From positions 1 through 61,632 of the forward strand of contig ONCF01000071.1 of the NCBI GenBank assembly GCA_900316275.1: a DNA stretch of 61,632 nucleotides, in the 5' to 3' direction. The notes beneath the pieces were generated by a model. The model was not told the origin of the DNA. It made no database searches and saw only the letters and a program-made list of their open reading frames with translations. Positions within the stretch are counted from its first letter, which is position 1; each line of letters begins with the position of its first letter. Shown piece by piece: positions 1 to 61,632 of this stretch. This DNA comes from an uncultured Veillonellaceae bacterium (GTDB lineage: Bacteria; Bacillota; Negativicutes; Selenomonadales; Selenomonadaceae). The position numbers and the translations under genes are program-made.

Positions 1-1
1 C

Positions 2-61
2 GGCACGATTACCGAAAAGCCTTTAAAATCAACGGTTTCGGGCTACGCCGATTTAGCGTAA
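2..61 (+). CDS. possible C-terminal end of an upstream gene (partial)
   Basis: From the left edge one frame stays open for 19 codons and reads GTITEKPLKSTVSGYADLA before a TAA stop. It points toward the minus-strand gene that ends 10 bases further on, which would be an ordinary convergent arrangement. The peptide is too short to recognise, and the other frames here are also open for short stretches, so this is weakly supported. Confidence 0.25.
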   Translation, partial: GTITEKPLKSTVSGYADLA

Positions 62-70
62 ACAGTACGG

Positions 71-331
71 CTAATAGATATGATATTCTTTCCACGGTAT
101 CTGGTCGAGGCGGATGGTCTTGAGGAAATCGACGATATCTTTGCGGCCGTAGTAGTGCGGCTCGCCATTTGCATCCTGGCTCATGAGGATGATGGGCATG
201 TTCGGGAAGTAGACGGAGAGGGCGCGGCGCATCCGGATGCTGCGTACGGTGTACTGGGTGACGGTGGAGCGGACGGCCACGATGGCGAAGGTTACGCCCT
301 GCTCAATGATAACGGCGCCGTGAATTGTCAT
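71..331 (-). CDS. conserved hypothetical protein, 86 aa
   Basis: An 86-residue protein without signal peptide or obvious membrane helix. It is rich in beta-type hydrophobic stretches (VTFAIVAVRSTV) and has a YFPNMPIILMSQD stretch followed by a YYGRKDIVDFL segment. I have a vague recollection of similar short proteins in Negativicutes but know no function. The start is the ATG at 331 because AAAGGAGG lies 8 bases before it; the longer reading frame up to 376 lacks a ribosome site. It is transcribed away from thrS and stands alone. Confidence 0.7.
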   Translation of the reverse strand: MTIHGAVIIEQGVTFAIVAVRSTVTQYTVRSIRMRRALSVYFPNMPIILMSQDANGEPHYYGRKDIVDFLKTIRLDQIPWKEYHIY

Positions 332-468
332 GATGGGCGCCTCCTTTCTGTGATTGCTTTGACTTGATTCTATCAAATGTGTCGAGGTGCGGCAAGCATA
401 AAGAGGTAGGAAAGTTTTCTGTGTGGAAAATGCAGGCTTGTACGAAGATAGATTTTGTGCCTGCAGGG

Positions 469-497
469 TTGACAGTCCTGTCGCGAGAGCCTATAAT
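469..497 (+). promoter_or_regulatory. sigma-70/A promoter of thrS
   Basis: TTGACA at 469-474 and TATAAT at 492-497 are separated by exactly 17 bases, a perfect consensus pair. The start site would fall near 504, just upstream of the T-box leader. Confidence 0.85.
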
Positions 498-509
498 AGA
501 GCCATCATT

Positions 510-762
510 GAGAAAGCAAAATGCTTTGACGAAGACATGATGCCATGAGGGCGGCCTGTCAGAGAGGACTGCGGATGCTGTGAGCAGTCTCAGGCGCGTG
601 TGGTGTTACCCCTTCCGAGCAGCTGCGGCGAATCTTCATTTTATTTAGTAGGCGCAGACGGAACACACTCCGTTAACAAGACACGAGCGGCATAGCTGTG
701 CTATGCAAGCAGGGTGGAACCACGAAGCATCAGCCTCGTCCCTATTGGGGACGGGGCTTTTT
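510..762 (+). promoter_or_regulatory. T-box leader (threonine) upstream of thrS
   Basis: The leader carries the T-box sequence AGGGTGGAACCACG at 711-724, a GCATAG/CTATGC stem at 690-706 just before it, and a strong terminator at its 3' end. It follows a consensus promoter and precedes a threonyl-tRNA synthetase, so the ligand is inferred to be uncharged tRNA-Thr. A threonine codon ACC at 608-610 is the candidate specifier, but I have not folded stem I. When uncharged tRNA binds, the T-box would pair as antiterminator and let transcription reach thrS. Confidence 0.85.
733..762 (+). terminator. T-box conditional terminator
   Basis: GCCTCGTCCC at 733-742 pairs with the GGGACGGGGC arm at 748-757 (one G-U pair) across a 5-base loop, followed by five T. 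It lies between the T-box sequence and the thrS start and competes with the antiterminator. Confidence 0.85.
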
Positions 763-864
763 GATGTTATATATCATTATTTCGGCAGCACAGAGGGCGG
801 AGCCATTGGCGATGGGCTGGTTGCCGGGGGTACTTCCCCTGATACTCTGAGGAGGGTATTTATT

Positions 865-2784
865 ATGTTGAAGATTACGCTGAAAGATGGTGCGGTGCGT
901 GAAGTGGCCGAGGGCACGACGCTCCTGGACTTCGTGAAGTCCGTCAGCAACAGCCTGGCCAAGAAGGTGCTCGTCGGCAAGGTTGACGGCGAGGTCAAGG
1001 ATCTCATGACGCCATTGACGCAGGATGCCAGGGTCGAGTTCCTTACGTTCGAGGATGCGGACGGCCGCTGGGCACTGCGTCACACGGCTTCTCACGTACT
1101 CGCACAGGCGCTGAAACGCCTCTACAAGGATCAGAACGTGCAGCTCGCCATCGGTCCGGCTATCGACAATGGTTTCTACTACGATATCGACATGGATAAG
1201 CAGCTCAGCGAGTCCGACCTGGCCGACATCGAGAAGGAAATGAAGAAAATCGTCAAGGAGAACCTCAAGCTGGAGCGCAAAGAGGTCTCCCGTGCCGATG
1301 CCCTGAAACTCTTCGAGGAGAAGGGCGAGAGCTACAAGGTCCAGCTCATCAACGACCTGCCCGAGGACGCGTTGATCACGCTCTACACGCAGGGCGAGTT
1401 CACGGATCTCTGCGCCGGCCCGCACGTGGTCTCCACGGGCAAGGTCAAGGCCCTGAAGCTCATGAGCATCGCGGGCGCTTACTGGCGCGGTGATGAGCAT
1501 AACAAAATGTTGCAGCGCATCTACGGCACGGCTTTTGAAAAGCAGGCCGATCTCGACGATTACCTGCATATGCTCGAAGAGGCGAAGAAGCGCGACCATC
1601 GCAAGCTCGGCAAGCAGCTCGACCTGTTCTCCCTGCATGAGGAGGGCCCGGGCTTCCCGTTCTTCCATCCGAACGGCATGATTATCCGCAACGAGCTCAT
1701 CAACTACTGGCGCGAGGTACATCGCCGCTATGGCTATCAGGAAATCAAGACGCCGATGATTCTGAACCGTCAGCTCTGGGAGACCTCCGGTCACTGGGCG
1801 CACTACAAAGACAACATGTATTTCACGCAGATTGACGGCGAGGACTACGCGGTCAAACCGATGAACTGCCCAGGCGGCATGCTCGTCTACAAGACACAGC
1901 AGCGCTCCTACCGTGACCTGCCGCTACGCCTCGGTGAGCTCGGCCTCGTGCACCGCCATGAGAAATCCGGCGAGCTGCACGGCCTGTTCCGCGTACGCAA
2001 CTTCACGCAGGACGATGCGCATCTCTTTGTCACGCCGGAGCAGGCGGAGCAGGAGATTCAGCACACGATTGACCTGTTCGACGAGGTCTACAGCACGTTC
2101 GGCCTGTCCTACGTCGCTGAGCTCTCCACGCGCCCGGACGACTCCATGGGCTCGGACGAGGAGTGGGAGGCCGCGACGAACGGCCTGCGCAAGGCGCTCG
2201 AGCACCGCGGCCTGAAATACATCGTCAACGAGGGTGACGGCGCGTTCTACGGTCCGAAAATCGATTTCCACCTGAAGGACTCCATCGGCCGTACCTGGCA
2301 GTGCGGTACCATCCAGTACGACATGCAGATGCCGGAGAAGTTCGACCTCACGTACGTGGGCGAGGACGGCGAGAAACACCGTCCCATCATGCTGCACCGC
2401 GTCGTCTACGGCTCCATCGAGCGCTTCATCGGCATCCTCATCGAGAACTATGCCGGTGCATTCCCCGTCTGGTTTGCACCCGTGCAGGTGCGCATCCTGC
2501 CCATCACGGACAAGCACGCGGACTACGCGAAGAAGCTCTACGACCAGATGTTCGCGCTCGGCCTGCGCGTCGAGGTGGACAACCGCAACGAGAAAGTCGG
2601 CTACAAGATCCGCGAGTCGCAGGTCAAAAAGACGCCGTACACGCTCGTCGTCGGCGACCAGGAGGTCGAGAACGGCCAGGTCAACGTGCGCAAGTACGGC
2701 GAAAAGGACAGCACGTCCATGAGCGTAGAGGACTTCATCGCCTACGTGCAGGAGAAAATCAAATCCCGCGCGCAGGAATATTGA
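865..2784 (+). CDS. thrS: threonyl-tRNA synthetase
   Basis: Charges tRNA-Thr with threonine in the cytoplasm. At 639 residues it has the usual class II ThrRS layout: an N-terminal TGS domain (about 1-62), the editing domain with HTASH (H73, H77) and CAGPH motifs, then the catalytic core with MNCPGG, whose cysteine is a zinc ligand, and a C-terminal anticodon-binding domain (from VQVRILPI to the end). The start is the ATG at 865, preceded by GGAGG at 851-855. The longer open frame from 703 runs through the T-box terminator and is not used. It is a single-gene unit controlled by the T-box, followed directly by the infC promoter. Confidence 0.97.
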   Translation: MLKITLKDGAVREVAEGTTLLDFVKSVSNSLAKKVLVGKVDGEVKDLMTPLTQDARVEFLTFEDADGRWALRHTASHVLAQALKRLYKDQNVQLAIGPAIDNGFYYDIDMDKQLSESDLADIEKEMKKIVKENLKLERKEVSRADALKLFEEKGESYKVQLINDLPEDALITLYTQGEFTDLCAGPHVVSTGKVKALKLMSIAGAYWRGDEHNKMLQRIYGTAFEKQADLDDYLHMLEEAKKRDHRKLGKQLDLFSLHEEGPGFPFFHPNGMIIRNELINYWREVHRRYGYQEIKTPMILNRQLWETSGHWAHYKDNMYFTQIDGEDYAVKPMNCPGGMLVYKTQQRSYRDLPLRLGELGLVHRHEKSGELHGLFRVRNFTQDDAHLFVTPEQAEQEIQHTIDLFDEVYSTFGLSYVAELSTRPDDSMGSDEEWEAATNGLRKALEHRGLKYIVNEGDGAFYGPKIDFHLKDSIGRTWQCGTIQYDMQMPEKFDLTYVGEDGEKHRPIMLHRVVYGSIERFIGILIENYAGAFPVWFAPVQVRILPITDKHADYAKKLYDQMFALGLRVEVDNRNEKVGYKIRESQVKKTPYTLVVGDQEVENGQVNVRKYGEKDSTSMSVEDFIAYVQEKIKSRAQEY

Positions 2785-2792
2785 TAAAAGTA

Positions 2793-2821
2793 TTGACATC
2801 CTTCCACGCGGGTGCTATACT
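2793..2821 (+). promoter_or_regulatory. promoter of the infC-rpmI-rplT operon
   Basis: TTGACA at 2793-2798 and TATACT at 2816-2821 with a 17-base spacer. It overlaps the end of thrS by about ten bases downstream of its stop, giving the ribosomal operon its own start. Confidence 0.85.
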
Positions 2822-2827
2822 ACCTAA

Positions 2828-2984
2828 GTGTTCGTGAGAACGACAGCAAGCAGAAGCCACCGCTTCTCACCGCCTGGCGCTTAGTCAGTCCGGTTCACAG
2901 TGTCATACCTGATGTATGAATTTTTAGAGGTGGCCTTGCGCCGCCTCTTTTTATTGCAAATCATTTTTAGGAGGTGCATTTACC
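2828..2984 (+). promoter_or_regulatory. infC leader, L20-type attenuator
   Basis: The untranslated leader of about 155 bases has an AGAAGC-CACC-GCTTCT hairpin at 2852-2867 and ends in a terminator (AGAGGTGGC 2926-2934 / GCCGCCTCT 2940-2948, then a T-run). In Bacillus subtilis this operon is autoregulated by L20 through premature termination in the infC leader. The same position and layout here suggest the same control; the L20 contact itself is inferred. Confidence 0.7.
2926..2953 (+). terminator. attenuator terminator before infC
   Basis: A 9-bp stem (one G-U pair) with a 5-base loop followed by TTTTTATT, ending about 30 bases before the infC start codon. It must be read through for infC expression. 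Confidence 0.75.
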
Positions 2985-3575
2985 ATTAGCAAAGATTCGT
3001 TGCGGATCAATGAGCAGATTCATATCCGCGAAGTGCGCGTCACCAGCGCGACGGGCGAGCAGCTGGGCATCATGCCCACGCGCGAGGCTCTGCGCATGGC
3101 GGAGGAGCAGCATCTCGACCTCGTCGAGGTCGCGCCCAAGGCCAAGCCGCCGGTCTGCCGTATCATGGATTTCGGCAAGTACCGCTACGAGCAGCAGAAA
3201 CGCGAAAAGGAAGCCCGCAAGAAACAAAAAGTCATCAGCATCAAAGAGGTCAAGCTTCGCCCGCACATCGAGCAGCACGACTTTGAGGTGAAGTTGAAAA
3301 ATGCCCTGCGCTTCATCGGCGAGGGCAACAAGGTCAAAGTCACGATTATGTTCCGCGGCCGCGAGATGTCGCACCCGGAGCTCGGCAAGGAAGTCCTGAG
3401 CCGCGTGGCCGAGGCTTTGGGTGACGGCGTGACCATCGAGCGCAATGCCAAGATGGAGGGCCGTAACATGTCGATGGTTGTGGCGCCCAAGTCACAGAAA
3501 TCATCTAATAAGAGCAAACGTCCTTCGACAGAGAAGGATCAGCCTAAGGGAGGAAACCATAATGCCGAAAATTAA
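2985..3575 (+). CDS. infC: translation initiation factor IF-3
   Basis: Binds the 30S subunit, blocks premature 50S joining and checks start codons. The protein (196 aa) has the IF-3 N domain ([14 protein letters not shown]), the lysine-rich linker (about 75-90) and the C domain ending in [10 protein letters not shown]. The start is read as ATT at 2985: AGGAGGTG at 2969-2976 sits 8 bases before it and the frame reads [15 protein letters not shown] at 3000 is also in frame but has no ribosome site. An AUU start is a known device by which IF-3 represses its own mRNA. The last 14 bases overlap rpmI. Confidence 0.95.
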
Positions 3576-3759
3576 GACTCGCAGAGCTGCCGCCAAGCGC
3601 TTCACTGCCACGGGCAGCGGCGAATTCAAACGCAACAAGGCCTACAAGAGCCACATTCTCGAGAAGAAGTCCCCGAAGCGTAAACGCAACCTGCGCAAGG
3701 CTGCTATCGCTACGGCCGCTGATAAGAACCGCGTCAAGCGCATGCTGCCGTACGCCTAA
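3562..3759 (+). CDS. rpmI: 50S ribosomal protein L35
   Basis: A 65-residue, very basic protein beginning [14 protein letters not shown] and ending RVKRMLPYA, the standard L35 length and sequence. The ATG at 3562 follows GGGAGGAAACC and overlaps the end of infC, so the two are probably translationally coupled. A longer in-frame reading from 3445 lies inside infC and is not used. L35 is a late-assembling protein of the large subunit. Confidence 0.97.
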
Positions 3760-3760
3760 T

Positions 3761-3842
3761 AAGATAGCCCTTAGCGGTCAGGTGCCTGCAAGGGGCATGA
3801 ACGCTTAGGGATATCTTAGGCATTTGCCGTCAGGCAAATACC
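3761..3842 (+). promoter_or_regulatory. two hairpins between rpmI and rplT
   Basis: A long imperfect stem pairs AAGATAGCCCTTAGCG (3761-3776) with CGCTTAGGGATATCTT (3802-3817), with two mismatches in 16 positions. A second hairpin, GGCATTTGCC/GGCAAATACC (3819-3842), follows at once. Neither has a T-run, so these are not classic terminators. They may set the L35:L20 ratio, be an RNA processing site, or be an L20-binding mimic; which is unknown. Confidence 0.5.
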
Positions 3843-3884
3843 ATCCTTATATATGTAAGATACCATTTTTAGGAGGATATAAAC

Positions 3885-4238
3885 ATGCCAAGAGTTAAAG
3901 TCGGCGTGACTGCACACCGTCGTCATAAAAAAATCCTGAAGCTTGCCAAGGGCTACAAAGGCTCCAAGAGCAAGCAGTTCAAAAAAGCTAACGAGACCGT
4001 CATGAAGGCTCTCTGGTACGCGCGTCGTGACCGCCGTGCCAAGAAAGGTAACTTCCGTCGTCTCTGGATTGCCCGTATCAATGCGGCTGCCCGCACGAAC
4101 GGCATCTCCTACAGCAAGCTCATCAACGGTCTGACGAAGGCCGGCGTTGAGGTGAACCGCAAGATGCTCGCTGACCTCGCGATTAGCGACGCGGCTGCGT
4201 TCACGAAACTGGTCGAGGTCGCCAAGGCCAACCAGTAA
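3885..4238 (+). CDS. rplT: 50S ribosomal protein L20
   Basis: A 117-residue basic protein starting [16 protein letters not shown], full length for L20, with AGGAGG before the ATG at 3885. L20 is needed early in assembly of the large subunit, binds 23S rRNA, and in Bacillota represses its own operon through the infC leader. It is the last gene of infC-rpmI-rplT and is followed by a terminator. Confidence 0.97.
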
Positions 4239-4258
4239 TATATAGCTGGACATATTGA

Positions 4259-4296
4259 GGACCGTTGCGCACGTCTGTGCCAGCGGTTCTTTTCTT
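4259..4296 (+). terminator. terminator after rplT
   Basis: ACCGTTG pairs with CAGCGGT (one G-U) around an inner GCAC/GTGC stem, followed by TCTTTTCTT. It closes the ribosomal operon just before the ribosome site of the methyltransferase gene. Confidence 0.7.
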
Positions 4297-4310
4297 ATCT
4301 GGAGGCAATG

Positions 4311-5117
4311 ATGGACGGACGGATTGACAGTCTCACGAATCAAAAGATAAAAGACACGGCGGCACTGGCGATGCGGCGGCAACGGCAGAAACAGGGCCGT
4401 TTCGTCGCGGAGGGCGTGCGCCTCGGTGAGATGGCGGCCGCCTCTGGCTGGCCGCTTTGCTATGCGCTCTACACGGCAGAGCTAGCGTCTACACCACGCG
4501 GCGCGCAGCTGCTCGCAACACTGCGCCAAAATGGCTGCTCCTGCTACGAGACGAGCCAGCAGGCCTTTGCCAAAGCCAGCGTCACCGCCACGCCGCAAGG
4601 TATACTCATCGTCATGGGCCAGCGTCAGCAGACGCTCGCAGACCTGCCGGAGCAGGAAAGACCGTTTTACCTCGTGCTCGACGGCCTGCAGGACCCCGGC
4701 AATGTGGGCACAATCATCCGTACAGCCGATGCGGCGGGGGCAGATGCCGTGCTCTGCTTGCGCGGCACGGCCGACATCTACGAGGACAAAACCGTGCGCG
4801 CTACCATGGGCTCGCTCTTTCACCTGCCCGTCGTGAACGGCCTCACGCCCGAGGATCTCCAGAACTTCGTCACTACACGCGGCCTGCAGCTCTACGCCAC
4901 GGCGCTCGACAGCACGGCCCAGCCGCATTTCGCCTGCGACTTTACGCGTGGCACGGCCGTCGTGCTTGGCAACGAGGGGAACGGCGTCTCGCCCACCGTG
5001 CTCGCGCTCGCGCAGAAATGCTACATCCCCATGTACGGCGCCGCCGAGTCCCTCAACGCTGCCACCGCCGCCGCCATCGTCACCTACGAGGCCGTACGCC
5101 AGCGGCAGTTTGCCTAA
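4311..5117 (+). CDS. TrmH/SpoU family RNA 2'-O-methyltransferase
   Basis: A 268-residue SPOUT methyltransferase that should transfer a methyl group from SAM to a ribose 2'-OH in tRNA or rRNA. The N-terminal substrate-binding part (RQRQKQGRFVAEGVRL) is followed by the knot with its three SpoU motifs: LVLDGLQDPGNVGTIIRTADAAG, AVVLGNEGNGVSP and IPMYGAAESLNAATAAAI. Placement next to rplT is common in Bacillota. GGAGG at 4301-4305 is only 2 bases from the ATG at 4308 and 5 from the ATG at 4311, so the second is preferred. The exact RNA target cannot be told from sequence. Confidence 0.88.
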   Translation: MDGRIDSLTNQKIKDTAALAMRRQRQKQGRFVAEGVRLGEMAAASGWPLCYALYTAELASTPRGAQLLATLRQNGCSCYETSQQAFAKASVTATPQGILIVMGQRQQTLADLPEQERPFYLVLDGLQDPGNVGTIIRTADAAGADAVLCLRGTADIYEDKTVRATMGSLFHLPVVNGLTPEDLQNFVTTRGLQLYATALDSTAQPHFACDFTRGTAVVLGNEGNGVSPTVLALAQKCYIPMYGAAESLNAATAAAIVTYEAVRQRQFA

Positions 5118-5139
5118 AACATCATCAACCATTGTTCTG

Positions 5140-5175
5140 GCTCGTGTGCCGCAAGGCGGTGCGCGGGCTTTTTTA
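5140..5175 (+). terminator. terminator after the trmH-like gene
   Basis: A 13-bp stem with several G-U pairs (GCTCGTGTGCCGC / GCGGTGCGCGGGC) and a three-base loop AAG, followed by a long T-run. Confidence 0.8.
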
Positions 5176-5292
5176 TTTTTTTGAAATTATTGTATATTGT
5201 ACAAATACTGTATTTTGCGGTAAAATGGCCATATGAAAATGTGTAATTTGTGGTTTTTGCCTGAAATAAAAAGTGTGATTTTGCAGAAAGAT

Positions 5293-5792
5293 GGCGATTG
5301 GTGATGTTTTACCAGGCGAACCTCGAGCGGCGCAAATCCGTCATTATTTTTGACGAGGTGCAGTTCTGCCCGTGCGCCCGTCAGGTTATCAAGCATCTCG
5401 TGGCTGACCATCGCTATGATTATATTGAGACGGGGCTGTTTGTGACCCTGATGTTTTTCGATAGTGACTTCGTTGAGAATGATATTTATGCGAAATTGCT
5501 CAGTGGCCGGGGCGCGTGTCAACCTCGGCTATCTGTACGAAAATATCACTGCCCAGGTGCTGGTGGCGCATGGGTATCACCTGTATTACTATACTTTCCC
5601 CAAGGAGCAAAGCAGGCGGCGCTATGAAATAGATTTTTTGCTGCCGGAGCGAAGCAAGATTATCCCCATCGAGGTCAAATCATCCGGCTATCGTACGCAC
5701 GCGTCGTTTGACGCTTTTGCACAAAAATTTTCCGCACGCATCGCGCGTCGTGGACAGATATTGTATAATATGGGGGTAGGGGGGATATACCC
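5293..5792 (+). pseudogene. remnant of an AAA ATPase with DUF4143 domain
   Basis: Two overlapping frames carry pieces of one protein. The first has a Walker-B-like segment (SVIIFDEVQFCPCARQ) and then jumps directly to GLFVTLMFFDSDFVENDIY. After a frameshift near 5500-5515 the second frame continues NLGYLYENITAQVL, EIDFLLPERSKIIPIEVKSS. In intact family members these are ATPase and C-terminal nuclease-like (DUF4143) parts of a protein of roughly 400 residues. The Walker A region, the start and a middle section are missing. The flanks (5178-5292) are AT-rich and hold nothing I recognise. No function is expected. Confidence 0.8.
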
Positions 5793-5833
5793 CCACGTCA
5801 TTTGGTCGAACATTTTGACGAGGAGTGAGGCAG

Positions 5834-6967
5834 ATGAGTACGTTATCACGCCGCAAATTTGTCAAACTCATGGGGGCGGCTGCGGCGGTGGCTGCGGTGC
5901 CCGCAGGTGTGGAACTGGCCCACGGGCCTGAGAATAAAGGAGGTAATGCCAAAGTGGCAGCAGCAAAAGCAGTCGCCGGGACGGGTGGCGACCATTATAT
6001 CCCGTACAGTGAGCGCAGTGGCGAGGCGTCTACGGTGTTCTTTACGCGCGACCTCTCGGCCCGGGGGCTGGAGAAAATCTATGCGCAGGTGAGCCAGGTG
6101 CTCACGGGCAAAGTCGGTGTGAAACTGCACACTGGCGAGCCGCACGGGCCGAACATCATCACGCGCCCGTGGGTCAAGGAACTCCTCAGCGCCAAGCTGC
6201 CGCAGGCGGCGATTGTCGAGACGAATACGTACTATGATGGCGGCCGCTATACGACGGCGGACCACCGTAAAACGCTCGCCACGAACGGCTGGACTTTCGC
6301 GCCTGTCGATATCATGGATGAGGACGGCACGACGATGCTGCCGGTGAAAAACGGCAAATGGTTCACGGAGATGTCCGTGGGCACGCACATGCTCGACTAT
6401 GACTCGCTGCTCGTGCTCACGCATTTCAAGGGGCACGTCATGGGCGGCTTCGGCGGCTCGAACAAGAACATCGGCATCGGCTGCGCGGACGGTCGTATTG
6501 GCAAGGCCATGATTCATACGGCGGAGGGCTCGGACAACCAGTGGAGCATTGACAAAGAGGAGCTCATGGAGCGCATCACCGAGTCGACGAAGGCCACGGT
6601 CGACCATTTTGCGCCGCATATCGCCTTTGTCAACGTCATGCGCAATATGAGCGTGTCCTGCGACTGTGAGGGCACGGCGGCGCAGCCCGTCGTGACGCCG
6701 GATGTTGGCATCCTGGCCTCGCTGGACATCCTCGCGGTTGACCAGGTCTGCGTGGACCTCGTCTACGCGTTGCCGCCCGAGAGCCATCACGACCTCGTCG
6801 AGCGCATGGAGACGCGCCACGGCCTGCGCCAGCTCACGTACATGAAGGAAATGGGCATGGGGAACGACCGCTACCACCTCATAGACCTCGACCACGACGG
6901 TAAGGAAATCACCGCCGACGAGGCAGTCAAGGGCATCAGCGGTAAATGGGTCTCTGACGGGCAGTAA
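5834..6967 (+). CDS. DUF362 domain protein with Tat signal
   Basis: A 377-residue protein. Residues 1-30 form a twin-arginine signal (LSRRKFVKLMGAAAAVAAVPAG), so it is probably exported folded, which often means it carries a cofactor. The rest matches DUF362 as I remember it: GVKLHTGEPHGPNIITRPWV, LLVLTHFKGHVMGGFGGSNKNIGIGCA and a C-terminal part with AVDQVCVDLVYAL. DUF362 proteins are often fused to ferredoxin domains; here no CxxCxxC cluster is seen. The ATG at 5834 has GAGGAGTGAGG before it. A GTG at 5825 is in frame but less well placed. The substrate is unknown. Confidence 0.8.
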   Translation: MSTLSRRKFVKLMGAAAAVAAVPAGVELAHGPENKGGNAKVAAAKAVAGTGGDHYIPYSERSGEASTVFFTRDLSARGLEKIYAQVSQVLTGKVGVKLHTGEPHGPNIITRPWVKELLSAKLPQAAIVETNTYYDGGRYTTADHRKTLATNGWTFAPVDIMDEDGTTMLPVKNGKWFTEMSVGTHMLDYDSLLVLTHFKGHVMGGFGGSNKNIGIGCADGRIGKAMIHTAEGSDNQWSIDKEELMERITESTKATVDHFAPHIAFVNVMRNMSVSCDCEGTAAQPVVTPDVGILASLDILAVDQVCVDLVYALPPESHHDLVERMETRHGLRQLTYMKEMGMGNDRYHLIDLDHDGKEITADEAVKGISGKWVSDGQ

Positions 6968-7007
6968 ACCAATTTGACCTGTGCGATGACGCTGGGAGGT
7001 GCGGGCG

Positions 7008-7604
7008 ATGCAGCGGGAGTTGCCTTATTTTGATATCGAAGGGGCCTATGGCGGCTGGCAGGCGTGGTTCCGCGACCGCTGGATGCGCGTGGGCGGCTGC
7101 GCGGCCGTGACGGCCTGCGATACCTGCATTTATCTGCAGTTGTACCGTGGGCAGGCGCACCTTTATCCATTTGACATCCAGCACCTCACGCGGGCGGACT
7201 ATGTCGAGTTCGGCATGCAGATGCGGCCGTACCTGAGGCCACGCTACTCCGGTGTCGACCGGCTCGATATCTATATCACGGGGCTCGGCGGCTATCTCTA
7301 CGACCACGGCGTGACGCTGGGGCTCGTGCCGTGGGAGGGCGAGCACAGCGAGGCGGACACCATGCGGGTCATCCAGCGCCAGATTGACGCGGGGCTGCCT
7401 ATCCCGTGCCTCATGCTGCGCCATCAGGCCCCTGCGATGCTTGACCTCACCTGGCATTGGTTCATGCTCACGGGCTACATGAGCTATGACGGTCTGTTTT
7501 TCGTCAAGGTTGTGACCTATGGCAGCTGGCGCTGGCTGAATTTCCACCTGTTCTGGCAGACGGGCTACGCGCGCAAAGGCGGGCTCGTGCTGCTACGGGA
7601 TTGA
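7008..7604 (+). CDS. conserved hypothetical protein, papain-like cysteine peptidase fold suspected
   Basis: A 198-residue soluble protein. MRVGGCAAVTACD near residue 27 looks like the nucleophile helix of papain/C39-like enzymes, and WHWFMLTGY followed by VKVVTYGSWRWLNF fits the later His and Asp/Asn-bearing strands. I do not recognise a named family. The ATG at 7008 follows GGGAGG at 6994-6999; a GTG at 6999 overlaps the ribosome site and is rejected. The gene lies 40 bases after the DUF362 gene and may be cotranscribed with it. It ends at a shared terminator facing the Wadjet operon. Confidence 0.65.
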   Translation: MQRELPYFDIEGAYGGWQAWFRDRWMRVGGCAAVTACDTCIYLQLYRGQAHLYPFDIQHLTRADYVEFGMQMRPYLRPRYSGVDRLDIYITGLGGYLYDHGVTLGLVPWEGEHSEADTMRVIQRQIDAGLPIPCLMLRHQAPAMLDLTWHWFMLTGYMSYDGLFFVKVVTYGSWRWLNFHLFWQTGYARKGGLVLLRD

Positions 7605-7619
7605 GATTGATTTTCATAA

Positions 7620-7660
7620 AAGGCCTGCACACCGTGTGATTGCGGTGTGCAGGCCTTTTT
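7620..7660. terminator. bidirectional terminator between the C39-like gene and jetC
   Basis: A perfect 14-bp stem (AAGGCCTGCACACC / GGTGTGCAGGCCTT) with a 10-base loop. Seven T follow on the plus strand, and TTTTATGAAAA follows on the minus strand, so it can stop transcription from both sides. Confidence 0.9.
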
Positions 7661-10600
7661 TTATTCTTGCGGCTGCTCAAACAGGCTCATTTCGGTAATT
7701 TGCTCCAGACGTTCCAGCGTCTCCGGATGCTTTTCGGCAAAGAAGGCGGTTTTGATTTGCCGCTCAGGCTCCAGCACTTTGCCCTGACCATGGGCCAGTT
7801 CGGCGAAGCGGCAGCTGTAGATGATGGGGAAGTATTTGCGGACGAAATTGCCATCCTCGTGCGCGGTGAGCGCGAGCACCTGGAACCCCAGCTGCTCCGC
7901 GATGAAGAATACCGGATCGAGCACGTGGTCACTCGAGGCCTTACCAAAGGGATTGTCGGCGACAACCACGCGATTGTTGGTCTTGCTGCGGGGCAGGCGC
8001 ACGCGTTTTTCGGAGAGATAGTTCAGGCAGCCGAGGAAGAGGGCCATGTTCTTGCACCAGGCCTCGCCACCGGACCATTTGTTGGACTCTTCCCAGTCGT
8101 AGGGACGCTCGGAGAAGGTGGCGGCACTCGTCGCCTTGCGGCATTTGACTTTGATGGCGTTCGTACCCAGCACTGCGTACAGCAGCTGCTGCGTGCTGAG
8201 TTTCTTTTGCAGTTCTTCCTTGATTTTACGGCTGTCCTCGCGTCCGTCCTCGTCGAGGAAGGCTTCGGTATCCAGCCGTTCGGTCAAGGTGCTGAGGTAA
8301 CTGCGGATGGCGGTGCGCCTTTCCGATTCGGGCTTTTCGACAAAATGAATGGTGTAGATATCCTTGCTTTGGCCCTGGGTGCGGATACGGGTTTTGGTGG
8401 CAATCTCTTTGAGGCCCTGGCCAATTTCCTGCAGGTAGAGGGACATGTGCTCGACCATATGTTCGATATGCTCGTAGTGGCCTTTGCGTTCCGCTTCGGC
8501 GATGGCGATGCTTTTCTGGATAGTGTTCAGCAGCGTCGCCCGCCAGGTTTCGTATTCGGCGTAGCTGTCCTTGGCCCGGATGCCATCGACAATCTGCCGC
8601 CGGCGTTTTTCCTCACGGATATGTTGCTCACAGTATTTGATGAAGGTATCGCGTGCCGCGTCGGTTTTTTCGCATTGTTGCTGGTAACGCGCAAAAATCT
8701 CTCCGGCAGTGCGCAGGAGCGGAGGATAGGCCTGCTGGAAGACCGCACTGTCCAGCGTCTGCCAGGCCTCAGGCAGCATGGCCGCCGTCACGCTGTCCAA
8801 CGTAAATTGCAACGTGACATTGTGCTGTCCCAGTTCGTTCAGGATACTTTCCACCTGTTTGAGCTGCCGATTGTTATCCTGCGTTTTCTGCTGGCAGGCC
8901 TGGAGAGATTTGCCCACACCCCGCAACTGGTCCTGAAAAAGCTGTTTCTGCGTGTCCGGGTCACCACTGATGTCCGGCAGGTCAGAATAGCGCTCGTCAT
9001 AGTGTTCACGGATGCTTTCGGCCCGCCCGGCGGCTTTGCTGTACCGCTCATGACTGCGAGTGTATGCCTGCTGTTTGGCTGCCTGGTCGGTGGCCAGCTC
9101 CTGGCGGGTGGCATGTATTTTCTCCTCCAGCAGCTGCCCGTCCGGCGGATAGGTCAGCGTCTCATCCAGGGTTAAAGCGCGCTCCCGAGCCTCTTTCTGC
9201 AGCTGGGCGATGTCTCTGGACAGCCGCTGCTGGTCTTTGCGGGTCTGCAGCAGCCGTTCCTCCAGACGACCGCGGTTTTGCTGGATACCGTCCAACCGGC
9301 TCTTGAGCTGACGCCGTTCATCGGCCAGCACCTCGTAACTGCGCGCATCCTCCAGCGGGGCCAGAGCCTGCACCTCGGCATAGTAGATATCATGGCGGAG
9401 CTGCTCGCGCTGCATGGCGATGGCACCGCTGTTCTGGGCCAGGTCCTGCATTTGCGCCGCCAGGGCTTCCACGCGGCGCTGCTCCTGCTGGCTGTGCTCC
9501 TGGGTCTGGCGCAGCTCAGTGCGCAGTGACTGTTGCTGGGCCAGGGCCTCACGATGCCGGGTCTGCAGCTGCTCATAGCGTGTGAGCTCCTGCAGCTGGT
9601 GCTCGAGCTCGTCCTGCAGCTTCTGCTGTGTGTAGTAGTCCCGTTGATAGTTCTCCACATAGCGCTGGCATTGCTCGATGCTCTGCTCGCTGTCCTGCAG
9701 GTTTTTCTGCAGGATTTCCGTACGGTTCGCAATCTGCTGCTGGCTGTTCTGCAGCTCCTGATATTCGGAAAAGGGACGCCGGGTGTAAAATTTCTTCAGC
9801 CGGGTGTGCGTCTGTGACAGCTGGTTGCAGAGCGTTTCCTGACGGGTGAGCTCGGCATCGCGTTGGCTGGCCTCGGCACGCTGGTCCGCCAGCCATTGCT
9901 GGAAGGTGTCCGCCTCCAGATGTTGCCAGTAGTCAGGCAGGACGGCCTGCGGCTGCTGGGGAGTCCCGCCATCGTTGAGGATGGTGCGCAGCTCACCGCT
10001 GCTCAGGACGAAGACCGGTGCGGTCAGGCGCGGGGCCTGTGTCCGCAGACGGCGCAGCAGCTCGGCGGTGCTGTCCTCGGAGGTGATGAGGGCCGCCGGC
10101 CAGAAGGCGTAGCGGCGCCACAGCTCCTGCGCGTCCTGACCAGCACGGCAGGCTGCCTGAAAGGCCTCGACACCGCTTTGCAGTACGCTGAAATCCTTTT
10201 GCCAGTCCTGTATGAGCTCCGGCAGCAGCGGGTCGGCGGTAAAGCTGGCGGCCTCGCCGTATACATCGACGAAGCGGTGCGCCTGACGGCAGGTAAAGGA
10301 GAGCCGTTTCCGCTTTTCGGTCTCTTTGATGAAACTGTCGCCCAGCTGATTGGACAAGAAATCTGCACGCTGGTACAGCTCCAGGGTATTGCTCACCATG
10401 TTGGCACAGGTGGGGAACTGCTGTAGCTCCTGCAGCAGCTCGCCCGCGGCGCTGTCGATGGCGCTGAGCTGGCCTGTCAGGTCCTGGGCATCGCGCTGCA
10501 GCTGCGCCAGCTGCTGGCGCTCGGCCGGGAGCTTGGCCTGCAGCGTCTGTTTTTGCTCCGTATAGAAGTCCAGATTTTTCTGGTCGTCAGCCAGCTGGGC

Positions 10601-12148
10601 ACGTACCTGCTGCAGTTGCTGCTCCCAGAGGCGGCGCTGCGTGGCGGCATCCTGGTTCAGACTGTCGTCAAAGATGTGCTGCTCAATTTGTTCCATCTGC
10701 TCGACGGCAGTATGGATAGAGGCGCTGCATTCGCCGAGGCGACGGTTCAGCTGCGTTTCCGCCTGGGCCAGTTCCGCCAGTTTCTGGTGGGCATTGGCCT
10801 GCGTTTGTGCCAGCTCCTGGTTTTGTACCGCCAGTTTTTCCAGCCGCTCCTGACAGCCCTGTTCCTGTCGCTGGAAATAGTAATGCAGCTGGCTACCATT
10901 GCGGGTGAGTTGTTGCTGCAGCTCCTGTGTGTCGCGGTCGCTGGCCAGTTCCTCGATTTGCGTGGCCAGAGATTGTTCCGCCTGGCGGGCCTGCATTTGC
11001 TCCTGTTGCAGTTTGGCCAGTCGCAGGCTCTGCAGCTGGCTGTCCTGCTGCCGCAGTTTTTCCGTGGCCGCCTGATAGTCACGCTGCGCCTGCTGGTCCA
11101 GCGCCTGCTGCGCAGCGGCTGCCTGGGCACTGGCCAGCACGTCGCAGGCCTCGATATTTTGCGTCAGCTGTGCCTGCTCCTGCTGTAGTGCCCCGGCCTG
11201 GGTTTGGAGCGTCTGGGCCTGCTCCTGTCGCTGGTCTTTTATCTGGTGCAGACGCTGATACAGGACTTTTAACTGACCGTTGGCGGTGTCCAGCTCGTTG
11301 GCGACGAGGTATTTGGCATGCTGTACCTCCGTATAGTCGGCCAGGCGCTCGACGACGCCCTGCATTTCCGCAATCTGTTTTTGTAAATGGCGCTGTTTGC
11401 GGAAGTGCTCACGCTGGGTCGCAAAGAGCTCGGCAAAGCCGTTGCCCTCGCCTGGTGCATGGCCGTTTTCGTCGGCCAGACCTTCCTCTACAGTGGGGAT
11501 CAGCAGCCTGCCTACGAGCGTGTCATTGGTCCGGCAGTTGGCAAAAAAGGCCTCGACACCGCCTTCGGTTTCGTTGATAGCCGCGATTTTATGCCACTCG
11601 GCCGGGATGATGTGGAAATGTTCCTCGATATAGCGGCCGTAGCTCTGCAGCGAGTCGCTTTCGCCAAAGAAGCGGGCGTTCATGCTGCTGGCAGCCAGAT
11701 TGCGGCAGAACGTGGCCATTTCCTCCTTGGTCGCCGGACGCTGCCGCCCGTCCTCGCGCTGGCTGAGGGGCAGCTGGTCGATGCTGCCGCGGTCGCCGGG
11801 ACCGTATTCGTAGGCGAACTCCTGCGAGGCCAGGGCATCTTTGCTGTTCATGAAGAGCGAGACCAGCGTGAGGGCGTAGCGCCGTGGCTGTTCCTCGAGT
11901 ATCCATTCCACGGCGATGTGCGCGGTGGTGTTGCTCAGCTGCAGCGTCTCCTGGATTTTGCGCTGGGCCACTGTCTTATGTGGCAGGACGGCCTGTATCA
12001 GCGTCTGCACGAAGACGGTCTTGCCGGCGCCGTTTTCCAGCAGCAGGATGCCGTTAAAGCCGTCGAATTGGAACGTGGTGTCGATGTAACGTTTCCGGCC
12101 GCCGTCGTAGACGACATTGGTGAAGCGGATACGGCTGATAGCGGGCAT
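7661..12148 (-). CDS. jetC: Wadjet JetC, SMC/MukB-like ATPase
   Basis: A 1495-residue SMC-family motor subunit. The N-terminal head has a Walker A variant LLENGAGKT (K43, T44). A very long glutamine-rich coiled coil fills roughly residues 270-1200. The C-terminal head carries the signature-like WSGGEAW and the Walker B region VVVADNPFGKASS. In Wadjet, JetC dimers with JetA and JetB extrude DNA loops and present small circular DNA to the JetD nuclease. The ATG at 12148 follows AAGGAGGAATAAAT and lies 2 bases after the jetB stop. The frame is intact. Its last codon abuts a bidirectional terminator. Confidence 0.92.
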   Translation of the reverse strand: MPAISRIRFTNVVYDGGRKRYIDTTFQFDGFNGILLLENGAGKTVFVQTLIQAVLPHKTVAQRKIQETLQLSNTTAHIAVEWILEEQPRRYALTLVSLFMNSKDALASQEFAYEYGPGDRGSIDQLPLSQREDGRQRPATKEEMATFCRNLAASSMNARFFGESDSLQSYGRYIEEHFHIIPAEWHKIAAINETEGGVEAFFANCRTNDTLVGRLLIPTVEEGLADENGHAPGEGNGFAELFATQREHFRKQRHLQKQIAEMQGVVERLADYTEVQHAKYLVANELDTANGQLKVLYQRLHQIKDQRQEQAQTLQTQAGALQQEQAQLTQNIEACDVLASAQAAAAQQALDQQAQRDYQAATEKLRQQDSQLQSLRLAKLQQEQMQARQAEQSLATQIEELASDRDTQELQQQLTRNGSQLHYYFQRQEQGCQERLEKLAVQNQELAQTQANAHQKLAELAQAETQLNRRLGECSASIHTAVEQMEQIEQHIFDDSLNQDAATQRRLWEQQLQQVRAQLADDQKNLDFYTEQKQTLQAKLPAERQQLAQLQRDAQDLTGQLSAIDSAAGELLQELQQFPTCANMVSNTLELYQRADFLSNQLGDSFIKETEKRKRLSFTCRQAHRFVDVYGEAASFTADPLLPELIQDWQKDFSVLQSGVEAFQAACRAGQDAQELWRRYAFWPAALITSEDSTAELLRRLRTQAPRLTAPVFVLSSGELRTILNDGGTPQQPQAVLPDYWQHLEADTFQQWLADQRAEASQRDAELTRQETLCNQLSQTHTRLKKFYTRRPFSEYQELQNSQQQIANRTEILQKNLQDSEQSIEQCQRYVENYQRDYYTQQKLQDELEHQLQELTRYEQLQTRHREALAQQQSLRTELRQTQEHSQQEQRRVEALAAQMQDLAQNSGAIAMQREQLRHDIYYAEVQALAPLEDARSYEVLADERRQLKSRLDGIQQNRGRLEERLLQTRKDQQRLSRDIAQLQKEARERALTLDETLTYPPDGQLLEEKIHATRQELATDQAAKQQAYTRSHERYSKAAGRAESIREHYDERYSDLPDISGDPDTQKQLFQDQLRGVGKSLQACQQKTQDNNRQLKQVESILNELGQHNVTLQFTLDSVTAAMLPEAWQTLDSAVFQQAYPPLLRTAGEIFARYQQQCEKTDAARDTFIKYCEQHIREEKRRRQIVDGIRAKDSYAEYETWRATLLNTIQKSIAIAEAERKGHYEHIEHMVEHMSLYLQEIGQGLKEIATKTRIRTQGQSKDIYTIHFVEKPESERRTAIRSYLSTLTERLDTEAFLDEDGREDSRKIKEELQKKLSTQQLLYAVLGTNAIKVKCRKATSAATFSERPYDWEESNKWSGGEAWCKNMALFLGCLNYLSEKRVRLPRSKTNNRVVVADNPFGKASSDHVLDPVFFIAEQLGFQVLALTAHEDGNFVRKYFPIIYSCRFAELAHGQGKVLEPERQIKTAFFAEKHPETLERLEQITEMSLFEQPQE

Positions 12149-12150
12149 AT

Positions 12151-12891
12151 TTATTCCTCCTTGGCTGCCGGGGCAGCATGGTCGAGTGCATACAGGAAAT
12201 CGGTGATGCCGCGGTTATAGCGCTCTTCCAGATAGTAGTTGGTGAAAATGGTCTTGGCTTTTTCGGTCAAATAATATTCATTGGCGCCCGCGTCGTGCAG
12301 CAGGCCCTGTGTCTCGAGAAAATTCTTCGTCATAATGAGGAAACCGACGCGGCTGGTATTGCGCGCATCCTGCCGCTTGACCGTTTCCTTGACGTCATCG
12401 AGGTCGGACCATTTGCGGATGAGCGCGACCCAGTTGACATTGTAGTCAGTTTCGGCCTGGCGCAGTTCCTCCTCGGGACGGCTCGCGAGTGCCTCCATAC
12501 GCTGGTTCATTTTCTCCAGCCAGTTCTGCAGGCTGACGAAAGGATGGGGCTCGAATGTCGTGTAGCTGTCGTAAAAGCAGCCAACAAAAATCATGATGGC
12601 CAGATACATCAGGTAGATGTCCATGTTGACGGATTTGGCCGTCAGGAAGGTTTTCTTGATCTGCTCATTGCTCATGTGAAACGGCGAGTCCACGGCGAGG
12701 GGGACGAGGTAAATGGCCTCGGCATCGTCAATGATGGTGCACTGCACACGCCCAGCGAACAGTTGGGCGAGGCTGCGGATGTCTTCATTGCTGTAGAGGT
12801 CGGCAAAATCCGCTTTGCTGACCTGACCGTTAGCGGCCAGCTGGCTGTAGAGGTCAAAGGCCAGCAGGACGGTTTTTTCAGGATATTCCAT
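12151..12891 (-). CDS. jetB: Wadjet JetB, MukE-like subunit (DUF6063-like)
   Basis: A 246-residue protein with winged-helix character: VSKADFADLYSNEDIRSLAQLFAG near the start and a C-terminal LIMTKNFLETQGLLHD segment. Its place between the MukF-like and SMC-like genes matches JetB, the MukE-like partner that clamps DNA at the JetC heads. It looks like the DUF6063 form rather than the DUF4194 form of type I systems; this is recalled, not searched. The ATG at 12891 lies inside the end of jetA (14-base overlap), so translation is coupled. Confidence 0.85.
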   Translation of the reverse strand: MEYPEKTVLLAFDLYSQLAANGQVSKADFADLYSNEDIRSLAQLFAGRVQCTIIDDAEAIYLVPLAVDSPFHMSNEQIKKTFLTAKSVNMDIYLMYLAIMIFVGCFYDSYTTFEPHPFVSLQNWLEKMNQRMEALASRPEEELRQAETDYNVNWVALIRKWSDLDDVKETVKRQDARNTSRVGFLIMTKNFLETQGLLHDAGANEYYLTEKAKTIFTNYYLEERYNRGITDFLYALDHAAPAAKEE

Positions 12892-14365
12892 GGCTGATTA
12901 CCACCTTTATCTGCATATTACTGATTTTGAAGGCCGGCTGCTCGATGATACCGGTCGTTTCGCTGACCTGTATCTCCTCCAGCTCCGGATGGTCCTGACT
13001 GATGCGGTAATAGGACGAGTCAGCATCGCCGGCAACATTTTCCAGCCGGAGCAGCTGCCGCCGGTGCAGGAGCATCCAAAAGACGTAAAACTGCTTTTCA
13101 TCCAGGATGCTGGGTCGCTGTTGCGCTTCAAATGTCACAAATTCTGCCAGGGGCAGTTCCGTACGGCCAGCCAGACAGGTGAGCAGGTCGTCGATAATCA
13201 GAGCATAGTGCTGCTGGATGTTGGCCCGCTGGCGGTTTTCCTGCTCCATGGCCAGGGCCGTATCAGGGAAATCATCCTGTCTGCCGGCGCGCTCGATGCG
13301 CTCCAGCCGTTGCGGGGCAAAGACATCCAACGGCGACCAGGTAACGGCGCCGGCCAGCGGCAGAAACGGCTCGATGAGCCGCCGGGAGGCCGGGAGCGGG
13401 AGCGGCGTGGCGAAAAAGCGGTTGGCGATGTCATTATCGAAATTGAAAGAATCGATGCCGGAGAAATAGAGTGCTTCCTCGGCAGCCGCCAGCGCGGAGG
13501 TACCCAGCTCAATCCCGAGCTGCAGCAGCTGACGGTGCTTGCCGTGCACGCTTTCGAGGCGGCGCTCGACCTGCATGATGCTGTCATAGGCGTGACGCTC
13601 CGGGTCTTTGTCGATATTGTCGCGAATGCGGATTTTCGTTTCGCTGATAAAGGTTTTGAGTTCCTTGAACTGCTCTTCTTCACTTTTCAGGCGGTTGTTG
13701 AGGTCGGTGACAGTTTTGCGGTAACGGTTCAGGGTCTCCTCGGAAACGATGCTGCGGTGGATTTCCCGGCGCAGGCGGATGATGCGCTGGTGCAGTGTCT
13801 CCACATCCAGACGCATTTCCTCGACCTGCCGCAGCGCGAGGGAGAACTGCCCCAGTTCCAGCTGCTTGCGCAGGATGAGCTGGTTGATGGACAGCTGGTA
13901 TTCGTTGAAATATTCCTTGGTGGCAAAGACGAGCTCCAGTCCCTGCTCGTCCAGCACATAGTATTGGGACTGCGAGGCTACGTCGACTTTGTCTGCTTTG
14001 AGATAGGAGTATTCCGTCGTGCGCTCCTGCCGCTGCTGCCAGTCGTAGAACGTCTCGGCGTTGCGGCGGCCAGTCGCGGGGCGGAACGTGGTCACGATAT
14101 CGCGCGCCAGTTTTTCGTAAATGGCAGCATCCTCGCCGAATTGGTTGTTGGTCTGTATTTGCAGGAAGCGCGCCAGCTGCCGGATGTCCGCGTTTTTCCG
14201 GCCGGCCAGCATCTGCTCAAAGAAAAAGAGCAGGGTCATCAGGCCCAGTTCCATGGCCGTCGTTTCACTGCCATCGGTGCGCTTGAGCTTGCGTCCGCGC
14301 AAGCGGTACAGCGGGGCAAAGAGCAGCAGGCGCCCCATGCGTTCGTTAAAATTCTCCAGTTCCAT
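12878..14365 (-). CDS. jetA: Wadjet JetA, MukF-like kleisin (DUF5716-like)
   Basis: A 495-residue protein. The N-terminal third is helical (MGRLLLFAPLYRL, LMTLLFFFEQMLAG). The middle is a coiled coil (about 180-260) with heptad-like Q/E/L runs, and the C-terminal third is winged-helix-like. This is the MukF/kleisin layout. The start is the ATG at 14365, with AAGGAGA six bases upstream. The reading from 14383 lacks a ribosome site. It overlaps jetD by 20 bases and jetB by 14. The sequence resembles the JetA of non-type-I Wadjet systems. Confidence 0.85.
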   Translation of the reverse strand: MELENFNERMGRLLLFAPLYRLRGRKLKRTDGSETTAMELGLMTLLFFFEQMLAGRKNADIRQLARFLQIQTNNQFGEDAAIYEKLARDIVTTFRPATGRRNAETFYDWQQRQERTTEYSYLKADKVDVASQSQYYVLDEQGLELVFATKEYFNEYQLSINQLILRKQLELGQFSLALRQVEEMRLDVETLHQRIIRLRREIHRSIVSEETLNRYRKTVTDLNNRLKSEEEQFKELKTFISETKIRIRDNIDKDPERHAYDSIMQVERRLESVHGKHRQLLQLGIELGTSALAAAEEALYFSGIDSFNFDNDIANRFFATPLPLPASRRLIEPFLPLAGAVTWSPLDVFAPQRLERIERAGRQDDFPDTALAMEQENRQRANIQQHYALIIDDLLTCLAGRTELPLAEFVTFEAQQRPSILDEKQFYVFWMLLHRRQLLRLENVAGDADSSYYRISQDHPELEEIQVSETTGIIEQPAFKISNMQIKVVISHGIS

Positions 14366-15374
14366 GTATGGTCTCCTTGGCACAGGCTAACAGCTCCGCA
14401 GGCGTCAGTGCCTCCTGCGGATAATATTGACCGTTTTTCAGCAGCGCGGCGATGCGTGCCAGCAGCTCAGCCGGCAGCTGAGGACGCAGGCTCTCCAGAC
14501 ACTCCGGTGCCGGCTGCTGGTTCGTCTTGCCGTGCGCGGCCGGATGCTGCCAAAAGGCCGTGTAAAAAGGCACGGCCAGCCGCACTGGCAGCGGGGATTG
14601 TTCCTGTAATGTGGTGAAAATACGCAGTCCCTCCCAGTCCAGGTCGCCAAAATACCAGATGCAATGCCTGGCGTCTGGCAGGCCACATTGTTGGGGCAGC
14701 TGGGCGAGCCCCGCACAGATTTTCCAGCCGTAGCCGAGTATCAGCGTTGTAAAGGGAGTGGCCGGCAAATGCGGCAGCATGGCCTGCCAGGGGGCTTTGT
14801 TTTCCACGATTAAATGATGGTATAGCGTATCCTGCCCAGTAAAAGGGCGCGTGGCGAACATGAGCGGGTCGGATTCGGGGACAATCCCCAGACGGGCCGG
14901 TGTCAGCCCCAGATGTGTGAGGAAGTCGGCTGCCTGCAACAGATATTTTTCGTCGCCAAAAATGTCATAGGAGCGTTGTTGCAACGAGGCCGGTGTGATT
15001 GTGTCCGTATGCTTTTGCAAATAGCGGCTCAGCTGCGCGATGGCCTGCTGGTCCCGCTGCCAGATGGCGTAAGGCTGCTGCTGGTACCACGAGAGATTGA
15101 TTTCGCCACTGAGGCCGGTGGCCAGAGCCTCCTGAGCAATCTTTTGGGCCGTGGGCGCGAGCAGTGGTCCCCGGTGCAGCGTATATTTGCGGGCCAGCCC
15201 GCTGTGGTCGGTGCTGGCGGCTTTGATGGGCGTCAGAATATCGTCTGACTGCAATTTTTCGAGCAGCTGGCGGAAATCAGCGTAGCTCATAGGCATGCTG
15301 GCCTGCTGCAGTTCGTCTAGCGTGACACGCTTGCGTTTACAGGCGAGCAGCCAGTCCGTGATTTTGGTTGGCAA
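14346..15374 (-). CDS. jetD: Wadjet JetD, Toprim-type nuclease (DUF2220/DUF3322-like)
   Basis: A 342-residue protein. A DNA-binding N-terminal part is followed by a Toprim domain with the invariant glutamate in LIVENK (E191) and the paired acids in FGDLDWEG (D244, D246). JetD is the subunit that cuts closed circular DNA once loop extrusion stalls. The start is TTG at 15374: GAGAGGAG lies 6 bases upstream and no ATG fits. It is the first gene of the minus-strand operon, whereas type I systems have jetD last. It is transcribed divergently from the yerC-hisZ operon. Confidence 0.87.
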   Translation of the reverse strand: MPTKITDWLLACKRKRVTLDELQQASMPMSYADFRQLLEKLQSDDILTPIKAASTDHSGLARKYTLHRGPLLAPTAQKIAQEALATGLSGEINLSWYQQQPYAIWQRDQQAIAQLSRYLQKHTDTITPASLQQRSYDIFGDEKYLLQAADFLTHLGLTPARLGIVPESDPLMFATRPFTGQDTLYHHLIVENKAPWQAMLPHLPATPFTTLILGYGWKICAGLAQLPQQCGLPDARHCIWYFGDLDWEGLRIFTTLQEQSPLPVRLAVPFYTAFWQHPAAHGKTNQQPAPECLESLRPQLPAELLARIAALLKNGQYYPQEALTPAELLACAKETIHGTGEF

Positions 15375-15452
15375 AGCAGACTCCTCTCCGTGCAGGAAAC
15401 GCTGACGCTTTAATCAGCAGTCTCCTGAGCACTGCTTAGTTAGTACGTCCTT

Positions 15453-15481
15453 ATTGTACCTTAATTTACCAATTATGGCTA
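15453..15481 (-). promoter_or_regulatory. candidate promoter of the Wadjet operon
   Basis: On the minus strand TAGCCA (15476-15481) and TACAAT (15453-15458) lie 17 bases apart, about 80 bases before jetD. The -35 is weak. It overlaps the -35 of the divergent yerC promoter by two bases. Confidence 0.45.
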
Positions 15482-15508
15482 GTCAGAGGGGAAGAGATGT
15501 GCTATAAT
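15480..15508 (+). promoter_or_regulatory. candidate promoter of the yerC-hisZ operon
   Basis: TAGTCA (15480-15485) and a perfect TATAAT (15503-15508) with a 17-base spacer. The near-palindrome TGGCTAGTCA (15476-15485) covers the -35, a plausible spot for a TrpR-type repressor that reads a CTAG core. Confidence 0.6.
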
Positions 15509-15572
15509 TGCTTTCATAGCATAAAGGGATAAAGACTTAACGACTTGAATTTTTATATAGGAGGTGCGGGAT

Positions 15573-15884
15573 ATGGTCAATCCCAAGTTGAAAGATGAGC
15601 TGAACGACCAGCTCTGCGAGGCGGTGCTTGCGTTGCAGTCGGTAGAGGAGTGCTATCAGTTCTTTGAAGATATCTGCACGATTGGCGAGCTCAAGGCCAT
15701 GAGCCAGCGGCTCGAGGTGGCGCGCATGCTGCAGGCCGGACATACGTACGATGATATCGTGGCGCGTACGGGCGCGAGCACGGCGACCATCAGCCGCGTG
15801 AAGCGCTGCCTGAACTACGGCGCCGACGGCTACAAGGTCGTGCTGGCCCGGCTGGCGGCACAGTCTGGGACAGACAAGGACTAA
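15573..15884 (+). CDS. YerC/YecD family TrpR-related regulator, probable histidine regulator
   Basis: A 103-residue all-helical protein of the TrpR-like YerC family, with the DNA-reading helix in TYDDIVARTGASTATISRVKRCL. As I recall, comparative genomics assigned this family in Bacillota as a histidine-gene regulator (HisR). Its place directly before hisZ and the his operon fits. The ATG at 15573 follows AGGAGGTGCGGG. A GTG at 15564 overlaps the ribosome site. Histidine as corepressor is inference. Confidence 0.85.
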   Translation: MVNPKLKDELNDQLCEAVLALQSVEECYQFFEDICTIGELKAMSQRLEVARMLQAGHTYDDIVARTGASTATISRVKRCLNYGADGYKVVLARLAAQSGTDKD

Positions 15885-15946
15885 TGGCAACAATGGGCCG
15901 GTCCGCATTTTACAGGCGGAAGCGATAACTGACAGGAGACGAGAGC

Positions 15947-17131
15947 ATGGAGAAAGAAAAGCTGGTTCTGGAAATCCCCTATGGCACGCGTGACTTCCTC
16001 TTTCAGGAGGCGGCGTGCAAGCGTGACCTCGAGACGCGGCTGGCGGCGACGTTCCGCCGTTGGGGCTATGATGAGGTCGTGACGCCGACCATCGAGTATC
16101 TGGACAACCTCACGCTCGGCAGCAGCCACGCGCTGGAGCCGCACATGATTAAACTCTTTGACCGCGCGAACCGTACGCTGGCACTGCGCCACGAGATGAC
16201 AACGCCCATTGCGCGCCTCGCGGCGAGCCGGCTGAAGGACGAGCCGCTGCCGCTCAAGGTGTCCTATATCAGCAACGTGTTCCGATACGAGCAGACGCAG
16301 ACGGGGCGGCAGTGCGAGTTCTATCAGGCGGGTGTAGAGCTCATGGGCTCGACGACTGCGGCGGCCGACGCGGAGGTCATCGCGCTGGCTATCCGCTGCC
16401 TGCTGGAGGCGGGCTTGCAGGATTTCACTATTTGCCTCGGGCAGGTGGAGTTCGTCAACGGTCTCATGGCGCAGTACGGCCTCACGGCGGCGGAGCAGGC
16501 CGAGCTGCAGGAGGCGCTCGAGCAGCGCAACCTCGTGGCGCTGGAGGCACTCGTGGACGGGCTGGACATCTCGGCCAGCGGCAAAGCGGCGCTCAAGCGG
16601 CTGCCACTGCTCAACGGCGGCGCGGAGCTGCTGCAGTCGGCCTACGCCATGGCGCTCAACGAGCAGAGCCGCCGCGCGCTCGACAATCTCAGTGAAATCT
16701 ATCGCCTGTTGGAGGCCTACGGCGTGGCGCAGTATGTGCGCTTCGACCTCGGCATTATCCGCGACCTCAGCTACTATACGGGCATGGTGTTCGAGGGCTA
16801 TACGGCAGGCCTCGGCTATCCGCTCGTGGGCGGCGGGCGCTACGATAGGTTGCTTTCCGATTTCGGCAATGCCTGCCCCGCGACGGGCTTCGCCCTGGGA
16901 ATTGAGCGGCTCATGCTGGCCCTGTCCTCGGCTGGCTGCCCCGCGCCGCAGGCGGACAAGGGCGTCTACCTCGGCTATGCGCCCGGCCAGACGGCGCAGG
17001 CCATTGCGCGGGCGGCCGAGCTGCGCGCAGCCGGGCAGAGCGTAGAGGTTGCGCTGCAGGCCCAGAGTGAGACCGAGGCGCAGGCGTCGCAAACGGCGAA
17101 AGGCTACGCCGAACTGGTCTACCTCGCATGA
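15947..17131 (+). CDS. hisZ: ATP phosphoribosyltransferase regulatory subunit HisZ
   Basis: A 394-residue paralogue of histidyl-tRNA synthetase. It has the class II motif 2-like FRYEQTQTGRQCEFYQAGVE and motif 3-like GFALGIERL, while the C-terminal anticodon-binding part is divergent. HisZ does not charge tRNA. It joins the short HisG in an octamer, is needed for its activity and carries the histidine feedback. The short hisG found 0.8 kb downstream confirms the pairing. The stop overlaps the start of the HD gene (ATGA). Confidence 0.92.
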   Translation: MEKEKLVLEIPYGTRDFLFQEAACKRDLETRLAATFRRWGYDEVVTPTIEYLDNLTLGSSHALEPHMIKLFDRANRTLALRHEMTTPIARLAASRLKDEPLPLKVSYISNVFRYEQTQTGRQCEFYQAGVELMGSTTAAADAEVIALAIRCLLEAGLQDFTICLGQVEFVNGLMAQYGLTAAEQAELQEALEQRNLVALEALVDGLDISASGKAALKRLPLLNGGAELLQSAYAMALNEQSRRALDNLSEIYRLLEAYGVAQYVRFDLGIIRDLSYYTGMVFEGYTAGLGYPLVGGGRYDRLLSDFGNACPATGFALGIERLMLALSSAGCPAPQADKGVYLGYAPGQTAQAIARAAELRAAGQSVEVALQAQSETEAQASQTAKGYAELVYLA

Positions 17132-17712
17132 AGCAGCGTATCAGCCAGTTCGCCCACGCACTCGTTGCGCATATGGGCGCGGACGATAAAGCCTTTGTGG
17201 CGAAATATCTAAATGCTGAAGAGCAGGAAATATTTTATGCCATGCATCGCGTCGATCAGGTGCACGCCGTACACGTGGCCCACACGGCGCAGCGCCTCGC
17301 GGCAGAGAACCTGCAGGCTGGGAAAATACAGGACGTGGCCGCCACAGCCCCAAAGGAGACAAAGCAGCAGGCTGGTACTGACACAGCACTGTCCACAGTC
17401 GACTTGCGGCTGCTCACGCGCTGCGCATTGCTGCACGACGTGGGGCGGGTGAAGGGGGACCTTGACCTCATGGGCAAGGTCTGGGCCGTGCTGCTCGCGC
17501 ACTATCTGCCGGATTGGTCACGGCGTATGGCGGACTTCGGCCGCATCCATTTCCTTTACGTCTACTATCATCACGCGCTGCTCGGTGCGACGAAGCTCTA
17601 CGCGCACGGCCTGCGCACGGAGGCGCAGATTATCGCACGGCACCATGCGCCCGCCCGGCCCGGCGATAGTGTGGAACTGCAGCTGCTGCGCGCGGCCGAC
17701 GCGTTGAACTGA
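17128..17712 (+). CDS. HD-domain protein
   Basis: A 194-residue HD-family protein. Candidate metal ligands are His in VHVAHTAQRL, the HD pair in CALLHDVGRVKGD and a later IIARHH. HD proteins hydrolyse phosphate esters of nucleotides or similar compounds; no substrate can be read from sequence. It starts inside the hisZ stop codon, so it is cotranslated with it. An Ala/Gln/Thr-rich insert around residues 70-90 looks like a loop peculiar to this lineage. Confidence 0.75.
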   Translation: MKQRISQFAHALVAHMGADDKAFVAKYLNAEEQEIFYAMHRVDQVHAVHVAHTAQRLAAENLQAGKIQDVAATAPKETKQQAGTDTALSTVDLRLLTRCALLHDVGRVKGDLDLMGKVWAVLLAHYLPDWSRRMADFGRIHFLYVYYHHALLGATKLYAHGLRTEAQIIARHHAPARPGDSVELQLLRAADALN

Positions 17713-17847
17713 TCCCTGCCGGATACCCTGTCACGGTTTCGTGTTTGGGAGTAGGCACGCAGCACAGTACGATGAATGACTGAAGGCCTTTACATTCATA
17801 CGTGGAAAGCGTACAATCAGTGTAATAAATTTTTTATAGAGCAGCAC

Positions 17848-17884
17848 TTGACAGGGAAAGTGTAACATGCTAGTATATCTACAA
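17848..17884 (+). promoter_or_regulatory. hisG operon promoter with overlapping candidate operator
   Basis: TTGACA (17848-17853) and TAGTAT (17871-17876) have a 17-base spacer. A dyad CTAGTA-TATC-TACAAG (17869-17884, one mismatch) covers the -10. Its CTAG core recalls TrpR-family operators, so the YerC-like regulator upstream is the natural candidate ligand. The rest of the 262-base gap after the HD gene is AT-rich without further signals I can name. Confidence 0.6.
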
Positions 17885-17974
17885 GTTAATACTTTAGTGA
17901 AATAAAGAAATAAATTTACGGCGCAGCTGCGGGTTACGGAAGCCTGACAGCGCGCCATTATAGGAGGGCGGCAC

Positions 17975-18637
17975 ATGCAGCCAACAGAGGATTATTTGAC
18001 CGTGGCTCTGCCGAAGGGCAAGCTGTTCGGTCTGGCGGCCGATTTGTTTGCACAGATTGGCTATACGGCGGAGGGGCTTTCGGATAAGTCACGCAAGCTC
18101 ATCATCAGCAACGACGCGAAACGCATCCGTTTCATCGTCGCGAAGACGGCCGATGTACCGACCTACGTAGAGTATGGTGCGGCGGATCTCGGCGTCATCG
18201 GCAAGGACGTGCTCGTGGAGTCGCGCAAGGACGTTTACGAGTTACTGGATTTAGGCTTTGGCAAATGTCACGTGATGATGGCCGTGCCGCGTACGCAAAA
18301 GCGTGCCCGCCTCGCCGACTATGCACACACGCGCGTGGCGACGAAGTTCCCGCACATTGCGGAGCAGTTTTTCAGCCAGTACGGCATGCAGATGGAGTAT
18401 ATCAAGATGAACGGCTCCATCGAGCTCGGGCCTATCGTGGGGCTGTCGGAGAGCATTGTCGATATCGTCGAGACCGGCACGACGCTGCGGGAGAACAATC
18501 TGGAGGAAATCGCCTACATCATGGATGCGACGGCGCGGCTCATCGCGAACCGCGTGAGTTTCAAGCTGAAGTTCGACCGCATCAACACGATGGTGCAGGA
18601 TTTGCGGCAGGTTCTCGCAGCCCAGGCCAATGCCTGA
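17975..18637 (+). CDS. hisG: ATP phosphoribosyltransferase catalytic subunit, short form
   Basis: First step of histidine synthesis: ATP plus PRPP gives phosphoribosyl-ATP. At 220 residues it is the short form (HisG-S), which lacks the C-terminal regulatory ACT-like domain and needs HisZ. Visible motifs: LPKGKL, ADLGVIGKDVL and the PRPP loop DIVETGTTLRENNL. The ATG at 17975 follows AGGAGG. It is the first gene of the hisG-D-C-B-H-A-F-IE run. Confidence 0.96.
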   Translation: MQPTEDYLTVALPKGKLFGLAADLFAQIGYTAEGLSDKSRKLIISNDAKRIRFIVAKTADVPTYVEYGAADLGVIGKDVLVESRKDVYELLDLGFGKCHVMMAVPRTQKRARLADYAHTRVATKFPHIAEQFFSQYGMQMEYIKMNGSIELGPIVGLSESIVDIVETGTTLRENNLEEIAYIMDATARLIANRVSFKLKFDRINTMVQDLRQVLAAQANA

Positions 18638-18670
18638 GCCGCGTACGAGATAGAAAGAGGGGCATCGTTC

Positions 18671-20011
18671 ATGAAAATTGTCAAGGCAGCCGAGATAGGG
18701 GAGCGCGCCGTGGAGCAGCTGCTCACGAAAAAGGCGTTTGATGAGGTGGAGCTCAACCCGAAAATCCGCGAGGCGAATAAAAAGACGTTCGGCCGCGATA
18801 TGACGGCGGCGGAGCTCGTGCGGCAGATTGTCGGTGACGTGCGCAAAGATGGTGACAAGGCGGTCATGCACTACACGAAGCTCATCGACCGCGTGGAGAT
18901 GCAGCCGAGTGAGTTCCGCGTGACGGAGGCGGAGTTCGCGGCGGCCGAGCAGGCTGTAGACCCGGAGGTCATGGCCTCGCTGCGCCGTGCGGCCGCGAAT
19001 ATCCGCCGCTATCACGAGGAGCAGAAGCCGAACTCCTGGCTCACCTACCGCGAGCAGGGCTCCATCCTCGGCCAGTCCATCGTGCCCCTTGACCGCGTGG
19101 GCATCTACGTGCCGGGCGGCACGGCGGCCTATCCCTCGTCCGTACTCATGAACGCCATGCCGGCTGTCGTCGCGGGCGTTAAGGACATCATCATGATGGT
19201 GCCGCCGAAAAACGGCCAGATTAATCCGTACGTGCTGGTGGCGGCCGAGGAAGCGGGTATCAGAAACATCTATAAAATCGGCGGCGCGCAGGCCATTGCG
19301 GCCATGGCGTTCGGCACCGAGACCATCCCGCGCGTGGACAAAATCACGGGACCGGGCAATATCTTTGTGACGCTCGCGAAAAAGGAAGTCTACGGCCACT
19401 GCGATATCGACATGCTTGCAGGCCCGTCGGAAATCCTCATCGTAGCTGATGAAACGGCCGACCCTGTTTACACGGCGGCCGACATGCTGAGCCAGGCCGA
19501 GCACGACCCGCTGGCCTGCTCCATCGTCATCACGGACAGTGCGGCGCTGGCAGAAAAAGTCGCCGCCGAGGTACCCCGGCAGCTCGCGCAGCTGCCGCGT
19601 AAAGAAATCGCGCAGGCCTCCATCGAGCGCAACGGCCTCATCGTCGTGGCCGAGGATCTCATGCAGGCCATGCGTTTTGCGAATGTCTCGGCGCCGGAGC
19701 ATATGGAGCTGCTCACGCGCGAGCCGTTCCAGCTGCTGCCGTACGTGCGCCATGCGGGCGCCGTGTTCCTCGGCGCTTACTCGCCGGAGCCGCTGGGCGA
19801 CTATTTCGCCGGCCCCGACCACATCCTGCCTACGGGCGGCACGGCGCGTTTCTACTCCTGCCTGAACGTGGAGACTTTTATGAAGCGCACGAGCATCATT
19901 TCCTATACCCAGCCCGCGCTGAACGCCGTGAGCGACGACATCATCCGCCTCGCCGAGACGGAGGGTCTGCAGGCCCACGCGCAGGCCATCCGCTACCGTC
20001 AGCTGAAGTAA
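18671..20011 (+). CDS. hisD: histidinol dehydrogenase
   Basis: Oxidises L-histidinol to histidine in two NAD-dependent steps at the end of the pathway. At 446 residues it is full length. It has VPGGTAAYPSSVLMNAMPA, the GPGNIFVTLAKKEV segment, DMLAGPSEI, a zinc-site region with SQAEHDP, and HILPTGGTARF near the end. It lies 33 bases after hisG and 115 before hisC. Confidence 0.96.
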   Translation: MKIVKAAEIGERAVEQLLTKKAFDEVELNPKIREANKKTFGRDMTAAELVRQIVGDVRKDGDKAVMHYTKLIDRVEMQPSEFRVTEAEFAAAEQAVDPEVMASLRRAAANIRRYHEEQKPNSWLTYREQGSILGQSIVPLDRVGIYVPGGTAAYPSSVLMNAMPAVVAGVKDIIMMVPPKNGQINPYVLVAAEEAGIRNIYKIGGAQAIAAMAFGTETIPRVDKITGPGNIFVTLAKKEVYGHCDIDMLAGPSEILIVADETADPVYTAADMLSQAEHDPLACSIVITDSAALAEKVAAEVPRQLAQLPRKEIAQASIERNGLIVVAEDLMQAMRFANVSAPEHMELLTREPFQLLPYVRHAGAVFLGAYSPEPLGDYFAGPDHILPTGGTARFYSCLNVETFMKRTSIISYTQPALNAVSDDIIRLAETEGLQAHAQAIRYRQLK

Positions 20012-20126
20012 GGCAACAGGTCAGGCAGGTACGTTTTCTCATTCCATACTGTCAGTCTGCTGTAGTCGTTTATTATTGTGAAAATTTCCGCGGCCAGTTG
20101 TGCCGTTTTTGCTGGAGGAAGTATCT

Positions 20127-21200
20127 ATGCTGCAATACCGCAAGGGTCTCAAGGACATGCCGGCCTACGATGGCACGGACAAATTCTACAATATTAAAGT
20201 CAATGCCAATGAGTGCAACCTGCCCATGCCGCCTATCGTCAACGAGCGCGTGATGAACCGTCTCGCGAGCGTGGCGTTCAACCGCTACCCAGGCGAGGAG
20301 TACTACGACCTCACGGGGCAGATTGCGAAAAACTTCAAATTGCAGCCGGAGAACGTCTTCCTCGGCAACGGCTCCAGTGAGATTATCGAAAAGATTTTCT
20401 ACTGCTTCGGCGGCGACAAAGGCAAGAAAATCGTCTTCCCCGACCCCTCGTTTTCCATGTACTACATCTACGCGCAGGCCGCGCAGGCCACGGCCGTGCC
20501 CGTGCCCCTGGAGAACGACTTCACGCTGGACATCGACAAATTCGTCACGGCGGTCAACGACAACGAGGCCAGCCTCGCCGTTATCTGCAACCCGAACAAC
20601 CCGACGGGCGGCGTGCTCTCCGTGAGTGATATCCAGTATATCCTCGACAATATCAAGACGAGCACCTGTTTCCTGCTCGATGAGGCCTATATCGAGTTCC
20701 ATGGGCGCAGTGCAGCATCTTTACTTAAAGAGTACCCGAACCTCATCGTGGCGCGCACGTTCTCGAAGGCCTACGGCCTCGCGGGCACCCGCGTGGGCTA
20801 CATGCTCGCGGCACAGCCGCTCGTGGAGATGATTGGCAAGTCGTTCATGCCCTACCACATGAACAGCCTCTCGCTGGCCGTGGCCGACATCTGCTACCAG
20901 ATGCGCCAGGAGTTCGTGCCGCACATTCAAATCATGATTTCCGAGCGCAAGCGCATGGCCGAGCTCCTCAAGCAGCTGCCGGGGTTCGCCGTGTATCCGT
21001 CCGAGACGAATTTCCTGCTAGTGCACGTCAACGACCAGCCGACCCTCGTGGAGCTTATGGAACAAAATGACATCGGCATCCGCTATTTCAGCCCGGACAA
21101 TAAGCGCCTCAAGGACTGTGTGCGCATCTCCATGGGCACGCGCGAGGAAAATGACACGTGGTATGGCCTGATGAAGGCTTTTGCGGAGGGACGCGGCTGA
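20127..21200 (+). CDS. hisC: histidinol-phosphate aminotransferase
   Basis: PLP-dependent class II aminotransferase, 357 residues, converting imidazole-acetol phosphate and glutamate to histidinol phosphate. It shows VNANECNLPMPP, GNGSSEIIE, CNPNNPTGG and the PLP lysine in ARTFSKAYGLAGTRVGY. The ATG at 20127 has GGAGGAA six bases upstream. A GTG nine codons earlier (20100) is in frame but has no ribosome site. Confidence 0.95.
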   Translation: MLQYRKGLKDMPAYDGTDKFYNIKVNANECNLPMPPIVNERVMNRLASVAFNRYPGEEYYDLTGQIAKNFKLQPENVFLGNGSSEIIEKIFYCFGGDKGKKIVFPDPSFSMYYIYAQAAQATAVPVPLENDFTLDIDKFVTAVNDNEASLAVICNPNNPTGGVLSVSDIQYILDNIKTSTCFLLDEAYIEFHGRSAASLLKEYPNLIVARTFSKAYGLAGTRVGYMLAAQPLVEMIGKSFMPYHMNSLSLAVADICYQMRQEFVPHIQIMISERKRMAELLKQLPGFAVYPSETNFLLVHVNDQPTLVELMEQNDIGIRYFSPDNKRLKDCVRISMGTREENDTWYGLMKAFAEGRG

Positions 21201-21260
21201 GGCACCGTGTGCAAACACGCAGTATGGTTTTATGCAGGTCTTTACGGAGGAGCGTAGCTG

Positions 21261-21902
21261 ATGAGCAAGGATAAAGACAAAGCAGAAAAGCAGGCGGCGG
21301 AACAGGCCAGTGCCCAGGCCCGCACGGCGAGCGTCACGCGCGAGACAGGCGAGACGAAGGTCAGCGTGGAGCTCAACCTCGACGGCACGGGCACGGCGCA
21401 AATCGACACGGGCATCGGCTTTTTCGACCACATGCTGAACCTCCTGGCGGCGCACGGCCTGCTTGACCTCACGGTGGCCTGCGACGGTGATCTCGAGGTG
21501 GATGGGCACCACAGTGTGGAGGATATCGGCATTACGCTGGGGCAGGCGTTTCGTCAGGCACTCGGCGACAAGCGTGGCATCCGCCGCTATGCTTCGTTCT
21601 ACCTGCCCATGGATGAGGCACTCGCGTTCGTAGCGCTCGATATCAGCGGGCGGCCGTTCCTCGTCTACGACGGTGGGGCAATGGCGCCGATGATTGGCGG
21701 CTACGACACGGAGCTCACGGAGGAGTTCCTGCGCGCGTTCGCCATGAACGCTGGTGTGACATTGCACGTGCGCGTGCTCTACGGCACGAACTCGCACCAC
21801 AAGGTGGAGGCTATTTTCAAGGCGCTCGGCCATGTGCTGCGCAATGCCACGGAGCGCGACCCGCGCGTGACGGGCGTGCCGTCGACCAAAGGGATGCTGT
21901 AA
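21261..21902 (+). CDS. hisB: imidazoleglycerol-phosphate dehydratase
   Basis: A 213-residue monofunctional dehydratase with the metal-binding motifs [16 protein letters not shown] and [11 protein letters not shown] near the front, and [17 protein letters not shown] near the end. An extra N-terminal stretch of about 24 residues, rich in Lys, Asp, Gln and Ala ([20 protein letters not shown]), precedes the usual start of the family; its role is unknown. No histidinol phosphatase domain is fused, and no such phosphatase gene is seen in this operon. Confidence 0.95.
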
Positions 21903-21914
21903 GGAGTGAGGCGG

Positions 21915-22526
21915 ATGATTGCGGTTATTGACTACGGCGTGGGCAATCTGTTCAGCGTGGAAAAGGCGCTGGCGGCGCTTGGCGCCGAGGTGCGGGTCAC
22001 CAACCAGGCAGACGACCTGCGCGCGGCGGAAAAACTCGTGCTGCCGGGCGTAGGCGCGTTTGGCGACTGTATGGCAAACTTCGAGGCAACGGGGCTCGTG
22101 CCGGTGCTGCGCGAGCTTGTGGCGGCGGGCAAGCCGCTCCTCGGCATCTGTGTCGGCCTGCAAATTTTGTTCGAGGGCAGCGAGGAGTCACCAGGCGTGC
22201 CCGGACTCGGTCTGCTCAAAGGGCAGGTGCGCCGCATCGAGGCGCCGGGACTCAAGGTGCCGCATATGGGCTGGAACTCCTTGCAGATTCGTGCCGAGCG
22301 CGAGCAGACGGATTTGTTCAAGGGCCTTACAGAGCATCCTTATGTGTATTTCGTGCACAGCTACCACGCCGTGCCAGAGGACCCCGCTATCGTGACAGCC
22401 ACGACGGACTACGGTCAGACACTCACGGCGGCCGTGGCGCAGGGCAGCATTCAGGCCACGCAGTTCCATCCGGAGAAATCGGGCGACGTGGGGCAAACGA
22501 TTTTGCGCAATTTTTTGGCAGGCTGA
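21915..22526 (+). CDS. hisH: imidazole glycerol phosphate synthase, glutaminase subunit
   Basis: Class I glutamine amidotransferase, 203 residues, that feeds ammonia to HisF. The catalytic cysteine is in LLGICVGLQILFEGSEE and the His/Glu pair in QATQFHPEKSGDVG. The ATG at 21915 follows AAGGAG 13 bases after the hisB stop; a GTG at 21906 overlaps the ribosome site. A 124-base gap to hisA holds no recognisable signal. Confidence 0.95.
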   Translation: MIAVIDYGVGNLFSVEKALAALGAEVRVTNQADDLRAAEKLVLPGVGAFGDCMANFEATGLVPVLRELVAAGKPLLGICVGLQILFEGSEESPGVPGLGLLKGQVRRIEAPGLKVPHMGWNSLQIRAEREQTDLFKGLTEHPYVYFVHSYHAVPEDPAIVTATTDYGQTLTAAVAQGSIQATQFHPEKSGDVGQTILRNFLAG

Positions 22527-22650
22527 GTTACGATGATGCAGACGCAGCAGATTTGCCACCAGCAAGAAGGTGTGGGTCTAGCCACATTATCACCAGCTGG
22601 GCGACGGTAGGGAATGGCAGATTGGACGCAAGGTTTTGGAGGTTTGACTC

Positions 22651-23382
22651 ATGACGATTTTCCCGGCGATAGATATCCGTGGCGGTCAGTGCGTGCGCCT
22701 GCTCAAGGGTGATTTTGCGCAGGAGACCGTCTTTTCCGATGACCCGGCCGCCATGGCGCGGCAGTGGCAGGCGCAGGGTGCGCGCTACCTGCACCTCGTG
22801 GACCTCGACGGCGCACGCGCGGGTCACAGTGTGAACCTGCCGACCGTGGAGGCCATCCTCGACGCCGTCGACATTCCCGTGGAGCTGGGCGGAGGCATCC
22901 GTACGCTGGCGAATATCGAGCAGGTGCTCAGCCTCGGCGTGCAGCGCGTCATCCTCGGTTCCGTTGCCGTGCGCGACCCCGGGCTCGTGGCAGCGGCCTG
23001 TGCTAAATACGGCGAGCGCATCGTCGTGGGCATTGACGCGAAGGACGGTATCGTAGCTGTGGATGGCTGGGGCGTCTCGGGTGACGTCGAGGTCGTGGCG
23101 CTCGCGCAGAAAATGCGTGCAGCGGGCGTGCGGCACATCATCTACACGGATATCAGCCGCGACGGCACGCTCGCGGGCGTGAACGTGGAGGCGACGGCGC
23201 GCCTCGCACGCGAGAGCGGTGTGGGCGTTGTGGCCTCGGGCGGCGTGAAATCGGTCGACGATATCCGCGCGTTGCTGCCGTACGCCAAAGACGGCATTGA
23301 GGGCGTCATCGTGGGCAAGTCCATCTACATGGGCACGCTCGACCTGCCCGCGGCACTTGCAATCGCGGCGAAGGGGGACTAA
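22651..23382 (+). CDS. hisA: ProFAR isomerase
   Basis: A 243-residue (beta/alpha)8 barrel carrying out the Amadori rearrangement of ProFAR to PRFAR. It has the N-terminal half-barrel motif IFPAIDIRGGQCVRLLKGDF (first acid Asp in AIDI) and the second acid in YTDISRDGT. The TTTTGGAGG site precedes the ATG. It is a paralogue of hisF, which begins three bases after its stop. Confidence 0.95.
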   Translation: MTIFPAIDIRGGQCVRLLKGDFAQETVFSDDPAAMARQWQAQGARYLHLVDLDGARAGHSVNLPTVEAILDAVDIPVELGGGIRTLANIEQVLSLGVQRVILGSVAVRDPGLVAAACAKYGERIVVGIDAKDGIVAVDGWGVSGDVEVVALAQKMRAAGVRHIIYTDISRDGTLAGVNVEATARLARESGVGVVASGGVKSVDDIRALLPYAKDGIEGVIVGKSIYMGTLDLPAALAIAAKGD

Positions 23383-23385
23383 AAT

Positions 23386-24144
23386 ATGCTTAGCAAGAGA
23401 ATTATTCCCTGCCTGGACGTCAAGGACGGCCGCGTGGTCAAGGGCACAAACTTTGTGGGCCTGCGCGACGCGGGTGACCCGGTGGAGCTCGCACACCGTT
23501 ACGACGAGGAGCGCGCGGATGAGCTCGTTTTCCTCGATATCACGGCCTCGAGCGATGGGCGCAAGACGACGGTAGAGATGGCGCGCAGCTGTGCGTCGCA
23601 GGTCTTTATCCCCTTTACCATCGGCGGCGGCATCCGCAGCGTAGAGGACATGCGCGCTATGCTCAAGGCGGGCGCGGACAAGACGTCGTTGAACACGGCG
23701 GCTATTAAAAATCCCAGTCTCATCAGCGAGGGCGCGGCGAAGTTCGGCAGTCAGTGCGTCGTGCTGGCCGTGGACGCGCGCCGCAACGGTGAGCATAGCT
23801 GGGAGGTCTATATCAACGGCGGCCGCACGCCGACGGGCCTTGACTGCCTCACATGGGTAAAAAAGGCCGTGGGCCTCGGCGCTGGCGAAATCCTGCTCAC
23901 AAGCATGGACGCCGACGGTACCAAGGACGGCTACGACATCGAGCTTACGCGCGCGGTCTCCGAGGCCGTCGACGTGCCGGTTATCGCCTCAGGCGGCGCG
24001 GGTAAGCTGGAACATTTTTATGACGTGCTCACCGAGGGCAAAGCCGATGCCGTGCTCGCGGCCTCGGTGTTCCACTACGGTACGTTCACCGTGCGTCAGG
24101 TCAAGGAATATCTCAAATCGCGGGGAGTGGAGGTACGTTTCTAA
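23386..24144 (+). CDS. hisF: imidazole glycerol phosphate synthase, cyclase subunit
   Basis: A 252-residue (beta/alpha)8 barrel that uses ammonia from HisH to close the imidazole ring, giving IGP and AICAR. Key segments: [16 protein letters not shown] (catalytic Asp in CLDV), [20 protein letters not shown] and the second catalytic Asp in [12 protein letters not shown]. It forms a complex with HisH and is followed immediately (no gap) by hisIE. Confidence 0.96.
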
Positions 24145-24855
24145 ATGGAGAAAAATGTAGACATTTCCATGGTAAAATTCGATAACAAGGGCCTCGTGCC
24201 GGCCATCGTGCAGGAGGAGAACGGCCAGGTGCTCATGCTGGCCTACATGAACGAGGAGTCGCTCAAGAAGACACTGGAGACCGGCTTTACCTGGTTCTGG
24301 AGCCGCAGCCGTCAGCAGCTCTGGCGCAAGGGCGAGACGTCGGGCAACATCCAGCGCGTCAAGGAAATCAGCTACGACTGCGACGGCGATACGCTGCTCG
24401 TCATCGTGCACCAGACGGGCGTGGCCTGCCATACGGGCAGCTACTCCTGCTTCAGCGGGCGCCGCCTCGCGGGCGGCGAGGAAAAGGGCGTCGTGCCCGT
24501 GGAGCCTGAGCCGCAGCAGCCGCTTGCCAATGTCATTTATGACCTGTACAACGTCATTCAGGACCGCCAGCTGAACCCGGTCGAAGGCTCGTACACGAAC
24601 TACCTCTTTGCCAAGGGACAGGACAAAATCCTCAAAAAGGTCGGCGAAGAGGCCACGGAGACGGTCATTGCTTCGAAAAACGAGAGCCGTAAAGAGGTCG
24701 TCTACGAGATGGCGGACCTCTGGTACCATTGCCTCGTGCTGCTTGCCTACCACGGCATCAGCCCGGAGGCCCTGTTTGGCGAGCTCATGGGCCGCCGCAA
24801 GGGGCAGGAATACCATAAATTCACGGGCAAAACCGGCGTGCGTCCGGATTTATAA
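24145..24855 (+). CDS. hisI: bifunctional phosphoribosyl-AMP cyclohydrolase / PR-ATP pyrophosphatase
   Basis: A 236-residue HisIE fusion carrying out steps two and three of the pathway. The cyclohydrolase half (about 1-115) has the zinc site [14 protein letters not shown] and [15 protein letters not shown]. The pyrophosphohydrolase half (about 125-215) has the MazG-like [16 protein letters not shown] and [14 protein letters not shown]. Its ATG directly follows the hisF stop. A terminator 90 bases downstream ends the operon. Confidence 0.95.
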
Positions 24856-24940
24856 GGCATGGGCTTGCTTTATGCAGTGTCATTTACCACTGCTGTCACA
24901 TAGCTGTTGGGCTTCGAAGGCTGATTGTACTAAACAGATT

Positions 24941-24985
24941 GAAAGTCACAGCGCGCTTGCGTCGCAGGCGTCTGTGACTTTTTCC
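24941..24985 (+). terminator. his operon terminator
   Basis: AAAGTCACAG pairs perfectly with CTGTGACTTT, with an inner GC-rich loop, followed by a T-rich run (TTTTTCCTTTTC). Confidence 0.85.
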
Positions 24986-25016
24986 TTTTCTGGCTGTGAG
25001 AACTGTACACGTCAAG

Positions 25017-25046
25017 TTGCACTAAAGGTCAGCCTTGTAGTATAAT
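25017..25046 (+). promoter_or_regulatory. promoter of the flippase-lipid kinase operon
   Basis: TTGCAC (25017-25022) and a perfect TATAAT (25041-25046) with an 18-base spacer, 74 bases before the flippase start. Confidence 0.65.
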
Positions 25047-25119
25047 CTTATGTTGTGCGTGTTGGCGTGGTATGTCCGCATAGCGGAGGATTCGGATCTG
25101 GCACGCACAAAGGGACAAG

Positions 25120-26847
25120 ATGCTTTTCCCTGCAATAACGCAAAATACACACAGGGCGGTGTTTTACATTAGTAATATAGAGCAACAAGCGCAGCCGGAG
25201 AAGGCTGCGCAGAAGTCCAGCAAGGGCGAGTCCTTTCTCAAGGGCACGGTTATCCTGACGATTGCCGGCTTTGTGGTCAAGGTCATCGGCTCACTCAACT
25301 GGATTTTCGTTTCCCGTATTCTGGGCGGCGAGGGTATCGGCCTCTACCAGATGGCGTTTCCGATTTACTTCTTTGCCATGACGGTGTCGCAGGCCGGCGT
25401 GCCCGTGGCTATCTCCATCATCACGGCGGAGCGCGTGGCGCTGAAAGATATCTACGGTGCGAAGCGTGTCTTCCACATTTCTATGGCCTTCATGCTCGTC
25501 TCGGGCCTGATTTTCTCGCTGCTCACGTATTTCTCGGCGGGCTGGCTCATCGACTATCAGTTCATCCGCGACCCACGCGCCTACAAGGCCGTCGTCGTGC
25601 TCGCGCCGACGGTATTTTTCGTGACGCTGCTCGCGAGCTCGCGCGGCTACTTGCAGGGCTGGCAGCGCATGACGCCGACGGCCGTCTCGCAGATTGTCGA
25701 GCAGATTTTCCGCGTCATCACGATGATTTTGCTCGCGTATCTGCTGTTGCCGTGGGGGCTCGACTACGCGGCGGCCGGTGCCTCGCTCGGCGCACTCGCG
25801 GGCGCCGTGACGGGCCTGATGGTCCTCGTCTACTACCACTGGCGGCTCGACCGCGACATCGAGCGCGACTACGGTCACGTAGCCCCGTTGCCTGACGTGC
25901 CGCAGGAGCGCACGTGGAAAATTATCAAGCGCATTTTCCAGCTGTCGCTGCCGGTCTCGGCCTCCAGCCTTATGCTGCCGGTCGTCTCGAACCTCGACCT
26001 CATGATTGTACCGCAGCGCCTCGAGGTCGCCGGCTACAGCGTTAACCAGGCGACGGAGCTGTTTGGCTACCTCACAGGTATGGCCGTGCCGCTCGTCAAT
26101 CTCGCGTGCATCATCACGGCCTCCATGGCCATGAGTATCGTGCCCGTCATCTCGGAGGCGCGCGCGCTGCGCAATAAACAGAAAATCTACGACACGACGT
26201 CGATGTCCGTACGCATCTCGAACATCGTCTGCTTCCCGGCCTTCGTCATCGTGTTTGTGTTGGCAACGCCGATTTCCAGCCTCATTTATAACGCGCCGGG
26301 AGCGGGACCGGCCGTCATGATTTCGGCCGTGAGTATCGTGCTGCTCGGCCTGCATCAGGTCTCGACGGCTATCCTGCAGGGGCTCGGTCACCCAACCATC
26401 CCGATGGTGAACATGGTTCTCGCGGCGGCCGCGAAAGTCATCCTCAACTGGAACCTCACGGCCATCCCCTGGCTGGGTATCATGGGCTCGGCCTGGGCGA
26501 CGGCGGCCGATATGGGTGTTGCGGCCATTATCAACCTGTTCTTTATCTGGAAATTCCTCGGTTACCGCATCGAGTTGCCACAGCTCGTCAAGACGATTTT
26601 CGCCGCGGCGGTCATGGCCGTGGGCGTGTACTATTTCTATGACCTGACCATGGCCTGGTGGGGCGTCGGCGCTATCTCGACGTTTGGCGCCGTGTTCTTC
26701 GGCTGTGCCGTCGACCTCATCGTCATGCTGCTCATCGGCGGCATGCATGAGGATGATTTGCGCCACATGCCGATGCTCGGCGGCGTGCTCATCCGCGTGT
26801 TCCGTAAACTCGGTGTCTTCAAAACGGCAGAGGAGGCCGCAAAATGA
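25120..26847 (+). CDS. SpoVB/MurJ-like polysaccharide or lipid II flippase (MOP superfamily)
   Basis: A membrane protein of 575 residues with about 14 hydrophobic segments beginning at SFLKGTVILTIAGFVVKVIGS. It has the family signature FVSRILGGEGIGLYQMAFPIYFF and the internal repeat at LSLPVSASSLMLPVVSNLDLMIVPQRL. Proteins of this type move undecaprenyl-linked cell-wall precursors across the membrane; no sporulation role is implied. The first 30 or so residues are hydrophilic and the start is uncertain: ATG 25120 after AAGGGA, or GTG 25159. It overlaps the lipid kinase gene by 4 bases. Confidence 0.85.
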   Translation: MLFPAITQNTHRAVFYISNIEQQAQPEKAAQKSSKGESFLKGTVILTIAGFVVKVIGSLNWIFVSRILGGEGIGLYQMAFPIYFFAMTVSQAGVPVAISIITAERVALKDIYGAKRVFHISMAFMLVSGLIFSLLTYFSAGWLIDYQFIRDPRAYKAVVVLAPTVFFVTLLASSRGYLQGWQRMTPTAVSQIVEQIFRVITMILLAYLLLPWGLDYAAAGASLGALAGAVTGLMVLVYYHWRLDRDIERDYGHVAPLPDVPQERTWKIIKRIFQLSLPVSASSLMLPVVSNLDLMIVPQRLEVAGYSVNQATELFGYLTGMAVPLVNLACIITASMAMSIVPVISEARALRNKQKIYDTTSMSVRISNIVCFPAFVIVFVLATPISSLIYNAPGAGPAVMISAVSIVLLGLHQVSTAILQGLGHPTIPMVNMVLAAAAKVILNWNLTAIPWLGIMGSAWATAADMGVAAIINLFFIWKFLGYRIELPQLVKTIFAAAVMAVGVYYFYDLTMAWWGVGAISTFGAVFFGCAVDLIVMLLIGGMHEDDLRHMPMLGGVLIRVFRKLGVFKTAEEAAK

Positions 26848-27722
26848 AAAAACTTGTGCTGGCCTACAACCCCGTGTCAGGACATGCTGCGTTTAAAAAG
26901 CGGCTCGACTATATCATTGAGGCGTTTCAGCGGCGTAATATTATGATTTTGCCGTACCGCACACGCATTGACAACCGCGGCTATTTTGAGCGCTTCGTCG
27001 AGGACGCGCAGGCCGACGGCATCATCGCGGCCGGTGGCGACGGCACGGTGCACGAGGTCGTGAACCTCATGCGCCACGGGCATATTGAGTTGCCGCTCGG
27101 CATTTTTGGCAGCGGTACGTCGAACGATTTCGCGACGAATTTGCATATCAACGAAAATCTTGAAGAATATTTCGACACCATCCGCGACGGGCGCACGCGC
27201 CGCGTCGACGTCGGGCTCTGCGGCGAGACCTGTTTCATCAATGTCGCGAGTGCCGGTATCATGACGGGTATTGCGCATGAGGTCAACGTGCGGCTGAAAA
27301 ACGCGCTGGGCAAGATGGCCTACTATATCCGCGGTATCGGCGAAATCCCGAAGTTCCGTTCGCTGCCGCTGACCATCGAGACAGATACGGAGACCGTGGA
27401 CGTGGAGGCGTATCTGTTCGTCATCATCAACAGCGCAACGGTCGGCAGCATGAAATGTGTCGCGGCCAATGCACGCGTCGACGACGGCCGCCTCGACCTG
27501 CTGGCTATTAAAAAGTGTGCTGTGCCGCAGATTATGAAAATCAGCGGCGACCTCATCGCGGGCAAGCCGGTCGACAGCAACCCACACGTCCTGCATCTGC
27601 AGTCGCGGCATTTCCGCGTGAGCTCCAGCGTCGAGCTGCAGAGTGACCTCGACGGTGAGCTCGGCCCCATGCTGCCGCTCAGTATTGAGACGCTGCCGCA
27701 GGCTTTAGAGGTCTTCGCCTGA
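26844..27722 (+). CDS. diacylglycerol kinase family lipid kinase (YegS/DgkB-like)
   Basis: A 292-residue lipid kinase with the N-terminal VLAYNPVSGHAAFKKRL motif, the catalytic loop IIAAGGDGTVHEVVN and the substrate segment LPLGIFGSGTSNDFA. It would phosphorylate diacylglycerol or a related lipid at the membrane inner face. The ATGA overlap with the flippase gene suggests coupled expression, which fits a shared envelope role. A strong terminator follows. Confidence 0.88.
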   Translation: MKKLVLAYNPVSGHAAFKKRLDYIIEAFQRRNIMILPYRTRIDNRGYFERFVEDAQADGIIAAGGDGTVHEVVNLMRHGHIELPLGIFGSGTSNDFATNLHINENLEEYFDTIRDGRTRRVDVGLCGETCFINVASAGIMTGIAHEVNVRLKNALGKMAYYIRGIGEIPKFRSLPLTIETDTETVDVEAYLFVIINSATVGSMKCVAANARVDDGRLDLLAIKKCAVPQIMKISGDLIAGKPVDSNPHVLHLQSRHFRVSSSVELQSDLDGELGPMLPLSIETLPQALEVFA

Positions 27723-27751
27723 AATGGATGTAAACGACATAATGTATCGCC

Positions 27752-27788
27752 AAAGCAGCCGCACCTGGCCATGGTGCAGCTGCTTTTT
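27752..27788 (+). terminator. terminator after the lipid kinase gene
   Basis: AAAGCAGCCGCACC pairs with GGTGCAGCTGCTTT (one mismatch) across a TGGCCAT loop, followed by TTTT. Confidence 0.85.
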
Positions 27789-28054
27789 ACTTTGGTGGCC
27801 GGGAGCGTTCGAGCGCGACTGTAGTGAATAATCGCAAAATATACAGAAAATACACAATAATAGCACAGAGACGCGGATTACCCTAAATATTTTACTAAAT
27901 TCGTAAAAATGATAAGAATGTGCACGAAATACTTTGTTTTCTATTTATGATGTGATAAACTAGGGCTAAAAGGTAAACCGTTAAACGGAAATGTTTTACG
28001 GGGTAATGGAGTCAAAACTATACCAAATAAGTTTCTAGGAGAGATGAGACGGCC
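27789..28054. other. AT-rich intergenic region before the dehydrogenase
   Basis: This stretch has no reading frame I trust. It is clearly more AT-rich than its flanks. Just upstream of the next gene it holds GTAAAC-CGTT-A-AACGG-AAAT-GTTTTAC (about 27972-27998), an imperfect dyad with nested inverted repeats that could be an operator. TTTGTT about 17 bases from TAAACT (ending near 27962) is a possible promoter just before that dyad, but it is weak. Confidence 0.35.
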
Positions 28055-30919
28055 ATGAAATTAAAGAATTTGCCAGAGGATATTGCGGCACTGCCGGCTG
28101 TGTATCAGGATTTCTTCCACAGCATTGCCAAATATATCCCGGACGAGCGTATTATTACGGACCCGGTGCGGACTTTTGCTTATGGCGTGGATGCCAGCTT
28201 GTACCGCATCACACCGAAAATCGTCGTCAAGGCGCGTAATGTGCAGGAGGTTTCCTCGCTGCTGCGGGATGCGAATGCGCGCAACATTGCGGTGACGTTC
28301 CGTGCGGCGGGTACGAGCCTCAGCGGCCAGGCACTCACGGACTCGGTGCTCGTGGTCATCGGCGAGGGCTGGCAGGACTACAAGATTTCCGACAACGGTG
28401 AGAAAATCTACCTGCAGCCGGGTATTGTGGGTTCTTTGGCAAACCTTTACCTGCATCCTTACATGCGCAAAATCGGCCCGGACCCCGCGTCCATCAAGCA
28501 TGCCCTCATCGGCGGCATTGCGGCAAACAACGCGAGCGGCATGTGCTGCGGTACCTCGGACAACAGCTACAAAACCGTGCTCGACATGACGGTCGTCTTC
28601 GCTGACGGCTCCGTACTGAATACGGCGAACAAAGCTAACTGCGAGGAATGGTCCGCGGCGCATCCGGAAATCATCAAAGAGCTCGAGGCTATCCGTGACG
28701 AGGTAGCGAGTGACGAGGAACTGCACGACCTCATCGTGCACAAATTCAAAATTAAGAACACGATGGGCTACAGCCTGAACGCCTTTACGGACTACACGGA
28801 CCCCATCGACATTCTGAAGCACGTGCTCATCGGCTCTGAGGGCACGTTGGGCATGATTGCTGATATCACGTACCGCACGGTGGCCGACGCGAAATACAAG
28901 GCTTCGGCGCTCGTGTTCTTCCCTTCGATGTACGTGGCCTGCAAGGCCGTGCATGAGCTGTACCGCCCCCTCGTGGCAGCGGCGGAGCTACTCGACCGCG
29001 TGTCGCTGCGCTCGGTGGAGGACTGGCCGGAGATTCCGGACTATTTCAAGACACTGCCCGATGGCACGGCGGCCATCCTGCTCGAGTGTCGCGCCGACGA
29101 CCATGACGAGCTGCACGGCAAGGTCGAGCAGGTCCTCGAGATTATGAAAGCATTCGAGACGGTGCGTCCTATCGAGTTCACGGAGGATCCAGCGGTCTAC
29201 GGCATGTACTGGCAGGTACGCGCGGGTATTTTCCCAGCCGTGGGCGGCGTGCGCGAAATCGGCACGACGGTCATCATCGAGGATATAGCTTTCCAGCATG
29301 ATGACCTCGCGGACGCGGTCATGGATCTGCGCCAGTGCATGGACGACCACGGCTACGGCGCGGGTATCATCTACGGCCATGTGCTCGACGGCAACGTGCA
29401 TTTCGTCATCACGCAGAGCTTCAAGACGGACGAGGACAAGGCGCATTATCAGAAATTCATCGAGGACGTCAGCCACATGGGCGCGGAGAAATACCATGCC
29501 TCGCTGAAGGCCGAACACGGCACGGGCCGCAACATGGCACCGTTCGTGGAGCTCGAGTGGGGCAAGAAGGCCTACGCGCTCATGAAGCGCCTGAAAAAGG
29601 CCTTCGATGCCAAGAGTATCCTCAACCCGGATGTCATCATCACGGAGAATGGTCTGCTCTTTATGGAGCATATCAAGGACATGCACTCCGTACACGAAAT
29701 CGTTGACCGCTGTATGGAGTGCGGCTACTGCGAGACGGAGTGCCCGTCCAAGGAGCTCAGCTTTACGGCGCGTCAGCGCACGGCCGTGAACCGCGAGATG
29801 GCCCGCCTGCGCGCCACGGGTGAGAACCCGGCGCTGCTGGCACGCTTTGAGAAAGAATACGACTACCTCGGCGATGAGACCTGCGCCGTCGACGGCCTCT
29901 GTGCCGTGAACTGCCCGCTGTCCATCAATACGGGCAACTACACGCGAGTCGTGCGCTCCTGCAAGGCCTCGCCAGCCATGAAGGAGAAAGTGGACAGTCT
30001 CACGAACAACTTCGCAGGCCTCAGCAAGGTCATGGCCGCCAGCCTCGATATGGCCGATTTCGCCCACACGGTACTCGGCAGCGAGGTCATGGACTTCTTT
30101 GCGAAAAAAGCGCGCACTGTCAGCGGCGGCAAGATCCCGCAGTGGACAAAATGGATGCCCAAGGGCGGCCATACGCCACAGTTGTCGGAGATTAAACAAA
30201 ATACCGGTAAACCAAAAGTCGTCTATTTCCCGAGTTGCACGACGCGCATGATGGGCGTCGCGAAGGGCGACCACGACAAACGTCACATCAGTGCCGTGAT
30301 GATTGAGCTCCTGGAGCGCGCAGGCTATGAGGTCGTGTTCCCACAGGATATGGCAAAATTCTGCTGCGGCATGCCGTTCGAGAGCATGGGCCTGTTCGAG
30401 GTCGCGGACAAGCTCTGCGGTCAGCTGGAAAAGGCACTGCTCGCGTGCAGCGAGGAAGGCAAGCTGCCGATTCTCTGCGACATGAGCCCCTGCACGTACC
30501 GCATGCAGCACCATATGGACCAGCGTCTGCATATTTACGATACGGTCGAGTTTATCCACAAGTTCCTGCTCGACAAGCTCGACATCCATAAAATCGACCG
30601 CACAGTCATGCTGCACGTGACCTGCAGCGCGGTGAAAATGGGCCTCACGCAGCAGTTCAAGGAGATTGCCGAGCGTTGCGTGACTAAGGTCGTCATCCCG
30701 CCCAAAGTCAGCTGCTGCGGCTTCTCGGGTGACAAGGGCTTCACCGTGCCTGAGCTCAATGAGACGGCCCTGCGCCACCTCAACGAAGCTATCCCTGACG
30801 ATTGCGAGTACGGCTATTCAAACAGCCGCACCTGCGAAATCGGTCTTTCGGCCAAGAGCGGCTTCAGTTACCAGTCCATCGCCTACCTGGTGGACGAGTG
30901 CTCCCGTCCGCAGGCCTAA
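28055..30919 (+). CDS. FAD-binding and Fe-S dehydrogenase, D-lactate dehydrogenase-type
   Basis: A 954-residue fusion. Residues about 45-280 form the FAD-binding (PCMH) domain with TFRAAGTSLSGQAL and IGGIAANNASGM. Residues to about 540 form the FAD-linked oxidase C domain ending AEHGTGRNMAPFVELEWG. Then come two 4Fe-4S sites (CMECGYCETECP, CAVDGLCAVNCP) and two CCG domains (CCGMPFESMG, CCGFSGDKG). Such enzymes oxidise D-lactate or another 2-hydroxy acid and pass electrons to quinone or a flavoprotein. The exact substrate is not fixed by sequence. It is a single-gene unit with its own terminator. Confidence 0.88.
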   Translation: MKLKNLPEDIAALPAVYQDFFHSIAKYIPDERIITDPVRTFAYGVDASLYRITPKIVVKARNVQEVSSLLRDANARNIAVTFRAAGTSLSGQALTDSVLVVIGEGWQDYKISDNGEKIYLQPGIVGSLANLYLHPYMRKIGPDPASIKHALIGGIAANNASGMCCGTSDNSYKTVLDMTVVFADGSVLNTANKANCEEWSAAHPEIIKELEAIRDEVASDEELHDLIVHKFKIKNTMGYSLNAFTDYTDPIDILKHVLIGSEGTLGMIADITYRTVADAKYKASALVFFPSMYVACKAVHELYRPLVAAAELLDRVSLRSVEDWPEIPDYFKTLPDGTAAILLECRADDHDELHGKVEQVLEIMKAFETVRPIEFTEDPAVYGMYWQVRAGIFPAVGGVREIGTTVIIEDIAFQHDDLADAVMDLRQCMDDHGYGAGIIYGHVLDGNVHFVITQSFKTDEDKAHYQKFIEDVSHMGAEKYHASLKAEHGTGRNMAPFVELEWGKKAYALMKRLKKAFDAKSILNPDVIITENGLLFMEHIKDMHSVHEIVDRCMECGYCETECPSKELSFTARQRTAVNREMARLRATGENPALLARFEKEYDYLGDETCAVDGLCAVNCPLSINTGNYTRVVRSCKASPAMKEKVDSLTNNFAGLSKVMAASLDMADFAHTVLGSEVMDFFAKKARTVSGGKIPQWTKWMPKGGHTPQLSEIKQNTGKPKVVYFPSCTTRMMGVAKGDHDKRHISAVMIELLERAGYEVVFPQDMAKFCCGMPFESMGLFEVADKLCGQLEKALLACSEEGKLPILCDMSPCTYRMQHHMDQRLHIYDTVEFIHKFLLDKLDIHKIDRTVMLHVTCSAVKMGLTQQFKEIAERCVTKVVIPPKVSCCGFSGDKGFTVPELNETALRHLNEAIPDDCEYGYSNSRTCEIGLSAKSGFSYQSIAYLVDECSRPQA

Positions 30920-30949
30920 GAGATAATACCAACTCAACATGCATGCCGG

Positions 30950-30988
30950 ACCGGCACTTTGCCTTTGAGCAGAGTGCCGGTTTATTTT
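30950..30988 (+). terminator. terminator after the FAD/Fe-S dehydrogenase
   Basis: ACCGGCACT pairs with AGTGCCGGT around an inner TTGCC/GCAG region, followed by TTATTTTG. Confidence 0.75.
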
Positions 30989-31050
30989 GACCCAAGTTTG
31001 ACCCAAAAGTTATGGATAATATTCCTTTCGGCAAAAGATATAACATAACA

Positions 31051-31080
31051 TTGACAAGGAGGCACCCTCAATGATAAATT
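31051..31080 (+). promoter_or_regulatory. candidate promoter of manA
   Basis: TTGACA at 31051-31056 followed, 17-18 bases on, by ATAAAT/TAAATT (31074-31080). The same bases contain a good ribosome site and an 18-codon frame (31071-31127). A promoter and a small leader peptide are therefore alternative readings. Confidence 0.4.
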
Positions 31081-31163
31081 ATGTAAAAAGGGGCAGACAA
31101 TGCAGGGCGGACGTTTGCGTGCGTTGATGCCGGATACATAGAGTTATGGAAAGGAAATAGACC

Positions 31164-32135
31164 GTGGAACTTTACCCTTTGCAATTAAAAGCAGCGTTGA
31201 AGGACTATATTTGGGGCGGCACGCGCCTGCGCGATGCGTATGGCAAGGCCAGCAACCTTGAGAAGGTGGCGGAGAGCTGGGAGATGTCCGTACATCCGGA
31301 CGGCCCGAGTGTTATCGTGAACGGCCCGGCAGCCGGTGAGACGCTGGCTGCGTATTTGCAGGAGCTCGGGCAGGCATTGCCACCGATTCTCATCAAGCTC
31401 ATTGATGCGCATGATAATCTGTCCGTGCAGGTACATCCGGACAACGAGTATGCGCAGCGCGTCGAGGGCGAGCCGGGCAAGACGGAGATGTGGTACATCG
31501 TCGAGGCCACGCCGGAGGCGCAGCTCATTTATGGTTTCAAGCAGGAACTCACGCGTGAGGAATTTGCCCGGAGCATTGAGGATAACACGCTGCTGGACAA
31601 GGTACGGCAGGTGCCTGTGAAAAAGGGCGATGTCTTCTATATCCCGTCGGGCACGCTGCACGCCATCGGCAAGGGGTGCCTCATCTGCGAGATTCAGCAG
31701 AGCTCCAACACGACATACCGCGTCTACGATTACGGCCGTCTGGGCAAGGATGGCCAACCGCGCGAGCTGCATGTGCAAAAAGCGCTCGACGTGACGACGC
31801 TGCAGCCGTTGCAACTGCATACCGCACCGGAGGCTGAGTTCCGCGGCGTGCTCGCGGGCGTCGATGTGAGCCTGCTAAAGCAATCGCCGTATTTCACGGT
31901 TTACCGTTTTGACGTGCATGGCTGCGCGGACGAGGAAGCTGGCAATATCGAGCTTTTTGTCTCTGACACATCCTTCCAGGCTTTGACGGTGCTCGCTGGT
32001 GACCTGCAGGTCCATGCGGGCGGGTACGAGCTCTCACTCACGCAGGGGGAGTCGGCTTTCCTGCCAGCCGGCCTCGGCCGTTGCCACCTGTCCGGTAAGG
32101 GAAGTCTCCTGCTGTCAAAAAAACCGTGTGATTGA
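31164..32135 (+). CDS. manA: mannose-6-phosphate isomerase, class I
   Basis: A 323-residue cupin enzyme that interconverts mannose 6-phosphate and fructose 6-phosphate, feeding sugar-nucleotide synthesis. Zinc ligands are visible in LSVQVHPDNEY, GKTEMWY and PSGTLHAIGKG. The start is GTG at 31164, with AAAGGA ten bases upstream. It has the shorter Bacillota form rather than the longer E. coli form. It stands alone between a terminator and the ispH promoter. Confidence 0.92.
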   Translation: MELYPLQLKAALKDYIWGGTRLRDAYGKASNLEKVAESWEMSVHPDGPSVIVNGPAAGETLAAYLQELGQALPPILIKLIDAHDNLSVQVHPDNEYAQRVEGEPGKTEMWYIVEATPEAQLIYGFKQELTREEFARSIEDNTLLDKVRQVPVKKGDVFYIPSGTLHAIGKGCLICEIQQSSNTTYRVYDYGRLGKDGQPRELHVQKALDVTTLQPLQLHTAPEAEFRGVLAGVDVSLLKQSPYFTVYRFDVHGCADEEAGNIELFVSDTSFQALTVLAGDLQVHAGGYELSLTQGESAFLPAGLGRCHLSGKGSLLLSKKPCD

Positions 32136-32229
32136 ACGGCACAATAGTACGAAAGTAGCAGAAACAGGACTGTGGGCTGACGTTACCAGGCACTTGCGTC
32201 TTAAATTGGCATAAAGATGAAATTTATGC

Positions 32230-32259
32230 TTGCATAGCGCGGGGCAAAGATGTTATACT
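32230..32259 (+). promoter_or_regulatory. promoter of ispH-rpsA
   Basis: TTGCAT (32230-32235) and TATACT (32254-32259) with an 18-base spacer. A small CCCCT-CGGAAA-AGGGG hairpin (about 32280-32295) sits in the leader and has no T-run. Confidence 0.65.
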
Positions 32260-32329
32260 GTCTATTAGATTGCATCGACCCCTCGGAAAAGGGGACGATA
32301 GCAAGAAAAATCTATAGGATGGTTGATGT

Positions 32330-33160
32330 ATGCAAGTCATTTTGGCAGACTATCTGGGCTTTTGCTATGGCGTCAAGCGCGCTATCAAGATGGCCCGGGA
32401 GAATGCGCGCCAGGATGGTCAGGCGAATACGCTGGGACCCATCATCCACAATCCGCAGATGGTCGAGCGGCTGAAGTCCGAGGGCGTCGGCACGGTTGAC
32501 CGGGTGGAGGATATGGAAAAAGGGACCATCATCATCCGCTCCCACGGCGTCGGCCCCGAAATATACGACCGGGTCGAGCAGCGCGGGCTCAGGCTGGTGG
32601 ATGCCACCTGCCCGCATGTGCGCAAGGCACAGCTTTCCGCCAAGGAGCTGCATGATGAAGGCTATCGCGTGGTCATCATCGGCGAAAAAGAGCATCCTGA
32701 AGTCCAAAGTATCTTCGATTGGTCCGGCCGTGAGGCCGTGACCATCGAGACGGAGGCCGAGGCAGAGAAGCTGGAGCATTGTGCCCGTCTGGGCATTGTG
32801 AGTCAGACCACGTTCTCTGGCGAGCGCTTCGAGCGGATTGTCGGGCGGCTGTTAGACAAGTCGCGTGATATCCGGATATTGCGGACCATCTGCACGGCAA
32901 CGGACCAGCGGCAGTCAGCCGCGGTGGCGCTCGCCAAACAGGTGGATATGATGCTCGTGGTGGGTGGCAAGAACAGTGCCAACACCACACGACTGGCGCA
33001 GCTATGCGCCCAAAGCTGTAAGACTTATCACATTGAGACCGCAGCCGAGCTGCAGCCTGAGTGGTTTGATAAAATTGAAAAAATTGGTATTACAGCCGGT
33101 GCCTCAACGCCCGACTGGATTATCAAGGAGGTATATAAAAAGTGTCAGAAGATCAGATGA
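32330..33160 (+). CDS. ispH: 4-hydroxy-3-methylbut-2-enyl diphosphate reductase
   Basis: Last step of the MEP isoprenoid pathway, giving IPP and DMAPP. A 276-residue Fe-S enzyme with the three cluster cysteines in GFCYGVKRA, VDATCPHVRKAQ and RTICTATDQRQ, and active-site His/Glu in IRSHGVGPE. The weakly spaced AGGATGG precedes the ATG at 32330. The 3' end overlaps rpsA by 19 bases. In some Clostridia the two genes are fused; here they are separate but coupled. Confidence 0.95.
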   Translation: MQVILADYLGFCYGVKRAIKMARENARQDGQANTLGPIIHNPQMVERLKSEGVGTVDRVEDMEKGTIIIRSHGVGPEIYDRVEQRGLRLVDATCPHVRKAQLSAKELHDEGYRVVIIGEKEHPEVQSIFDWSGREAVTIETEAEAEKLEHCARLGIVSQTTFSGERFERIVGRLLDKSRDIRILRTICTATDQRQSAAVALAKQVDMMLVVGGKNSANTTRLAQLCAQSCKTYHIETAAELQPEWFDKIEKIGITAGASTPDWIIKEVYKKCQKIR

Positions 33161-34212
33161 GCATGGAAGAGCTGCTTGCGCAGGAGGAACAGCCGGAAAT
33201 CCAGGAGCATACCGTTGTCGAAGGCAAGGTTATCCAGGTTTCCCGCGATGAGGCTTATGTCGATATCGGCTACAAGCAGGAGATTGCGGTGCCGAAGCGT
33301 GAGCTGGCCAACCCTGAGCCGGAGTCCGCTGAGGATGTCGTCAAAGTCGGCGATGTCATCAAAGTCTACATCCAGTCCCTGGGTGGCGACAACGGCGGTG
33401 CCCTGTCCAAGGTCAAGGCTGACCGCATGAAGGGCTGGGAAGAGCTGGAGAAGATGGAGGCCGAGGGCAGCACGGTGCAGGCTACGGTCAACCAGGTTGT
33501 CAAAGGCGGCCTCGTGGCCTCTGTTGGCGAGTACAACGTACGCGGCTTCATTCCGGCTTCGCAGGTCGAGCTGCACTTTGTCAAAGACCTCAGCCAGTTC
33601 GTCGGTCAGACGTTCGAGTGCGAGATTATCGAACTCGATGTGCATAAACAGCGCCTCGTGCTGTCCCGTCGCAAGCTGCTGCAGGCAGAGCGCGAGCAGG
33701 CTGAGGAGCAGATTTTCGCTACGCTCGAGAAGGGCATGACGGTTGAGGGCGTTGTGAAGCGTATTGTTGATTATGGTGCGTTCATCGATATCGGTGGCGT
33801 CGATGGTCTGGCACATATCTCCGACCTCGCCTGGCACCGTGTCAAGAACCCGTCTGAGGTGCTGGAAGTCGGCCAGAAGCTCAATGTCTATGTCAAGAAC
33901 GTGGACAAGGAGAACCGCCGCATTTCGTTGTCCGTCAAGGACACGCTGCCGGATCCGTGGTTCGAGCATGCCGATAAGTACGAGGAAGGCCAGACCATCC
34001 ACGGCACGATTATCAAGCTGACGGACTTTGGTGCCTTCATGAAGATTGAGGACGGCTTTGACGGCCTGATTCCGATGGGCGAGCTGGCTGACCACCGCAT
34101 CGAGCGTGCGGATGAGGCTGTGCACAAGGATGACGAGGTCGATGTCAAAATTCTGCGCATCGACAGAAACCGCAAGCGCATTTCCCTGTCCATTACGAAG
34201 GCCAACAAGTAA
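33142..34212 (+). CDS. rpsA: 30S ribosomal protein S1 (four S1 repeats)
   Basis: A 356-residue protein with four S1 RNA-binding repeats (roughly 17-90, 103-168, 188-257, 274-345). Repeats 3 and 4 are closest to consensus (GAFIDIGGVDGLAHISDLAW; GAFMKIEDGFDGLIPMGELA). This is the shorter Bacillota form; the E. coli protein has six repeats. The start is GTG at 33142, with AAGGAGG at 33125-33131 inside ispH. It assists mRNA binding, but in low-GC relatives it is not always essential. Confidence 0.93.
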   Translation: MSEDQMSMEELLAQEEQPEIQEHTVVEGKVIQVSRDEAYVDIGYKQEIAVPKRELANPEPESAEDVVKVGDVIKVYIQSLGGDNGGALSKVKADRMKGWEELEKMEAEGSTVQATVNQVVKGGLVASVGEYNVRGFIPASQVELHFVKDLSQFVGQTFECEIIELDVHKQRLVLSRRKLLQAEREQAEEQIFATLEKGMTVEGVVKRIVDYGAFIDIGGVDGLAHISDLAWHRVKNPSEVLEVGQKLNVYVKNVDKENRRISLSVKDTLPDPWFEHADKYEEGQTIHGTIIKLTDFGAFMKIEDGFDGLIPMGELADHRIERADEAVHKDDEVDVKILRIDRNRKRISLSITKANK

Positions 34213-34251
34213 GCCTCCGGCAGGAATACGCAAAGCTATATAGAAATATGA

Positions 34252-34281
34252 GGAGTGATGGCAGCATCACTCCTTTATTAT
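34252..34281 (+). terminator. terminator after rpsA
   Basis: GGAGTGAT pairs perfectly with ATCACTCC across GGCAGC, followed by TTTATTA. Confidence 0.75.
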
Positions 34282-34337
34282 GTGTCAGAGCAAAGCAGCG
34301 TACAGGACGCTACGTGCGGGCTGGCAGGAGGTAGAAC

Positions 34338-35843
34338 ATGAAACAGTATGCAGGCGAAATCCTGCGCGTGCACCCGGAGGGGCTCGGTGCGGAACTGGGC
34401 CTCGTGGCAGGCGATAAAATCCTCGCCGTCAACGGGCAGCACCTGCGCGACATTATCGACCTGAGCTTCGCCATGGCCGATGAGGAAATCGAGCTGCTCG
34501 TCGAACATACGGACGGCACGCAGGAATGTATCGCCTTTGATAAAGATATGGACGAGGAGCTCGACGTTGAGTTTAAGAGCGCAGTGTTTGACGGCATCCG
34601 CAACTGCGCGAACCACTGCTGCTTCTGCTTTGTCGACATGATTGCGCCCGACATGCGCAGCAGCCTGTCCATCAAGGATGACGACTACCGCCTGAGCTTT
34701 CTTTACGGCAATTTTGTCACGATGACGAATATGGGGCCGGCGGATTTCAAACGCATCGCCCAGTATCACTTGTCACCGCTTTATGTCTCTATACAGTGCA
34801 TGAATCCGGAGCTACGCGCCCAGATGCTGCGCTGTGAAGCGGCGAAAAACATCGCGCATCAGCTCGACCAGCTGGAGGCAGCGGGCGCGGACTACCACAC
34901 GCAGGTCGTGCTCTGTGCGGGCGTAAATGATGGCCCCGAACTCGAGCGCACCATCCGGGAGATTGTGGCGCGTCGGCCGCATGCACTGTCGCTGGCCATC
35001 GTGCCCGTCGGGCTCACGAAATACCGCGACGACCCGTTCCTGCTCACGCAGTTTGATGCAGCGGGCGCAGCAGCCGTCATTGACGAGGTGGAGCGCTGGC
35101 AGCAGCAAATCCGTGCCGAGGAGGGCCGCACGTTCATTTACCTGAGCGATGAGTTCTATTTCCTCGCGGGGCGTGAAGTGCCGCTCGCCGACTACTACGA
35201 CGGTTTCCCGCAGCTGGACAACGGCATCGGGCTCACGCGCAATTTCATCTGTGAGTGGGAGCGCGCCGCTGCTGGCAACACCGGCAGGGCAGCTGATGAA
35301 GGCAAAGGCAGCGCGGTGCAGCCTTTGAGTGTGATAAATAGCACGCCCGCAGCAGGGGAAGATGCGAAGGCGGATGATTTGCCACAGGATGCAGACGTCA
35401 TGCCGCTGCATCTCGACGTTGTGACAGGTACCTCGGTTGCGCCTGTCATGCAAAGACTGGCCACGGAGGCTATGGCAGCACAGCCCGGGCTCAGCATTCG
35501 TCTCGTGCCCGTGGCGAACGACTGGTTCGGCCACATGGTCAACGTCTCGGGCCTGCTCACAGGACACGATATCGTGGCGGCACTTTCGGCACTGACCGGC
35601 CCACGCGACGGCATCATTATCCCGGAACCGGCGCTCAGGGCCGGCGAGGACGTATTCCTCGACGATATATCACTCGCGGCTTTGCAGCAAGCCTTTCCAG
35701 ACGCGCGTATCGAGCCGGTGCAGACGGGCGGTGACTACTACCGCGCCCTGCACGACTGGCCGCATTACCACAAGGACCGCGCGGCCGAGTCCACGTACAC
35801 GTGGCAGAGCAATGCGGGCTATACGAAGAATTTAACGTATTGA
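34338..35843 (+). CDS. DUF512 protein with PDZ and radical-SAM-like regions
   Basis: A 501-residue protein. The N-terminal PDZ-like part (about 1-65, EGLGAELGLVAGDKILAVNG) is followed by a CxxxCCFC cluster (CANHCCFCFVD) typical of radical SAM 4Fe-4S sites, a barrel segment, then the DUF512 domain (from EEGRTFIYLSDEFYFLAG to the end). A low-complexity Gly/Ala/Asp insert (about 310-355) sits within the C-terminal part. Function is not established. It lies just before der and plsY, an order I recall as common in Bacillota. Confidence 0.85.
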   Translation: MKQYAGEILRVHPEGLGAELGLVAGDKILAVNGQHLRDIIDLSFAMADEEIELLVEHTDGTQECIAFDKDMDEELDVEFKSAVFDGIRNCANHCCFCFVDMIAPDMRSSLSIKDDDYRLSFLYGNFVTMTNMGPADFKRIAQYHLSPLYVSIQCMNPELRAQMLRCEAAKNIAHQLDQLEAAGADYHTQVVLCAGVNDGPELERTIREIVARRPHALSLAIVPVGLTKYRDDPFLLTQFDAAGAAAVIDEVERWQQQIRAEEGRTFIYLSDEFYFLAGREVPLADYYDGFPQLDNGIGLTRNFICEWERAAAGNTGRAADEGKGSAVQPLSVINSTPAAGEDAKADDLPQDADVMPLHLDVVTGTSVAPVMQRLATEAMAAQPGLSIRLVPVANDWFGHMVNVSGLLTGHDIVAALSALTGPRDGIIIPEPALRAGEDVFLDDISLAALQQAFPDARIEPVQTGGDYYRALHDWPHYHKDRAAESTYTWQSNAGYTKNLTY

Positions 35844-35874
35844 TATACAGATGACCAAACAGAAGGAGGATTTT

Positions 35875-37206
35875 ATGAGCAAACCGATTGTTGCCATCGT
35901 GGGACGCCCGAATGTGGGCAAGTCCACGCTGTTCAACCAGATTGGCAAAAAGCGCGTCTCCATCGTCGACGACATGCCGGGTGTGACGCGTGACCGCATC
36001 TATCTCGATGCGGAGTGGCTGAACCACCATTTTACCATGGTCGACACCGGCGGTATCGAGCTCGACGAGAGCGACCATATCCTGCGCTCCATGCGCGACC
36101 AGGCGCAGATTGCCATTGAGGAGGCGGACGTCATCCTGTTCCTCGTGGACGGGCGCGCTGGTCTCACGACAGCGGACGAGGAAATCGCGAAAATGCTGCG
36201 CAAGGCGCACAAGCCGGTCATCCTCGGTGTGAACAAGGTCGACAGCCCGCAACGGCAGATGGATATCTACGAGTTCTATCAGCTGGGTCTCGGCGACCCT
36301 ATCCCGCTGTCGGCTTCGAATGCCATGAATCTCGGCGACCTGCTGGATGCCATCGTGGCCGCCTTCCCGGAGCATGCGGAGGAGGACAAAGAGGAGGACG
36401 AAATCGCCATCGCGGTCATCGGCCGCCCGAACGTGGGCAAGTCCAGCCTCGTAAATAAGCTGCTCGGCGAGGAGCGCGTAATTGTCAGCAACGTGGCGGG
36501 CACGACGCGCGACGCCATCGACACGCATTTCGTGGCCGACGGGCAGAAATACCTGCTCATCGACACAGCCGGCATGCGCCGCCGCGCTAAAATCGACGCG
36601 CCCGTGGAACGCTACAGCGTCATGCGCTCGCTCAGGGCCATCGACCGCGCCGATGTCGTACTCATGCTCATCGACGCCTCGGAGGGTATCACGGAGCAGG
36701 ACAAGAAAATCGCGGGCTATGCGCACGAGTCCGGCAAAGGTACGGTCATCGTCGTCAACAAATGGGATATTTTCCCTGACAAGGACGACAAGTCCACGCT
36801 GCGCTTTACGGATGACTTGCGCGAGCAGCTCGGTTTTCTGCAGTACGCGCCCGTGCTCTACACCTCGGCGCTCACGGGCCAGCGCGTCACGCGCGTGACG
36901 GAGCTGGTGAAATACGTGGCCGAGCAACAGAGCATGCGCATCAAGACGAGTGTGCTCAACGAGCTCATCCGCGACGCCATGTCCGTGAACCCGCCGCCCA
37001 TGCACCGCGGCCGCCAGCTGAAACTCTATTTCATGACGCAGGCCGACGTGCACCCGCCGAAGTTCATCATCTTCGTCAATGACCCGGAGCTCATGCATTT
37101 CTCATATCTGCGCTTTATCGAGAACCGCCTGCGCGAGCAGTTCGGCTTTGAGGGCACGCCGCTGAAGCTCATAGTGCGCGCGCGTAAAGAGGAGGAGGAT
37201 TACTGA
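35875..37206 (+). CDS. der: ribosome-assembly GTPase Der (EngA)
   Basis: A 443-residue GTPase with two tandem G domains and a C-terminal KH-like domain; it acts in 50S maturation. Each domain shows P-loop, G3 and G4 motifs: GRPNVGKST, DTGGIE and NKVD in the first; GRPNVGKSS, DTAGMRR and NKWD in the second. The ATG at 35875 follows AAGGAGGATTTT. An ATG 8 codons earlier lies before the ribosome site. Its stop overlaps the plsY start by one base. Confidence 0.96.
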   Translation: MSKPIVAIVGRPNVGKSTLFNQIGKKRVSIVDDMPGVTRDRIYLDAEWLNHHFTMVDTGGIELDESDHILRSMRDQAQIAIEEADVILFLVDGRAGLTTADEEIAKMLRKAHKPVILGVNKVDSPQRQMDIYEFYQLGLGDPIPLSASNAMNLGDLLDAIVAAFPEHAEEDKEEDEIAIAVIGRPNVGKSSLVNKLLGEERVIVSNVAGTTRDAIDTHFVADGQKYLLIDTAGMRRRAKIDAPVERYSVMRSLRAIDRADVVLMLIDASEGITEQDKKIAGYAHESGKGTVIVVNKWDIFPDKDDKSTLRFTDDLREQLGFLQYAPVLYTSALTGQRVTRVTELVKYVAEQQSMRIKTSVLNELIRDAMSVNPPPMHRGRQLKLYFMTQADVHPPKFIIFVNDPELMHFSYLRFIENRLREQFGFEGTPLKLIVRARKEEEDY

Positions 37207-37811
37207 TGGAGGGGATTTCTGCCTATCTCGTCGTCTGTCTCGTGGCCTATGTGCTCGGCTCTATCCCGAACGGTCTTGTCTGGGGCAAGCTGCTCTGGCA
37301 TACGGACCTGCGTGAGCACGGCAGTCATAATATCGGCGCCACGAACGCCTGGCGCACGCTGGGCAAGGGGCCCGGCTTTCTCATCTTCCTGCTCGACTTC
37401 CTCAAGGGCGCGCTCAGCGTGCTCATCGGCCTCTGGCTGATTGGCAGCCCCTTGGCGCAGGTGCTCGGTGCCATTTTCGCCATCGTGGGCCATTCCTGCT
37501 CGCTGTTCCTGATGTTCAAGGGCGGTAAGGGCGTGGCGACGGGCCTCGGCGTCTGCGTCATCATGATGCCGCTCGTGAGCCTTATCGTGTTCCTCGTCTG
37601 GCTCGGCATCGTGGCCGTCACGCGCTATGTCTCGCTCGGCTCCTGCGTGGCCGCGGCGCTCGTGCCCATTCTGGCGCTGGCGTGCGGCCTGCCCACGGAG
37701 TTTATCGCGTTCGGCGTGCTGGCTGCGGCGTTCATCATCATCCGCCACCGCCCGAACATCGTGCGCCTGCTCAACGGCACGGAGAGCAAAATTCAGGCTG
37801 GGCATCGCTGA
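37206..37811 (+). CDS. plsY: glycerol-3-phosphate acyltransferase PlsY
   Basis: A 201-residue inner-membrane enzyme with about five to seven hydrophobic segments. It transfers an acyl group from acyl-phosphate to glycerol 3-phosphate. The three conserved loops are visible: GSIPNGLVWGKLL, REHGSHNIGATNAWR, and GHSCSLFLMFKGGKGVATGLG. It is translationally coupled to der through TGATG. Confidence 0.95.
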   Translation: MEGISAYLVVCLVAYVLGSIPNGLVWGKLLWHTDLREHGSHNIGATNAWRTLGKGPGFLIFLLDFLKGALSVLIGLWLIGSPLAQVLGAIFAIVGHSCSLFLMFKGGKGVATGLGVCVIMMPLVSLIVFLVWLGIVAVTRYVSLGSCVAAALVPILALACGLPTEFIAFGVLAAAFIIIRHRPNIVRLLNGTESKIQAGHR

Positions 37812-37853
37812 ATACACTGCGGATTGGCAGCTGTCGTATTGACAGATACGTTG

Positions 37854-37885
37854 CTGAAAATTTACATTTTGTAGTAAATTTTCAG
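37854..37885. repeat. perfect 12-bp inverted repeat after plsY
   Basis: CTGAAAATTTAC and GTAAATTTTCAG flank an 8-base centre (ATTTTGTA). There is no T-run beyond the arm on either strand, so it is an atypical terminator at best. It could equally be a protein-binding site. The gap 37812-38101 also contains TATACT (38023-38028), probably the -10 for the thrR-hom-thrB operon, with no clear -35. Confidence 0.5.
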
Positions 37886-38101
37886 GCTCACGGGCCCCAT
37901 ATTACAGAATGGATAGCCTGTTATGCCTTCTGCAACATGCAACAGGTTAACAAAATGCAGGTTTTTTGCAAAAAAATGCGAGAAAAGTGAAATTGAGGGT
38001 AGCAACTGTCCGTAAAGTGTGGTATACTTTCTAGCGTGGCAAGCGTACATTGCTTGTAAAACTTATCGTGAAATTTAATCTTTTTATGGAGGCGTTGTTT
38101 T

Positions 38102-38554
38102 ATGACAGAGACAGAGCATCGTAACGGTTTCTTCCTCGTGCGCGAGGAAATCCTGCCAGAGGCAATCAAGAAGACCATCCGCGTCAAGGAAATGCTGAAA
38201 CGCGGGGACGCACGTACCATCAATGAGGCCGTGGAGCGCATGGAGCTCAGCCGCAGCGCGTATTATAAATACAAGGACTACGTGTTCCCGTTCTACGAGG
38301 CCAGCAAGAACAAGATTGTCACGTTGACGTTCCTGCTCGAGCACAAGAAAGGCGTGCTCTCCAGCGTGCTGAACGCCATCTCCTCGGACGGTGGCAGCGT
38401 CATGACCATCAACCAGGGCATCCCCCTGCAGGGCGTGGCCAACGCGACGATTTCCATTGAGACGCTGAACCTCTCCATCGACCTCGAGGCACTGCTCGAC
38501 AAGCTGCGCATGATCGATGGCGTGAAACGTCTGGAAGTCCTCGGCCAGGCTTAA
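38102..38554 (+). CDS. ACT-domain regulator, ThrR/PheB family
   Basis: A 150-residue protein with an N-terminal helix-turn-helix-like part (INEAVERMELSRSAYYKYKDYVFPF) and a C-terminal ACT domain (about 70-145, TLTFLLEHKKGVLSSVLNAI). B. subtilis ThrR (formerly PheB) represses hom and thrCB and binds Thr/Lys. Position directly before hom-thrB here supports the same role. TATGGAGG precedes the ATG. Confidence 0.85.
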   Translation: MTETEHRNGFFLVREEILPEAIKKTIRVKEMLKRGDARTINEAVERMELSRSAYYKYKDYVFPFYEASKNKIVTLTFLLEHKKGVLSSVLNAISSDGGSVMTINQGIPLQGVANATISIETLNLSIDLEALLDKLRMIDGVKRLEVLGQA

Positions 38555-38579
38555 GTACAGGGAAAGGCAGGTGTGCCCC

Positions 38580-39878
38580 ATGGGCAAGGTCATTCGTATT
38601 GGTTTACTCGGTGCTGGTACAGTCGGGACAGGCACAGCGCGGGTGCTCGAACTGAATCAGCATGAGATTGCCGAACGTGTGGGCACATCTATCGTCGTCA
38701 GCAAGGTACTCGTGCGCGACCCCGCGAAGGAGCGGCATTACCTCTCTCAGGCCGTGCGCACGGATAACTTCGATGATATTCTCAATGACCCCGATATCGA
38801 CATCATTGTCGAGCTTATGGGCGGGCTGCATCCGGCCAAGGAGTACATGCTGCAGGCGCTGGCGGCTGGCAAGCGCGTCGTGACGGCCAACAAGGACGTC
38901 ATCGCACAGTTCGGTCATGACCTGTTCGACATGGCGGCCGCGCACCAGACGGAGATTTTCTTTGAAGCGAGCGTGGGCGGGGGCATCCCCATCATCACGC
39001 CGCTCAAGGAATGCCTGAACGCGAACCGCATCACGGAAATCATGGGCATCGTCAACGGTACGACGAACTACATGCTCACGAAAATGGCTGAGTGCGGCAG
39101 TGACTACGACAGCGTCCTGCGCGAGGCGCAGCAGAAAGGCTATGCTGAGGCCGACCCCACGGCCGACGTCGGCGGCCTCGATGCGGCGCGCAAGGCGGTC
39201 ATCCTGAGCTCCATCGCGTTTAACTCGCGCGTGCGGCTCGAGGATGTCTCGGTCGAGGGTATCACGAAAATCACCCCGGACGACATCGCCTATGCAGCTG
39301 ATCTCGGCTATGTGGTGAAGCTGCTCGCCGTGGGCAAGGAGCTCGCGGACGGCATCAACGTGCGCGTGCATCCGGTTTTCCTGCCGAAAACGCACCCGCT
39401 GGCCTCGGTCAACGGCGTTTACAACGCGATTTTCGTGCATGGCAATGCCATCGGCGACGCCATGTTCTACGGTCAGGGCGCGGGCTCACTGCCTACGGCC
39501 TCGGCTGTGGTGGCGGACATCATGCGCGCGGCGCAGGATATCTGCCGCGGTCAGCTGTCGTCTGTGGGTTGCACCTGCTACGAACAGAAGCCCATCTGCC
39601 CGCTGGAAAAGACGCGCTCCTCGTACTACGTGCGCCTGCTCGTCGATGACGAGCCGGGTGTGCTGGCACAGATTGCCACGGCTTTCGGCAACGCGGGCGT
39701 GAGCCTGAAGTCCGTCATTCAGACGCGGCAGAACGTCGTCGACCATGCGGAAATCGTGGCTATCACGCATACGGTGGAACATGCGAAAATCCAGGCGGCG
39801 CTGGCAGCCATCCGTGATTTGTCAGTCGTGGACGAAGTGCGCAACATCATCCGCGTGGAAAACGGGGAGGATGATTGA
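38580..39878 (+). CDS. hom: homoserine dehydrogenase
   Basis: Reduces aspartate semialdehyde to homoserine, the branch point to threonine and methionine. A 432-residue protein with an NAD(P)-binding GLLGAGTVGTGTARVLE, catalytic-domain motifs ANKDVIAQFG, VNGTTNYML, GYAEADPTADVGGLDAARK, and a C-terminal ACT domain (about 345-430, SYYVRLLVDDEPGVLAQIA) for threonine feedback. The ATG at 38580 is preferred; GTGs at 38571/38573 overlap the ribosome site. The thrB gene begins 2 bases after its stop. Confidence 0.94.
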   Translation: MGKVIRIGLLGAGTVGTGTARVLELNQHEIAERVGTSIVVSKVLVRDPAKERHYLSQAVRTDNFDDILNDPDIDIIVELMGGLHPAKEYMLQALAAGKRVVTANKDVIAQFGHDLFDMAAAHQTEIFFEASVGGGIPIITPLKECLNANRITEIMGIVNGTTNYMLTKMAECGSDYDSVLREAQQKGYAEADPTADVGGLDAARKAVILSSIAFNSRVRLEDVSVEGITKITPDDIAYAADLGYVVKLLAVGKELADGINVRVHPVFLPKTHPLASVNGVYNAIFVHGNAIGDAMFYGQGAGSLPTASAVVADIMRAAQDICRGQLSSVGCTCYEQKPICPLEKTRSSYYVRLLVDDEPGVLAQIATAFGNAGVSLKSVIQTRQNVVDHAEIVAITHTVEHAKIQAALAAIRDLSVVDEVRNIIRVENGEDD

Positions 39879-39880
39879 GC

Positions 39881-40870
39881 ATGGCCAAAGCTATTCATGT
39901 GCGGGTGCCGGGCACGAGTGCGAACTGCGGCCCGGGCTTCGACTGTCTGGGGCTGGCCTGCTCCATCTACAACGACCTCACGCTGACGCTGACGGAGGAG
40001 CCGGGGCTCAGCATCGATATCCGCGGCGACGGCGCGCGCATTATCCCACGTGATGAGCGCAATGTCGTCTGGCGCTCTGTGCGTTACCTGCTGGACAAGG
40101 CGGGGCATACGGAGTGGCAGGGCGGACGCCTCGAACTCGTGAACCATATCCCGCTCTCGCGAGGCCTCGGCAGCAGTGCCGCCGCCATCGTGGCGGGACT
40201 GAAGGCCGCCAATGTCTGGCTGGGCAATCCGTTCAACCGTCACGAACTGTTGCAGTTCGCAACGGACATCGAGGGACACCCTGATAACGTGGCGCCAGCC
40301 ATTTACGGTGGTTTTACGTCGAGTATCTCGCAGGATGGGCACGTGGAGTGTCTGACTTTTTTGCCGCGTTACCGCATGCGCTACGTCGTGGCCGTGCCCG
40401 ATTTCCCGCTGCCGACGAAAAAGGCGCGTGAGGTCGTGCCGCAGGAGGTCACGCGCGCCGATGCGGTGTACAATATCGGCCGCGCCAGCATGCTCGTGGG
40501 CGCACTCTGCAAGGGTAGCGAACGCTACCTGCGCTACGCGCTCGACGATGCATTGCACCAGCCATACCGGGCAAAGCTCATCCCCGGTATGTACGAGGTG
40601 TTCGCGGCGGCGAAACAGGCCGGTGCCTATGGAGCGTCGCTCTCAGGCGCGGGGCCGTGCCTCATCGCGTTTGTGCCGGAGAACCGGCATTGTGCCGATG
40701 ACGTGGCCTATGCCATGCAAAAGCGGTTCGCCGACTTTAACGTGCGGGCGCGCATGCTGAATATGCGCCTCGATACGCGCGGCGCGCACGTCATCAACGA
40801 GCGGCCGCAGGCGGATGCCGATGCTAAAACAGCAACGGTGGACCAGCCGCAGGCAAACGCTGACGCCTAA
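39881..40870 (+). CDS. thrB: homoserine kinase
   Basis: GHMP-family kinase, 329 residues, phosphorylating homoserine for threonine synthesis. It shows VRVPGTSANCGPGFDCLG, the ATP loop LSRGLGSSAAAIVAGLKA, and the C-terminal GASLSGAGPCLIAF motif. GGGGAGG lies at 39864-39870. The last 20 or so residues (QADADAKTATVDQPQANADA) form an imperfect repetitive tail not expected in the family. No thrC follows; threonine synthase must lie elsewhere. Confidence 0.93.
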   Translation: MAKAIHVRVPGTSANCGPGFDCLGLACSIYNDLTLTLTEEPGLSIDIRGDGARIIPRDERNVVWRSVRYLLDKAGHTEWQGGRLELVNHIPLSRGLGSSAAAIVAGLKAANVWLGNPFNRHELLQFATDIEGHPDNVAPAIYGGFTSSISQDGHVECLTFLPRYRMRYVVAVPDFPLPTKKAREVVPQEVTRADAVYNIGRASMLVGALCKGSERYLRYALDDALHQPYRAKLIPGMYEVFAAAKQAGAYGASLSGAGPCLIAFVPENRHCADDVAYAMQKRFADFNVRARMLNMRLDTRGAHVINERPQADADAKTATVDQPQANADA

Positions 40871-40887
40871 AACGTAAAGATATTGCT

Positions 40888-40923
40888 AAAGCAGCTCCTT
40901 CTCGCAAGGCAGCTGCTTTTTTG
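40888..40923 (+). terminator. terminator after thrB, overlapping the next promoter
   Basis: AAAGCAGCT-CCTT pairs with AAGG-C-AGCTGCTTT (one bulged C), followed by TTTTTT. Confidence 0.85.
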
Positions 40924-40930
40924 CTATAAT
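40902..40930 (+). promoter_or_regulatory. candidate promoter of the cca-type gene
   Basis: TATAAT at 40925-40930, with TCGCAA 17 bases upstream inside the terminator. The transcript would start near 40937, leaving a leader of only about 9 bases before the ATG at 40946. Confidence 0.5.
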
Positions 40931-40945
40931 AAAAGCGGTGATTTT

Positions 40946-42196
40946 ATGTTGACAGAACAATCTTTCGCCGCCCGCATCCGCGCTATGGGCGGCCGGGTAT
41001 TTATCGTGGGCGGCTGGGTGCGCGACCAGCTGCGCGGCGTACCGGCGCATGATAAAGATTACCTCGTGAGCGGTCTTGAGGAAATTGATTTTCAGATGGA
41101 GTTTCCTGAGGCGGAAAAGGTAGGCAAGTCTTTCCCCGTGTACCTGCTGAAAATTGCGGGGGTGAGCGCCGAGGTGGCCTTTGCGCGCAAGGAGCGCAAG
41201 ACAGGCAGCGGCTACAAGGGCTTCGCTACCACCTATGACCCAACGGTCACGGTGGAGGAGGACCTCTGGCGACGCGACACGACGATGAACGCGCTGGCAC
41301 TCGAGCTCACGCCTGACGGTACGCAGCTGCTCGACCCGTTCCACGGGCGGGACGCCATCGCGGCGCGGCGTATCAGCGCGGTGTCGCAGCATTTTTGCGA
41401 TGACCCGGTGCGGGCACTCAGGGCGGCGCGGCAGGCGGCGGCCTTCGATTTTACTATCGATGACCAGACCTATGCCTATATGCGTGCCTGCCGTAAAGAA
41501 CTTGCGTCGGAGCCCGTGGAGCGCCTCTATGGCGAACTACTGCGGGCCCTGCAGACAACGCGGCCCTCGGTGTTTTTCCGCGCCTTGCAGCGCGCCGATT
41601 TGCTCGCGGTGACGTTCCCTGAGCTTTATGCACTTATCGGCAAGACGCAGCCGGCGGCGTTTCATCCCGAGGGCGATGCCTTTGAGCATATCATGCTCGT
41701 CGTCGATGAAGTCGCTGCAGCGACGAAGAATGTCACGGCCCGCTTTGCGGCACTCGCGCACGACCTCGGCAAGGGCGTGACGCCGCCCGAGATGCTGCCG
41801 CATCACTACGGCCATGAAATCAAGGGACTGGACGTGCTCGATGCCTGGAACGCGCGCATGACCCTGCCCGCCCGCTGGGTGCAGGCTGCGCGTTTCGTTA
41901 TCCGTGAGCACATGCGCGCACCGCGCCTCACGAAGCCCGGCAAAATCACGGCACTGCTGCTGGCTATCGACAAACAGCGCCGCACGCTGCCCGTCACGGA
42001 CTTTCTTGCTATTATCCGCGCCGACCATCACACGCTGCCTTATTATCTCGAGTACGCACCCGAGATTATCACGCGTCTGCACACAGTCACGGGCCGTGAC
42101 TGCCCCGCACATTTGCAGGGACCGGAGGTGGGGCAGTGGCTGCTCGCGGAGCAATGCAAGATTTTTCGTCAATGGAAGCAGGAAAAACTCGGATAA
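40946..42196 (+). CDS. CCA tRNA nucleotidyltransferase / poly(A) polymerase family, HD domain
   Basis: A 416-residue class II nucleotidyltransferase. The head has GGRVFIVGGWVRDQLRG and the DKDYLV acids, then RRDTTMNALALEL. Neck and body segments contain DDPVRALRAARQAAAFDF, and an HD domain follows (EHIMLVVDEVAA, AALAHDLGKG), as in the E. coli Cca enzyme. It would add or repair tRNA 3' CCA ends. The start is the ATG at 40946; the longer frame from 40883 runs through the thrB terminator. The ribosome site is weak, consistent with a short leader. Confidence 0.87.
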   Translation: MLTEQSFAARIRAMGGRVFIVGGWVRDQLRGVPAHDKDYLVSGLEEIDFQMEFPEAEKVGKSFPVYLLKIAGVSAEVAFARKERKTGSGYKGFATTYDPTVTVEEDLWRRDTTMNALALELTPDGTQLLDPFHGRDAIAARRISAVSQHFCDDPVRALRAARQAAAFDFTIDDQTYAYMRACRKELASEPVERLYGELLRALQTTRPSVFFRALQRADLLAVTFPELYALIGKTQPAAFHPEGDAFEHIMLVVDEVAAATKNVTARFAALAHDLGKGVTPPEMLPHHYGHEIKGLDVLDAWNARMTLPARWVQAARFVIREHMRAPRLTKPGKITALLLAIDKQRRTLPVTDFLAIIRADHHTLPYYLEYAPEIITRLHTVTGRDCPAHLQGPEVGQWLLAEQCKIFRQWKQEKLG

Positions 42197-42261
42197 AGAG
42201 CGAAGAAAACTATATACAAAACAGGAATGGTTTTATGATGCTTGACTAGGAGGGGTTCCTG

Positions 42262-42786
42262 ATGTCCATTATTATGCCTTACAACGGTAAAGCGCCCCGC
42301 ATTGCGCCGGATGTATTCATCGCACCGACGGCGGTCGTGGCTGGCGATGTCGAGATTGGCGCGGGTTCGAGCGTGTGGTTTGGCGCCTCGGTGCGCGGTG
42401 ATTTCCAGCCCATCCGCATCGGCAAGTACACGAATATCCAGGATAATTGCACCATTCACGTTATGGGCAGCCACGGCCTGGATATCGGCGATGAGGTCAT
42501 CATCGGCCACAACTGTGTGATTCATAGCAACAAAATCGGCAGCGGCACCATGATTGGCATGGGTTCCATTCTGCTGGGCTATACAGAAATCGGCGAAAAT
42601 GTTATTATAACACCAGGCAGTCTGATCCCCGAGGGCCGCAAAATCCCCTCCGGCTCACTCGTCATGGGCGAGCCGGCACAGCTCATCCGCTCGTTGCGCG
42701 ACGATGAGATAGAGGCGTTGCAGGCCTCGGCACATCAATACCATCAGATTGCCAACCAGTACAAGGAGCAGTTGGAAAAACAATAA
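42262..42786 (+). CDS. gamma-carbonic anhydrase-like hexapeptide protein
   Basis: A 174-residue left-handed beta-helix with repeated [IV]G.[GN] hexapeptides (APTAVVAGDVEIGAGSSVWF, IRIGKYTNIQDNCTIHV, IIGHNCVIHSNKIGSGTMIG). Three histidines at TIHV and GHNCVIH match the zinc site of the gamma-class. Many members of this YrdA/PaaY group have no proven anhydrase activity. AGGAGG lies before the ATG. It is 14 bases upstream of ndk and probably cotranscribed. Confidence 0.88.
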   Translation: MSIIMPYNGKAPRIAPDVFIAPTAVVAGDVEIGAGSSVWFGASVRGDFQPIRIGKYTNIQDNCTIHVMGSHGLDIGDEVIIGHNCVIHSNKIGSGTMIGMGSILLGYTEIGENVIITPGSLIPEGRKIPSGSLVMGEPAQLIRSLRDDEIEALQASAHQYHQIANQYKEQLEKQ

Positions 42787-42800
42787 GGAGTCCTGACACA

Positions 42801-43238
42801 ATGGAAAAAACACTCGTTCTCATCAAGCCGGATGCTTTCTCGAAGCATTACAGCGGCGACATCATCAAGCGCTACGAGCAGGAAGGCCTGCGCATTGTCG
42901 CTATGAAGCTGCTGCAGATGGATGAGCGCCTCGCCTCCATCCACTATGCGGAGCACATCGGTCGCCCGTACTACGGCGACCTGACCGGCTTTATGACCTC
43001 TGGCCCCATCATCGCCATGGTGCTCGAGGGGGAGAACGCCATCAAAAAGGTACGCGCGCTGAACGGCAAGACGAACCCGGCGGAGGCCGAGGAAGGCACT
43101 ATCCGCAAGCAGTTCGCCACGGCCAGCAACCGCAACGCCGTGCACGCCTCGGACAGCCCCGAGAGCGCGCAGCGTGAAATCCACATTTTCTTCAACGAGA
43201 CGGAGATTTACGACGGCGAGTACAAAATCCCCGACTAA
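42801..43238 (+). CDS. ndk: nucleoside diphosphate kinase
   Basis: A 145-residue enzyme equilibrating NDP and NTP pools with ATP. It starts MEKTLVLIKPDAFSKHYSG, and has the phospho-histidine in NRNAVHASDSPESAQREI. Full length for the family. AAGGAG precedes the ATG. The intergenic region after it (43239-43438) contains the trmL promoter and a terminator. Confidence 0.96.
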   Translation: MEKTLVLIKPDAFSKHYSGDIIKRYEQEGLRIVAMKLLQMDERLASIHYAEHIGRPYYGDLTGFMTSGPIIAMVLEGENAIKKVRALNGKTNPAEAEEGTIRKQFATASNRNAVHASDSPESAQREIHIFFNETEIYDGEYKIPD

Positions 43239-43331
43239 TGACGCGCCTCACTGCCAGCACACCGGCTCATCAGGTTGGGTGACAGCAAAGGCAAAGCCGC
43301 CCGTCAAAGTGAGTGTGTGGCGTCTGTTGCC

Positions 43332-43360
43332 TTGTTTCAGCGACGCGAATACGTTATAAT
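43332..43360 (+). promoter_or_regulatory. promoter of trmL
   Basis: TTGTTT (43332-43337) and TATAAT (43355-43360), 17 bases apart. The predicted start near 43367 lies inside the 5' arm of the following hairpin. Confidence 0.65.
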
Positions 43361-43396
43361 AAACAGGCTTGCAACTTTACTTGCGGGCCTGTTTTT
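43361..43396 (+). terminator. terminator overlapping the trmL promoter
   Basis: AAACAGGCTTGCAA pairs with TTGCGGGCCTGTTT over 14 positions (two G-U) around ACTTTAC, followed by TTTTTG. It would stop read-through from ndk. RNA started at the trmL promoter lacks most of the left arm and should escape. Confidence 0.75.
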
Positions 43397-43438
43397 GTCG
43401 TTTTATCAATATTTCCTGCCTACAGGAGTGAACTTATT

Positions 43439-43939
43439 TTGCACATCGTACTCATCGAGCCGGAAATTCCCGGCAACACGGGCAATATCGCCCGCACCTG
43501 CGCCGATACCCATACGGAGCTGCACCTTGTGCGGCCGTTGGGCTTCGAGGTCGACGACAAGCACCTCAAGCGCGCGGGGCTCGACTACTGGCACCTCGTC
43601 AAGGTGCACTATCACGATAGCTTTGACGAGGTCCTGCAGGCCTATGCGGGGCACCAGTTTTATTATCTCTCGAAAAAGGCTAAACACTGCTACTCGGACG
43701 TCAAATTTGGGCCCAATGACTTGCTCGTATTCGGCAAGGAAACGGCCGGCATCCCCGAGCAGATTCTCAAAGCTAACTGGGAACACACGCTGCGTATCCC
43801 CATGGTCGCAGGCGCACGCTCACTGAATCTCTCGAATTCCGTGGCCATTGTACTCTACGAGGCGGAGCGGCAGCTCGGTTTCCCCGGCCTCGCCAACGAC
43901 GGCCCCGGCCTGCGCATCGACGGCAACGTCGTGGAGTAA
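43439..43939 (+). CDS. trmL: tRNA (cytidine(34)-2'-O)-methyltransferase TrmL
   Basis: A 166-residue SPOUT methyltransferase, the short TrmL form, which modifies the wobble base of tRNA-Leu. Motifs: LIEPEIPGNTGNIARTCA, LVFGKETAGIPE and IPMVAGARSLNLSNSVAIVLYEA. The start is TTG at 43439 (reads LHIVLIEPE): AGGAGTG lies 8 bases upstream and no ATG or GTG fits. The longer frame from 43313 runs through the promoter and terminator. Confidence 0.93.
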   Translation: MHIVLIEPEIPGNTGNIARTCADTHTELHLVRPLGFEVDDKHLKRAGLDYWHLVKVHYHDSFDEVLQAYAGHQFYYLSKKAKHCYSDVKFGPNDLLVFGKETAGIPEQILKANWEHTLRIPMVAGARSLNLSNSVAIVLYEAERQLGFPGLANDGPGLRIDGNVVE

Positions 43940-44035
43940 AAGCAGGAAAATGGCCCTGCCCGTCGAATTGAAAATAAAGATAGTTATGTGCCAAGGCGGC
44001 CCCCTTGTGTATGGGGCTGCAGGGGAGGAAAAATC

Positions 44036-45184
44036 ATGCAGAAACCAGCAAAAAAACTCGGCTTCGGCTTTATGCGGATGCCGCTCACGGATGCGAACGA
44101 CCAGAAAGCCATTGACATTCAGCAGGTAGAGCAAATGGTGGATAAATTCTTTGCCCGCGGCTTTACCTACTGCGATACGGCCTGGATGTACCATGATTTC
44201 ATGAGCGAGGGTACAGTGGGGCAGGTCGTCGTCGACCGCTATCCGCGCGAGTCCTTCACCATCGCCACGAAGATGCCGGATATGATGCTCAAGAGTAAGG
44301 AGCAGGTCGCAGAGATTTTCGCCAAACAGAAGGAAAAGCTGCACGTTGACTATTTCGACTACTATCTCGTGCATGACATGAACAGCGCGAACTACGAGAA
44401 GGCCAGGAAATACGATGTGCTCCCCTTCGTGCGCGCGAAACGCGAGAGCGGCGAGATCCGTTGCCTCGGCTTCTCTTTCCATGACTCAGCGGACGTGCTG
44501 GAGCAGATCCTCGAGGAAAATCCCTATTTTGAGTTCGTGCAGCTGCAGATTAACTATCTCGACTGGGAGAGCGCGGGCATCCAGGCGCATAAATGCTACG
44601 ATGTCTGTGTGAAGCATGGTCTGCCCGTCATCGTCATGGAGCCGGTCAAGGGCGGCACGCTCGCCGACCCGCCCGCAGACGTCAAAAAGCTCCTGCACGA
44701 CGCGCATCCCGACTGGAGCCCGGCCGAATGGGCCATCCGCTTCGCGGCCAGCCTCGACAACGTCATGTGTGTGCTCTCGGGCATGAGCAATATGGCGCAG
44801 CTCGAGGAAAACACGCGCTTTATGCAGGACTTCACGCCGCTGGAGCCTGCTGACTGGAGCCTGCTTTTAAAGGCAGCCGAGATGATCCGTGCGAGCATCG
44901 CCATCCCCTGCACGGGCTGCCGTTACTGCGTGGAGGCCAGCAAGTGCCCGCAGAACATCCTCATCCCGAACTATTTTGCGCTCTACAATACGCGTCGCCT
45001 CATGCACCGCCGCGATTTCTCGCCGGAGATTGAGTACTACGACAACTATGTTGGTCAGGGTTACGGCAAAGCCTCCAGCTGCATCACCTGCCGCGCCTGT
45101 GAGCGCGTCTGCCCGCAGCACATCCACATCTCCGAGTGGATGCCGAAAATCGCCCCCGACCTCGAAGGTGGACAGAATCTGTAA
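44036..45184 (+). CDS. aldo/keto reductase with C-terminal 4Fe-4S ferredoxin domain
   Basis: A 382-residue protein. Residues about 1-280 form an AKR barrel, with GFTYCDTAWMYHDFMSEG carrying the catalytic Asp/Tyr and a Lys in TIATKMP. The C-terminal part has two Cys clusters, CTGCRYCVEASKCPQN and CITCRACERVCPQH, so it binds Fe-S clusters. This type is common in anaerobes, with substrates unknown. The ATG at 44036 follows GGGGAGG. Its stop overlaps the HAD gene start by one base. Confidence 0.87.
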   Translation: MQKPAKKLGFGFMRMPLTDANDQKAIDIQQVEQMVDKFFARGFTYCDTAWMYHDFMSEGTVGQVVVDRYPRESFTIATKMPDMMLKSKEQVAEIFAKQKEKLHVDYFDYYLVHDMNSANYEKARKYDVLPFVRAKRESGEIRCLGFSFHDSADVLEQILEENPYFEFVQLQINYLDWESAGIQAHKCYDVCVKHGLPVIVMEPVKGGTLADPPADVKKLLHDAHPDWSPAEWAIRFAASLDNVMCVLSGMSNMAQLEENTRFMQDFTPLEPADWSLLLKAAEMIRASIAIPCTGCRYCVEASKCPQNILIPNYFALYNTRRLMHRRDFSPEIEYYDNYVGQGYGKASSCITCRACERVCPQHIHISEWMPKIAPDLEGGQNL

Positions 45185-45843
45185 TGCAAAAATATAAACT
45201 TTACCTTTTCGACTTCGACTACACACTCGTCAACTCCGAGGCGGCCATCCTCAAGTGCTTCCACCTCACGCTGGCCGAGCAGGGCTGTACGGACCCCGGC
45301 GATGACGTCATCCGCCACACCATCGGCCTGCCCATGCTCAAGGCCTGCGGTATCATTCTGGGTACGGAGGACGAGGCAAAAATCCGCGCGTTCATCAAAA
45401 ACTACACGGTGAATGCCGACCGCTACATGACAGCAGGCACGCATTTCTACCCGCATACGGTGGCGACACTGCGCACGTTGCGGGAGCAGGGCGCAAAGAT
45501 TGGCATCATCTCCAGCAAGACGCGCCACCGCATTCAGGAGAAGTTCGACCAGGATGGCGTGGCGGACCTCGTAGACCACATCCTCGGCAGCGATGACGTG
45601 CAGGAGCACAAGCCGTCGCCCGAGGGCATCAACAAGGCCCTGGCCTATTTTGGCGTGCCGCGTGAGGCCGTGCTCTACACGGGTGACAGCTACGTGGACG
45701 CAGGTGCGGCCCAGGCTGCCGGTGTGGACTTCGCGGGCGTCACAACGGGCACGACATGTGCTGCAGACCTCGCCACCTATCCGCATGTGGCCATTCTGCA
45801 GGATATCGGCGAGCTGGCGACGCTGGCTGCGGCACAAGGCTAA
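45184..45843 (+). CDS. HAD-superfamily phosphatase, PpaX/Gph-like
   Basis: A 219-residue HAD subfamily IA hydrolase with motif I LYLFDFDYTLVNSE (DxDxT variant), motif II GIISSKTR, motif III lysine in HKPSPEG and motif IV YTGDSYVDAGAAQAAG. It probably removes phosphate from a small metabolite (phosphoglycolate or PPi are typical). It is translationally coupled to the Fe-S aldo/keto reductase, suggesting a linked substrate, but this is inference. Confidence 0.85.
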   Translation: MQKYKLYLFDFDYTLVNSEAAILKCFHLTLAEQGCTDPGDDVIRHTIGLPMLKACGIILGTEDEAKIRAFIKNYTVNADRYMTAGTHFYPHTVATLRTLREQGAKIGIISSKTRHRIQEKFDQDGVADLVDHILGSDDVQEHKPSPEGINKALAYFGVPREAVLYTGDSYVDAGAAQAAGVDFAGVTTGTTCAADLATYPHVAILQDIGELATLAAAQG

Positions 45844-45871
45844 AGAGTAGCAGCCATTTAGCCTTGGTGCA

Positions 45872-45929
45872 TTGACAATTTATACGGCGCACAGGTAGAA
45901 TAAACCTATTCGGACTTTGTGCGCTGTAT
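45872..45929 (+). promoter_or_regulatory. promoter and operator-like inverted repeat before the TauE/SafE gene
   Basis: TTGACA (45872-45877) and TAGAAT (45896-45901) with an 18-base spacer. ATACGGCGCACA (45882-45893) and TGTGCGCTGTAT (45918-45929) form a 12-bp inverted repeat with one mismatch that brackets the -10 and start site. An inner AGGT/ACCT pair lies between. It looks like a repressor site. Confidence 0.6.
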
Positions 45930-45953
45930 TTTTGCGTATAGGAGGCACTGCCT

Positions 45954-46718
45954 ATGGAGATGCTCGACCCGGCCATGTTGGCCTTTATCGTATTTTTTGG
46001 CTTTATGGCCGCGTTTATCGACGCTATCGTAGGCGGCGGGGGACTCATCTCCATCCCGACGCTCATGGCGACAGGGGTGCCACCGGTCATCGCGCTGGGT
46101 ACGAACAAGATGGCCTCGGTCATGGGTGCGCTCATGAGCTTTTACACGTTCCTGCGCTCGGGCAAGGTTGACCGCTGGCTCATCAAGCGCCTGTTTCCGC
46201 TGTCGTTCCTCGGCTCGGCGCTCGGCGTCATCACGGTGCGCCTCGTGCCGTCGGAGATACTGCGGCCGCTCGTCGTCGTCATGCTCATCGCCGTGCTTAT
46301 CTACAGCATCCTCAAAAAGGATTGGGGCAAGAACAGCACCTACGGCGGACTCATGCGGCGCATGCTCGTGCTCTCGCTGCTCGTGGCGTTCAGTCTCGGC
46401 TTTTACGATGGCTTTTTCGGGCCGGGAACGGGCTCGTTCCTGCTGTTTGCCTTCCTCACGTTGGGCTTTGATTTTCTCGGTGCAGCAGCCAATGCGCGTG
46501 CGCTGAACTTCGCGAGCAACTGCGCGGCCATGCTGTTCTTCAGCTATTTTGGCCTCGTTGATTTTTCCTATGCCATTCCCATGGGCCTTGCGATGATTGT
46601 GGGTGCCTGGTGTGGTGCGCGCATGGCCTTGAGCAAAGGTTCTGGTTTTGTGCGGCCGCTCTTCATCATCATGACGACAATTTTGATTGGCAAGCAGTTG
46701 CTGGATTTGTTCAAATAA
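45954..46718 (+). CDS. TSUP family permease (TauE/SafE)
   Basis: A 254-residue membrane protein with about eight hydrophobic segments and the family signature FIDAIVGGGGLISIPTLMATG in the first half, echoed by FYDGFFGPGTGSFLLFAFL in the second. Family members carry sulfite, sulfonates or related organic anions. The substrate here is unknown. AGGAGG lies before the ATG at 45954; an ATG two codons later is possible. Confidence 0.88.
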   Translation: MEMLDPAMLAFIVFFGFMAAFIDAIVGGGGLISIPTLMATGVPPVIALGTNKMASVMGALMSFYTFLRSGKVDRWLIKRLFPLSFLGSALGVITVRLVPSEILRPLVVVMLIAVLIYSILKKDWGKNSTYGGLMRRMLVLSLLVAFSLGFYDGFFGPGTGSFLLFAFLTLGFDFLGAAANARALNFASNCAAMLFFSYFGLVDFSYAIPMGLAMIVGAWCGARMALSKGSGFVRPLFIIMTTILIGKQLLDLFK

Positions 46719-46794
46719 GTACGGCAAGGCAGCCGTAACCTGATAAAGCTAATTTTCTACCTGCTGCTATCTGGGCAGCTACAGGAGGTCTTGC

Positions 46795-48351
46795 ATGAGT
46801 GTCTTAACGGTGTCGCATCTGTCGCACAGCTACGGGGGACGCGAGATTTTTGCCGATGTGTCGTTCCGCCTGCTCAAGGGCGAGCATGTCGCGCTCGTGG
46901 GCGCGAACGGCGAGGGCAAGTCGACGTTCCTCGCCATCATTACGGGGTGCATGACGCCCGACGCGGGCACGGTGGAGTGGGCGCGCCGCACGAAGGTGGG
47001 CTATCTCGACCAGCATGCCTCGCTCACGCCGGGCCTGACCATCCGCGAGGTGCTGCGCACGGCCTTTGCCGACATGACGCAGCTGGAGCAGGAAATGCTC
47101 GCACTCTACGATAAAATGGGCGAGGCCGACCCGGACCAAATGGATAAAATGATGCAGGAGACGGCGGAAATACAGGATATCCTCGACGCGGGCAGCTACT
47201 ACACGCTCGACGCACGCATCGAGGAGGTGGCTGGCGGCCTCGGTCTGCGTGACATTGGCCTGGACCGTCACGTGGACGAGCTCTCGGGCGGCCAGCGCAC
47301 CAAGGCGCTGCTCACGAAGTTGCTGCTGGAAAACCCGGAAATCCTTATCCTCGACGAGCCGACGAACTATCTCGACGCCGAGCACATCGCCTGGCTCACG
47401 CGCTATCTGCAGGACTACGAGAATGCCTTTATCGTCGTTTCGCACGACGTGCCGTTTCTCAACGCCATTACGAACGTCATCTGGCATGTCGATAACCTCA
47501 CGCTCACGCGCTACACGGGCAGCTACGAGAAATTTGAGGAGATGGCCGCGCTGAAACGCCGTCAGGAGGAGGCCGCCTACGAGCGCCAACAGGCGGAAAT
47601 CGCCAAAGAAAAGGACTTTATCGCGCGCAACAAGGCCCGCGTGGCCACGCGCGGCATGGCGAACAGCCGCCAGAAACGCCTCGACAAAATGGAACTCCTC
47701 ACCAAGCGCACGGAAAAGCCCAAGGCGCACTTTGCCTTTAAAATGGACCGCACGCCGTCGCGTTTCGTCATCGAGGCGAAACGGCTCGTACTCGGCTATG
47801 ATACGCCGCTCACGAACCCCGTCGATCTGCAGGTAGAGCGCGGGCAGAAAATCGCCATCCGCGGCACGAACGGTCTTGGCAAGTCCACGCTCCTGAAGAC
47901 ACTGCTCGGCATGATTAAACCGGTCAGTGGCACGGTAGAGCAGGGGGAGTTCGTCTCCGTCGGCTATTTCGAACAGGAGGAAAAAGCTGGCAACCAAAAC
48001 ACAGCCCTCGACGAGCTCTGGCAGGCCTTTCCCGGCCTCACGCAGTTCGAGGTGCGCGCGGCGCTCGCGAGCTGCGGCCTCACGAACGATCATATCACAA
48101 CCAAGATGCTCGCCCTATCGGGCGGCGAGGCGGCGAAGGTGCGCCTCGCGAAAATCATGCAGGCGCCCGTGAACCTGCTCGTGCTCGATGAGCCGACTAA
48201 CCACCTCGACGTCGAGGCAAAAAAGGAGCTTGCCCACGCGTTGAAGGAGTACAAGGGCACCATCCTGCTCGTCTCGCATGAGCCGGAGTTCTACGAGGGC
48301 TGGGTCGACAAAGTCTGGAACATCGAGCGTTGGACCACGAAAATTGTTTGA
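46795..48351 (+). CDS. ABC-F family ATP-binding protein
   Basis: A 518-residue soluble protein with two ABC domains: Walker A GANGEGKST and signature LSGGQRTK in the first; GTNGLGKST and LSGGEAAKVR in the second; DEPTN after each. They are joined by a charged linker (about 245-305, KRRQEEAAYERQQ) that reaches into the ribosome. There is no membrane part. ABC-F proteins act on stalled ribosomes; some protect from antibiotics. Similarity to YkpA-type members is suspected, with no clear resistance subtype. Confidence 0.88.
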   Translation: MSVLTVSHLSHSYGGREIFADVSFRLLKGEHVALVGANGEGKSTFLAIITGCMTPDAGTVEWARRTKVGYLDQHASLTPGLTIREVLRTAFADMTQLEQEMLALYDKMGEADPDQMDKMMQETAEIQDILDAGSYYTLDARIEEVAGGLGLRDIGLDRHVDELSGGQRTKALLTKLLLENPEILILDEPTNYLDAEHIAWLTRYLQDYENAFIVVSHDVPFLNAITNVIWHVDNLTLTRYTGSYEKFEEMAALKRRQEEAAYERQQAEIAKEKDFIARNKARVATRGMANSRQKRLDKMELLTKRTEKPKAHFAFKMDRTPSRFVIEAKRLVLGYDTPLTNPVDLQVERGQKIAIRGTNGLGKSTLLKTLLGMIKPVSGTVEQGEFVSVGYFEQEEKAGNQNTALDELWQAFPGLTQFEVRAALASCGLTNDHITTKMLALSGGEAAKVRLAKIMQAPVNLLVLDEPTNHLDVEAKKELAHALKEYKGTILLVSHEPEFYEGWVDKVWNIERWTTKIV

Positions 48352-48373
48352 GCTGTAATTTAGACCAAATAAC

Positions 48374-48404
48374 AATGTGGTGGAAACTGTCAACCACATT
48401 TTGA
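48374..48404 (+). terminator. terminator after the ABC-F gene
   Basis: AATGTGGTGG pairs with CAACCACATT (one mismatch) across AAACTGT, followed by TTGACTTT. The T-run is short. Confidence 0.5.
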
Positions 48405-48474
48405 CTTTATATTGGCAAATCATAACTGCAGAGCAGATGACAACTGCCCCATATCAGCAGCAGTTGGGAGGTAC

Positions 48475-49242
48475 ATGACTTTGGAGAAGCATTTCGATAT
48501 TAACGCCGAGGGTTACAGCGTGCGTTGCCGCCTCATCGCACACAGCGATGCCCGCACGTACCAGCGCGTCGTCATCTGCACGCACGGCTTCGGCAGCAGC
48601 AAGGACGTCGGCAATATCACGCGCTTTGCGGAAAAGGAGTCGGCCAAGTACAAGACGGATGCCGTGCTCTGCTTCGACTGGCCCTGTCACGGACAGGACG
48701 CGCGCAAAAAGCTTGTTATCAGCGAATGCCTGACGTATTTGCGACTGGTGGTAAACTATGCCCAACAGGAGCTCGCGGCTGAGGAGCTGCTTATTTACTC
48801 GGTGAGTTTTGGCGGCTACCTCACGCTGCGTTACCTGCACGACGTGGGCAATCCCTTTGCGCGCATCGCGCTGCGCTGTCCCGGCCTGCGCATGTATGAG
48901 TTGATGAAACGCAACGTCTCAACAGATGACCTGAAAAAGCTGGCTAAAGGCAAGGAGGTGCTGGTTGGCTTTGAGCGCAAGCTGAAAATCGACCAGCAGC
49001 TGCTTGACGACCTGCAGGCTGGAGATGTGCGCCAGTGGGAATATTTCGACATGGCGGATGACATGCTCATCCTGCACGGTACGGCCGATACGACCGTGGA
49101 CATCGCCGACTCGCGGCAGTTCGCCGAGGATAACGTCATCGAGTTCGTGCCGGTTGAGGGCGCCGACCATCCGTTCCGCGACCCGAAACTTATGGATTTT
49201 GCCATCCATACGGTCATTGAGTTTTTCGCCCCGACAGCCTAA
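48475..49242 (+). CDS. alpha/beta hydrolase
   Basis: A 255-residue cytosolic serine hydrolase. It has an oxyanion-region VVICTHGFGSSK, the nucleophile elbow YSVSFGGYL (Ser-x-Ser in place of Gly-x-Ser), the acid in LHGTADTTVD and the His in GADHPFRD. It probably cleaves an ester or acyl bond; the substrate is unknown. The ATG at 48475 follows GGGAGG; the longer frame from 48412 has no ribosome site. It faces the XRE gene across a shared terminator. Confidence 0.82.
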   Translation: MTLEKHFDINAEGYSVRCRLIAHSDARTYQRVVICTHGFGSSKDVGNITRFAEKESAKYKTDAVLCFDWPCHGQDARKKLVISECLTYLRLVVNYAQQELAAEELLIYSVSFGGYLTLRYLHDVGNPFARIALRCPGLRMYELMKRNVSTDDLKKLAKGKEVLVGFERKLKIDQQLLDDLQAGDVRQWEYFDMADDMLILHGTADTTVDIADSRQFAEDNVIEFVPVEGADHPFRDPKLMDFAIHTVIEFFAPTA

Positions 49243-49312
49243 ATCAGCTGCTTGCTGGCAAAACGCGCACGCGGCGTACCAAGAGGCGCGACAAAATTTA
49301 TCTTGTACAGCT

Positions 49313-49364
49313 AAAAAGCACCGTTAACTTACTCCCTGGCAGGAGAGTGTTAACGGTGCTTTTT
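49313..49364. terminator. bidirectional terminator between the hydrolase and XRE genes
   Basis: AAAAAGCACCGTTAAC and GTTAACGGTGCTTTTT form a perfect 16-bp stem. A T-run on both strands serves the two convergent genes. An inner ACTC/GAGT region can extend it. Confidence 0.9.
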
Positions 49365-49386
49365 CACATGAACCAGGTTTTGGCGC

Positions 49387-49734
49387 TTAACTCAGCTGTG
49401 CTGCATCTTTTTGATAAGCCTGCATTTCGTGCAGCAGCAGGGTGCGTGTGCCTTTGTCTGTAATGCGGTCCAATAGACGCTGCAGGGCTTCTGGCTTCAA
49501 GGCAAATAACGTATCCGGGTCCTCAAAGAAGAGCTCCTCGGTATCTGCGCCGTAGAGCTCAGCGATTTTCGGCATATATTCGTTCGCAGGCAGTTCCCAG
49601 CCAAGTTCCCAGGCACTGTAGGTGTCAACCGGCACCTCCAGTGCCTTCGCGACATCCTCCTGCCGCAGGCCCAGGCGCAGGCGCAGCTGGCGCAGATTCT
49701 TGCCAAAGGCATTCTCAATATGTGGTGCTCCCAT
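49387..49734 (-). CDS. XRE-family transcriptional regulator
   Basis: A 115-residue protein with an N-terminal Cro/C1 helix-turn-helix (about 8-65: LRQLRLRLGLRQEDVAKALEV, then DTYSAWELG) and a C-terminal helical part. AAAGGAGGC precedes the ATG at 49734. Its leader contains ACTTT...AAAGT (49768-49786), a possible self-binding site. The regulated genes are unknown; it is divergent from ssb. Confidence 0.8.
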   Translation of the reverse strand: MGAPHIENAFGKNLRQLRLRLGLRQEDVAKALEVPVDTYSAWELGWELPANEYMPKIAELYGADTEELFFEDPDTLFALKPEALQRLLDRITDKGTRTLLLHEMQAYQKDAAQLS

Positions 49735-49808
49735 GCAGCAGCCTCCTTTATATGCTATCTTCCTTGTACTTTTATAGGACTAAAGTTTTAGATATCCTTA
49801 CGGCTACG

Positions 49809-49837
49809 ATTATAGCACCGCGCGCAAGGAAGTGCAA
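49809..49837 (-). promoter_or_regulatory. promoter of the XRE gene
   Basis: On the minus strand TTGCAC (49832-49837) and TGCTATAAT with the -10 at 49809-49814, 17 bases apart: a strong extended promoter. The leader is about 70 bases. Confidence 0.75.
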
Positions 49838-49917
49838 GTAAAAGAAAATCATCATACTAAGATAATTTTTGTACTGTAATGTCACTTAAAATGACGCGCT
49901 TTTTCTTTATTGTACTA

Positions 49918-49946
49918 TTGACAACAACCATCGTACGTGATAATCT
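49918..49946 (+). promoter_or_regulatory. promoter of ssb
   Basis: TTGACA (49918-49923) with TAATCT (49941-49946) at 17 bases, or GATAAT (49939-49944) at 15. The leader is about 100 bases. The rest of the 318-base XRE-ssb gap holds the divergent XRE promoter and AT-rich sequence. Confidence 0.6.
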
Positions 49947-50008
49947 TACCTTAACAGCTGTTGTGGACGATTGTCGCCGACCTGCAGCGCACAGATTGGC
50001 ATGGAGCA

Positions 50009-50033
50009 GCAACCGGCGAACTTTGCCGGTTGC
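50009..50033 (+). promoter_or_regulatory. hairpin in the ssb leader next to the ribosome site
   Basis: GCAACCGGC and GCCGGTTGC form a perfect 9-bp stem with loop GAACTTT. It ends 4 bases before GGAGG (50038-50042). No T-run follows, so it may affect translation rather than termination. Confidence 0.55.
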
Positions 50034-50052
50034 AGATGGAGGCATAGCACGA

Positions 50053-50472
50053 ATGAACAGAGTTTATCTCAAAGGTAATTTGGCGCGTGATCCAGAGTTG
50101 CGCACCACACAGACCGGCAAAAATGTAGCAAGTTTTAGCTTGGCTGTTGACCGCCCTTATAGCCGCAAGAACGACACGCAGGCAAGCAATCAGCCAACTG
50201 TAGATTTCTTAAATTGTGTCGCCTGGTCGTACCATGCTGATTTTGTACAGAAATATCTGCAGAAAGGCAGTTCAATTCTCGTGGAAGGGAAACTGCAGAC
50301 GCGCAGCTATCAGACTAAAGATGGTACCAAACGCAATATCACTGAGGTTGTTGTGGACAATATCGAATTCACAGGCCCTAAACCCGGTGGCGGGCAGAAT
50401 ATGGGCCAGCCAAATTACAGCCAGCCCGCAGGTGGTTTTGGCCAACAGCCACAGGAGGAGATTCCTTTCTAA
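50053..50472 (+). CDS. ssb: single-stranded DNA-binding protein
   Basis: A 139-residue SSB: OB fold (about 1-105, MNRVYLKGNLARDPELRTTQ, VDFLNCVAW, SILVEGKLQTRSY), a Gly/Gln/Pro-rich flexible tail and the acidic tip EEIPF that binds partner proteins. It is not placed between rpsF and rpsR, where the main chromosomal ssb of Bacillota usually lies, so it may be a second copy. The ATG at 50053 follows GGAGG; the longer frame from 49879 covers the promoter. Confidence 0.93.
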   Translation: MNRVYLKGNLARDPELRTTQTGKNVASFSLAVDRPYSRKNDTQASNQPTVDFLNCVAWSYHADFVQKYLQKGSSILVEGKLQTRSYQTKDGTKRNITEVVVDNIEFTGPKPGGGQNMGQPNYSQPAGGFGQQPQEEIPF

Positions 50473-50600
50473 CCTTTAGCAGCCTTCACCACAGTCATGC
50501 AAGGCACTTTCTAATCTTTAGCGGCCTTCACAAAAGGCAATTGAGGCGTTAAAATAAATAGTAAACGTAGCAATTTGCAGATATGAGTGGAGGTACAATT

Positions 50601-50966
50601 ATGGGGTTTCGTTTTGCACATAACAACTTCAACGTGCTGGACCTGGAGAAAAGCCTGCAATTCTATGAGGAGGCACTGGGCTTCAAGGTCGCACATAAGC
50701 TGACGCAGCCGGATTTCACGCTTGTCTACCTCACGGACGGTGGGCAGACGCCGCACGAGCTGGAACTCACTTGGCTCAAGAACCGTACGAAGCCCTATGA
50801 CCTGGGCGAGAACGAATTCCACCTCGCAGTCTATACGGACGACTACGAGGCGGCTCACGCCAAACATAAGGCTATGGGTTGCATCTGCTACGAGAATCCC
50901 ACGATGGGTATCTATTTCATCAACGACCCGGACGGCTACTGGATTGAGATTCTGCCTGCCAAATAA
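50601..50966 (+). CDS. VOC family protein, glyoxalase I-like
   Basis: A 121-residue protein with two beta-alpha-beta-beta-beta modules. Candidate metal ligands are His in FRFAHNNFNVLDLEKSL, Glu in PHELELTW, His in NEFHLAVYTDD and Glu in GYWIEILPAK. It resembles lactoylglutathione lyase (GloA), but the thiol cofactor in such anaerobes is uncertain. The ATG at 50601 follows GGAGGTACAATT. Confidence 0.85.
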   Translation: MGFRFAHNNFNVLDLEKSLQFYEEALGFKVAHKLTQPDFTLVYLTDGGQTPHELELTWLKNRTKPYDLGENEFHLAVYTDDYEAAHAKHKAMGCICYENPTMGIYFINDPDGYWIEILPAK

Positions 50967-50990
50967 GCAATTACATCTAGCGTGACACGA

Positions 50991-51017
50991 GGCCGAGCGG
51001 CAACGCCCGGTCTTTTG
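50991..51017 (+). terminator. weak terminator between the two VOC genes
   Basis: GGCCGAGC pairs with GCCCGGTC (one mismatch, one G-U), followed by TTTTG. Confidence 0.45.
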
Positions 51018-51045
51018 ATGTCTGTTACCCTAAATGTGCCATTCA

Positions 51046-51054
51046 TGCTATAAT
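51046..51054 (+). promoter_or_regulatory. extended -10 promoter of the second VOC gene
   Basis: ATGCTATAAT carries TGN plus a perfect TATAAT (51049-51054). No good -35 is seen, as expected for an extended -10 site. Confidence 0.5.
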
Positions 51055-51087
51055 ATTATTTAATTGATTTGCTGGGAGGAACACATC

Positions 51088-51546
51088 ATGAGTAGGAAAC
51101 GTGCATTTTTGGACCATGCGGCCGTGGCTGTCAATGATCTGGCCTGGCACCTTGATTTCTTTACCCGCGTGTTGGGCATGACGGAAAGCCGTCGCCAGGA
51201 GTCACCTGAAGGCAAAGTGCTGCAAATCTGGCTGGATGGCGGCGTTCAGCTCGTACAGGCACAGCCCGACGGCCTGACAACCTACGGCCACAGCCGCCAC
51301 CTGGGCATCGTCCTCGACGATTTTACCCAGACCATCAAAGACGCGCTGGCCACGCCAGGCGTCAAACAAATCCCCGGTGCGCCGGCCACCTGGCTGCAGC
51401 TGCCCGGCGGTCTCGTGCTGGAGCTGTTCCCGGCCGTCGACGGTGCCATTGAAAAAGCCCTGCAGCTGGATATCAACCAGATGCAGGTTGAAATGCGGCG
51501 GCAAAATAACGGCAAAAAAATTGTCAAAGACACGGGGAAAGCGTAA
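51088..51546 (+). CDS. VOC family protein
   Basis: A 152-residue glyoxalase/bleomycin-fold protein: FLDHAAVAVNDLAWHLDFFTRVLGM in the first half, HSRHLGIVLDDF and GLVLELFPAVDG in the second. The C-terminal 25 residues are charged (QVEMRRQNNGKKIVKD) and beyond the fold. GGGAGGA precedes the ATG at 51088. Function is unknown; it is the last chromosomal gene before the integrated element. Confidence 0.78.
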   Translation: MSRKRAFLDHAAVAVNDLAWHLDFFTRVLGMTESRRQESPEGKVLQIWLDGGVQLVQAQPDGLTTYGHSRHLGIVLDDFTQTIKDALATPGVKQIPGAPATWLQLPGGLVLELFPAVDGAIEKALQLDINQMQVEMRRQNNGKKIVKDTGKA

Positions 51547-51548
51547 AA

Positions 51549-51572
51549 ATACTTATTACTTCCGATAAGTAT
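51549..51572. other. candidate core attachment site (attL-like dyad)
   Basis: ATACTTAT and ATAAGTAT form perfect 8-bp inverted arms around an 8-base spacer (TACTTCCG), 60 bases beyond the integrase stop and 3 bases after the VOC stop. Tyrosine integrases cut at such sites (two arms, 6-8 base overlap). No second copy lies in the window, so this is only a candidate. A factor-independent terminator is less likely because no T-run follows. Confidence 0.35.
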
Positions 51573-51632
51573 AAAGCACAGAGGAAACCTTATGTAGCAG
51601 GGGCTCGCGGGCCCTTGGCACCCGCGTGGCGC

Positions 51633-52742
51633 TCACAGGGCACGCTCGAGGGCCTCGCGCATGACGCTGTTGCGGTTCTCCGTGATGTGGGAATAGACGC
51701 GCGAGGTAATCACAATGGAGCTGTGGCCGAGGCGCTTCGAGACGAGCTCGAGGTCCACGCCGGCCTCCAACAGCATAGTAGCATGGGTATGGCGCAGGGA
51801 ATGGAAGGACCCTGCGCCGAATTCCTGTCTGCAGAATTCGCCGAAGTAGCGTAGGCGGCTCGCGGTCATCTGCGCGCCGTTGTCATTCGTGCAGACGAGC
51901 CCGCTGGCGTGCCAGTACTTGCCATAGGCGAGACGCTGCTCCTTCTGCCAGTGCTGCTGCGCTTTGAGCTCGGCCGCGAGCTGGCTGCTGAAAGGGATAG
52001 CGCGGATGGAACTGCGCGTTTTGGGCATGGGCTGCAGCTCACCCGCACCGCCGTCATCGTACATGGTGGCGTGGATGGAGACCATGCCGGCCTCCATGTC
52101 CACGTCACTCAATGCCAGGGCGAGGCACTCACCGAGGCGCATGCCGGTATAGTACGCCAGCATGATGGGCATGTGGAACTTGTGGCCGCGGGGGAACTTC
52201 TGCCAGATGACCTCCAGCTGCTCGGGCGTGAAGACATGCGTCTCACGTTGCGCAACGCGGGCGGGCGGCAGGCGCAGCTGCGCGGCAGGGTTGCGCTGCA
52301 GGAAACGGCACGTCTCGTGCGCGTAGGCCAGCGAACGGCGCAGGACATTGCGGATGATCGCGAGCGTACTGCCGGCGAGCTGACGCTGGCTGCTGACAAA
52401 GTTCTGCAGGGCGCGCGGCGTGAGCCTGACGAGCGGCACCTCACCGAGTGCCGGCACGATATGATTGTTGATGGCGCTGTTGTACGCGCGGGCAGTCGCT
52501 GGGCGCAGCATGATGTCGACATACTCGCGGACCCAGAGCCCGAGGAACTGGCTGTAGGGCATCGTCTCGGGCTGCTCGTAATAGCCGTAGGGGTCGACAT
52601 TCTCAAAAAGGAACTTGTGGGCGGCCTTCGCCGCGTCGGCGCGGGTATCACCACCGACACGGGAGACCTTCACCTTGTTGCCGAATTCATCCGGCACAGT
52701 TACTATGAAATACCATTTGGCACCGCGTTTACGGAAATGCAT
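51633..52742 (-). CDS. int: tyrosine-type phage integrase
   Basis: A 369-residue site-specific recombinase. An arm-binding N-terminal part (FRKRGAKWYFIVTVPDEFGNK) is followed by the SAM-like core-binding domain (about 60-150, FLGLWVREYVDIMLRPATARAY) and the catalytic domain with Arg in YYTGMRLGE, HxxR in FHSLRHTHAT, His in KRLGHSS and the nucleophile Tyr in SRVYSHITE. All catalytic residues are present. AGGAGG lies directly against the ATG at 52751, so the start at 52742 (9-base spacing) is preferred. Its 3' end points to the candidate att site. Confidence 0.92.
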   Translation of the reverse strand: MHFRKRGAKWYFIVTVPDEFGNKVKVSRVGGDTRADAAKAAHKFLFENVDPYGYYEQPETMPYSQFLGLWVREYVDIMLRPATARAYNSAINNHIVPALGEVPLVRLTPRALQNFVSSQRQLAGSTLAIIRNVLRRSLAYAHETCRFLQRNPAAQLRLPPARVAQRETHVFTPEQLEVIWQKFPRGHKFHMPIMLAYYTGMRLGECLALALSDVDMEAGMVSIHATMYDDGGAGELQPMPKTRSSIRAIPFSSQLAAELKAQQHWQKEQRLAYGKYWHASGLVCTNDNGAQMTASRLRYFGEFCRQEFGAGSFHSLRHTHATMLLEAGVDLELVSKRLGHSSIVITSRVYSHITENRNSVMREALERAL

Positions 52743-52812
52743 GTTAATCATCCTCCTAGAAAAAAGGACGGGAACCGTACTGCAAATACCTGTAACATTC
52801 TCCGATTTGCTA

Positions 52813-52841
52813 TTGACTTTTCACGGGTAACTGATAGGATA
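52813..52841 (+). promoter_or_regulatory. promoter upstream of the 86-aa hypothetical gene (copy 1 of a repeated element)
   Basis: TTGACT (52813-52818) and TAGGAT (52835-52840) with a 16-base spacer. The -10 area TAACTGATAGGATA (52828-52841) is nearly identical to that at 53490-53503. The following leader (to 52999) has GC-rich inverted repeats such as CAGCCGC/GCGGCTG. Confidence 0.55.
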
Positions 52842-52999
52842 AAGGGGCAGGAAACAGAACCTCCTAGAACATAGAACTTGTCTATCCCAGCAGCCGCACG
52901 CCGCGGCTGCACCTCGTGTTAACTCTCCTTTCAAAGGTGAAACCTATAAACACTGCCACGGCCGCCTCCGGGCGGCTGTTGTGGTATATGGAGGACAGC

Positions 53000-53260
53000 A
53001 TGGAAAACGAAACTGATACGACAATGTACGAGGCGTATGTTGTGTTGCAACGCATTACGTGGCCGGGACGCGACGAACAAATGCTCGTCTGCGGCAAGGC
53101 TGTTGTCACACTTGACGAGGAGTGCAAATTCACCAGCCTGAAGTATACGCCCTCGTTAGCAAAGCAGGGGAAGACTGGCTACACGGTCATCATGACCAGT
53201 GACAAGGCTCTCAATGAGCGGGCGCACATCAACCTAAAAGTTCCGTCAGTAGAAACTTGA
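53000..53260 (+). CDS. hypothetical protein, 86 aa
   Basis: A small protein (MENETDTTMYEAYVVLQRIT...) with alternating hydrophobic beta-like segments and no known motif. GGAGG at 52990-52994 supports the ATG at 53000; the longer frame from 52916 lacks a site. Its last 32 bases overlap the end of the opposite gene. It lies in the phage element near the integrase, where regulatory or accessory proteins are common. Function is unknown. Confidence 0.6.
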   Translation: MENETDTTMYEAYVVLQRITWPGRDEQMLVCGKAVVTLDEECKFTSLKYTPSLAKQGKTGYTVIMTSDKALNERAHINLKVPSVET

Positions 53261-53462
53261 GCAGGAATATCTTCTCATCCCTGGGCAACGCGGCCAGCTG
53301 GTCACGTAGCGGCGGCAAAGTCTTACCATCGGCTTGGGCGACCAGCGATGCGAGTAACTCCTTTTGCTTGACACCACTATTGATGCTGTTTAACTGTGTC
53401 ACTATCTCGACACAGGCAGGGCTGTACTCAAAATCGGGCGGTACGGTAAAATTTGTATGCAT
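53229..53462 (-). CDS. hypothetical protein, 77 aa
   Basis: A small, mostly helical protein (MHTNFTVPPDFEYSPACVEI...) ending LPRDEKIFLLKFLLTELLG. AGAGGTG lies before the ATG at 53462. The longer frame from 53510 has no ribosome site. It converges with the 86-aa gene on the other strand. Family and function are not recognised. Confidence 0.55.
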   Translation of the reverse strand: MHTNFTVPPDFEYSPACVEIVTQLNSINSGVKQKELLASLVAQADGKTLPPLRDQLAALPRDEKIFLLKFLLTELLG

Positions 53463-53474
53463 AAAAATCACCTC

Positions 53475-53503
53475 TTGCAATCCCGCGCCTAACTGATATG
53501 ATA
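53475..53503 (+). promoter_or_regulatory. second copy of the repeated promoter element
   Basis: TTGCAA (53475-53480) and TATGAT (53497-53502), spacer 16. TAACTGATATGATA (53490-53503) differs at one position from the element at 52828-52841. It points into a stretch without a convincing gene. Confidence 0.5.
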
Positions 53504-53508
53504 GGAAC

Positions 53509-53655
53509 ACGGATAAGTCGGGGCTTGCCTATCTACCGAGAGCGGCGGCCCTATGCCAGTGCAGGGGCACTCCACAAACCTGTACAGCGGTCACGGCTAA
53601 TGTGATACCTCATTTTCTAGCAGCACCCATTGCGCATCCTTGGATGCTGCTTTTG
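53509..53655 (+). ncRNA. possible small RNA
   Basis: About 145 bases lie between a promoter-like element and a good terminator. Only a 15-codon frame is present (starting MPVQGHSTNLY, near 53552). The RNA would end against the 3' end of the oppositely oriented abi gene. Part of its start (CTTGCCTATCTACC) resembles the leader after promoter copy 1 (CTTGTCTATCCC). No family is recognised. Confidence 0.3.
53619..53655 (+). terminator. plus-strand terminator before the abi 3' end
   Basis: AGCAGCACCC pairs with GGATGCTGCT (one mismatch) followed by TTTTGTATTTT. On the minus strand there is no T-run after the hairpin. Confidence 0.65.
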
Positions 53656-53659
53656 TATT

Positions 53660-54607
53660 TTACAACATCGACAAAATGGTAGGTGATAGCCCCATACCGG
53701 TATCAATCTGTTTCAGGACTTCAAGTGGTACTATAGCAGCCATACGTCTATGAGCCTTACGGAACCTGTTCTTTAGTCTACGGAAATCGGCCGTGCCCAT
53801 AAAGTACCTCATGGCAATCAGCTTAGCAAGCATGTCTGACTTGCCAGCAATATAGTTACCTTGCTGGTTGCGAGGGATATCCAGCTGGGCGTGAATAGGG
53901 GTGTCTGGAATAAATTTACGAAAAAGTGGCTGGCTGTCAGATGTATACATGCGATTGCCATGTGCGCAGGCATTGCGGAAATCATTAAGGAAATAAATAA
54001 AACCGTCCATAGTGCTGGCAGGCATCTTGAAGTGATAAGCTACTGCCTGCTGTTCAGCCAGATACATACAGGAATAGAAATGTGCAATACGCCCAAAGGA
54101 AATCACACTGTTAAGGACCCAAAGGGGGACATACCCGTAGGCGCTCAAATAATGGCAGATAGCGGCATTGCCGGTCCTGCGGGACCGTATTATATCGCCT
54201 CTGAGTTTCGTAATCACAATATCAGCAAAGTGAATATTGTTCTGACTAGCGTGCTTGAAGCAATCCAGCGAAAGATACTGCCGGTGGTCGTAACCGTGCT
54301 GGGCCGAGAAGTGATAGGCAATAAGCGACTTCACATGCTTTTCTATACGCAGCAGTTCCGTGAGGAACAAGGAACGTATGGCCTGGTCGAACTCGTACAA
54401 AGCGTAAACCTGCTCGAAAGTCGTGTCGGGGATATAATGGTCTGGGCTGGTACTGGTAAGGAAATACTTCTTATAGCCGTTGATGATGTTGTAGTAATCA
54501 TCCTGTTGCATTTTGTGGGTAAAGAACCGCTCGTGCTCAATAACCAGGCCCCGCTGTTGCAAAATCCGGCACTGCTCTCTGTATGTCTTGAAAACTTTGT
54601 CTGTCAT
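53660..54607 (-). CDS. Abi_2/AbiF-family abortive infection protein (HEPN ribonuclease)
   Basis: A 315-residue protein of the Abi_2 (AbiD/AbiF) type. The N-terminal part has the family start TYREQCRILQQRGLVI and the YYNIINGYKKYF segment. A HEPN-type catalytic motif, R211-x4-H216 (FRNACAHGNRMY), follows the helix FIYFLNDF. A further R-x3-H (RIEKH) lies near 87-91. HEPN proteins of this type cut RNA and can stop phage growth by halting the cell. AGGAGGG precedes the ATG at 54607. Its codon use is more AT-rich than the flanks, fitting horizontal transfer. Confidence 0.87.
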   Translation of the reverse strand: MTDKVFKTYREQCRILQQRGLVIEHERFFTHKMQQDDYYNIINGYKKYFLTSTSPDHYIPDTTFEQVYALYEFDQAIRSLFLTELLRIEKHVKSLIAYHFSAQHGYDHRQYLSLDCFKHASQNNIHFADIVITKLRGDIIRSRRTGNAAICHYLSAYGYVPLWVLNSVISFGRIAHFYSCMYLAEQQAVAYHFKMPASTMDGFIYFLNDFRNACAHGNRMYTSDSQPLFRKFIPDTPIHAQLDIPRNQQGNYIAGKSDMLAKLIAMRYFMGTADFRRLKNRFRKAHRRMAAIVPLEVLKQIDTGMGLSPTILSML

Positions 54608-54617
54608 ATAACCCTCC

Positions 54618-54697
54618 TAAAACACGAATAGCCCTGGCATAATACCAGGGCTATCGCTGTCCAAGGTAGTGGCAAAACCACGCCGAGGATCTTTCCT
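54618..54697 (-). ncRNA. putative abiF-type antitoxin RNA upstream of the abi gene
   Basis: About 80 bases lie between a good minus-strand promoter and the abi ribosome site. They contain a small AGGA-AAGA-TCCT hairpin, a GTGG-TTTTG-CCAC hairpin, and a perfect 10-bp stem ATAGCCCTGG/CCAGGGCTAT (54628-54654) followed by TCGTGTTTT, which looks like a terminator. An 'abiF' RNA motif upstream of Abi_2 genes has been reported, and such RNAs have been proposed to restrain the HEPN protein. Assignment here is by position and structure only. Confidence 0.55.
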
Positions 54698-54703
54698 AAG
54701 ATT

Positions 54704-54732
54704 ATTTTAGCAGATAGCACTGGATTATGCAA
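54704..54732 (-). promoter_or_regulatory. promoter of the abi RNA and gene
   Basis: On the minus strand TTGCAT (54727-54732) and TAAAAT (54704-54709) with a 17-base spacer. The predicted start is near 54697. Confidence 0.65.
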
Positions 54733-54820
54733 GCTATATCAACGCAATAACACGCTATGACAGATATTTGCAATTAATAAGCCCTGCAATGTGAAGAACG
54801 CTCACAATGCACGATTTATT

Positions 54821-54994
54821 TTATGCCTGCTTTGCGCCGGTAGTCGCGTAGGTAGACGAGCTTCCCTTTTCCTGAGCGTCGAGCTCGAGGTCGAGCTGGC
54901 GGTGAGCGGCGCAGGCGGCCTCGCGGGCAACTACCGAGCAATCCTTAATAGTTGGGGCAGTATTTCTTGCAGGCGCACGGGGATACGGTCCCAT
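54821..54994 (-). CDS. possible small or decayed ORF, 57 aa
   Basis: The frame starts at an ATG inside the 13-bp inverted repeat and reads MGPYPRAPARNTAPTIKDCS..., ending at TAA. No ribosome site precedes it. Near its 3' end a shifted frame gives the more protein-like end GKLVYLRDYRRKAGIK, so a frameshifted relic of a phage gene is possible. Weakly supported. Confidence 0.25.
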   Translation of the reverse strand: MGPYPRAPARNTAPTIKDCSVVAREAACAAHRQLDLELDAQEKGSSSTYATTGAKQA

Positions 54995-57900
54995 TTTGCA
55001 GACGTCAGCAAAATGGGACCTGTGAGACTGGCCAGACTGCGTATAAGGCGCTGCAGGACGGCATGGGCAAGGGCGGCCAAATTCTCGAGGTGCGCGACGA
55101 GAACGACCGCGTCACCTACAAGCGCACGACGGAAAACGCCGAGTGGTATCGTAACTTCTATGCGACGTTCCATCGCGCCCCGACGAAAGACGAGCTGACG
55201 CAGATGGCTATCGCGCTCACCACGGGCGACGCCTCCGCGCCGAAGGTCATGGGCTTCATCCCGCAGAGCGAGGAGGAGCAGCAGGCTATGGCCGACTCCA
55301 AGCGGGAAATCGACTACCTGCAGCAGGCACTCACCACGCTCGACAAAATCAAGCCGACCATGCAGAAGCTCAACGGCGTCGAAATGAAGCTCACGGAGGG
55401 CCTCTCCTCCGAGGCCTTCACCGTCTACCGCACGGTCAGCGACCAGCTGAAAGCCTTCGGCGGCCTGCCAGCCCGCGCGGCCCGCGTGAGCGCCATCCTC
55501 ACAGCCCGCCACGCCGACATCGTGGCCGGTATCATCAGCAAGAAAACGGGCAAAAAATATACCGCCCTCGACTACATGCGGGAGCGGTACGGGTTCGATG
55601 CGGAAGGGAAATATATCGGCGACAACGCACTACATCAGCCTGTTACCGAATTGGACTTGGAGTTAGATAAACAAATTCCAGTGCTTGACTTGGACACCAT
55701 GGATACGTCATTGCGCAATAAAGAACCCAAGGAGGTGATAGCGTACATAAAAGAAAAGTTGCCTAGAGACGCAATCCCTACGGCAGATTTTAAAGCCATG
55801 ATTGGAGCGCCGAACGATAGTTATGGTGCAACACATATAGTCAGGAATAAATCTGCAGCTGCAGAAGAAAATAGAATAGCCAGAAACGCTGCTTTGACTA
55901 ATATCGATGCTGTTATTAGGCATTCGTATCTTATCGAGGTCGTACCGAACGAAAAGATAGCTGTCGCCCAAGAAATGCCACGATGGAAGCGAAAAGCTCA
56001 ACGCAGGAAAAATAGCATTGATGAGTTTTACCGTTTAATTATTCCTGTCCGTATAGACGGTGAACAGAAAACGCTTATTATCGTAGCAGAAAATAAGCAC
56101 GGCAAAGTCAGCATTAACCAAAACGAAACTAACCTTTATGAAATTTACACAGCAAAAGAGGAGAACCATCCCGTTCGCCTATCGGAGCAAAACACTCCCG
56201 ATACTCGCGCTACTGAGGATGGCTCTCCATCTACCATTAGTATACGCGACACTTTACGCGGGGTCAAGGACTATTTGTTTCAGCCATACGTGGACGAGAA
56301 TGGCAACGCGAACTATGGCGTTTACTTGCAGAATGGCGTTATGTACCTGGGGCAGAACGCATCCCTCAATCAGCTGGCCTGGCACGGCTCGCCACATGTG
56401 TTCGACCACTTCGACCTCGGCGCTATCGGCACGGGCGAGGGGGCGCGCGTTCACGGCTGGGGACTTTATTTCGCAAAAAACCGCGAAATGTCCGAGAAAT
56501 ACCGCGCGATGCTTGCAGGAAAACCGGAAAGTGTAGCACTTAACGGAACGACATACCATTATCAGGGCAATAAGATTATCGGCCCAGATGGTAAGGCCGT
56601 TGATGACTTGCCGCTCATGCTGGCCATTAGCGAGTTACTGGAGTCTGGAAGCAAAGAAAAGACGCTCGACCGCGCTAAAGGGGCTGCCGCTTTGGCTTTT
56701 GACAAAGAGCAGAAGGAAACATGGCAGCGTGTACAGGAGATAATAGAAAACTCAGACGTTCGCTTTAAACAGGACGGCACCCTCCTGGAGGTTGACGTCC
56801 CCGAGAACGACGTACTGCTCGACGAGCAGAAACAGTTTGAAGACCAGCCAGAAAACGTAAAAGCAGCATTGTTGAGCCTTGGTATTGCCAATGCCACGGG
56901 CAGAAAAGGGCAGCAAATTTATGATGAGCTCAGCCGGAAACTGGGCAGCGACCGTGCAGCATCGCTTGCACTAAACGAGGCAGGTATAAAAGGCCTGCGC
57001 TATACCGATGACGTAGACGGCGAGTGCTTTGTCGTTTTCGACGACAAAGCCGTGTCTATCATCGACCGCTACAATCAGGCAGCAAACGCCAAGGCGGCCG
57101 TGCGCGGCACGACTACGGTCATGCAGGACGGGCGGCGCATTGTGTCGCTGACGCAGAACGCCGACGAGTCCACCTACATGCACGAGATGTCACACATCTT
57201 CCTTATGGACCTCGGCGACCTCGCACAGATTGACGAGACCAGTGCCAAGGAACTTGAAGTTGTCAACCAGTGGGCCGAGTGGCACCGTGGCGACGCGGCG
57301 CTCTACAAGGGCTCGCCGTGGGCGGCCGAGTTCCGTGCGCGCGAGGAGTCTATCATCGCAGCCGAGGATGCGGGCGACTTCGACGAGGCCGACCGGCTCA
57401 AGAACGTCTGGCGGCAGGAGCGCTTCGCCCGCGCTTTCGAGCAGTATCTGCGCGATGGTCAGGCACCGGCCCGCGGGCTGCGCGCCGTGTTCCGCAAGTT
57501 TAAGCAGTTCCTGCGGCAGATTTATCAGGCGGTCATCGCGGACGGCACCAAGGCCAGCGAGCCCGTGCGCCGTATCATGGACCGCATGATTGCCACCGAG
57601 GACGAAATCACCGAGATGGAGCTCGACGACCGCTACAAGGACATCAGCAAGGCGGGCGGCGAAAAGCTCTTTAACGAAAGCGAGCAGGACACCTATAAAC
57701 GCTGGCAGAAGGAGGCGGCCGAGGAAGCCAAGGAAAAGCTCATGAAAGAGCTCATGCAGGACCTCAACGCCAAGGTAGACGAGGAATTCAACGCGCGCGT
57801 GGCCAAGGAAGATGAGGACTACCGTCGCGAGCTCATGAACGAGCCTGTCTATCTCGCGATGCAGGCCGCCGTGGCCAGCGGCAGCGAGGAAGCCGTGCTC

Positions 57901-60900
57901 GGCTGGTTCCCATCCATCGAAGCTTACACCAAGGCAATAGAGGAGGCTCCAACCTTCGAGGATGCGCTCAAGGAACACATGGACGCCTACAAGGAAACGC
58001 TGGAGGCCGAGCTCATTCGCACGCACCTCTCCGAGGAGAATGTGACACACATCATGGAAAGCACGCTCTATCGTGCCAAGCTGGAGTCGCTCAAGGCCAC
58101 GGCCTTTGCCAAAAAGCAACGGCTCATCAACACCATTACCAGCAAGGCCGAGCGCGCGATGTCGTCCGTGGAGGAGAAAATCACGGCCCTGCCCGAGGAC
58201 ACCGACCTCAAAGTCGAACGCTTCGACAAGTCTGTGAAAGACGTCATGAAGGAAATCAACCGTCTGCGCTTCTCCACGCGCTGGAGCACGGCGGACATCG
58301 AACGCATCGAGGGCATGCTGCAGGCGGCCACCAAGGAAGAACTGGCCAAGAAAATGGCCGACTTCAAGCTGGCCGTGCAGAACGACAAGGCCAACGAGAA
58401 AGCCGTGGAGAAAGCCAACGAGGGCCGCATGCACGCCTATAAGGACATGGCGAAGAAATCCCTCGCTGGCAAGCCGTTGCATGAAGCCTGCGACTATAAC
58501 GGCTACATCCGCCAGGCCAAGAAGGCCGCCAAGCAGGTGCAGCAGATGGTCAAGGCCAAACGCTGGGACATGGCTATCCTTGCGCAGCAGCGCCAGGCTA
58601 TGGCTATGGCACTGGCCGAGGAGTCCCGCAAGCTGCGCCAGCACGTCGACAAGCTCACGGGGCAGGTTAAGCGCCAGCTGCAGGCCCGCACCGTGCGCCT
58701 GCCGAAGGACGAGCGCTACTGGCACCGCCACCTCGCCTACATGCTGCGCATCACGAGCACCGACGCACAGAAACCGGCAAGCGGCTGCGCGGGACTGGAT
58801 GCTTTGTTCAGCGACATGACGGCCTCGCTCGACATGCAGGAGGGCTTCTCCCCGACGGATATCCTCGAAATGGCCAACGAGCAGGGCGCAGACTTCAAGG
58901 GCTGGCAGTCCCTGACGATGAACCAGTTCGAGGACGCCGTCAATGCCATGAACATCCTGTACACCACCGGCAAGAACAAATTTAACATGGTCACCGTCGG
59001 CGGCAAGGCCATCGCCGACGTCGTCGACGAAATCATCCACGACGACAGCGAGGCCAGCCGCGTGGGCGTGCAGCGCCGCGTGGTAAACGAGGACATCGGC
59101 GGCCTCGGCTACAATGAGTGGCTGGCCAAACTGCCGGGCGGCGAGGCAGCCGCGCGCATGGGCGTCAAGGCGCTCTCGGCTATCACCAAGCCGGAGGAAA
59201 TCCTGCGCGCACTGGGAACCAAGGCACACAAGTACATCTATGGCATCTACGAGCGGGCCCGCGAGCAGGAGGGGAAGCGCATCGCCGACGAAATGGCCGC
59301 GCTGCAGAAAATCCTCGCGCCGTACTCGCACAAGGAACGCCAGGCATGGAAAGACCGCAATATCCAGCTTAGTGGCTACGAAGGGATGCTCTCAAAAGAG
59401 AATGTCATCTGTATGGCGCTCAACCTCGGCAACACTATCAACCGCCAGCGCCTTGCGGGCGGCTTCGAGATGCCAGAGCAGGACATCGTGGACTTTGTCG
59501 AAAAGCACATGACCACCAAAGACTGGCAGCTCGTGCAGGACATCTGGGACCATCTCAACACCTACTGGCAGGACACCGTGGCCGTAGAGGAAAAACTCAA
59601 CGGCATGGCGATCAAGAAAGTGGAGGCCGTGCCTTTTACCGTCAAGGCCAGCGACACAGGCGAGCAGATACGCCTCAAGGGCGGCTACTATCCCATTGCC
59701 TACAATCCTAAGAAATCCAGCAAGGCGGCCGAGAACGCCGAGAACGCACTGGCCCGCGGCAGCATGTCGGGCGCTATGGTACTCGGCACCAACCGCGGCT
59801 TTACGAAATCCCGTGCCGAGGTGGACATCGAGGGACGGCCCCTGCTGCTGGAATTCAGCGTCGTGCCGGACCATCTGCAGGCGGTCATCCACAATATCAC
59901 GTTCCGCCTCGCGGCCCGTGACGTCTACCGGCTCATCAACAACAAGGACTTCGAGGCGCACGTCGCCGACACGCTGGGCAGCGAATACCACGCTATCCTC
60001 AAGGAATGGGCCACTGACGTCTGGAACATCACCGGCAACAACAACGTGGCGGAAAACGTCATCGGCAAAGTCTTTAACTGGCTGCGGGCCAACTCCACGA
60101 TGTCCATTATGGGCTATCGCATCTGGCCGGTAGTGGAGAACATCTCCAACATCGCGCCGGTTATCGACAAGCTGGGTGCGGCGGAAACGGCCGCGGCGAT
60201 TGCGGACTTTTACGCGAATATCGGCGAGGCGCGGCACATGCTCACCAAGTCGGTATTCATGCAGAACCGCATCAACTCGCTCGACCGCGACATCCGGCAG
60301 CAGCCGGGGCTGTTCTCGGCCACGTACCGGCCTATTGAGATTATCCGCGACCATGCCTACGACCTCATGCTCTACTCGGACCTCATGCTCTCGGCCCCGC
60401 TCTGGCTGCGTTCCTACAAGAACGCCTTCGGCGACAAGCTCGCCGAGGTACGCAAGGAGAACGCCGCGCACATACAGGCCATCCGGGCGGCACAGGACAA
60501 AGTGGACAGCATCAAGGCACAGCTGCTGGACCTCGCCGAGGGCAAACTGCCCGAGCGGGCGGAACTCTCGCCCTTTGACGTCGTCAACATGACCGAGGCC
60601 GAGGGGATGGACTACCTCGACCGGCAGCAGAAGGACCTCGAAAAGGACCTTTTAAAAGCCGAGCAGGAATTCCAGCAGGCTACGGAACTCCCCATCTATA
60701 CTGACGCCGAAATCATCAGCGAGGCCGAACGGCGCGCCGTGTTCGCGGCGGACGGGGCCGTGCGTGACACGTTCGGCAGCGGCGCCACGATGGACCAGTC
60801 CTCCATCCAGCGCACGCGCAACGCAGCCATCAAGCTCATGACCACGTTCTACTCGTTCTTTAACACGCAGTTTAACGCCATCCTCGCGAGCTACCGGCAT

Positions 60901-61632
60901 GCGAAATTCAGCGAAGGCAGTTACATCACACGCTGGGCACTCTTTGCCCGTTCCATGATGCTGCGCCTCGTGCTCATGGCACTCATCGGCAGCACCATGA
61001 AATTCGCGTTTGGCCTGGAGGGCTCCGGCGACGACGACAAGTGGAAGAGAGAGAAGGGCTCCGACGGCAAGGAGACGAAAGTGGCCGTGCCATGGCAGGA
61101 GCGCTTCCTCAAGGTGTTCGGCAACAATGCTATGTCACAGACCTTCGGTGCGTTCCCGCTCGTACGCGACTTTGCCAACCTCATGGCGAGCTACCTGTTC
61201 AACGGCACCACCTACGGCAAGTCCAGCGCCGACTTTTTCAGCGTCGGCATGCGCGGCTTCACCGAGGGCTGGCGGGCAGTCACGATGCTGGCCAAGAAGA
61301 GCGAGCAGAACCTCGAGTTGCAGGAGCAGGAGGCGAAGCGCGAGCAGGCATGGCAGGAACGGCTCAAGAAGCTCAAGGGCAAGAAGCGTGCCGAGGCTAT
61401 CCGCAAGCACGAGGAGGAGGAGAAATACCGCCACCCGCAGAAGCCTATCACCTACAGCGACGTGGCCAAGCACGGCGCGCGGGCCCTTTCCTCACTCACG
61501 GCCGCGCGTGTGGGCATCACCAGCACGATGGCCGACGCCGTCACCACCACCATGCAGTACCTCAACGACAGCTCGGACCGCTACGACAAGACGTGGACCA
61601 ACATGGTGTGGTCCGTCATCTGGGACAAGAAC
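54952..61632 (+). CDS. giant phage polyvalent protein (partial; N-terminus uncertain, C-terminus beyond window)
   Basis: One frame stays open from the tandem stops TAA-TAG (54946-54951) to the last base: over 2220 codons. Counting from 54952, about 250-400 resembles LPD3 (IKEKLP, FYRLIIPVRIDGEQKTLIIV). About 475-710 is an ART-PolyVal ADP-ribosyltransferase (LAWHGSPHVFDHFDLG, GWGLYFAKN). Residues 744-748 are HEMSH of a zincin. Long charged helices follow. About 1980 to the end resembles LPD38, with a hydrophobic stretch (MLRLVLMALIGSTMKFAFGL). Such proteins are thought to be packed in virions and injected. The first ATG is at 55063; likely the true N-terminus was lost at the adjacent repeat. 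Confidence 0.8.
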   Translation, partial: MGQYFLQAHGDTVPFCRRQQNGTCETGQTAYKALQDGMGKGGQILEVRDENDRVTYKRTTENAEWYRNFYATFHRAPTKDELTQMAIALTTGDASAPKVMGFIPQSEEEQQAMADSKREIDYLQQALTTLDKIKPTMQKLNGVEMKLTEGLSSEAFTVYRTVSDQLKAFGGLPARAARVSAILTARHADIVAGIISKKTGKKYTALDYMRERYGFDAEGKYIGDNALHQPVTELDLELDKQIPVLDLDTMDTSLRNKEPKEVIAYIKEKLPRDAIPTADFKAMIGAPNDSYGATHIVRNKSAAAEENRIARNAALTNIDAVIRHSYLIEVVPNEKIAVAQEMPRWKRKAQRRKNSIDEFYRLIIPVRIDGEQKTLIIVAENKHGKVSINQNETNLYEIYTAKEENHPVRLSEQNTPDTRATEDGSPSTISIRDTLRGVKDYLFQPYVDENGNANYGVYLQNGVMYLGQNASLNQLAWHGSPHVFDHFDLGAIGTGEGARVHGWGLYFAKNREMSEKYRAMLAGKPESVALNGTTYHYQGNKIIGPDGKAVDDLPLMLAISELLESGSKEKTLDRAKGAAALAFDKEQKETWQRVQEIIENSDVRFKQDGTLLEVDVPENDVLLDEQKQFEDQPENVKAALLSLGIANATGRKGQQIYDELSRKLGSDRAASLALNEAGIKGLRYTDDVDGECFVVFDDKAVSIIDRYNQAANAKAAVRGTTTVMQDGRRIVSLTQNADESTYMHEMSHIFLMDLGDLAQIDETSAKELEVVNQWAEWHRGDAALYKGSPWAAEFRAREESIIAAEDAGDFDEADRLKNVWRQERFARAFEQYLRDGQAPARGLRAVFRKFKQFLRQIYQAVIADGTKASEPVRRIMDRMIATEDEITEMELDDRYKDISKAGGEKLFNESEQDTYKRWQKEAAEEAKEKLMKELMQDLNAKVDEEFNARVAKEDEDYRRELMNEPVYLAMQAAVASGSEEAVLGWFPSIEAYTKAIEEAPTFEDALKEHMDAYKETLEAELIRTHLSEENVTHIMESTLYRAKLESLKATAFAKKQRLINTITSKAERAMSSVEEKITALPEDTDLKVERFDKSVKDVMKEINRLRFSTRWSTADIERIEGMLQAATKEELAKKMADFKLAVQNDKANEKAVEKANEGRMHAYKDMAKKSLAGKPLHEACDYNGYIRQAKKAAKQVQQMVKAKRWDMAILAQQRQAMAMALAEESRKLRQHVDKLTGQVKRQLQARTVRLPKDERYWHRHLAYMLRITSTDAQKPASGCAGLDALFSDMTASLDMQEGFSPTDILEMANEQGADFKGWQSLTMNQFEDAVNAMNILYTTGKNKFNMVTVGGKAIADVVDEIIHDDSEASRVGVQRRVVNEDIGGLGYNEWLAKLPGGEAAARMGVKALSAITKPEEILRALGTKAHKYIYGIYERAREQEGKRIADEMAALQKILAPYSHKERQAWKDRNIQLSGYEGMLSKENVICMALNLGNTINRQRLAGGFEMPEQDIVDFVEKHMTTKDWQLVQDIWDHLNTYWQDTVAVEEKLNGMAIKKVEAVPFTVKASDTGEQIRLKGGYYPIAYNPKKSSKAAENAENALARGSMSGAMVLGTNRGFTKSRAEVDIEGRPLLLEFSVVPDHLQAVIHNITFRLAARDVYRLINNKDFEAHVADTLGSEYHAILKEWATDVWNITGNNNVAENVIGKVFNWLRANSTMSIMGYRIWPVVENISNIAPVIDKLGAAETAAAIADFYANIGEARHMLTKSVFMQNRINSLDRDIRQQPGLFSATYRPIEIIRDHAYDLMLYSDLMLSAPLWLRSYKNAFGDKLAEVRKENAAHIQAIRAAQDKVDSIKAQLLDLAEGKLPERAELSPFDVVNMTEAEGMDYLDRQQKDLEKDLLKAEQEFQQATELPIYTDAEIISEAERRAVFAADGAVRDTFGSGATMDQSSIQRTRNAAIKLMTTFYSFFNTQFNAILASYRHAKFSEGSYITRWALFARSMMLRLVLMALIGSTMKFAFGLEGSGDDDKWKREKGSDGKETKVAVPWQERFLKVFGNNAMSQTFGAFPLVRDFANLMASYLFNGTTYGKSSADFFSVGMRGFTEGWRAVTMLAKKSEQNLELQEQEAKREQAWQERLKKLKGKKRAEAIRKHEEEEKYRHPQKPITYSDVAKHGARALSSLTAARVGITSTMADAVTTTMQYLNDSSDRYDKTWTNMVWSVIWDKN
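54987..55020. repeat. perfect 13-bp inverted repeat at the 5' edge of the polyvalent gene
   Basis: GGTCCCATTTTGC (54987-54999) and GCAAAATGGGACC (55008-55020) flank AGACGTCA, which contains GACGTC. There is no T-run beside the arms. It marks the place where the polyvalent frame becomes convincingly coding, so it may be a recombination scar or a phage binding site. Confidence 0.6.

Follow-up and report, generated by a model that had tools for sequence, protein, structure and literature searches.

A type III Wadjet operon in an uncultured Veillonellaceae bacterium and an asparagine at the catalytic glutamate position of type III JetC

Introduction

The accepted picture of Wadjet defense, in which ATP-driven loop extrusion measures a DNA circle that is then cut, rests largely on type I systems, whose genes stand in the order jetABCD with jetD last. 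Type I includes the systems of E. coli GF4-3 and B. cereus Q1, MksBEFG of C. glutamicum and EptABCD, and type II is represented by the system of N. vireti and, presumably, by that of P. aeruginosa PA14. The operon reported here shares with type I and type II the four-part layout of kleisin, KITE, SMC and Toprim subunits as well as the fold of JetD. A review describes types II and III as still to be characterized (PMC10586767), and a further paper reports that the hinge channel is absent from type III (PMC12647877). In two other papers, the Walker B Glu-to-Gln substitution E1042Q impaired the ATPase of C. glutamicum MksB (PMC10123090) and E1407Q abolished DNA entrapment by MukB (PMC7617805). 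The same review describes a naturally altered Walker B glutamate in LmuB of Lamassu, likewise a defense SMC-like ATPase; the residue is changed to glutamine, which is read there as meaning low or no hydrolysis (PMC10586767).

Materials and Methods

The window, by which we mean the whole stretch of DNA that was analyzed, is contig ONCF01000071.1 (61,632 nt) of assembly GCA_900316275.1 from an uncultured Veillonellaceae bacterium, and the operon occupies positions 7661-15374. Gene order was tallied over 58 loci, made up of the window, relatives, and 48 loci with DUF6063 that came from a sample of 398 Bacillota genomes; three duplicates (L046-L048) had been removed before all counts. Left out of the JetC alignment were L066, in which JetC is split in two frames, and L051, L060, L087 and L011, which have no complete JetC; L076 and L088, although truncated or incomplete, cover Walker B and were kept. 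The type I and type II rows were chosen by their match to a JetC profile alone, whatever the operon. L117, a different kind of SMC-like protein that likewise has DE, was dropped from the type I tally, as were two proteins whose C-terminus fell outside the frame read (L127 and L128) from the type II tally. Two additional JetC3 profiles used as queries recovered mostly the same loci, and a tblastn search against phage sequences gave no match.

Organization of the operon

Open reading frame analysis placed four intact, co-linear frames on the minus strand, in the order jetD-jetA-jetB-jetC from 15374 down to 7661. This confirmed the four-gene D-A-B-C Jet operon of the initial annotation, including its description of the genes as overlapping or abutting with all frames intact. 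The first gene, jetD (14346-15374, minus strand), begins with TTG just downstream of a GGAG-type ribosome binding site and encodes the 342-aa Toprim/Topo VI A-like nuclease subunit of type III. It is followed on the same strand by jetA (12878-14365), encoding the kleisin (MukF/MksF-like) subunit of 495 aa from an ATG at 14365 or 501 aa from a GTG at 14383, by jetB (12151-12891), encoding a 246-aa KITE-type (MukE/MksE-like) subunit of the DUF6063 family, and by jetC (7661-12148), encoding an SMC-like ATPase of 1495 aa. For jetA the ATG appears preferable to the GTG: it is the start site in most relatives, and at least 50 of 54 alignment rows have gaps at the six residues that open the GTG frame. 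The genes jetD and jetA overlap by 20 bases if the ATG is used and by 38 if the GTG is, jetA and jetB overlap by 14, and a gap of 2 bases separates jetB from jetC, so that the earlier values of 20, 14 and -2 hold, the first of them with the ATG start.

Between jetC and a convergent gene (6999-7604) lies a 17-base perfect inverted repeat with T runs (7618-7659, no strand assigned), which is likely a bidirectional terminator closing the operon. Upstream of jetD there is a weak promoter-like site, TAGCCA-17-TACAAT (15453-15481, minus strand), that overlaps a divergent site for yerC-hisZ (15480-15508). Four promoter-like sites were observed in the region versus 2.6 expected, and we regard the pair before jetD as suggestive of a promoter.

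Assignment to Wadjet type III

PADLOC typing, which had been named beforehand as a check, returned type III for all four genes. The best matches were JetD3 for JetD (2e-71), JetA3 for JetA (4.1e-164), JetB3 for JetB (2.8e-89) and JetC3 for JetC (E-value of 0, 1214 bits, profile PDLC00582), with JetC near PDLC00582 and distant from the other seven of the eight type III profiles that it matched. Best scores of 239 to 1214 bits on four co-linear genes rule out chance. The Pfam scan of the four proteins matched JetD_C in JetD (26.2 bits against a cut-off of 22) and DUF6063 in JetB (240.8 bits) and nothing else, the jetA product being without a match. Type III families of JetA, JetB, JetC and JetD thus occur together here, and their order is that of other type III loci, as judged from the loci counted in this study. 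These profile matches, together with the fold of JetD described below, support the assignment of the operon as a complete Wadjet system of type III. As such, the earlier view of a complete Wadjet operon with jetD first was upheld, and the JetA and JetB sequences, which had been thought to be of a kind other than type I, are indeed closest to JetA3 and JetB3. In comparison with type III, nothing essential is different: the same four models are the best matches and the genes are arranged as is usual in the loci examined. The operon adds another member to the known type III Wadjet systems.

The nuclease subunit has the Glu and Asp-x-Asp expected of a Wadjet Toprim nuclease; E191, D244 and D246, which had been picked out in the initial annotation, occur here and are invariant across all 51 sequences. 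An AlphaFold model of JetD (pLDDT 83.6, pTM 0.54) had as its top VIA structural match MksG of C. glutamicum (8b7f; Z 13.7, 222 residues, rmsd 11.8 A) and as its second JetD of P. aeruginosa (7til; Z 12.1, 288 residues, rmsd 19.0 A), followed by Topo VI A and Spo11. We read the large rmsd values as shifted domains. With the same model, Foldseek placed Topo VI and Spo11 at the top, and MksG and JetD were absent among the best 50 matches listed. PDB sequence searches with JetC alone and with JetD alone gave no match, and profile searches gave weak matches only.

Gene order, distribution and relation to housekeeping SMC systems

A recognized JetD was present in 51 of the 58 loci and came first in 48 of these and last in three (L092, L093 and L097). 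JetD in first place in 48/51 loci makes D-A-B-C the normal order of type III. The order is therefore real and differs from the jetABCD of type I, as had been pointed out, but it is not unusual, and D-first order as a novelty was rejected. Among the seven loci with no recognized JetD, four are cut near a contig end (L045, L074, L083 and L088) and three are not. The latter are type III-like JetA-JetB-JetC cores (L072, 3203-9870; L095, 3360-10107; L096, 6290-13042), the one in L072 standing directly after dnaX-ybaB-recR, gene names that were recognized from the sequence. This suggests that cores of the L072 type are a housekeeping or differently armed version.

Cores of the same family that lack JetD (L072, after recR-like genes, and L095/L096), as well as the Wadjet-group members without JetD that are noted in PMC7617805, could be taken to mean that the operon of the window is itself not a defense system but a housekeeping condensin resembling MukBEF/MksBEF. 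We judge this very unlikely. A housekeeping MukBEF or Smc-ScpAB is a sole or universal condensin with no nuclease partner, a description that does not fit this operon: its JetD is full length with an intact active site, and all four proteins were typed by HMM as Wadjet type III, whereas the outcome earlier named as counting against a Wadjet operon was a placement in a housekeeping MukBEF or another SMC system. The housekeeping SMC has its gene at another place in this genome (G000:C70), and a separate SMC was found in 21 of 21 genomes examined, this one included; since the host has its own normal SMC, the Jet operon is not its housekeeping condensin. Nor is the distribution that of a universal condensin, with JetA in seven of 60 genomes (own genome included) and in one of three other species of the genus, and with the two operon-bearing members of the genus having it in different places.

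In the genus sister with jet genes (L008, G001), the operon is on a different contig from the his genes. The corresponding region was retrieved from five relatives (L168-L172); every one of them conserves the right flank of the operon in the window, yerC-hisZ-HD-hisG, and no jet genes were seen in the retrieved stretches. The patchy occurrence of JetA and its different placement within the genus argue that the operon is accessory. More widely, DUF6063 was found in 47 of the 398 sampled Bacillota genomes, own genome included. Close relatives in named records belong to Selenomonadaceae/Veillonellaceae and are mostly metagenome assemblies, six of them coming from the genome-contig scan; the RUG names of these assemblies presumably point to the rumen.

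Asparagine in place of the catalytic glutamate of JetC

The window JetC keeps Walker A (N39-G-A-G-K43-T44), the signature motif (S1359-G-G-E) and the Walker B aspartate, and has asparagine in place of the catalytic glutamate. The D1398-N1399 codons lie at 7952-7957 on the minus strand (position computed from the frame, in which codon n starts at 12148-3(n-1) and runs down). Within the sample, the change extends to the entire type: all 53 aligned JetC sequences of type III, which represent about 35 family labels, have both D1398 and N1399. Three further type III JetC proteins, L218, L230 and L231 (a Pontibacillus megaplasmid), also have N at 1399, of which L230 is not independent support because the search pattern that retrieved it contained DNPFG. 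In contrast, the catalytic glutamate was present in 19 of 19 type I loci, with Walker B as FDEA(F/Y)xxMD, and in 10 of 10 type II loci covering the site, with Walker B as LDEAFAG(V/I/L)D, and DE was found at Walker B in 18 of 18 housekeeping SMC proteins. Profile alignment with hhalign placed the type III DN on the DE of type I (E-value 6.9e-6) and of type II (1.2e-5) with probabilities of 81-85%. It is on these sequence profiles that the three-dimensional position of N1399 rests, as the AlphaFold model of the C-terminal ATPase lobe, made from an alignment with six close rows, had a pLDDT of 40. Type I JetC proteins are also shorter (about 1100-1240 aa in complete frames, versus 1495 aa here) and have an intact D-loop Asp, whereas Asp was found in 0 of 53 type III sequences at the corresponding position 1405, which is S in 43, N in 3, K in 2, V in 2, G in 1, T in 1 (L090) and a gap in 1.

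Elsewhere in the ATP site, K43 of Walker A is kept in all 52 rows covering it, and the signature Ser in 53 of 53, the last signature residue being Glu in 32 and Gln in 21. Nucleotide binding therefore seems to be kept in type III JetC, as far as the motifs can tell. A second odd change at the ATP site is a Gly for the Thr/Ser of Walker A (GKG), seen in eight type III JetC proteins (L086 and L091-L097), seven of which cluster together in the tree.

To our knowledge, the catalytic glutamate is no published defining feature of type III, and the asparagine does not, for that reason, exclude the operon from the type. We found no mention of a Glu-to-Asn change among the open-licence papers searched for type III Wadjet or its Walker B, and it is possibly already in print. 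Loss of the glutamate might be expected of a decayed or inactive remnant, an explanation that we consider the least credible of all. The four frames are intact, asparagine is fixed over about 35 families, and Walker A, the signature and the catalytic residues of JetD are conserved. Because N1399 is as invariant as the Walker B aspartate, the asparagine looks selected and not drifted.

Possible mechanisms of type III Wadjet

The reading that we favor, with a probability of about 0.87, is that the operon encodes a complete type III Wadjet anti-plasmid system in which JetABC would act as the sensor of circles and JetD as the cutter, with JetC binding ATP and hydrolyzing it very slowly or by a relocated residue. 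By analogy with types I and II, JetA, JetB and JetC would assemble into a dimeric SMC complex able to trap DNA and to sense it as a small closed circle, whereupon the Toprim nuclease JetD would be activated and the circle cut. The same analogy is what lets us infer, in line with the initial annotation, that the operon may be active against small circular DNA. The type I mechanism is not simply transferable, however, as JetC is without a residue that the known extrusion-and-cut mechanism needs. With Glu replaced by Asn throughout type III, either there is no ATP hydrolysis and extrusion of the type I kind or hydrolysis is carried out by another residue. JetC would in either case bind ATP and engage its heads, and it would then hydrolyze the ATP very slowly or with the help of that other residue.

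Relocation of the catalytic residue, for instance to E195 in the N-lobe, would allow type III JetC to hydrolyze ATP normally and to extrude loops like types I and II. This is a serious possibility that we place a little short of even. All 53 sequences have E195 and N192, and E195 could, from this conservation, be a candidate catalytic base. The system is moreover widespread, as the DUF6063 count indicates, and presumably functional, and the review states that Wadjet cleavage requires a working JetC ATPase (PMC10586767). The idea, drawn from its invariance, that E195 is a Q-loop Gln-to-Glu swap was not supported: profile alignment of the E195 region had probabilities of <1%, giving no signal either way on a place in the Q-loop or near the phosphate. 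The loss of the D-loop Asp as well fits a rebuilt active site and not a simple swap.

If hydrolysis is instead very slow, type III would be an ATP-locked clamp or slow sensor rather than a loop extruder of the type I kind. We know of no asparagine that activates water as the catalytic glutamate does. We speculate, tentatively and with more doubt than belief, that the whole of type III, lacking the SMC catalytic glutamate, works as a clamp locked by ATP or as a one-shot sensor, recognizing DNA circles and triggering its nuclease without extruding loops processively. Were this true, type III would join Lamassu as another, independent example of an SMC-type defense machine that abandoned ATP cycling. 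LmuB differs in being Rad50-like and short and in having other partners, and its likeness to JetC is one of description. For a whole type to lack the ATP-splitting residue would imply either that circles can be sensed without extrusion or that SMC proteins have a second route to split ATP.

Other observations at related loci and in the window

A D-A-B-C type III Wadjet operon is carried on an 898-kb megaplasmid of Pontibacillus sp. ALD_SL1 (L231), in the record of which JetD alone is named, JetB being given as DUF6063 and the other two proteins as hypothetical. The circles that Wadjet is reported to cut are far smaller than this megaplasmid. On a viral contig (L230), the C-terminus of a type III JetC lies upstream of phage terminase- and portal-like genes, recognized from the sequence; this is probably a prophage beside a Wadjet operon.

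Near its right end the window contains an abortive infection gene that is Abi_2/AbiD-like and lies close to a tyrosine integrase (53660-54607 and 51633-52751, both on the minus strand), and the two are possibly parts of a mobile element with its own defense gene. Two long frames of 713 and 359 aa (57190-59331 and 59392-60471, minus strand) lie in a region of strong AT skew and had no match in Pfam or PHROG. A DUF4143-type gene is represented by a C-terminal fragment left of the operon (5464-5931, plus strand); the fragment matches the PADLOC candidate PDC-S01 and is possibly the remnant of another system.

Follow-up and report, generated by a model that had tools for sequence, protein, structure and literature searches.

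A predicted AbiF-family toxin unit with a covarying leader RNA on a mobile element of a rumen Selenomonadales-type bacterium

The window, i.e. the whole stretch of 61,632 nucleotides that was analysed, carries on its minus strand a gene for an Abi_2 protein preceded by a short structured leader (Table 1), within a mobile element whose host is a rumen Selenomonadales-type bacterium. The protein matches Pfam PF07751 (Abi_2) at 141.4 bits against a cutoff of 25.6 (E 5.4e-41) and the PADLOC AbiD model (E 8.9e-47), and is homologous over residues 8-237 to PDB 8VZ6 (PbAbiF; E 5e-15), with the HEPN pair inside the alignment. This motif, R211-NACA-H216 (arginine codon at 53977-53975), aligns with RNSCCH of 8VZ6 in the place of PbAbiF R210/H215, and RN-x3-H is present in the Abi_2 homologues collected. 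The AGGAGGG site and the Abi_2 gene with an R-x4-H HEPN motif, described in an earlier note made from the sequence alone, were all found, and the protein is predicted to be an RNA-cutting phage-defence toxin of the AbiF kind. A predicted fold (pLDDT 40.6, from too shallow an alignment) was left unused.

Two genes downstream of Abi_2 is the gene for a tyrosine integrase, and the small neighbouring ORF, which gave no match in protein-family searches, is taken as a cargo neighbour. On the other side a frame of more than 2,200 codons (54952-61632, plus strand), with a weak match to LPD3 (large polyvalent protein), stays open to the contig end. The integrase on one side and this long frame on the other suggest that the unit is close to one border of an integrative element, which extends beyond the contig end. 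Where the 5' end of the long frame seems to be missing there is a perfect 13-bp inverted repeat, GGTCCCATTTTGC-8-GCAAAATGGGACC (54987-55020), which suggests either an insertion scar or an assembly junction. The window also holds a T-box leader (RF00230, 95.9 bits) at 517-746 on the plus strand.

Table 1. Features of the Abi_2 locus in the window, and W and B class RNAs at other loci that have no intact Abi_2 gene.
Feature	Position	Strand	Description or basis
Tyrosine integrase of mobile element	51633..52751	-	Pfam Phage_integrase 6e-24, Phage_int_SAM_3; PHROG integrase 1e-66
Small ORF, cargo neighbour	53229..53510	-	93 aa (fewer if an internal ATG is the start); unmatched in family searches
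Abi_2 / AbiD-F HEPN protein gene, predicted toxin	53660..54607	-	315 aa; Pfam, PADLOC and PDB matches
Ribosome-binding site AGGAGGG	54612..54618	-	Sequence
Predicted small RNA of ~79 nt, class W AbiF-associated RNA	54619..54697	-	R1 model, conservation, folding z
Intrinsic-terminator-like hairpin	54624..54657	-	13-bp stem, one bulged U, then GUUUU
Candidate antitoxin-type hairpin	54660..54689	-	P1 UCC/GGA (+GG/CC), P2 GUGGU/GCCAC, 3' bulge UACC
Promoter-like site TTGCAT-N17-TAAAAT	54704..54732	-	Sequence; spacing kept at other W and B loci
Class W RNA without intact Abi_2	L102 3807-3891		No Abi_2 remnant
Class W RNA without intact Abi_2	L103 2628-2544	-	28-codon ORF of unproven origin
Class W RNA without intact Abi_2	L104 1323-1408		No Abi_2 remnant
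Class W RNA without intact Abi_2	L021 9461-9546		Start and C-terminal remnant, ~9559-9640, weak match E 0.017
Class W RNA without intact Abi_2	L105 4438-4518		Gene cut at residue ~54
Class B RNA without intact Abi_2	L106 468-539		Remnant frame 559-741
Class B RNAs without intact Abi_2	L141, L142, L143, L144, L145, L146		

Upstream of the leader are the promoter-like boxes proposed earlier, TTGCAT (54732-54727) and, 17 nt on, TAAAAT (54709-54704, minus strand). The -35 box is weak (3/6 to consensus) and a simple consensus promoter scan of the window did not call the site, but the promoter is nonetheless supported by recurrence of the boxes upstream of GATCC at other loci of the window's RNA class (W) and its sister class (B): in those examined the -10 box lies 9-13 nt 5' of GATCC, and nearly all have a TTG-type -35 at 17-18 nt. 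As judged from sequence features only, the order at the locus, RNA with promoter, terminator and toxin gene, is type III-like. The leader has a folding energy of -42.0 kcal/mol compared with -25.7 kcal/mol for dinucleotide shuffles (z -4.97, 0 of 200 shuffles). Short inverted repeats are common, which like the negative promoter scan would agree with chance hairpins upstream of an ordinary gene, but this view, against which the folding z and the covariation described below also argue, is already refuted by conservation and its likelihood is negligible.

The conserved class W RNA reads GAUCC-UYGGC-[P2]-UACC-UUGGAC, then the terminator stem. The window element is a single hairpin, GAUCC..GUGG[loop]CCAC-UACC-UUGGAC, upstream of the 13-bp terminator stem, and the same leader is carried by closely related genes (65-67% identity). 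R1, a covariance model built from five leader sequences, added three members and gave a single match in the window (90.7 bits at 54699-54618; no repeat array). In the resulting eight-member alignment the RNA is kept at seven loci besides the window, with the same P1/P2 fold throughout and 99.5% of cells paired. Both sides have changed in seven pairs (16 cells), a number of cells reached in 0 of 500 shuffles and far above that in slid controls; two of these pairs are in P2 and five in the terminator stem (5/13), of which every cell is paired. The check for covariation proposed earlier for the upstream regions of homologous Abi_2 genes is thus positive, with compensatory changes in both hairpins. 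P1, which contains two pyrimidine mismatches in W, is invariant within the class, so here the helix relies on thermodynamics and on class B. The P1/P2 hairpin is more tightly conserved than the terminator. Three hairpins had been described in the leader, the last a perfect 10-bp stem; P1/P2 and the terminator are conserved but the first hairpin, AGGAAAGATCCT, is not, and the terminator stem is in fact 13 bp with one bulged U.

A DNA similarity search of named phage and plasmid collections found no class W RNA, and R1 run across 398 genomes of the phylum found, outside the family, weak terminator-like matches only. A viral-contig scan with a 16-nt core returned 15 matches, among which L021 alone is a true member. 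Elsewhere, class W members neighbour parA/parB or conjugation-like genes, named by eye from sequence (L102, L108), or chromosomal genes (L107, L105), and those at L021 and L103 are in prophage-like surroundings. The tyrosine integrases found a short way downstream at L104, L021 and L106 as well as in the window would fit a conserved DNA element, either a recombination site or an insertion hot spot near integrases, instead of an RNA. However, these integrases share just 26-34% identity, too low for them to have one core site in common, the stretch is also found away from integrases by chromosomal (L107) or parAB (L102) genes, and there are compensatory pair changes in both hairpins and a conserved promoter spacing, so that a DNA element is highly improbable.

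A search of the leader with the Rfam abiF covariance model had been proposed earlier; RF03085 found nothing in the window at either the gathering (37 bits) or relaxed thresholds, and its best score over the whole genome (15.2 bits) fell elsewhere than the window RNA. The same search recovered the positive control, the leader of C. difficile phage phiC2, at 37.6 bits. When compared with the RF03085 structure line, which has a 6-bp P1, the window RNA follows the abiF layout of P1, short 5' loop, P2, longer 3' bulge with nACC, and P1', upstream of Abi_2. Class B, found on Abi_2 proteins that are ~40% identical, has the full 6-bp P1 and a 3' UACC/UACA as in W, with seven pairs changed on both sides including three of the six in P1. 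A class B model built without W gives 28.5 bits for the window RNA and 37.4 bits for L104, which is itself intermediate, with a class B-like 6-bp P1 and a W-type P2. This recovery, the intermediate and the shared layout lead us to read W and B as diverged members of the AbiF-RNA kind, outside RF03085 as Rfam defines it. The suggestion that the RNA may be a new variant holds insofar as Rfam 15 does not find it, but the system itself is already published; the subclass, absent from Rfam 15, may be covered by the covariance models that Zilberzwige-Tal et al. built for AbiF RNAs, which a later paper has used (PMC12804078). A sub-threshold match in the window to rli61 (RF01485; 24 bits, E 0.041, gathering 50), with similarity mainly in the terminator stem, was taken as chance, and a literature search on it found nothing.

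Leaders and proteins diverge together. Sorting of the leaders by eye, done before the Abi_2 tree was built, gave seven RNA classes, each of which forms one group on that tree (0 of 200 shuffles). Leader and protein similarity are correlated (Mantel r 0.73, a value reached in 0 of 2000 permutations), mainly through near and middle relatives, as the lower rank correlation of 0.26 indicates. A short leader with a terminator-like hairpin precedes ~40 of the 44 Abi_2 genes collected (by inspection, with no control set), and the order promoter, short RNA, terminator, gene recurs in almost all Abi_2 leaders seen. The earlier claim of an AbiF protein with a structured upstream RNA is thus upheld by the covariation and by an RNA class that follows the protein clade. 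These data also bear on whether the leader is a cis-acting transcription attenuator only, its terminator limiting read-through into a toxic gene with no action in trans. This would suit the strong 13-bp terminator directly 5' of the RBS, and the terminator in RCd22 does lower abiF expression (PMC12373285). But RCd22 works in trans (PMC12373285), and at the loci studied here the P1/P2 hairpin is under tighter conservation than the terminator, with compensatory changes of its own, the RNA sequence tracks the protein clade, and the RNA persists where there is no toxin gene to attenuate. An attenuator alone is therefore unlikely.

A further conserved Abi_2 leader class (L009, L010, L046, L047, L050 and L055), GUGCUG..CUCUACGGGG..CAGUGC plus a terminator, ranges from Streptococcus satellite phages to this class of bacteria and had no Rfam match in the leaders scanned. 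At L009 1151-1231 there is also a Rfam DUF3800-VII RNA (53.5 bits), near an Abi_2 gene that has its own leader RNA.

No intact Abi_2 gene follows the RNA at 12 of the 21 W and B loci, while promoter and fold are mostly kept; several loci are near-copies in sister species, so these are not 12 independent events. Class W has an intact gene at three of eight loci (window, G016 and G293), and class B at six of 13, with none at the other seven. Internal or N-terminal deletions at L106, L021 and L141 have removed the HEPN motif and left a short frame with a C-terminal remnant, in L106 a fusion of 19 N-terminal and ~34 C-terminal residues, in L141 a C-terminal Abi_2 piece just after the class B RNA. 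At L142 (3271-1560, minus strand) a small defence island contains a class B RNA that lacks an Abi_2 of its own, with a SIR2_2-domain gene directly after it and an Abi_2 from a different class before it. In four of the five toxin-less W RNAs all pairs are kept despite 4 to 10 changes at paired positions, pair breaks being fewer than under random placement (P 0.0003 to 0.03); L104 is not significant. These changes may predate toxin loss, and ordinary decay, toxin first, explains the survival of the RNA without any function. Retention as counter-defence is possible, with precedents in a cyanophage with an RF03085 RNA (PMC9964418) and in orphan antitoxins that phages carry against other systems (cited in PMC12548467). 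That the stand-alone W and B RNAs are working solitary antitoxins, which mobile elements and chromosomes retain once the toxin is gone so as to disarm the AbiF units of their host or of further elements (counter-defence, or anti-addiction, by RNA), is a tentative idea that we rate as somewhat doubtful. Frequent RNA survival without the toxin does offer a simple test for RNA antitoxins as counter-defence.

The gene and its motif, the covarying two-hairpin RNA, its leader position, the RNA class by clade and the mobile context are observed in the sequence. We read the window unit as a type III-like, AbiF-family toxin-antitoxin/abortive-infection unit on an integrative element, with a probability of about 0.78. 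In the mechanism we propose, a sigma-70-type promoter would drive a short RNA, and as most transcripts would end at its own terminator the RNA would exceed the toxin mRNA. The P1-P2 hairpin, in which the nACC bulge is single-stranded, would bind the Abi_2 HEPN homodimer and block the RNase site R211/H216. Should the RNA supply fail or be outrun, for example under a phage that shuts off host transcripts or destroys them, the protein would be freed to cut RNA, and growth would stop before the phage matures. Since the window unit has the parts of RCd22 and PbAbiF in the same order, the same mechanism is the best inference; by this analogy we infer RNA-protein binding, toxicity, neutralisation and terminator read-through, whereas a phage trigger is a supposition that goes further. 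Against the toxin-antitoxin reading stand the failure of RF03085 to recognise the window RNA, the invariance of P1 in class W, and an RNA in single copy, unlike the two motifs of RCd22 and the repeats that make up classic type III antitoxins. With most W and B loci lacking an intact toxin, their RNAs may also do something more.

Cas13 is held to descend from AbiF (PMC12737573), which raises the alternative that the RNA serves the HEPN nuclease as a target guide, in the way that a crRNA serves Cas13. Such a role is very hard to credit, as there is no variable spacer-like part, the body being near-invariant across loci bar loops and paired changes, the arm that does vary belongs to the terminator stem, and the model matches once, with no repeat array. 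The toxin-antitoxin reading adds to a toxin family held ancestral to Cas13 two covariation-supported RNA classes missed by the Rfam model, and RNA and protein are shown to diverge together in the AbiF family.

Like RF03085 abiF RNAs, the window RNA lies upstream of Abi_2 with the same helix order and 3' bulge. It differs in giving no match to RF03085 at any usable score and in its separate terminator, P1 itself being the terminator stem in several abiF-class leaders. With ToxIN-type (type III) systems it shares an RNA antitoxin gene, terminator and toxin gene on one transcript, but their toxin has the ToxN fold, not HEPN, and their antitoxins are tandem repeats whereas the window RNA is single copy. 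AbiFCd/RCd22 of C. difficile phage phi027 likewise pairs an Abi_2 HEPN protein with RNxCAH (PMC12373285) with a small upstream RNA that has its own promoter and terminator and a hairpin of P1, short loop, P2, 3' bulge and P1'; the window protein is ~29% identical to the phiC2 homologue over 218 residues. RCd22 contains two abiF motifs, with the terminator apart from them, where the window has one hairpin and terminator, and unlike those motifs the window RNA is unrecognised by RF03085. Transcribed from a SigA promoter, with most transcripts stopping at the terminator before abiF, RCd22 binds AbiFCd directly and neutralises it in cis and in trans, its stems being needed, though its authors could not show phage triggering of AbiFCd (PMC12373285). 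PbAbiF/AbiFr (8VZ6; Zilberzwige-Tal et al., via PMC12737573 and PMC12373285) is a Prevotellaceae system, unlike the window unit, but protein alignment (residues 8-237, with the R/H pair) and published descriptions set a likeness that extends to one RNA unit per protein; each PbAbiF monomer binds a single AbiFr RNA, and the nuclease is said to be inhibited by bases of a single-stranded bulge (PMC12737573). The window unit probably belongs to this already published AbiF-RNA system, the characterisation of which dates from 2025.
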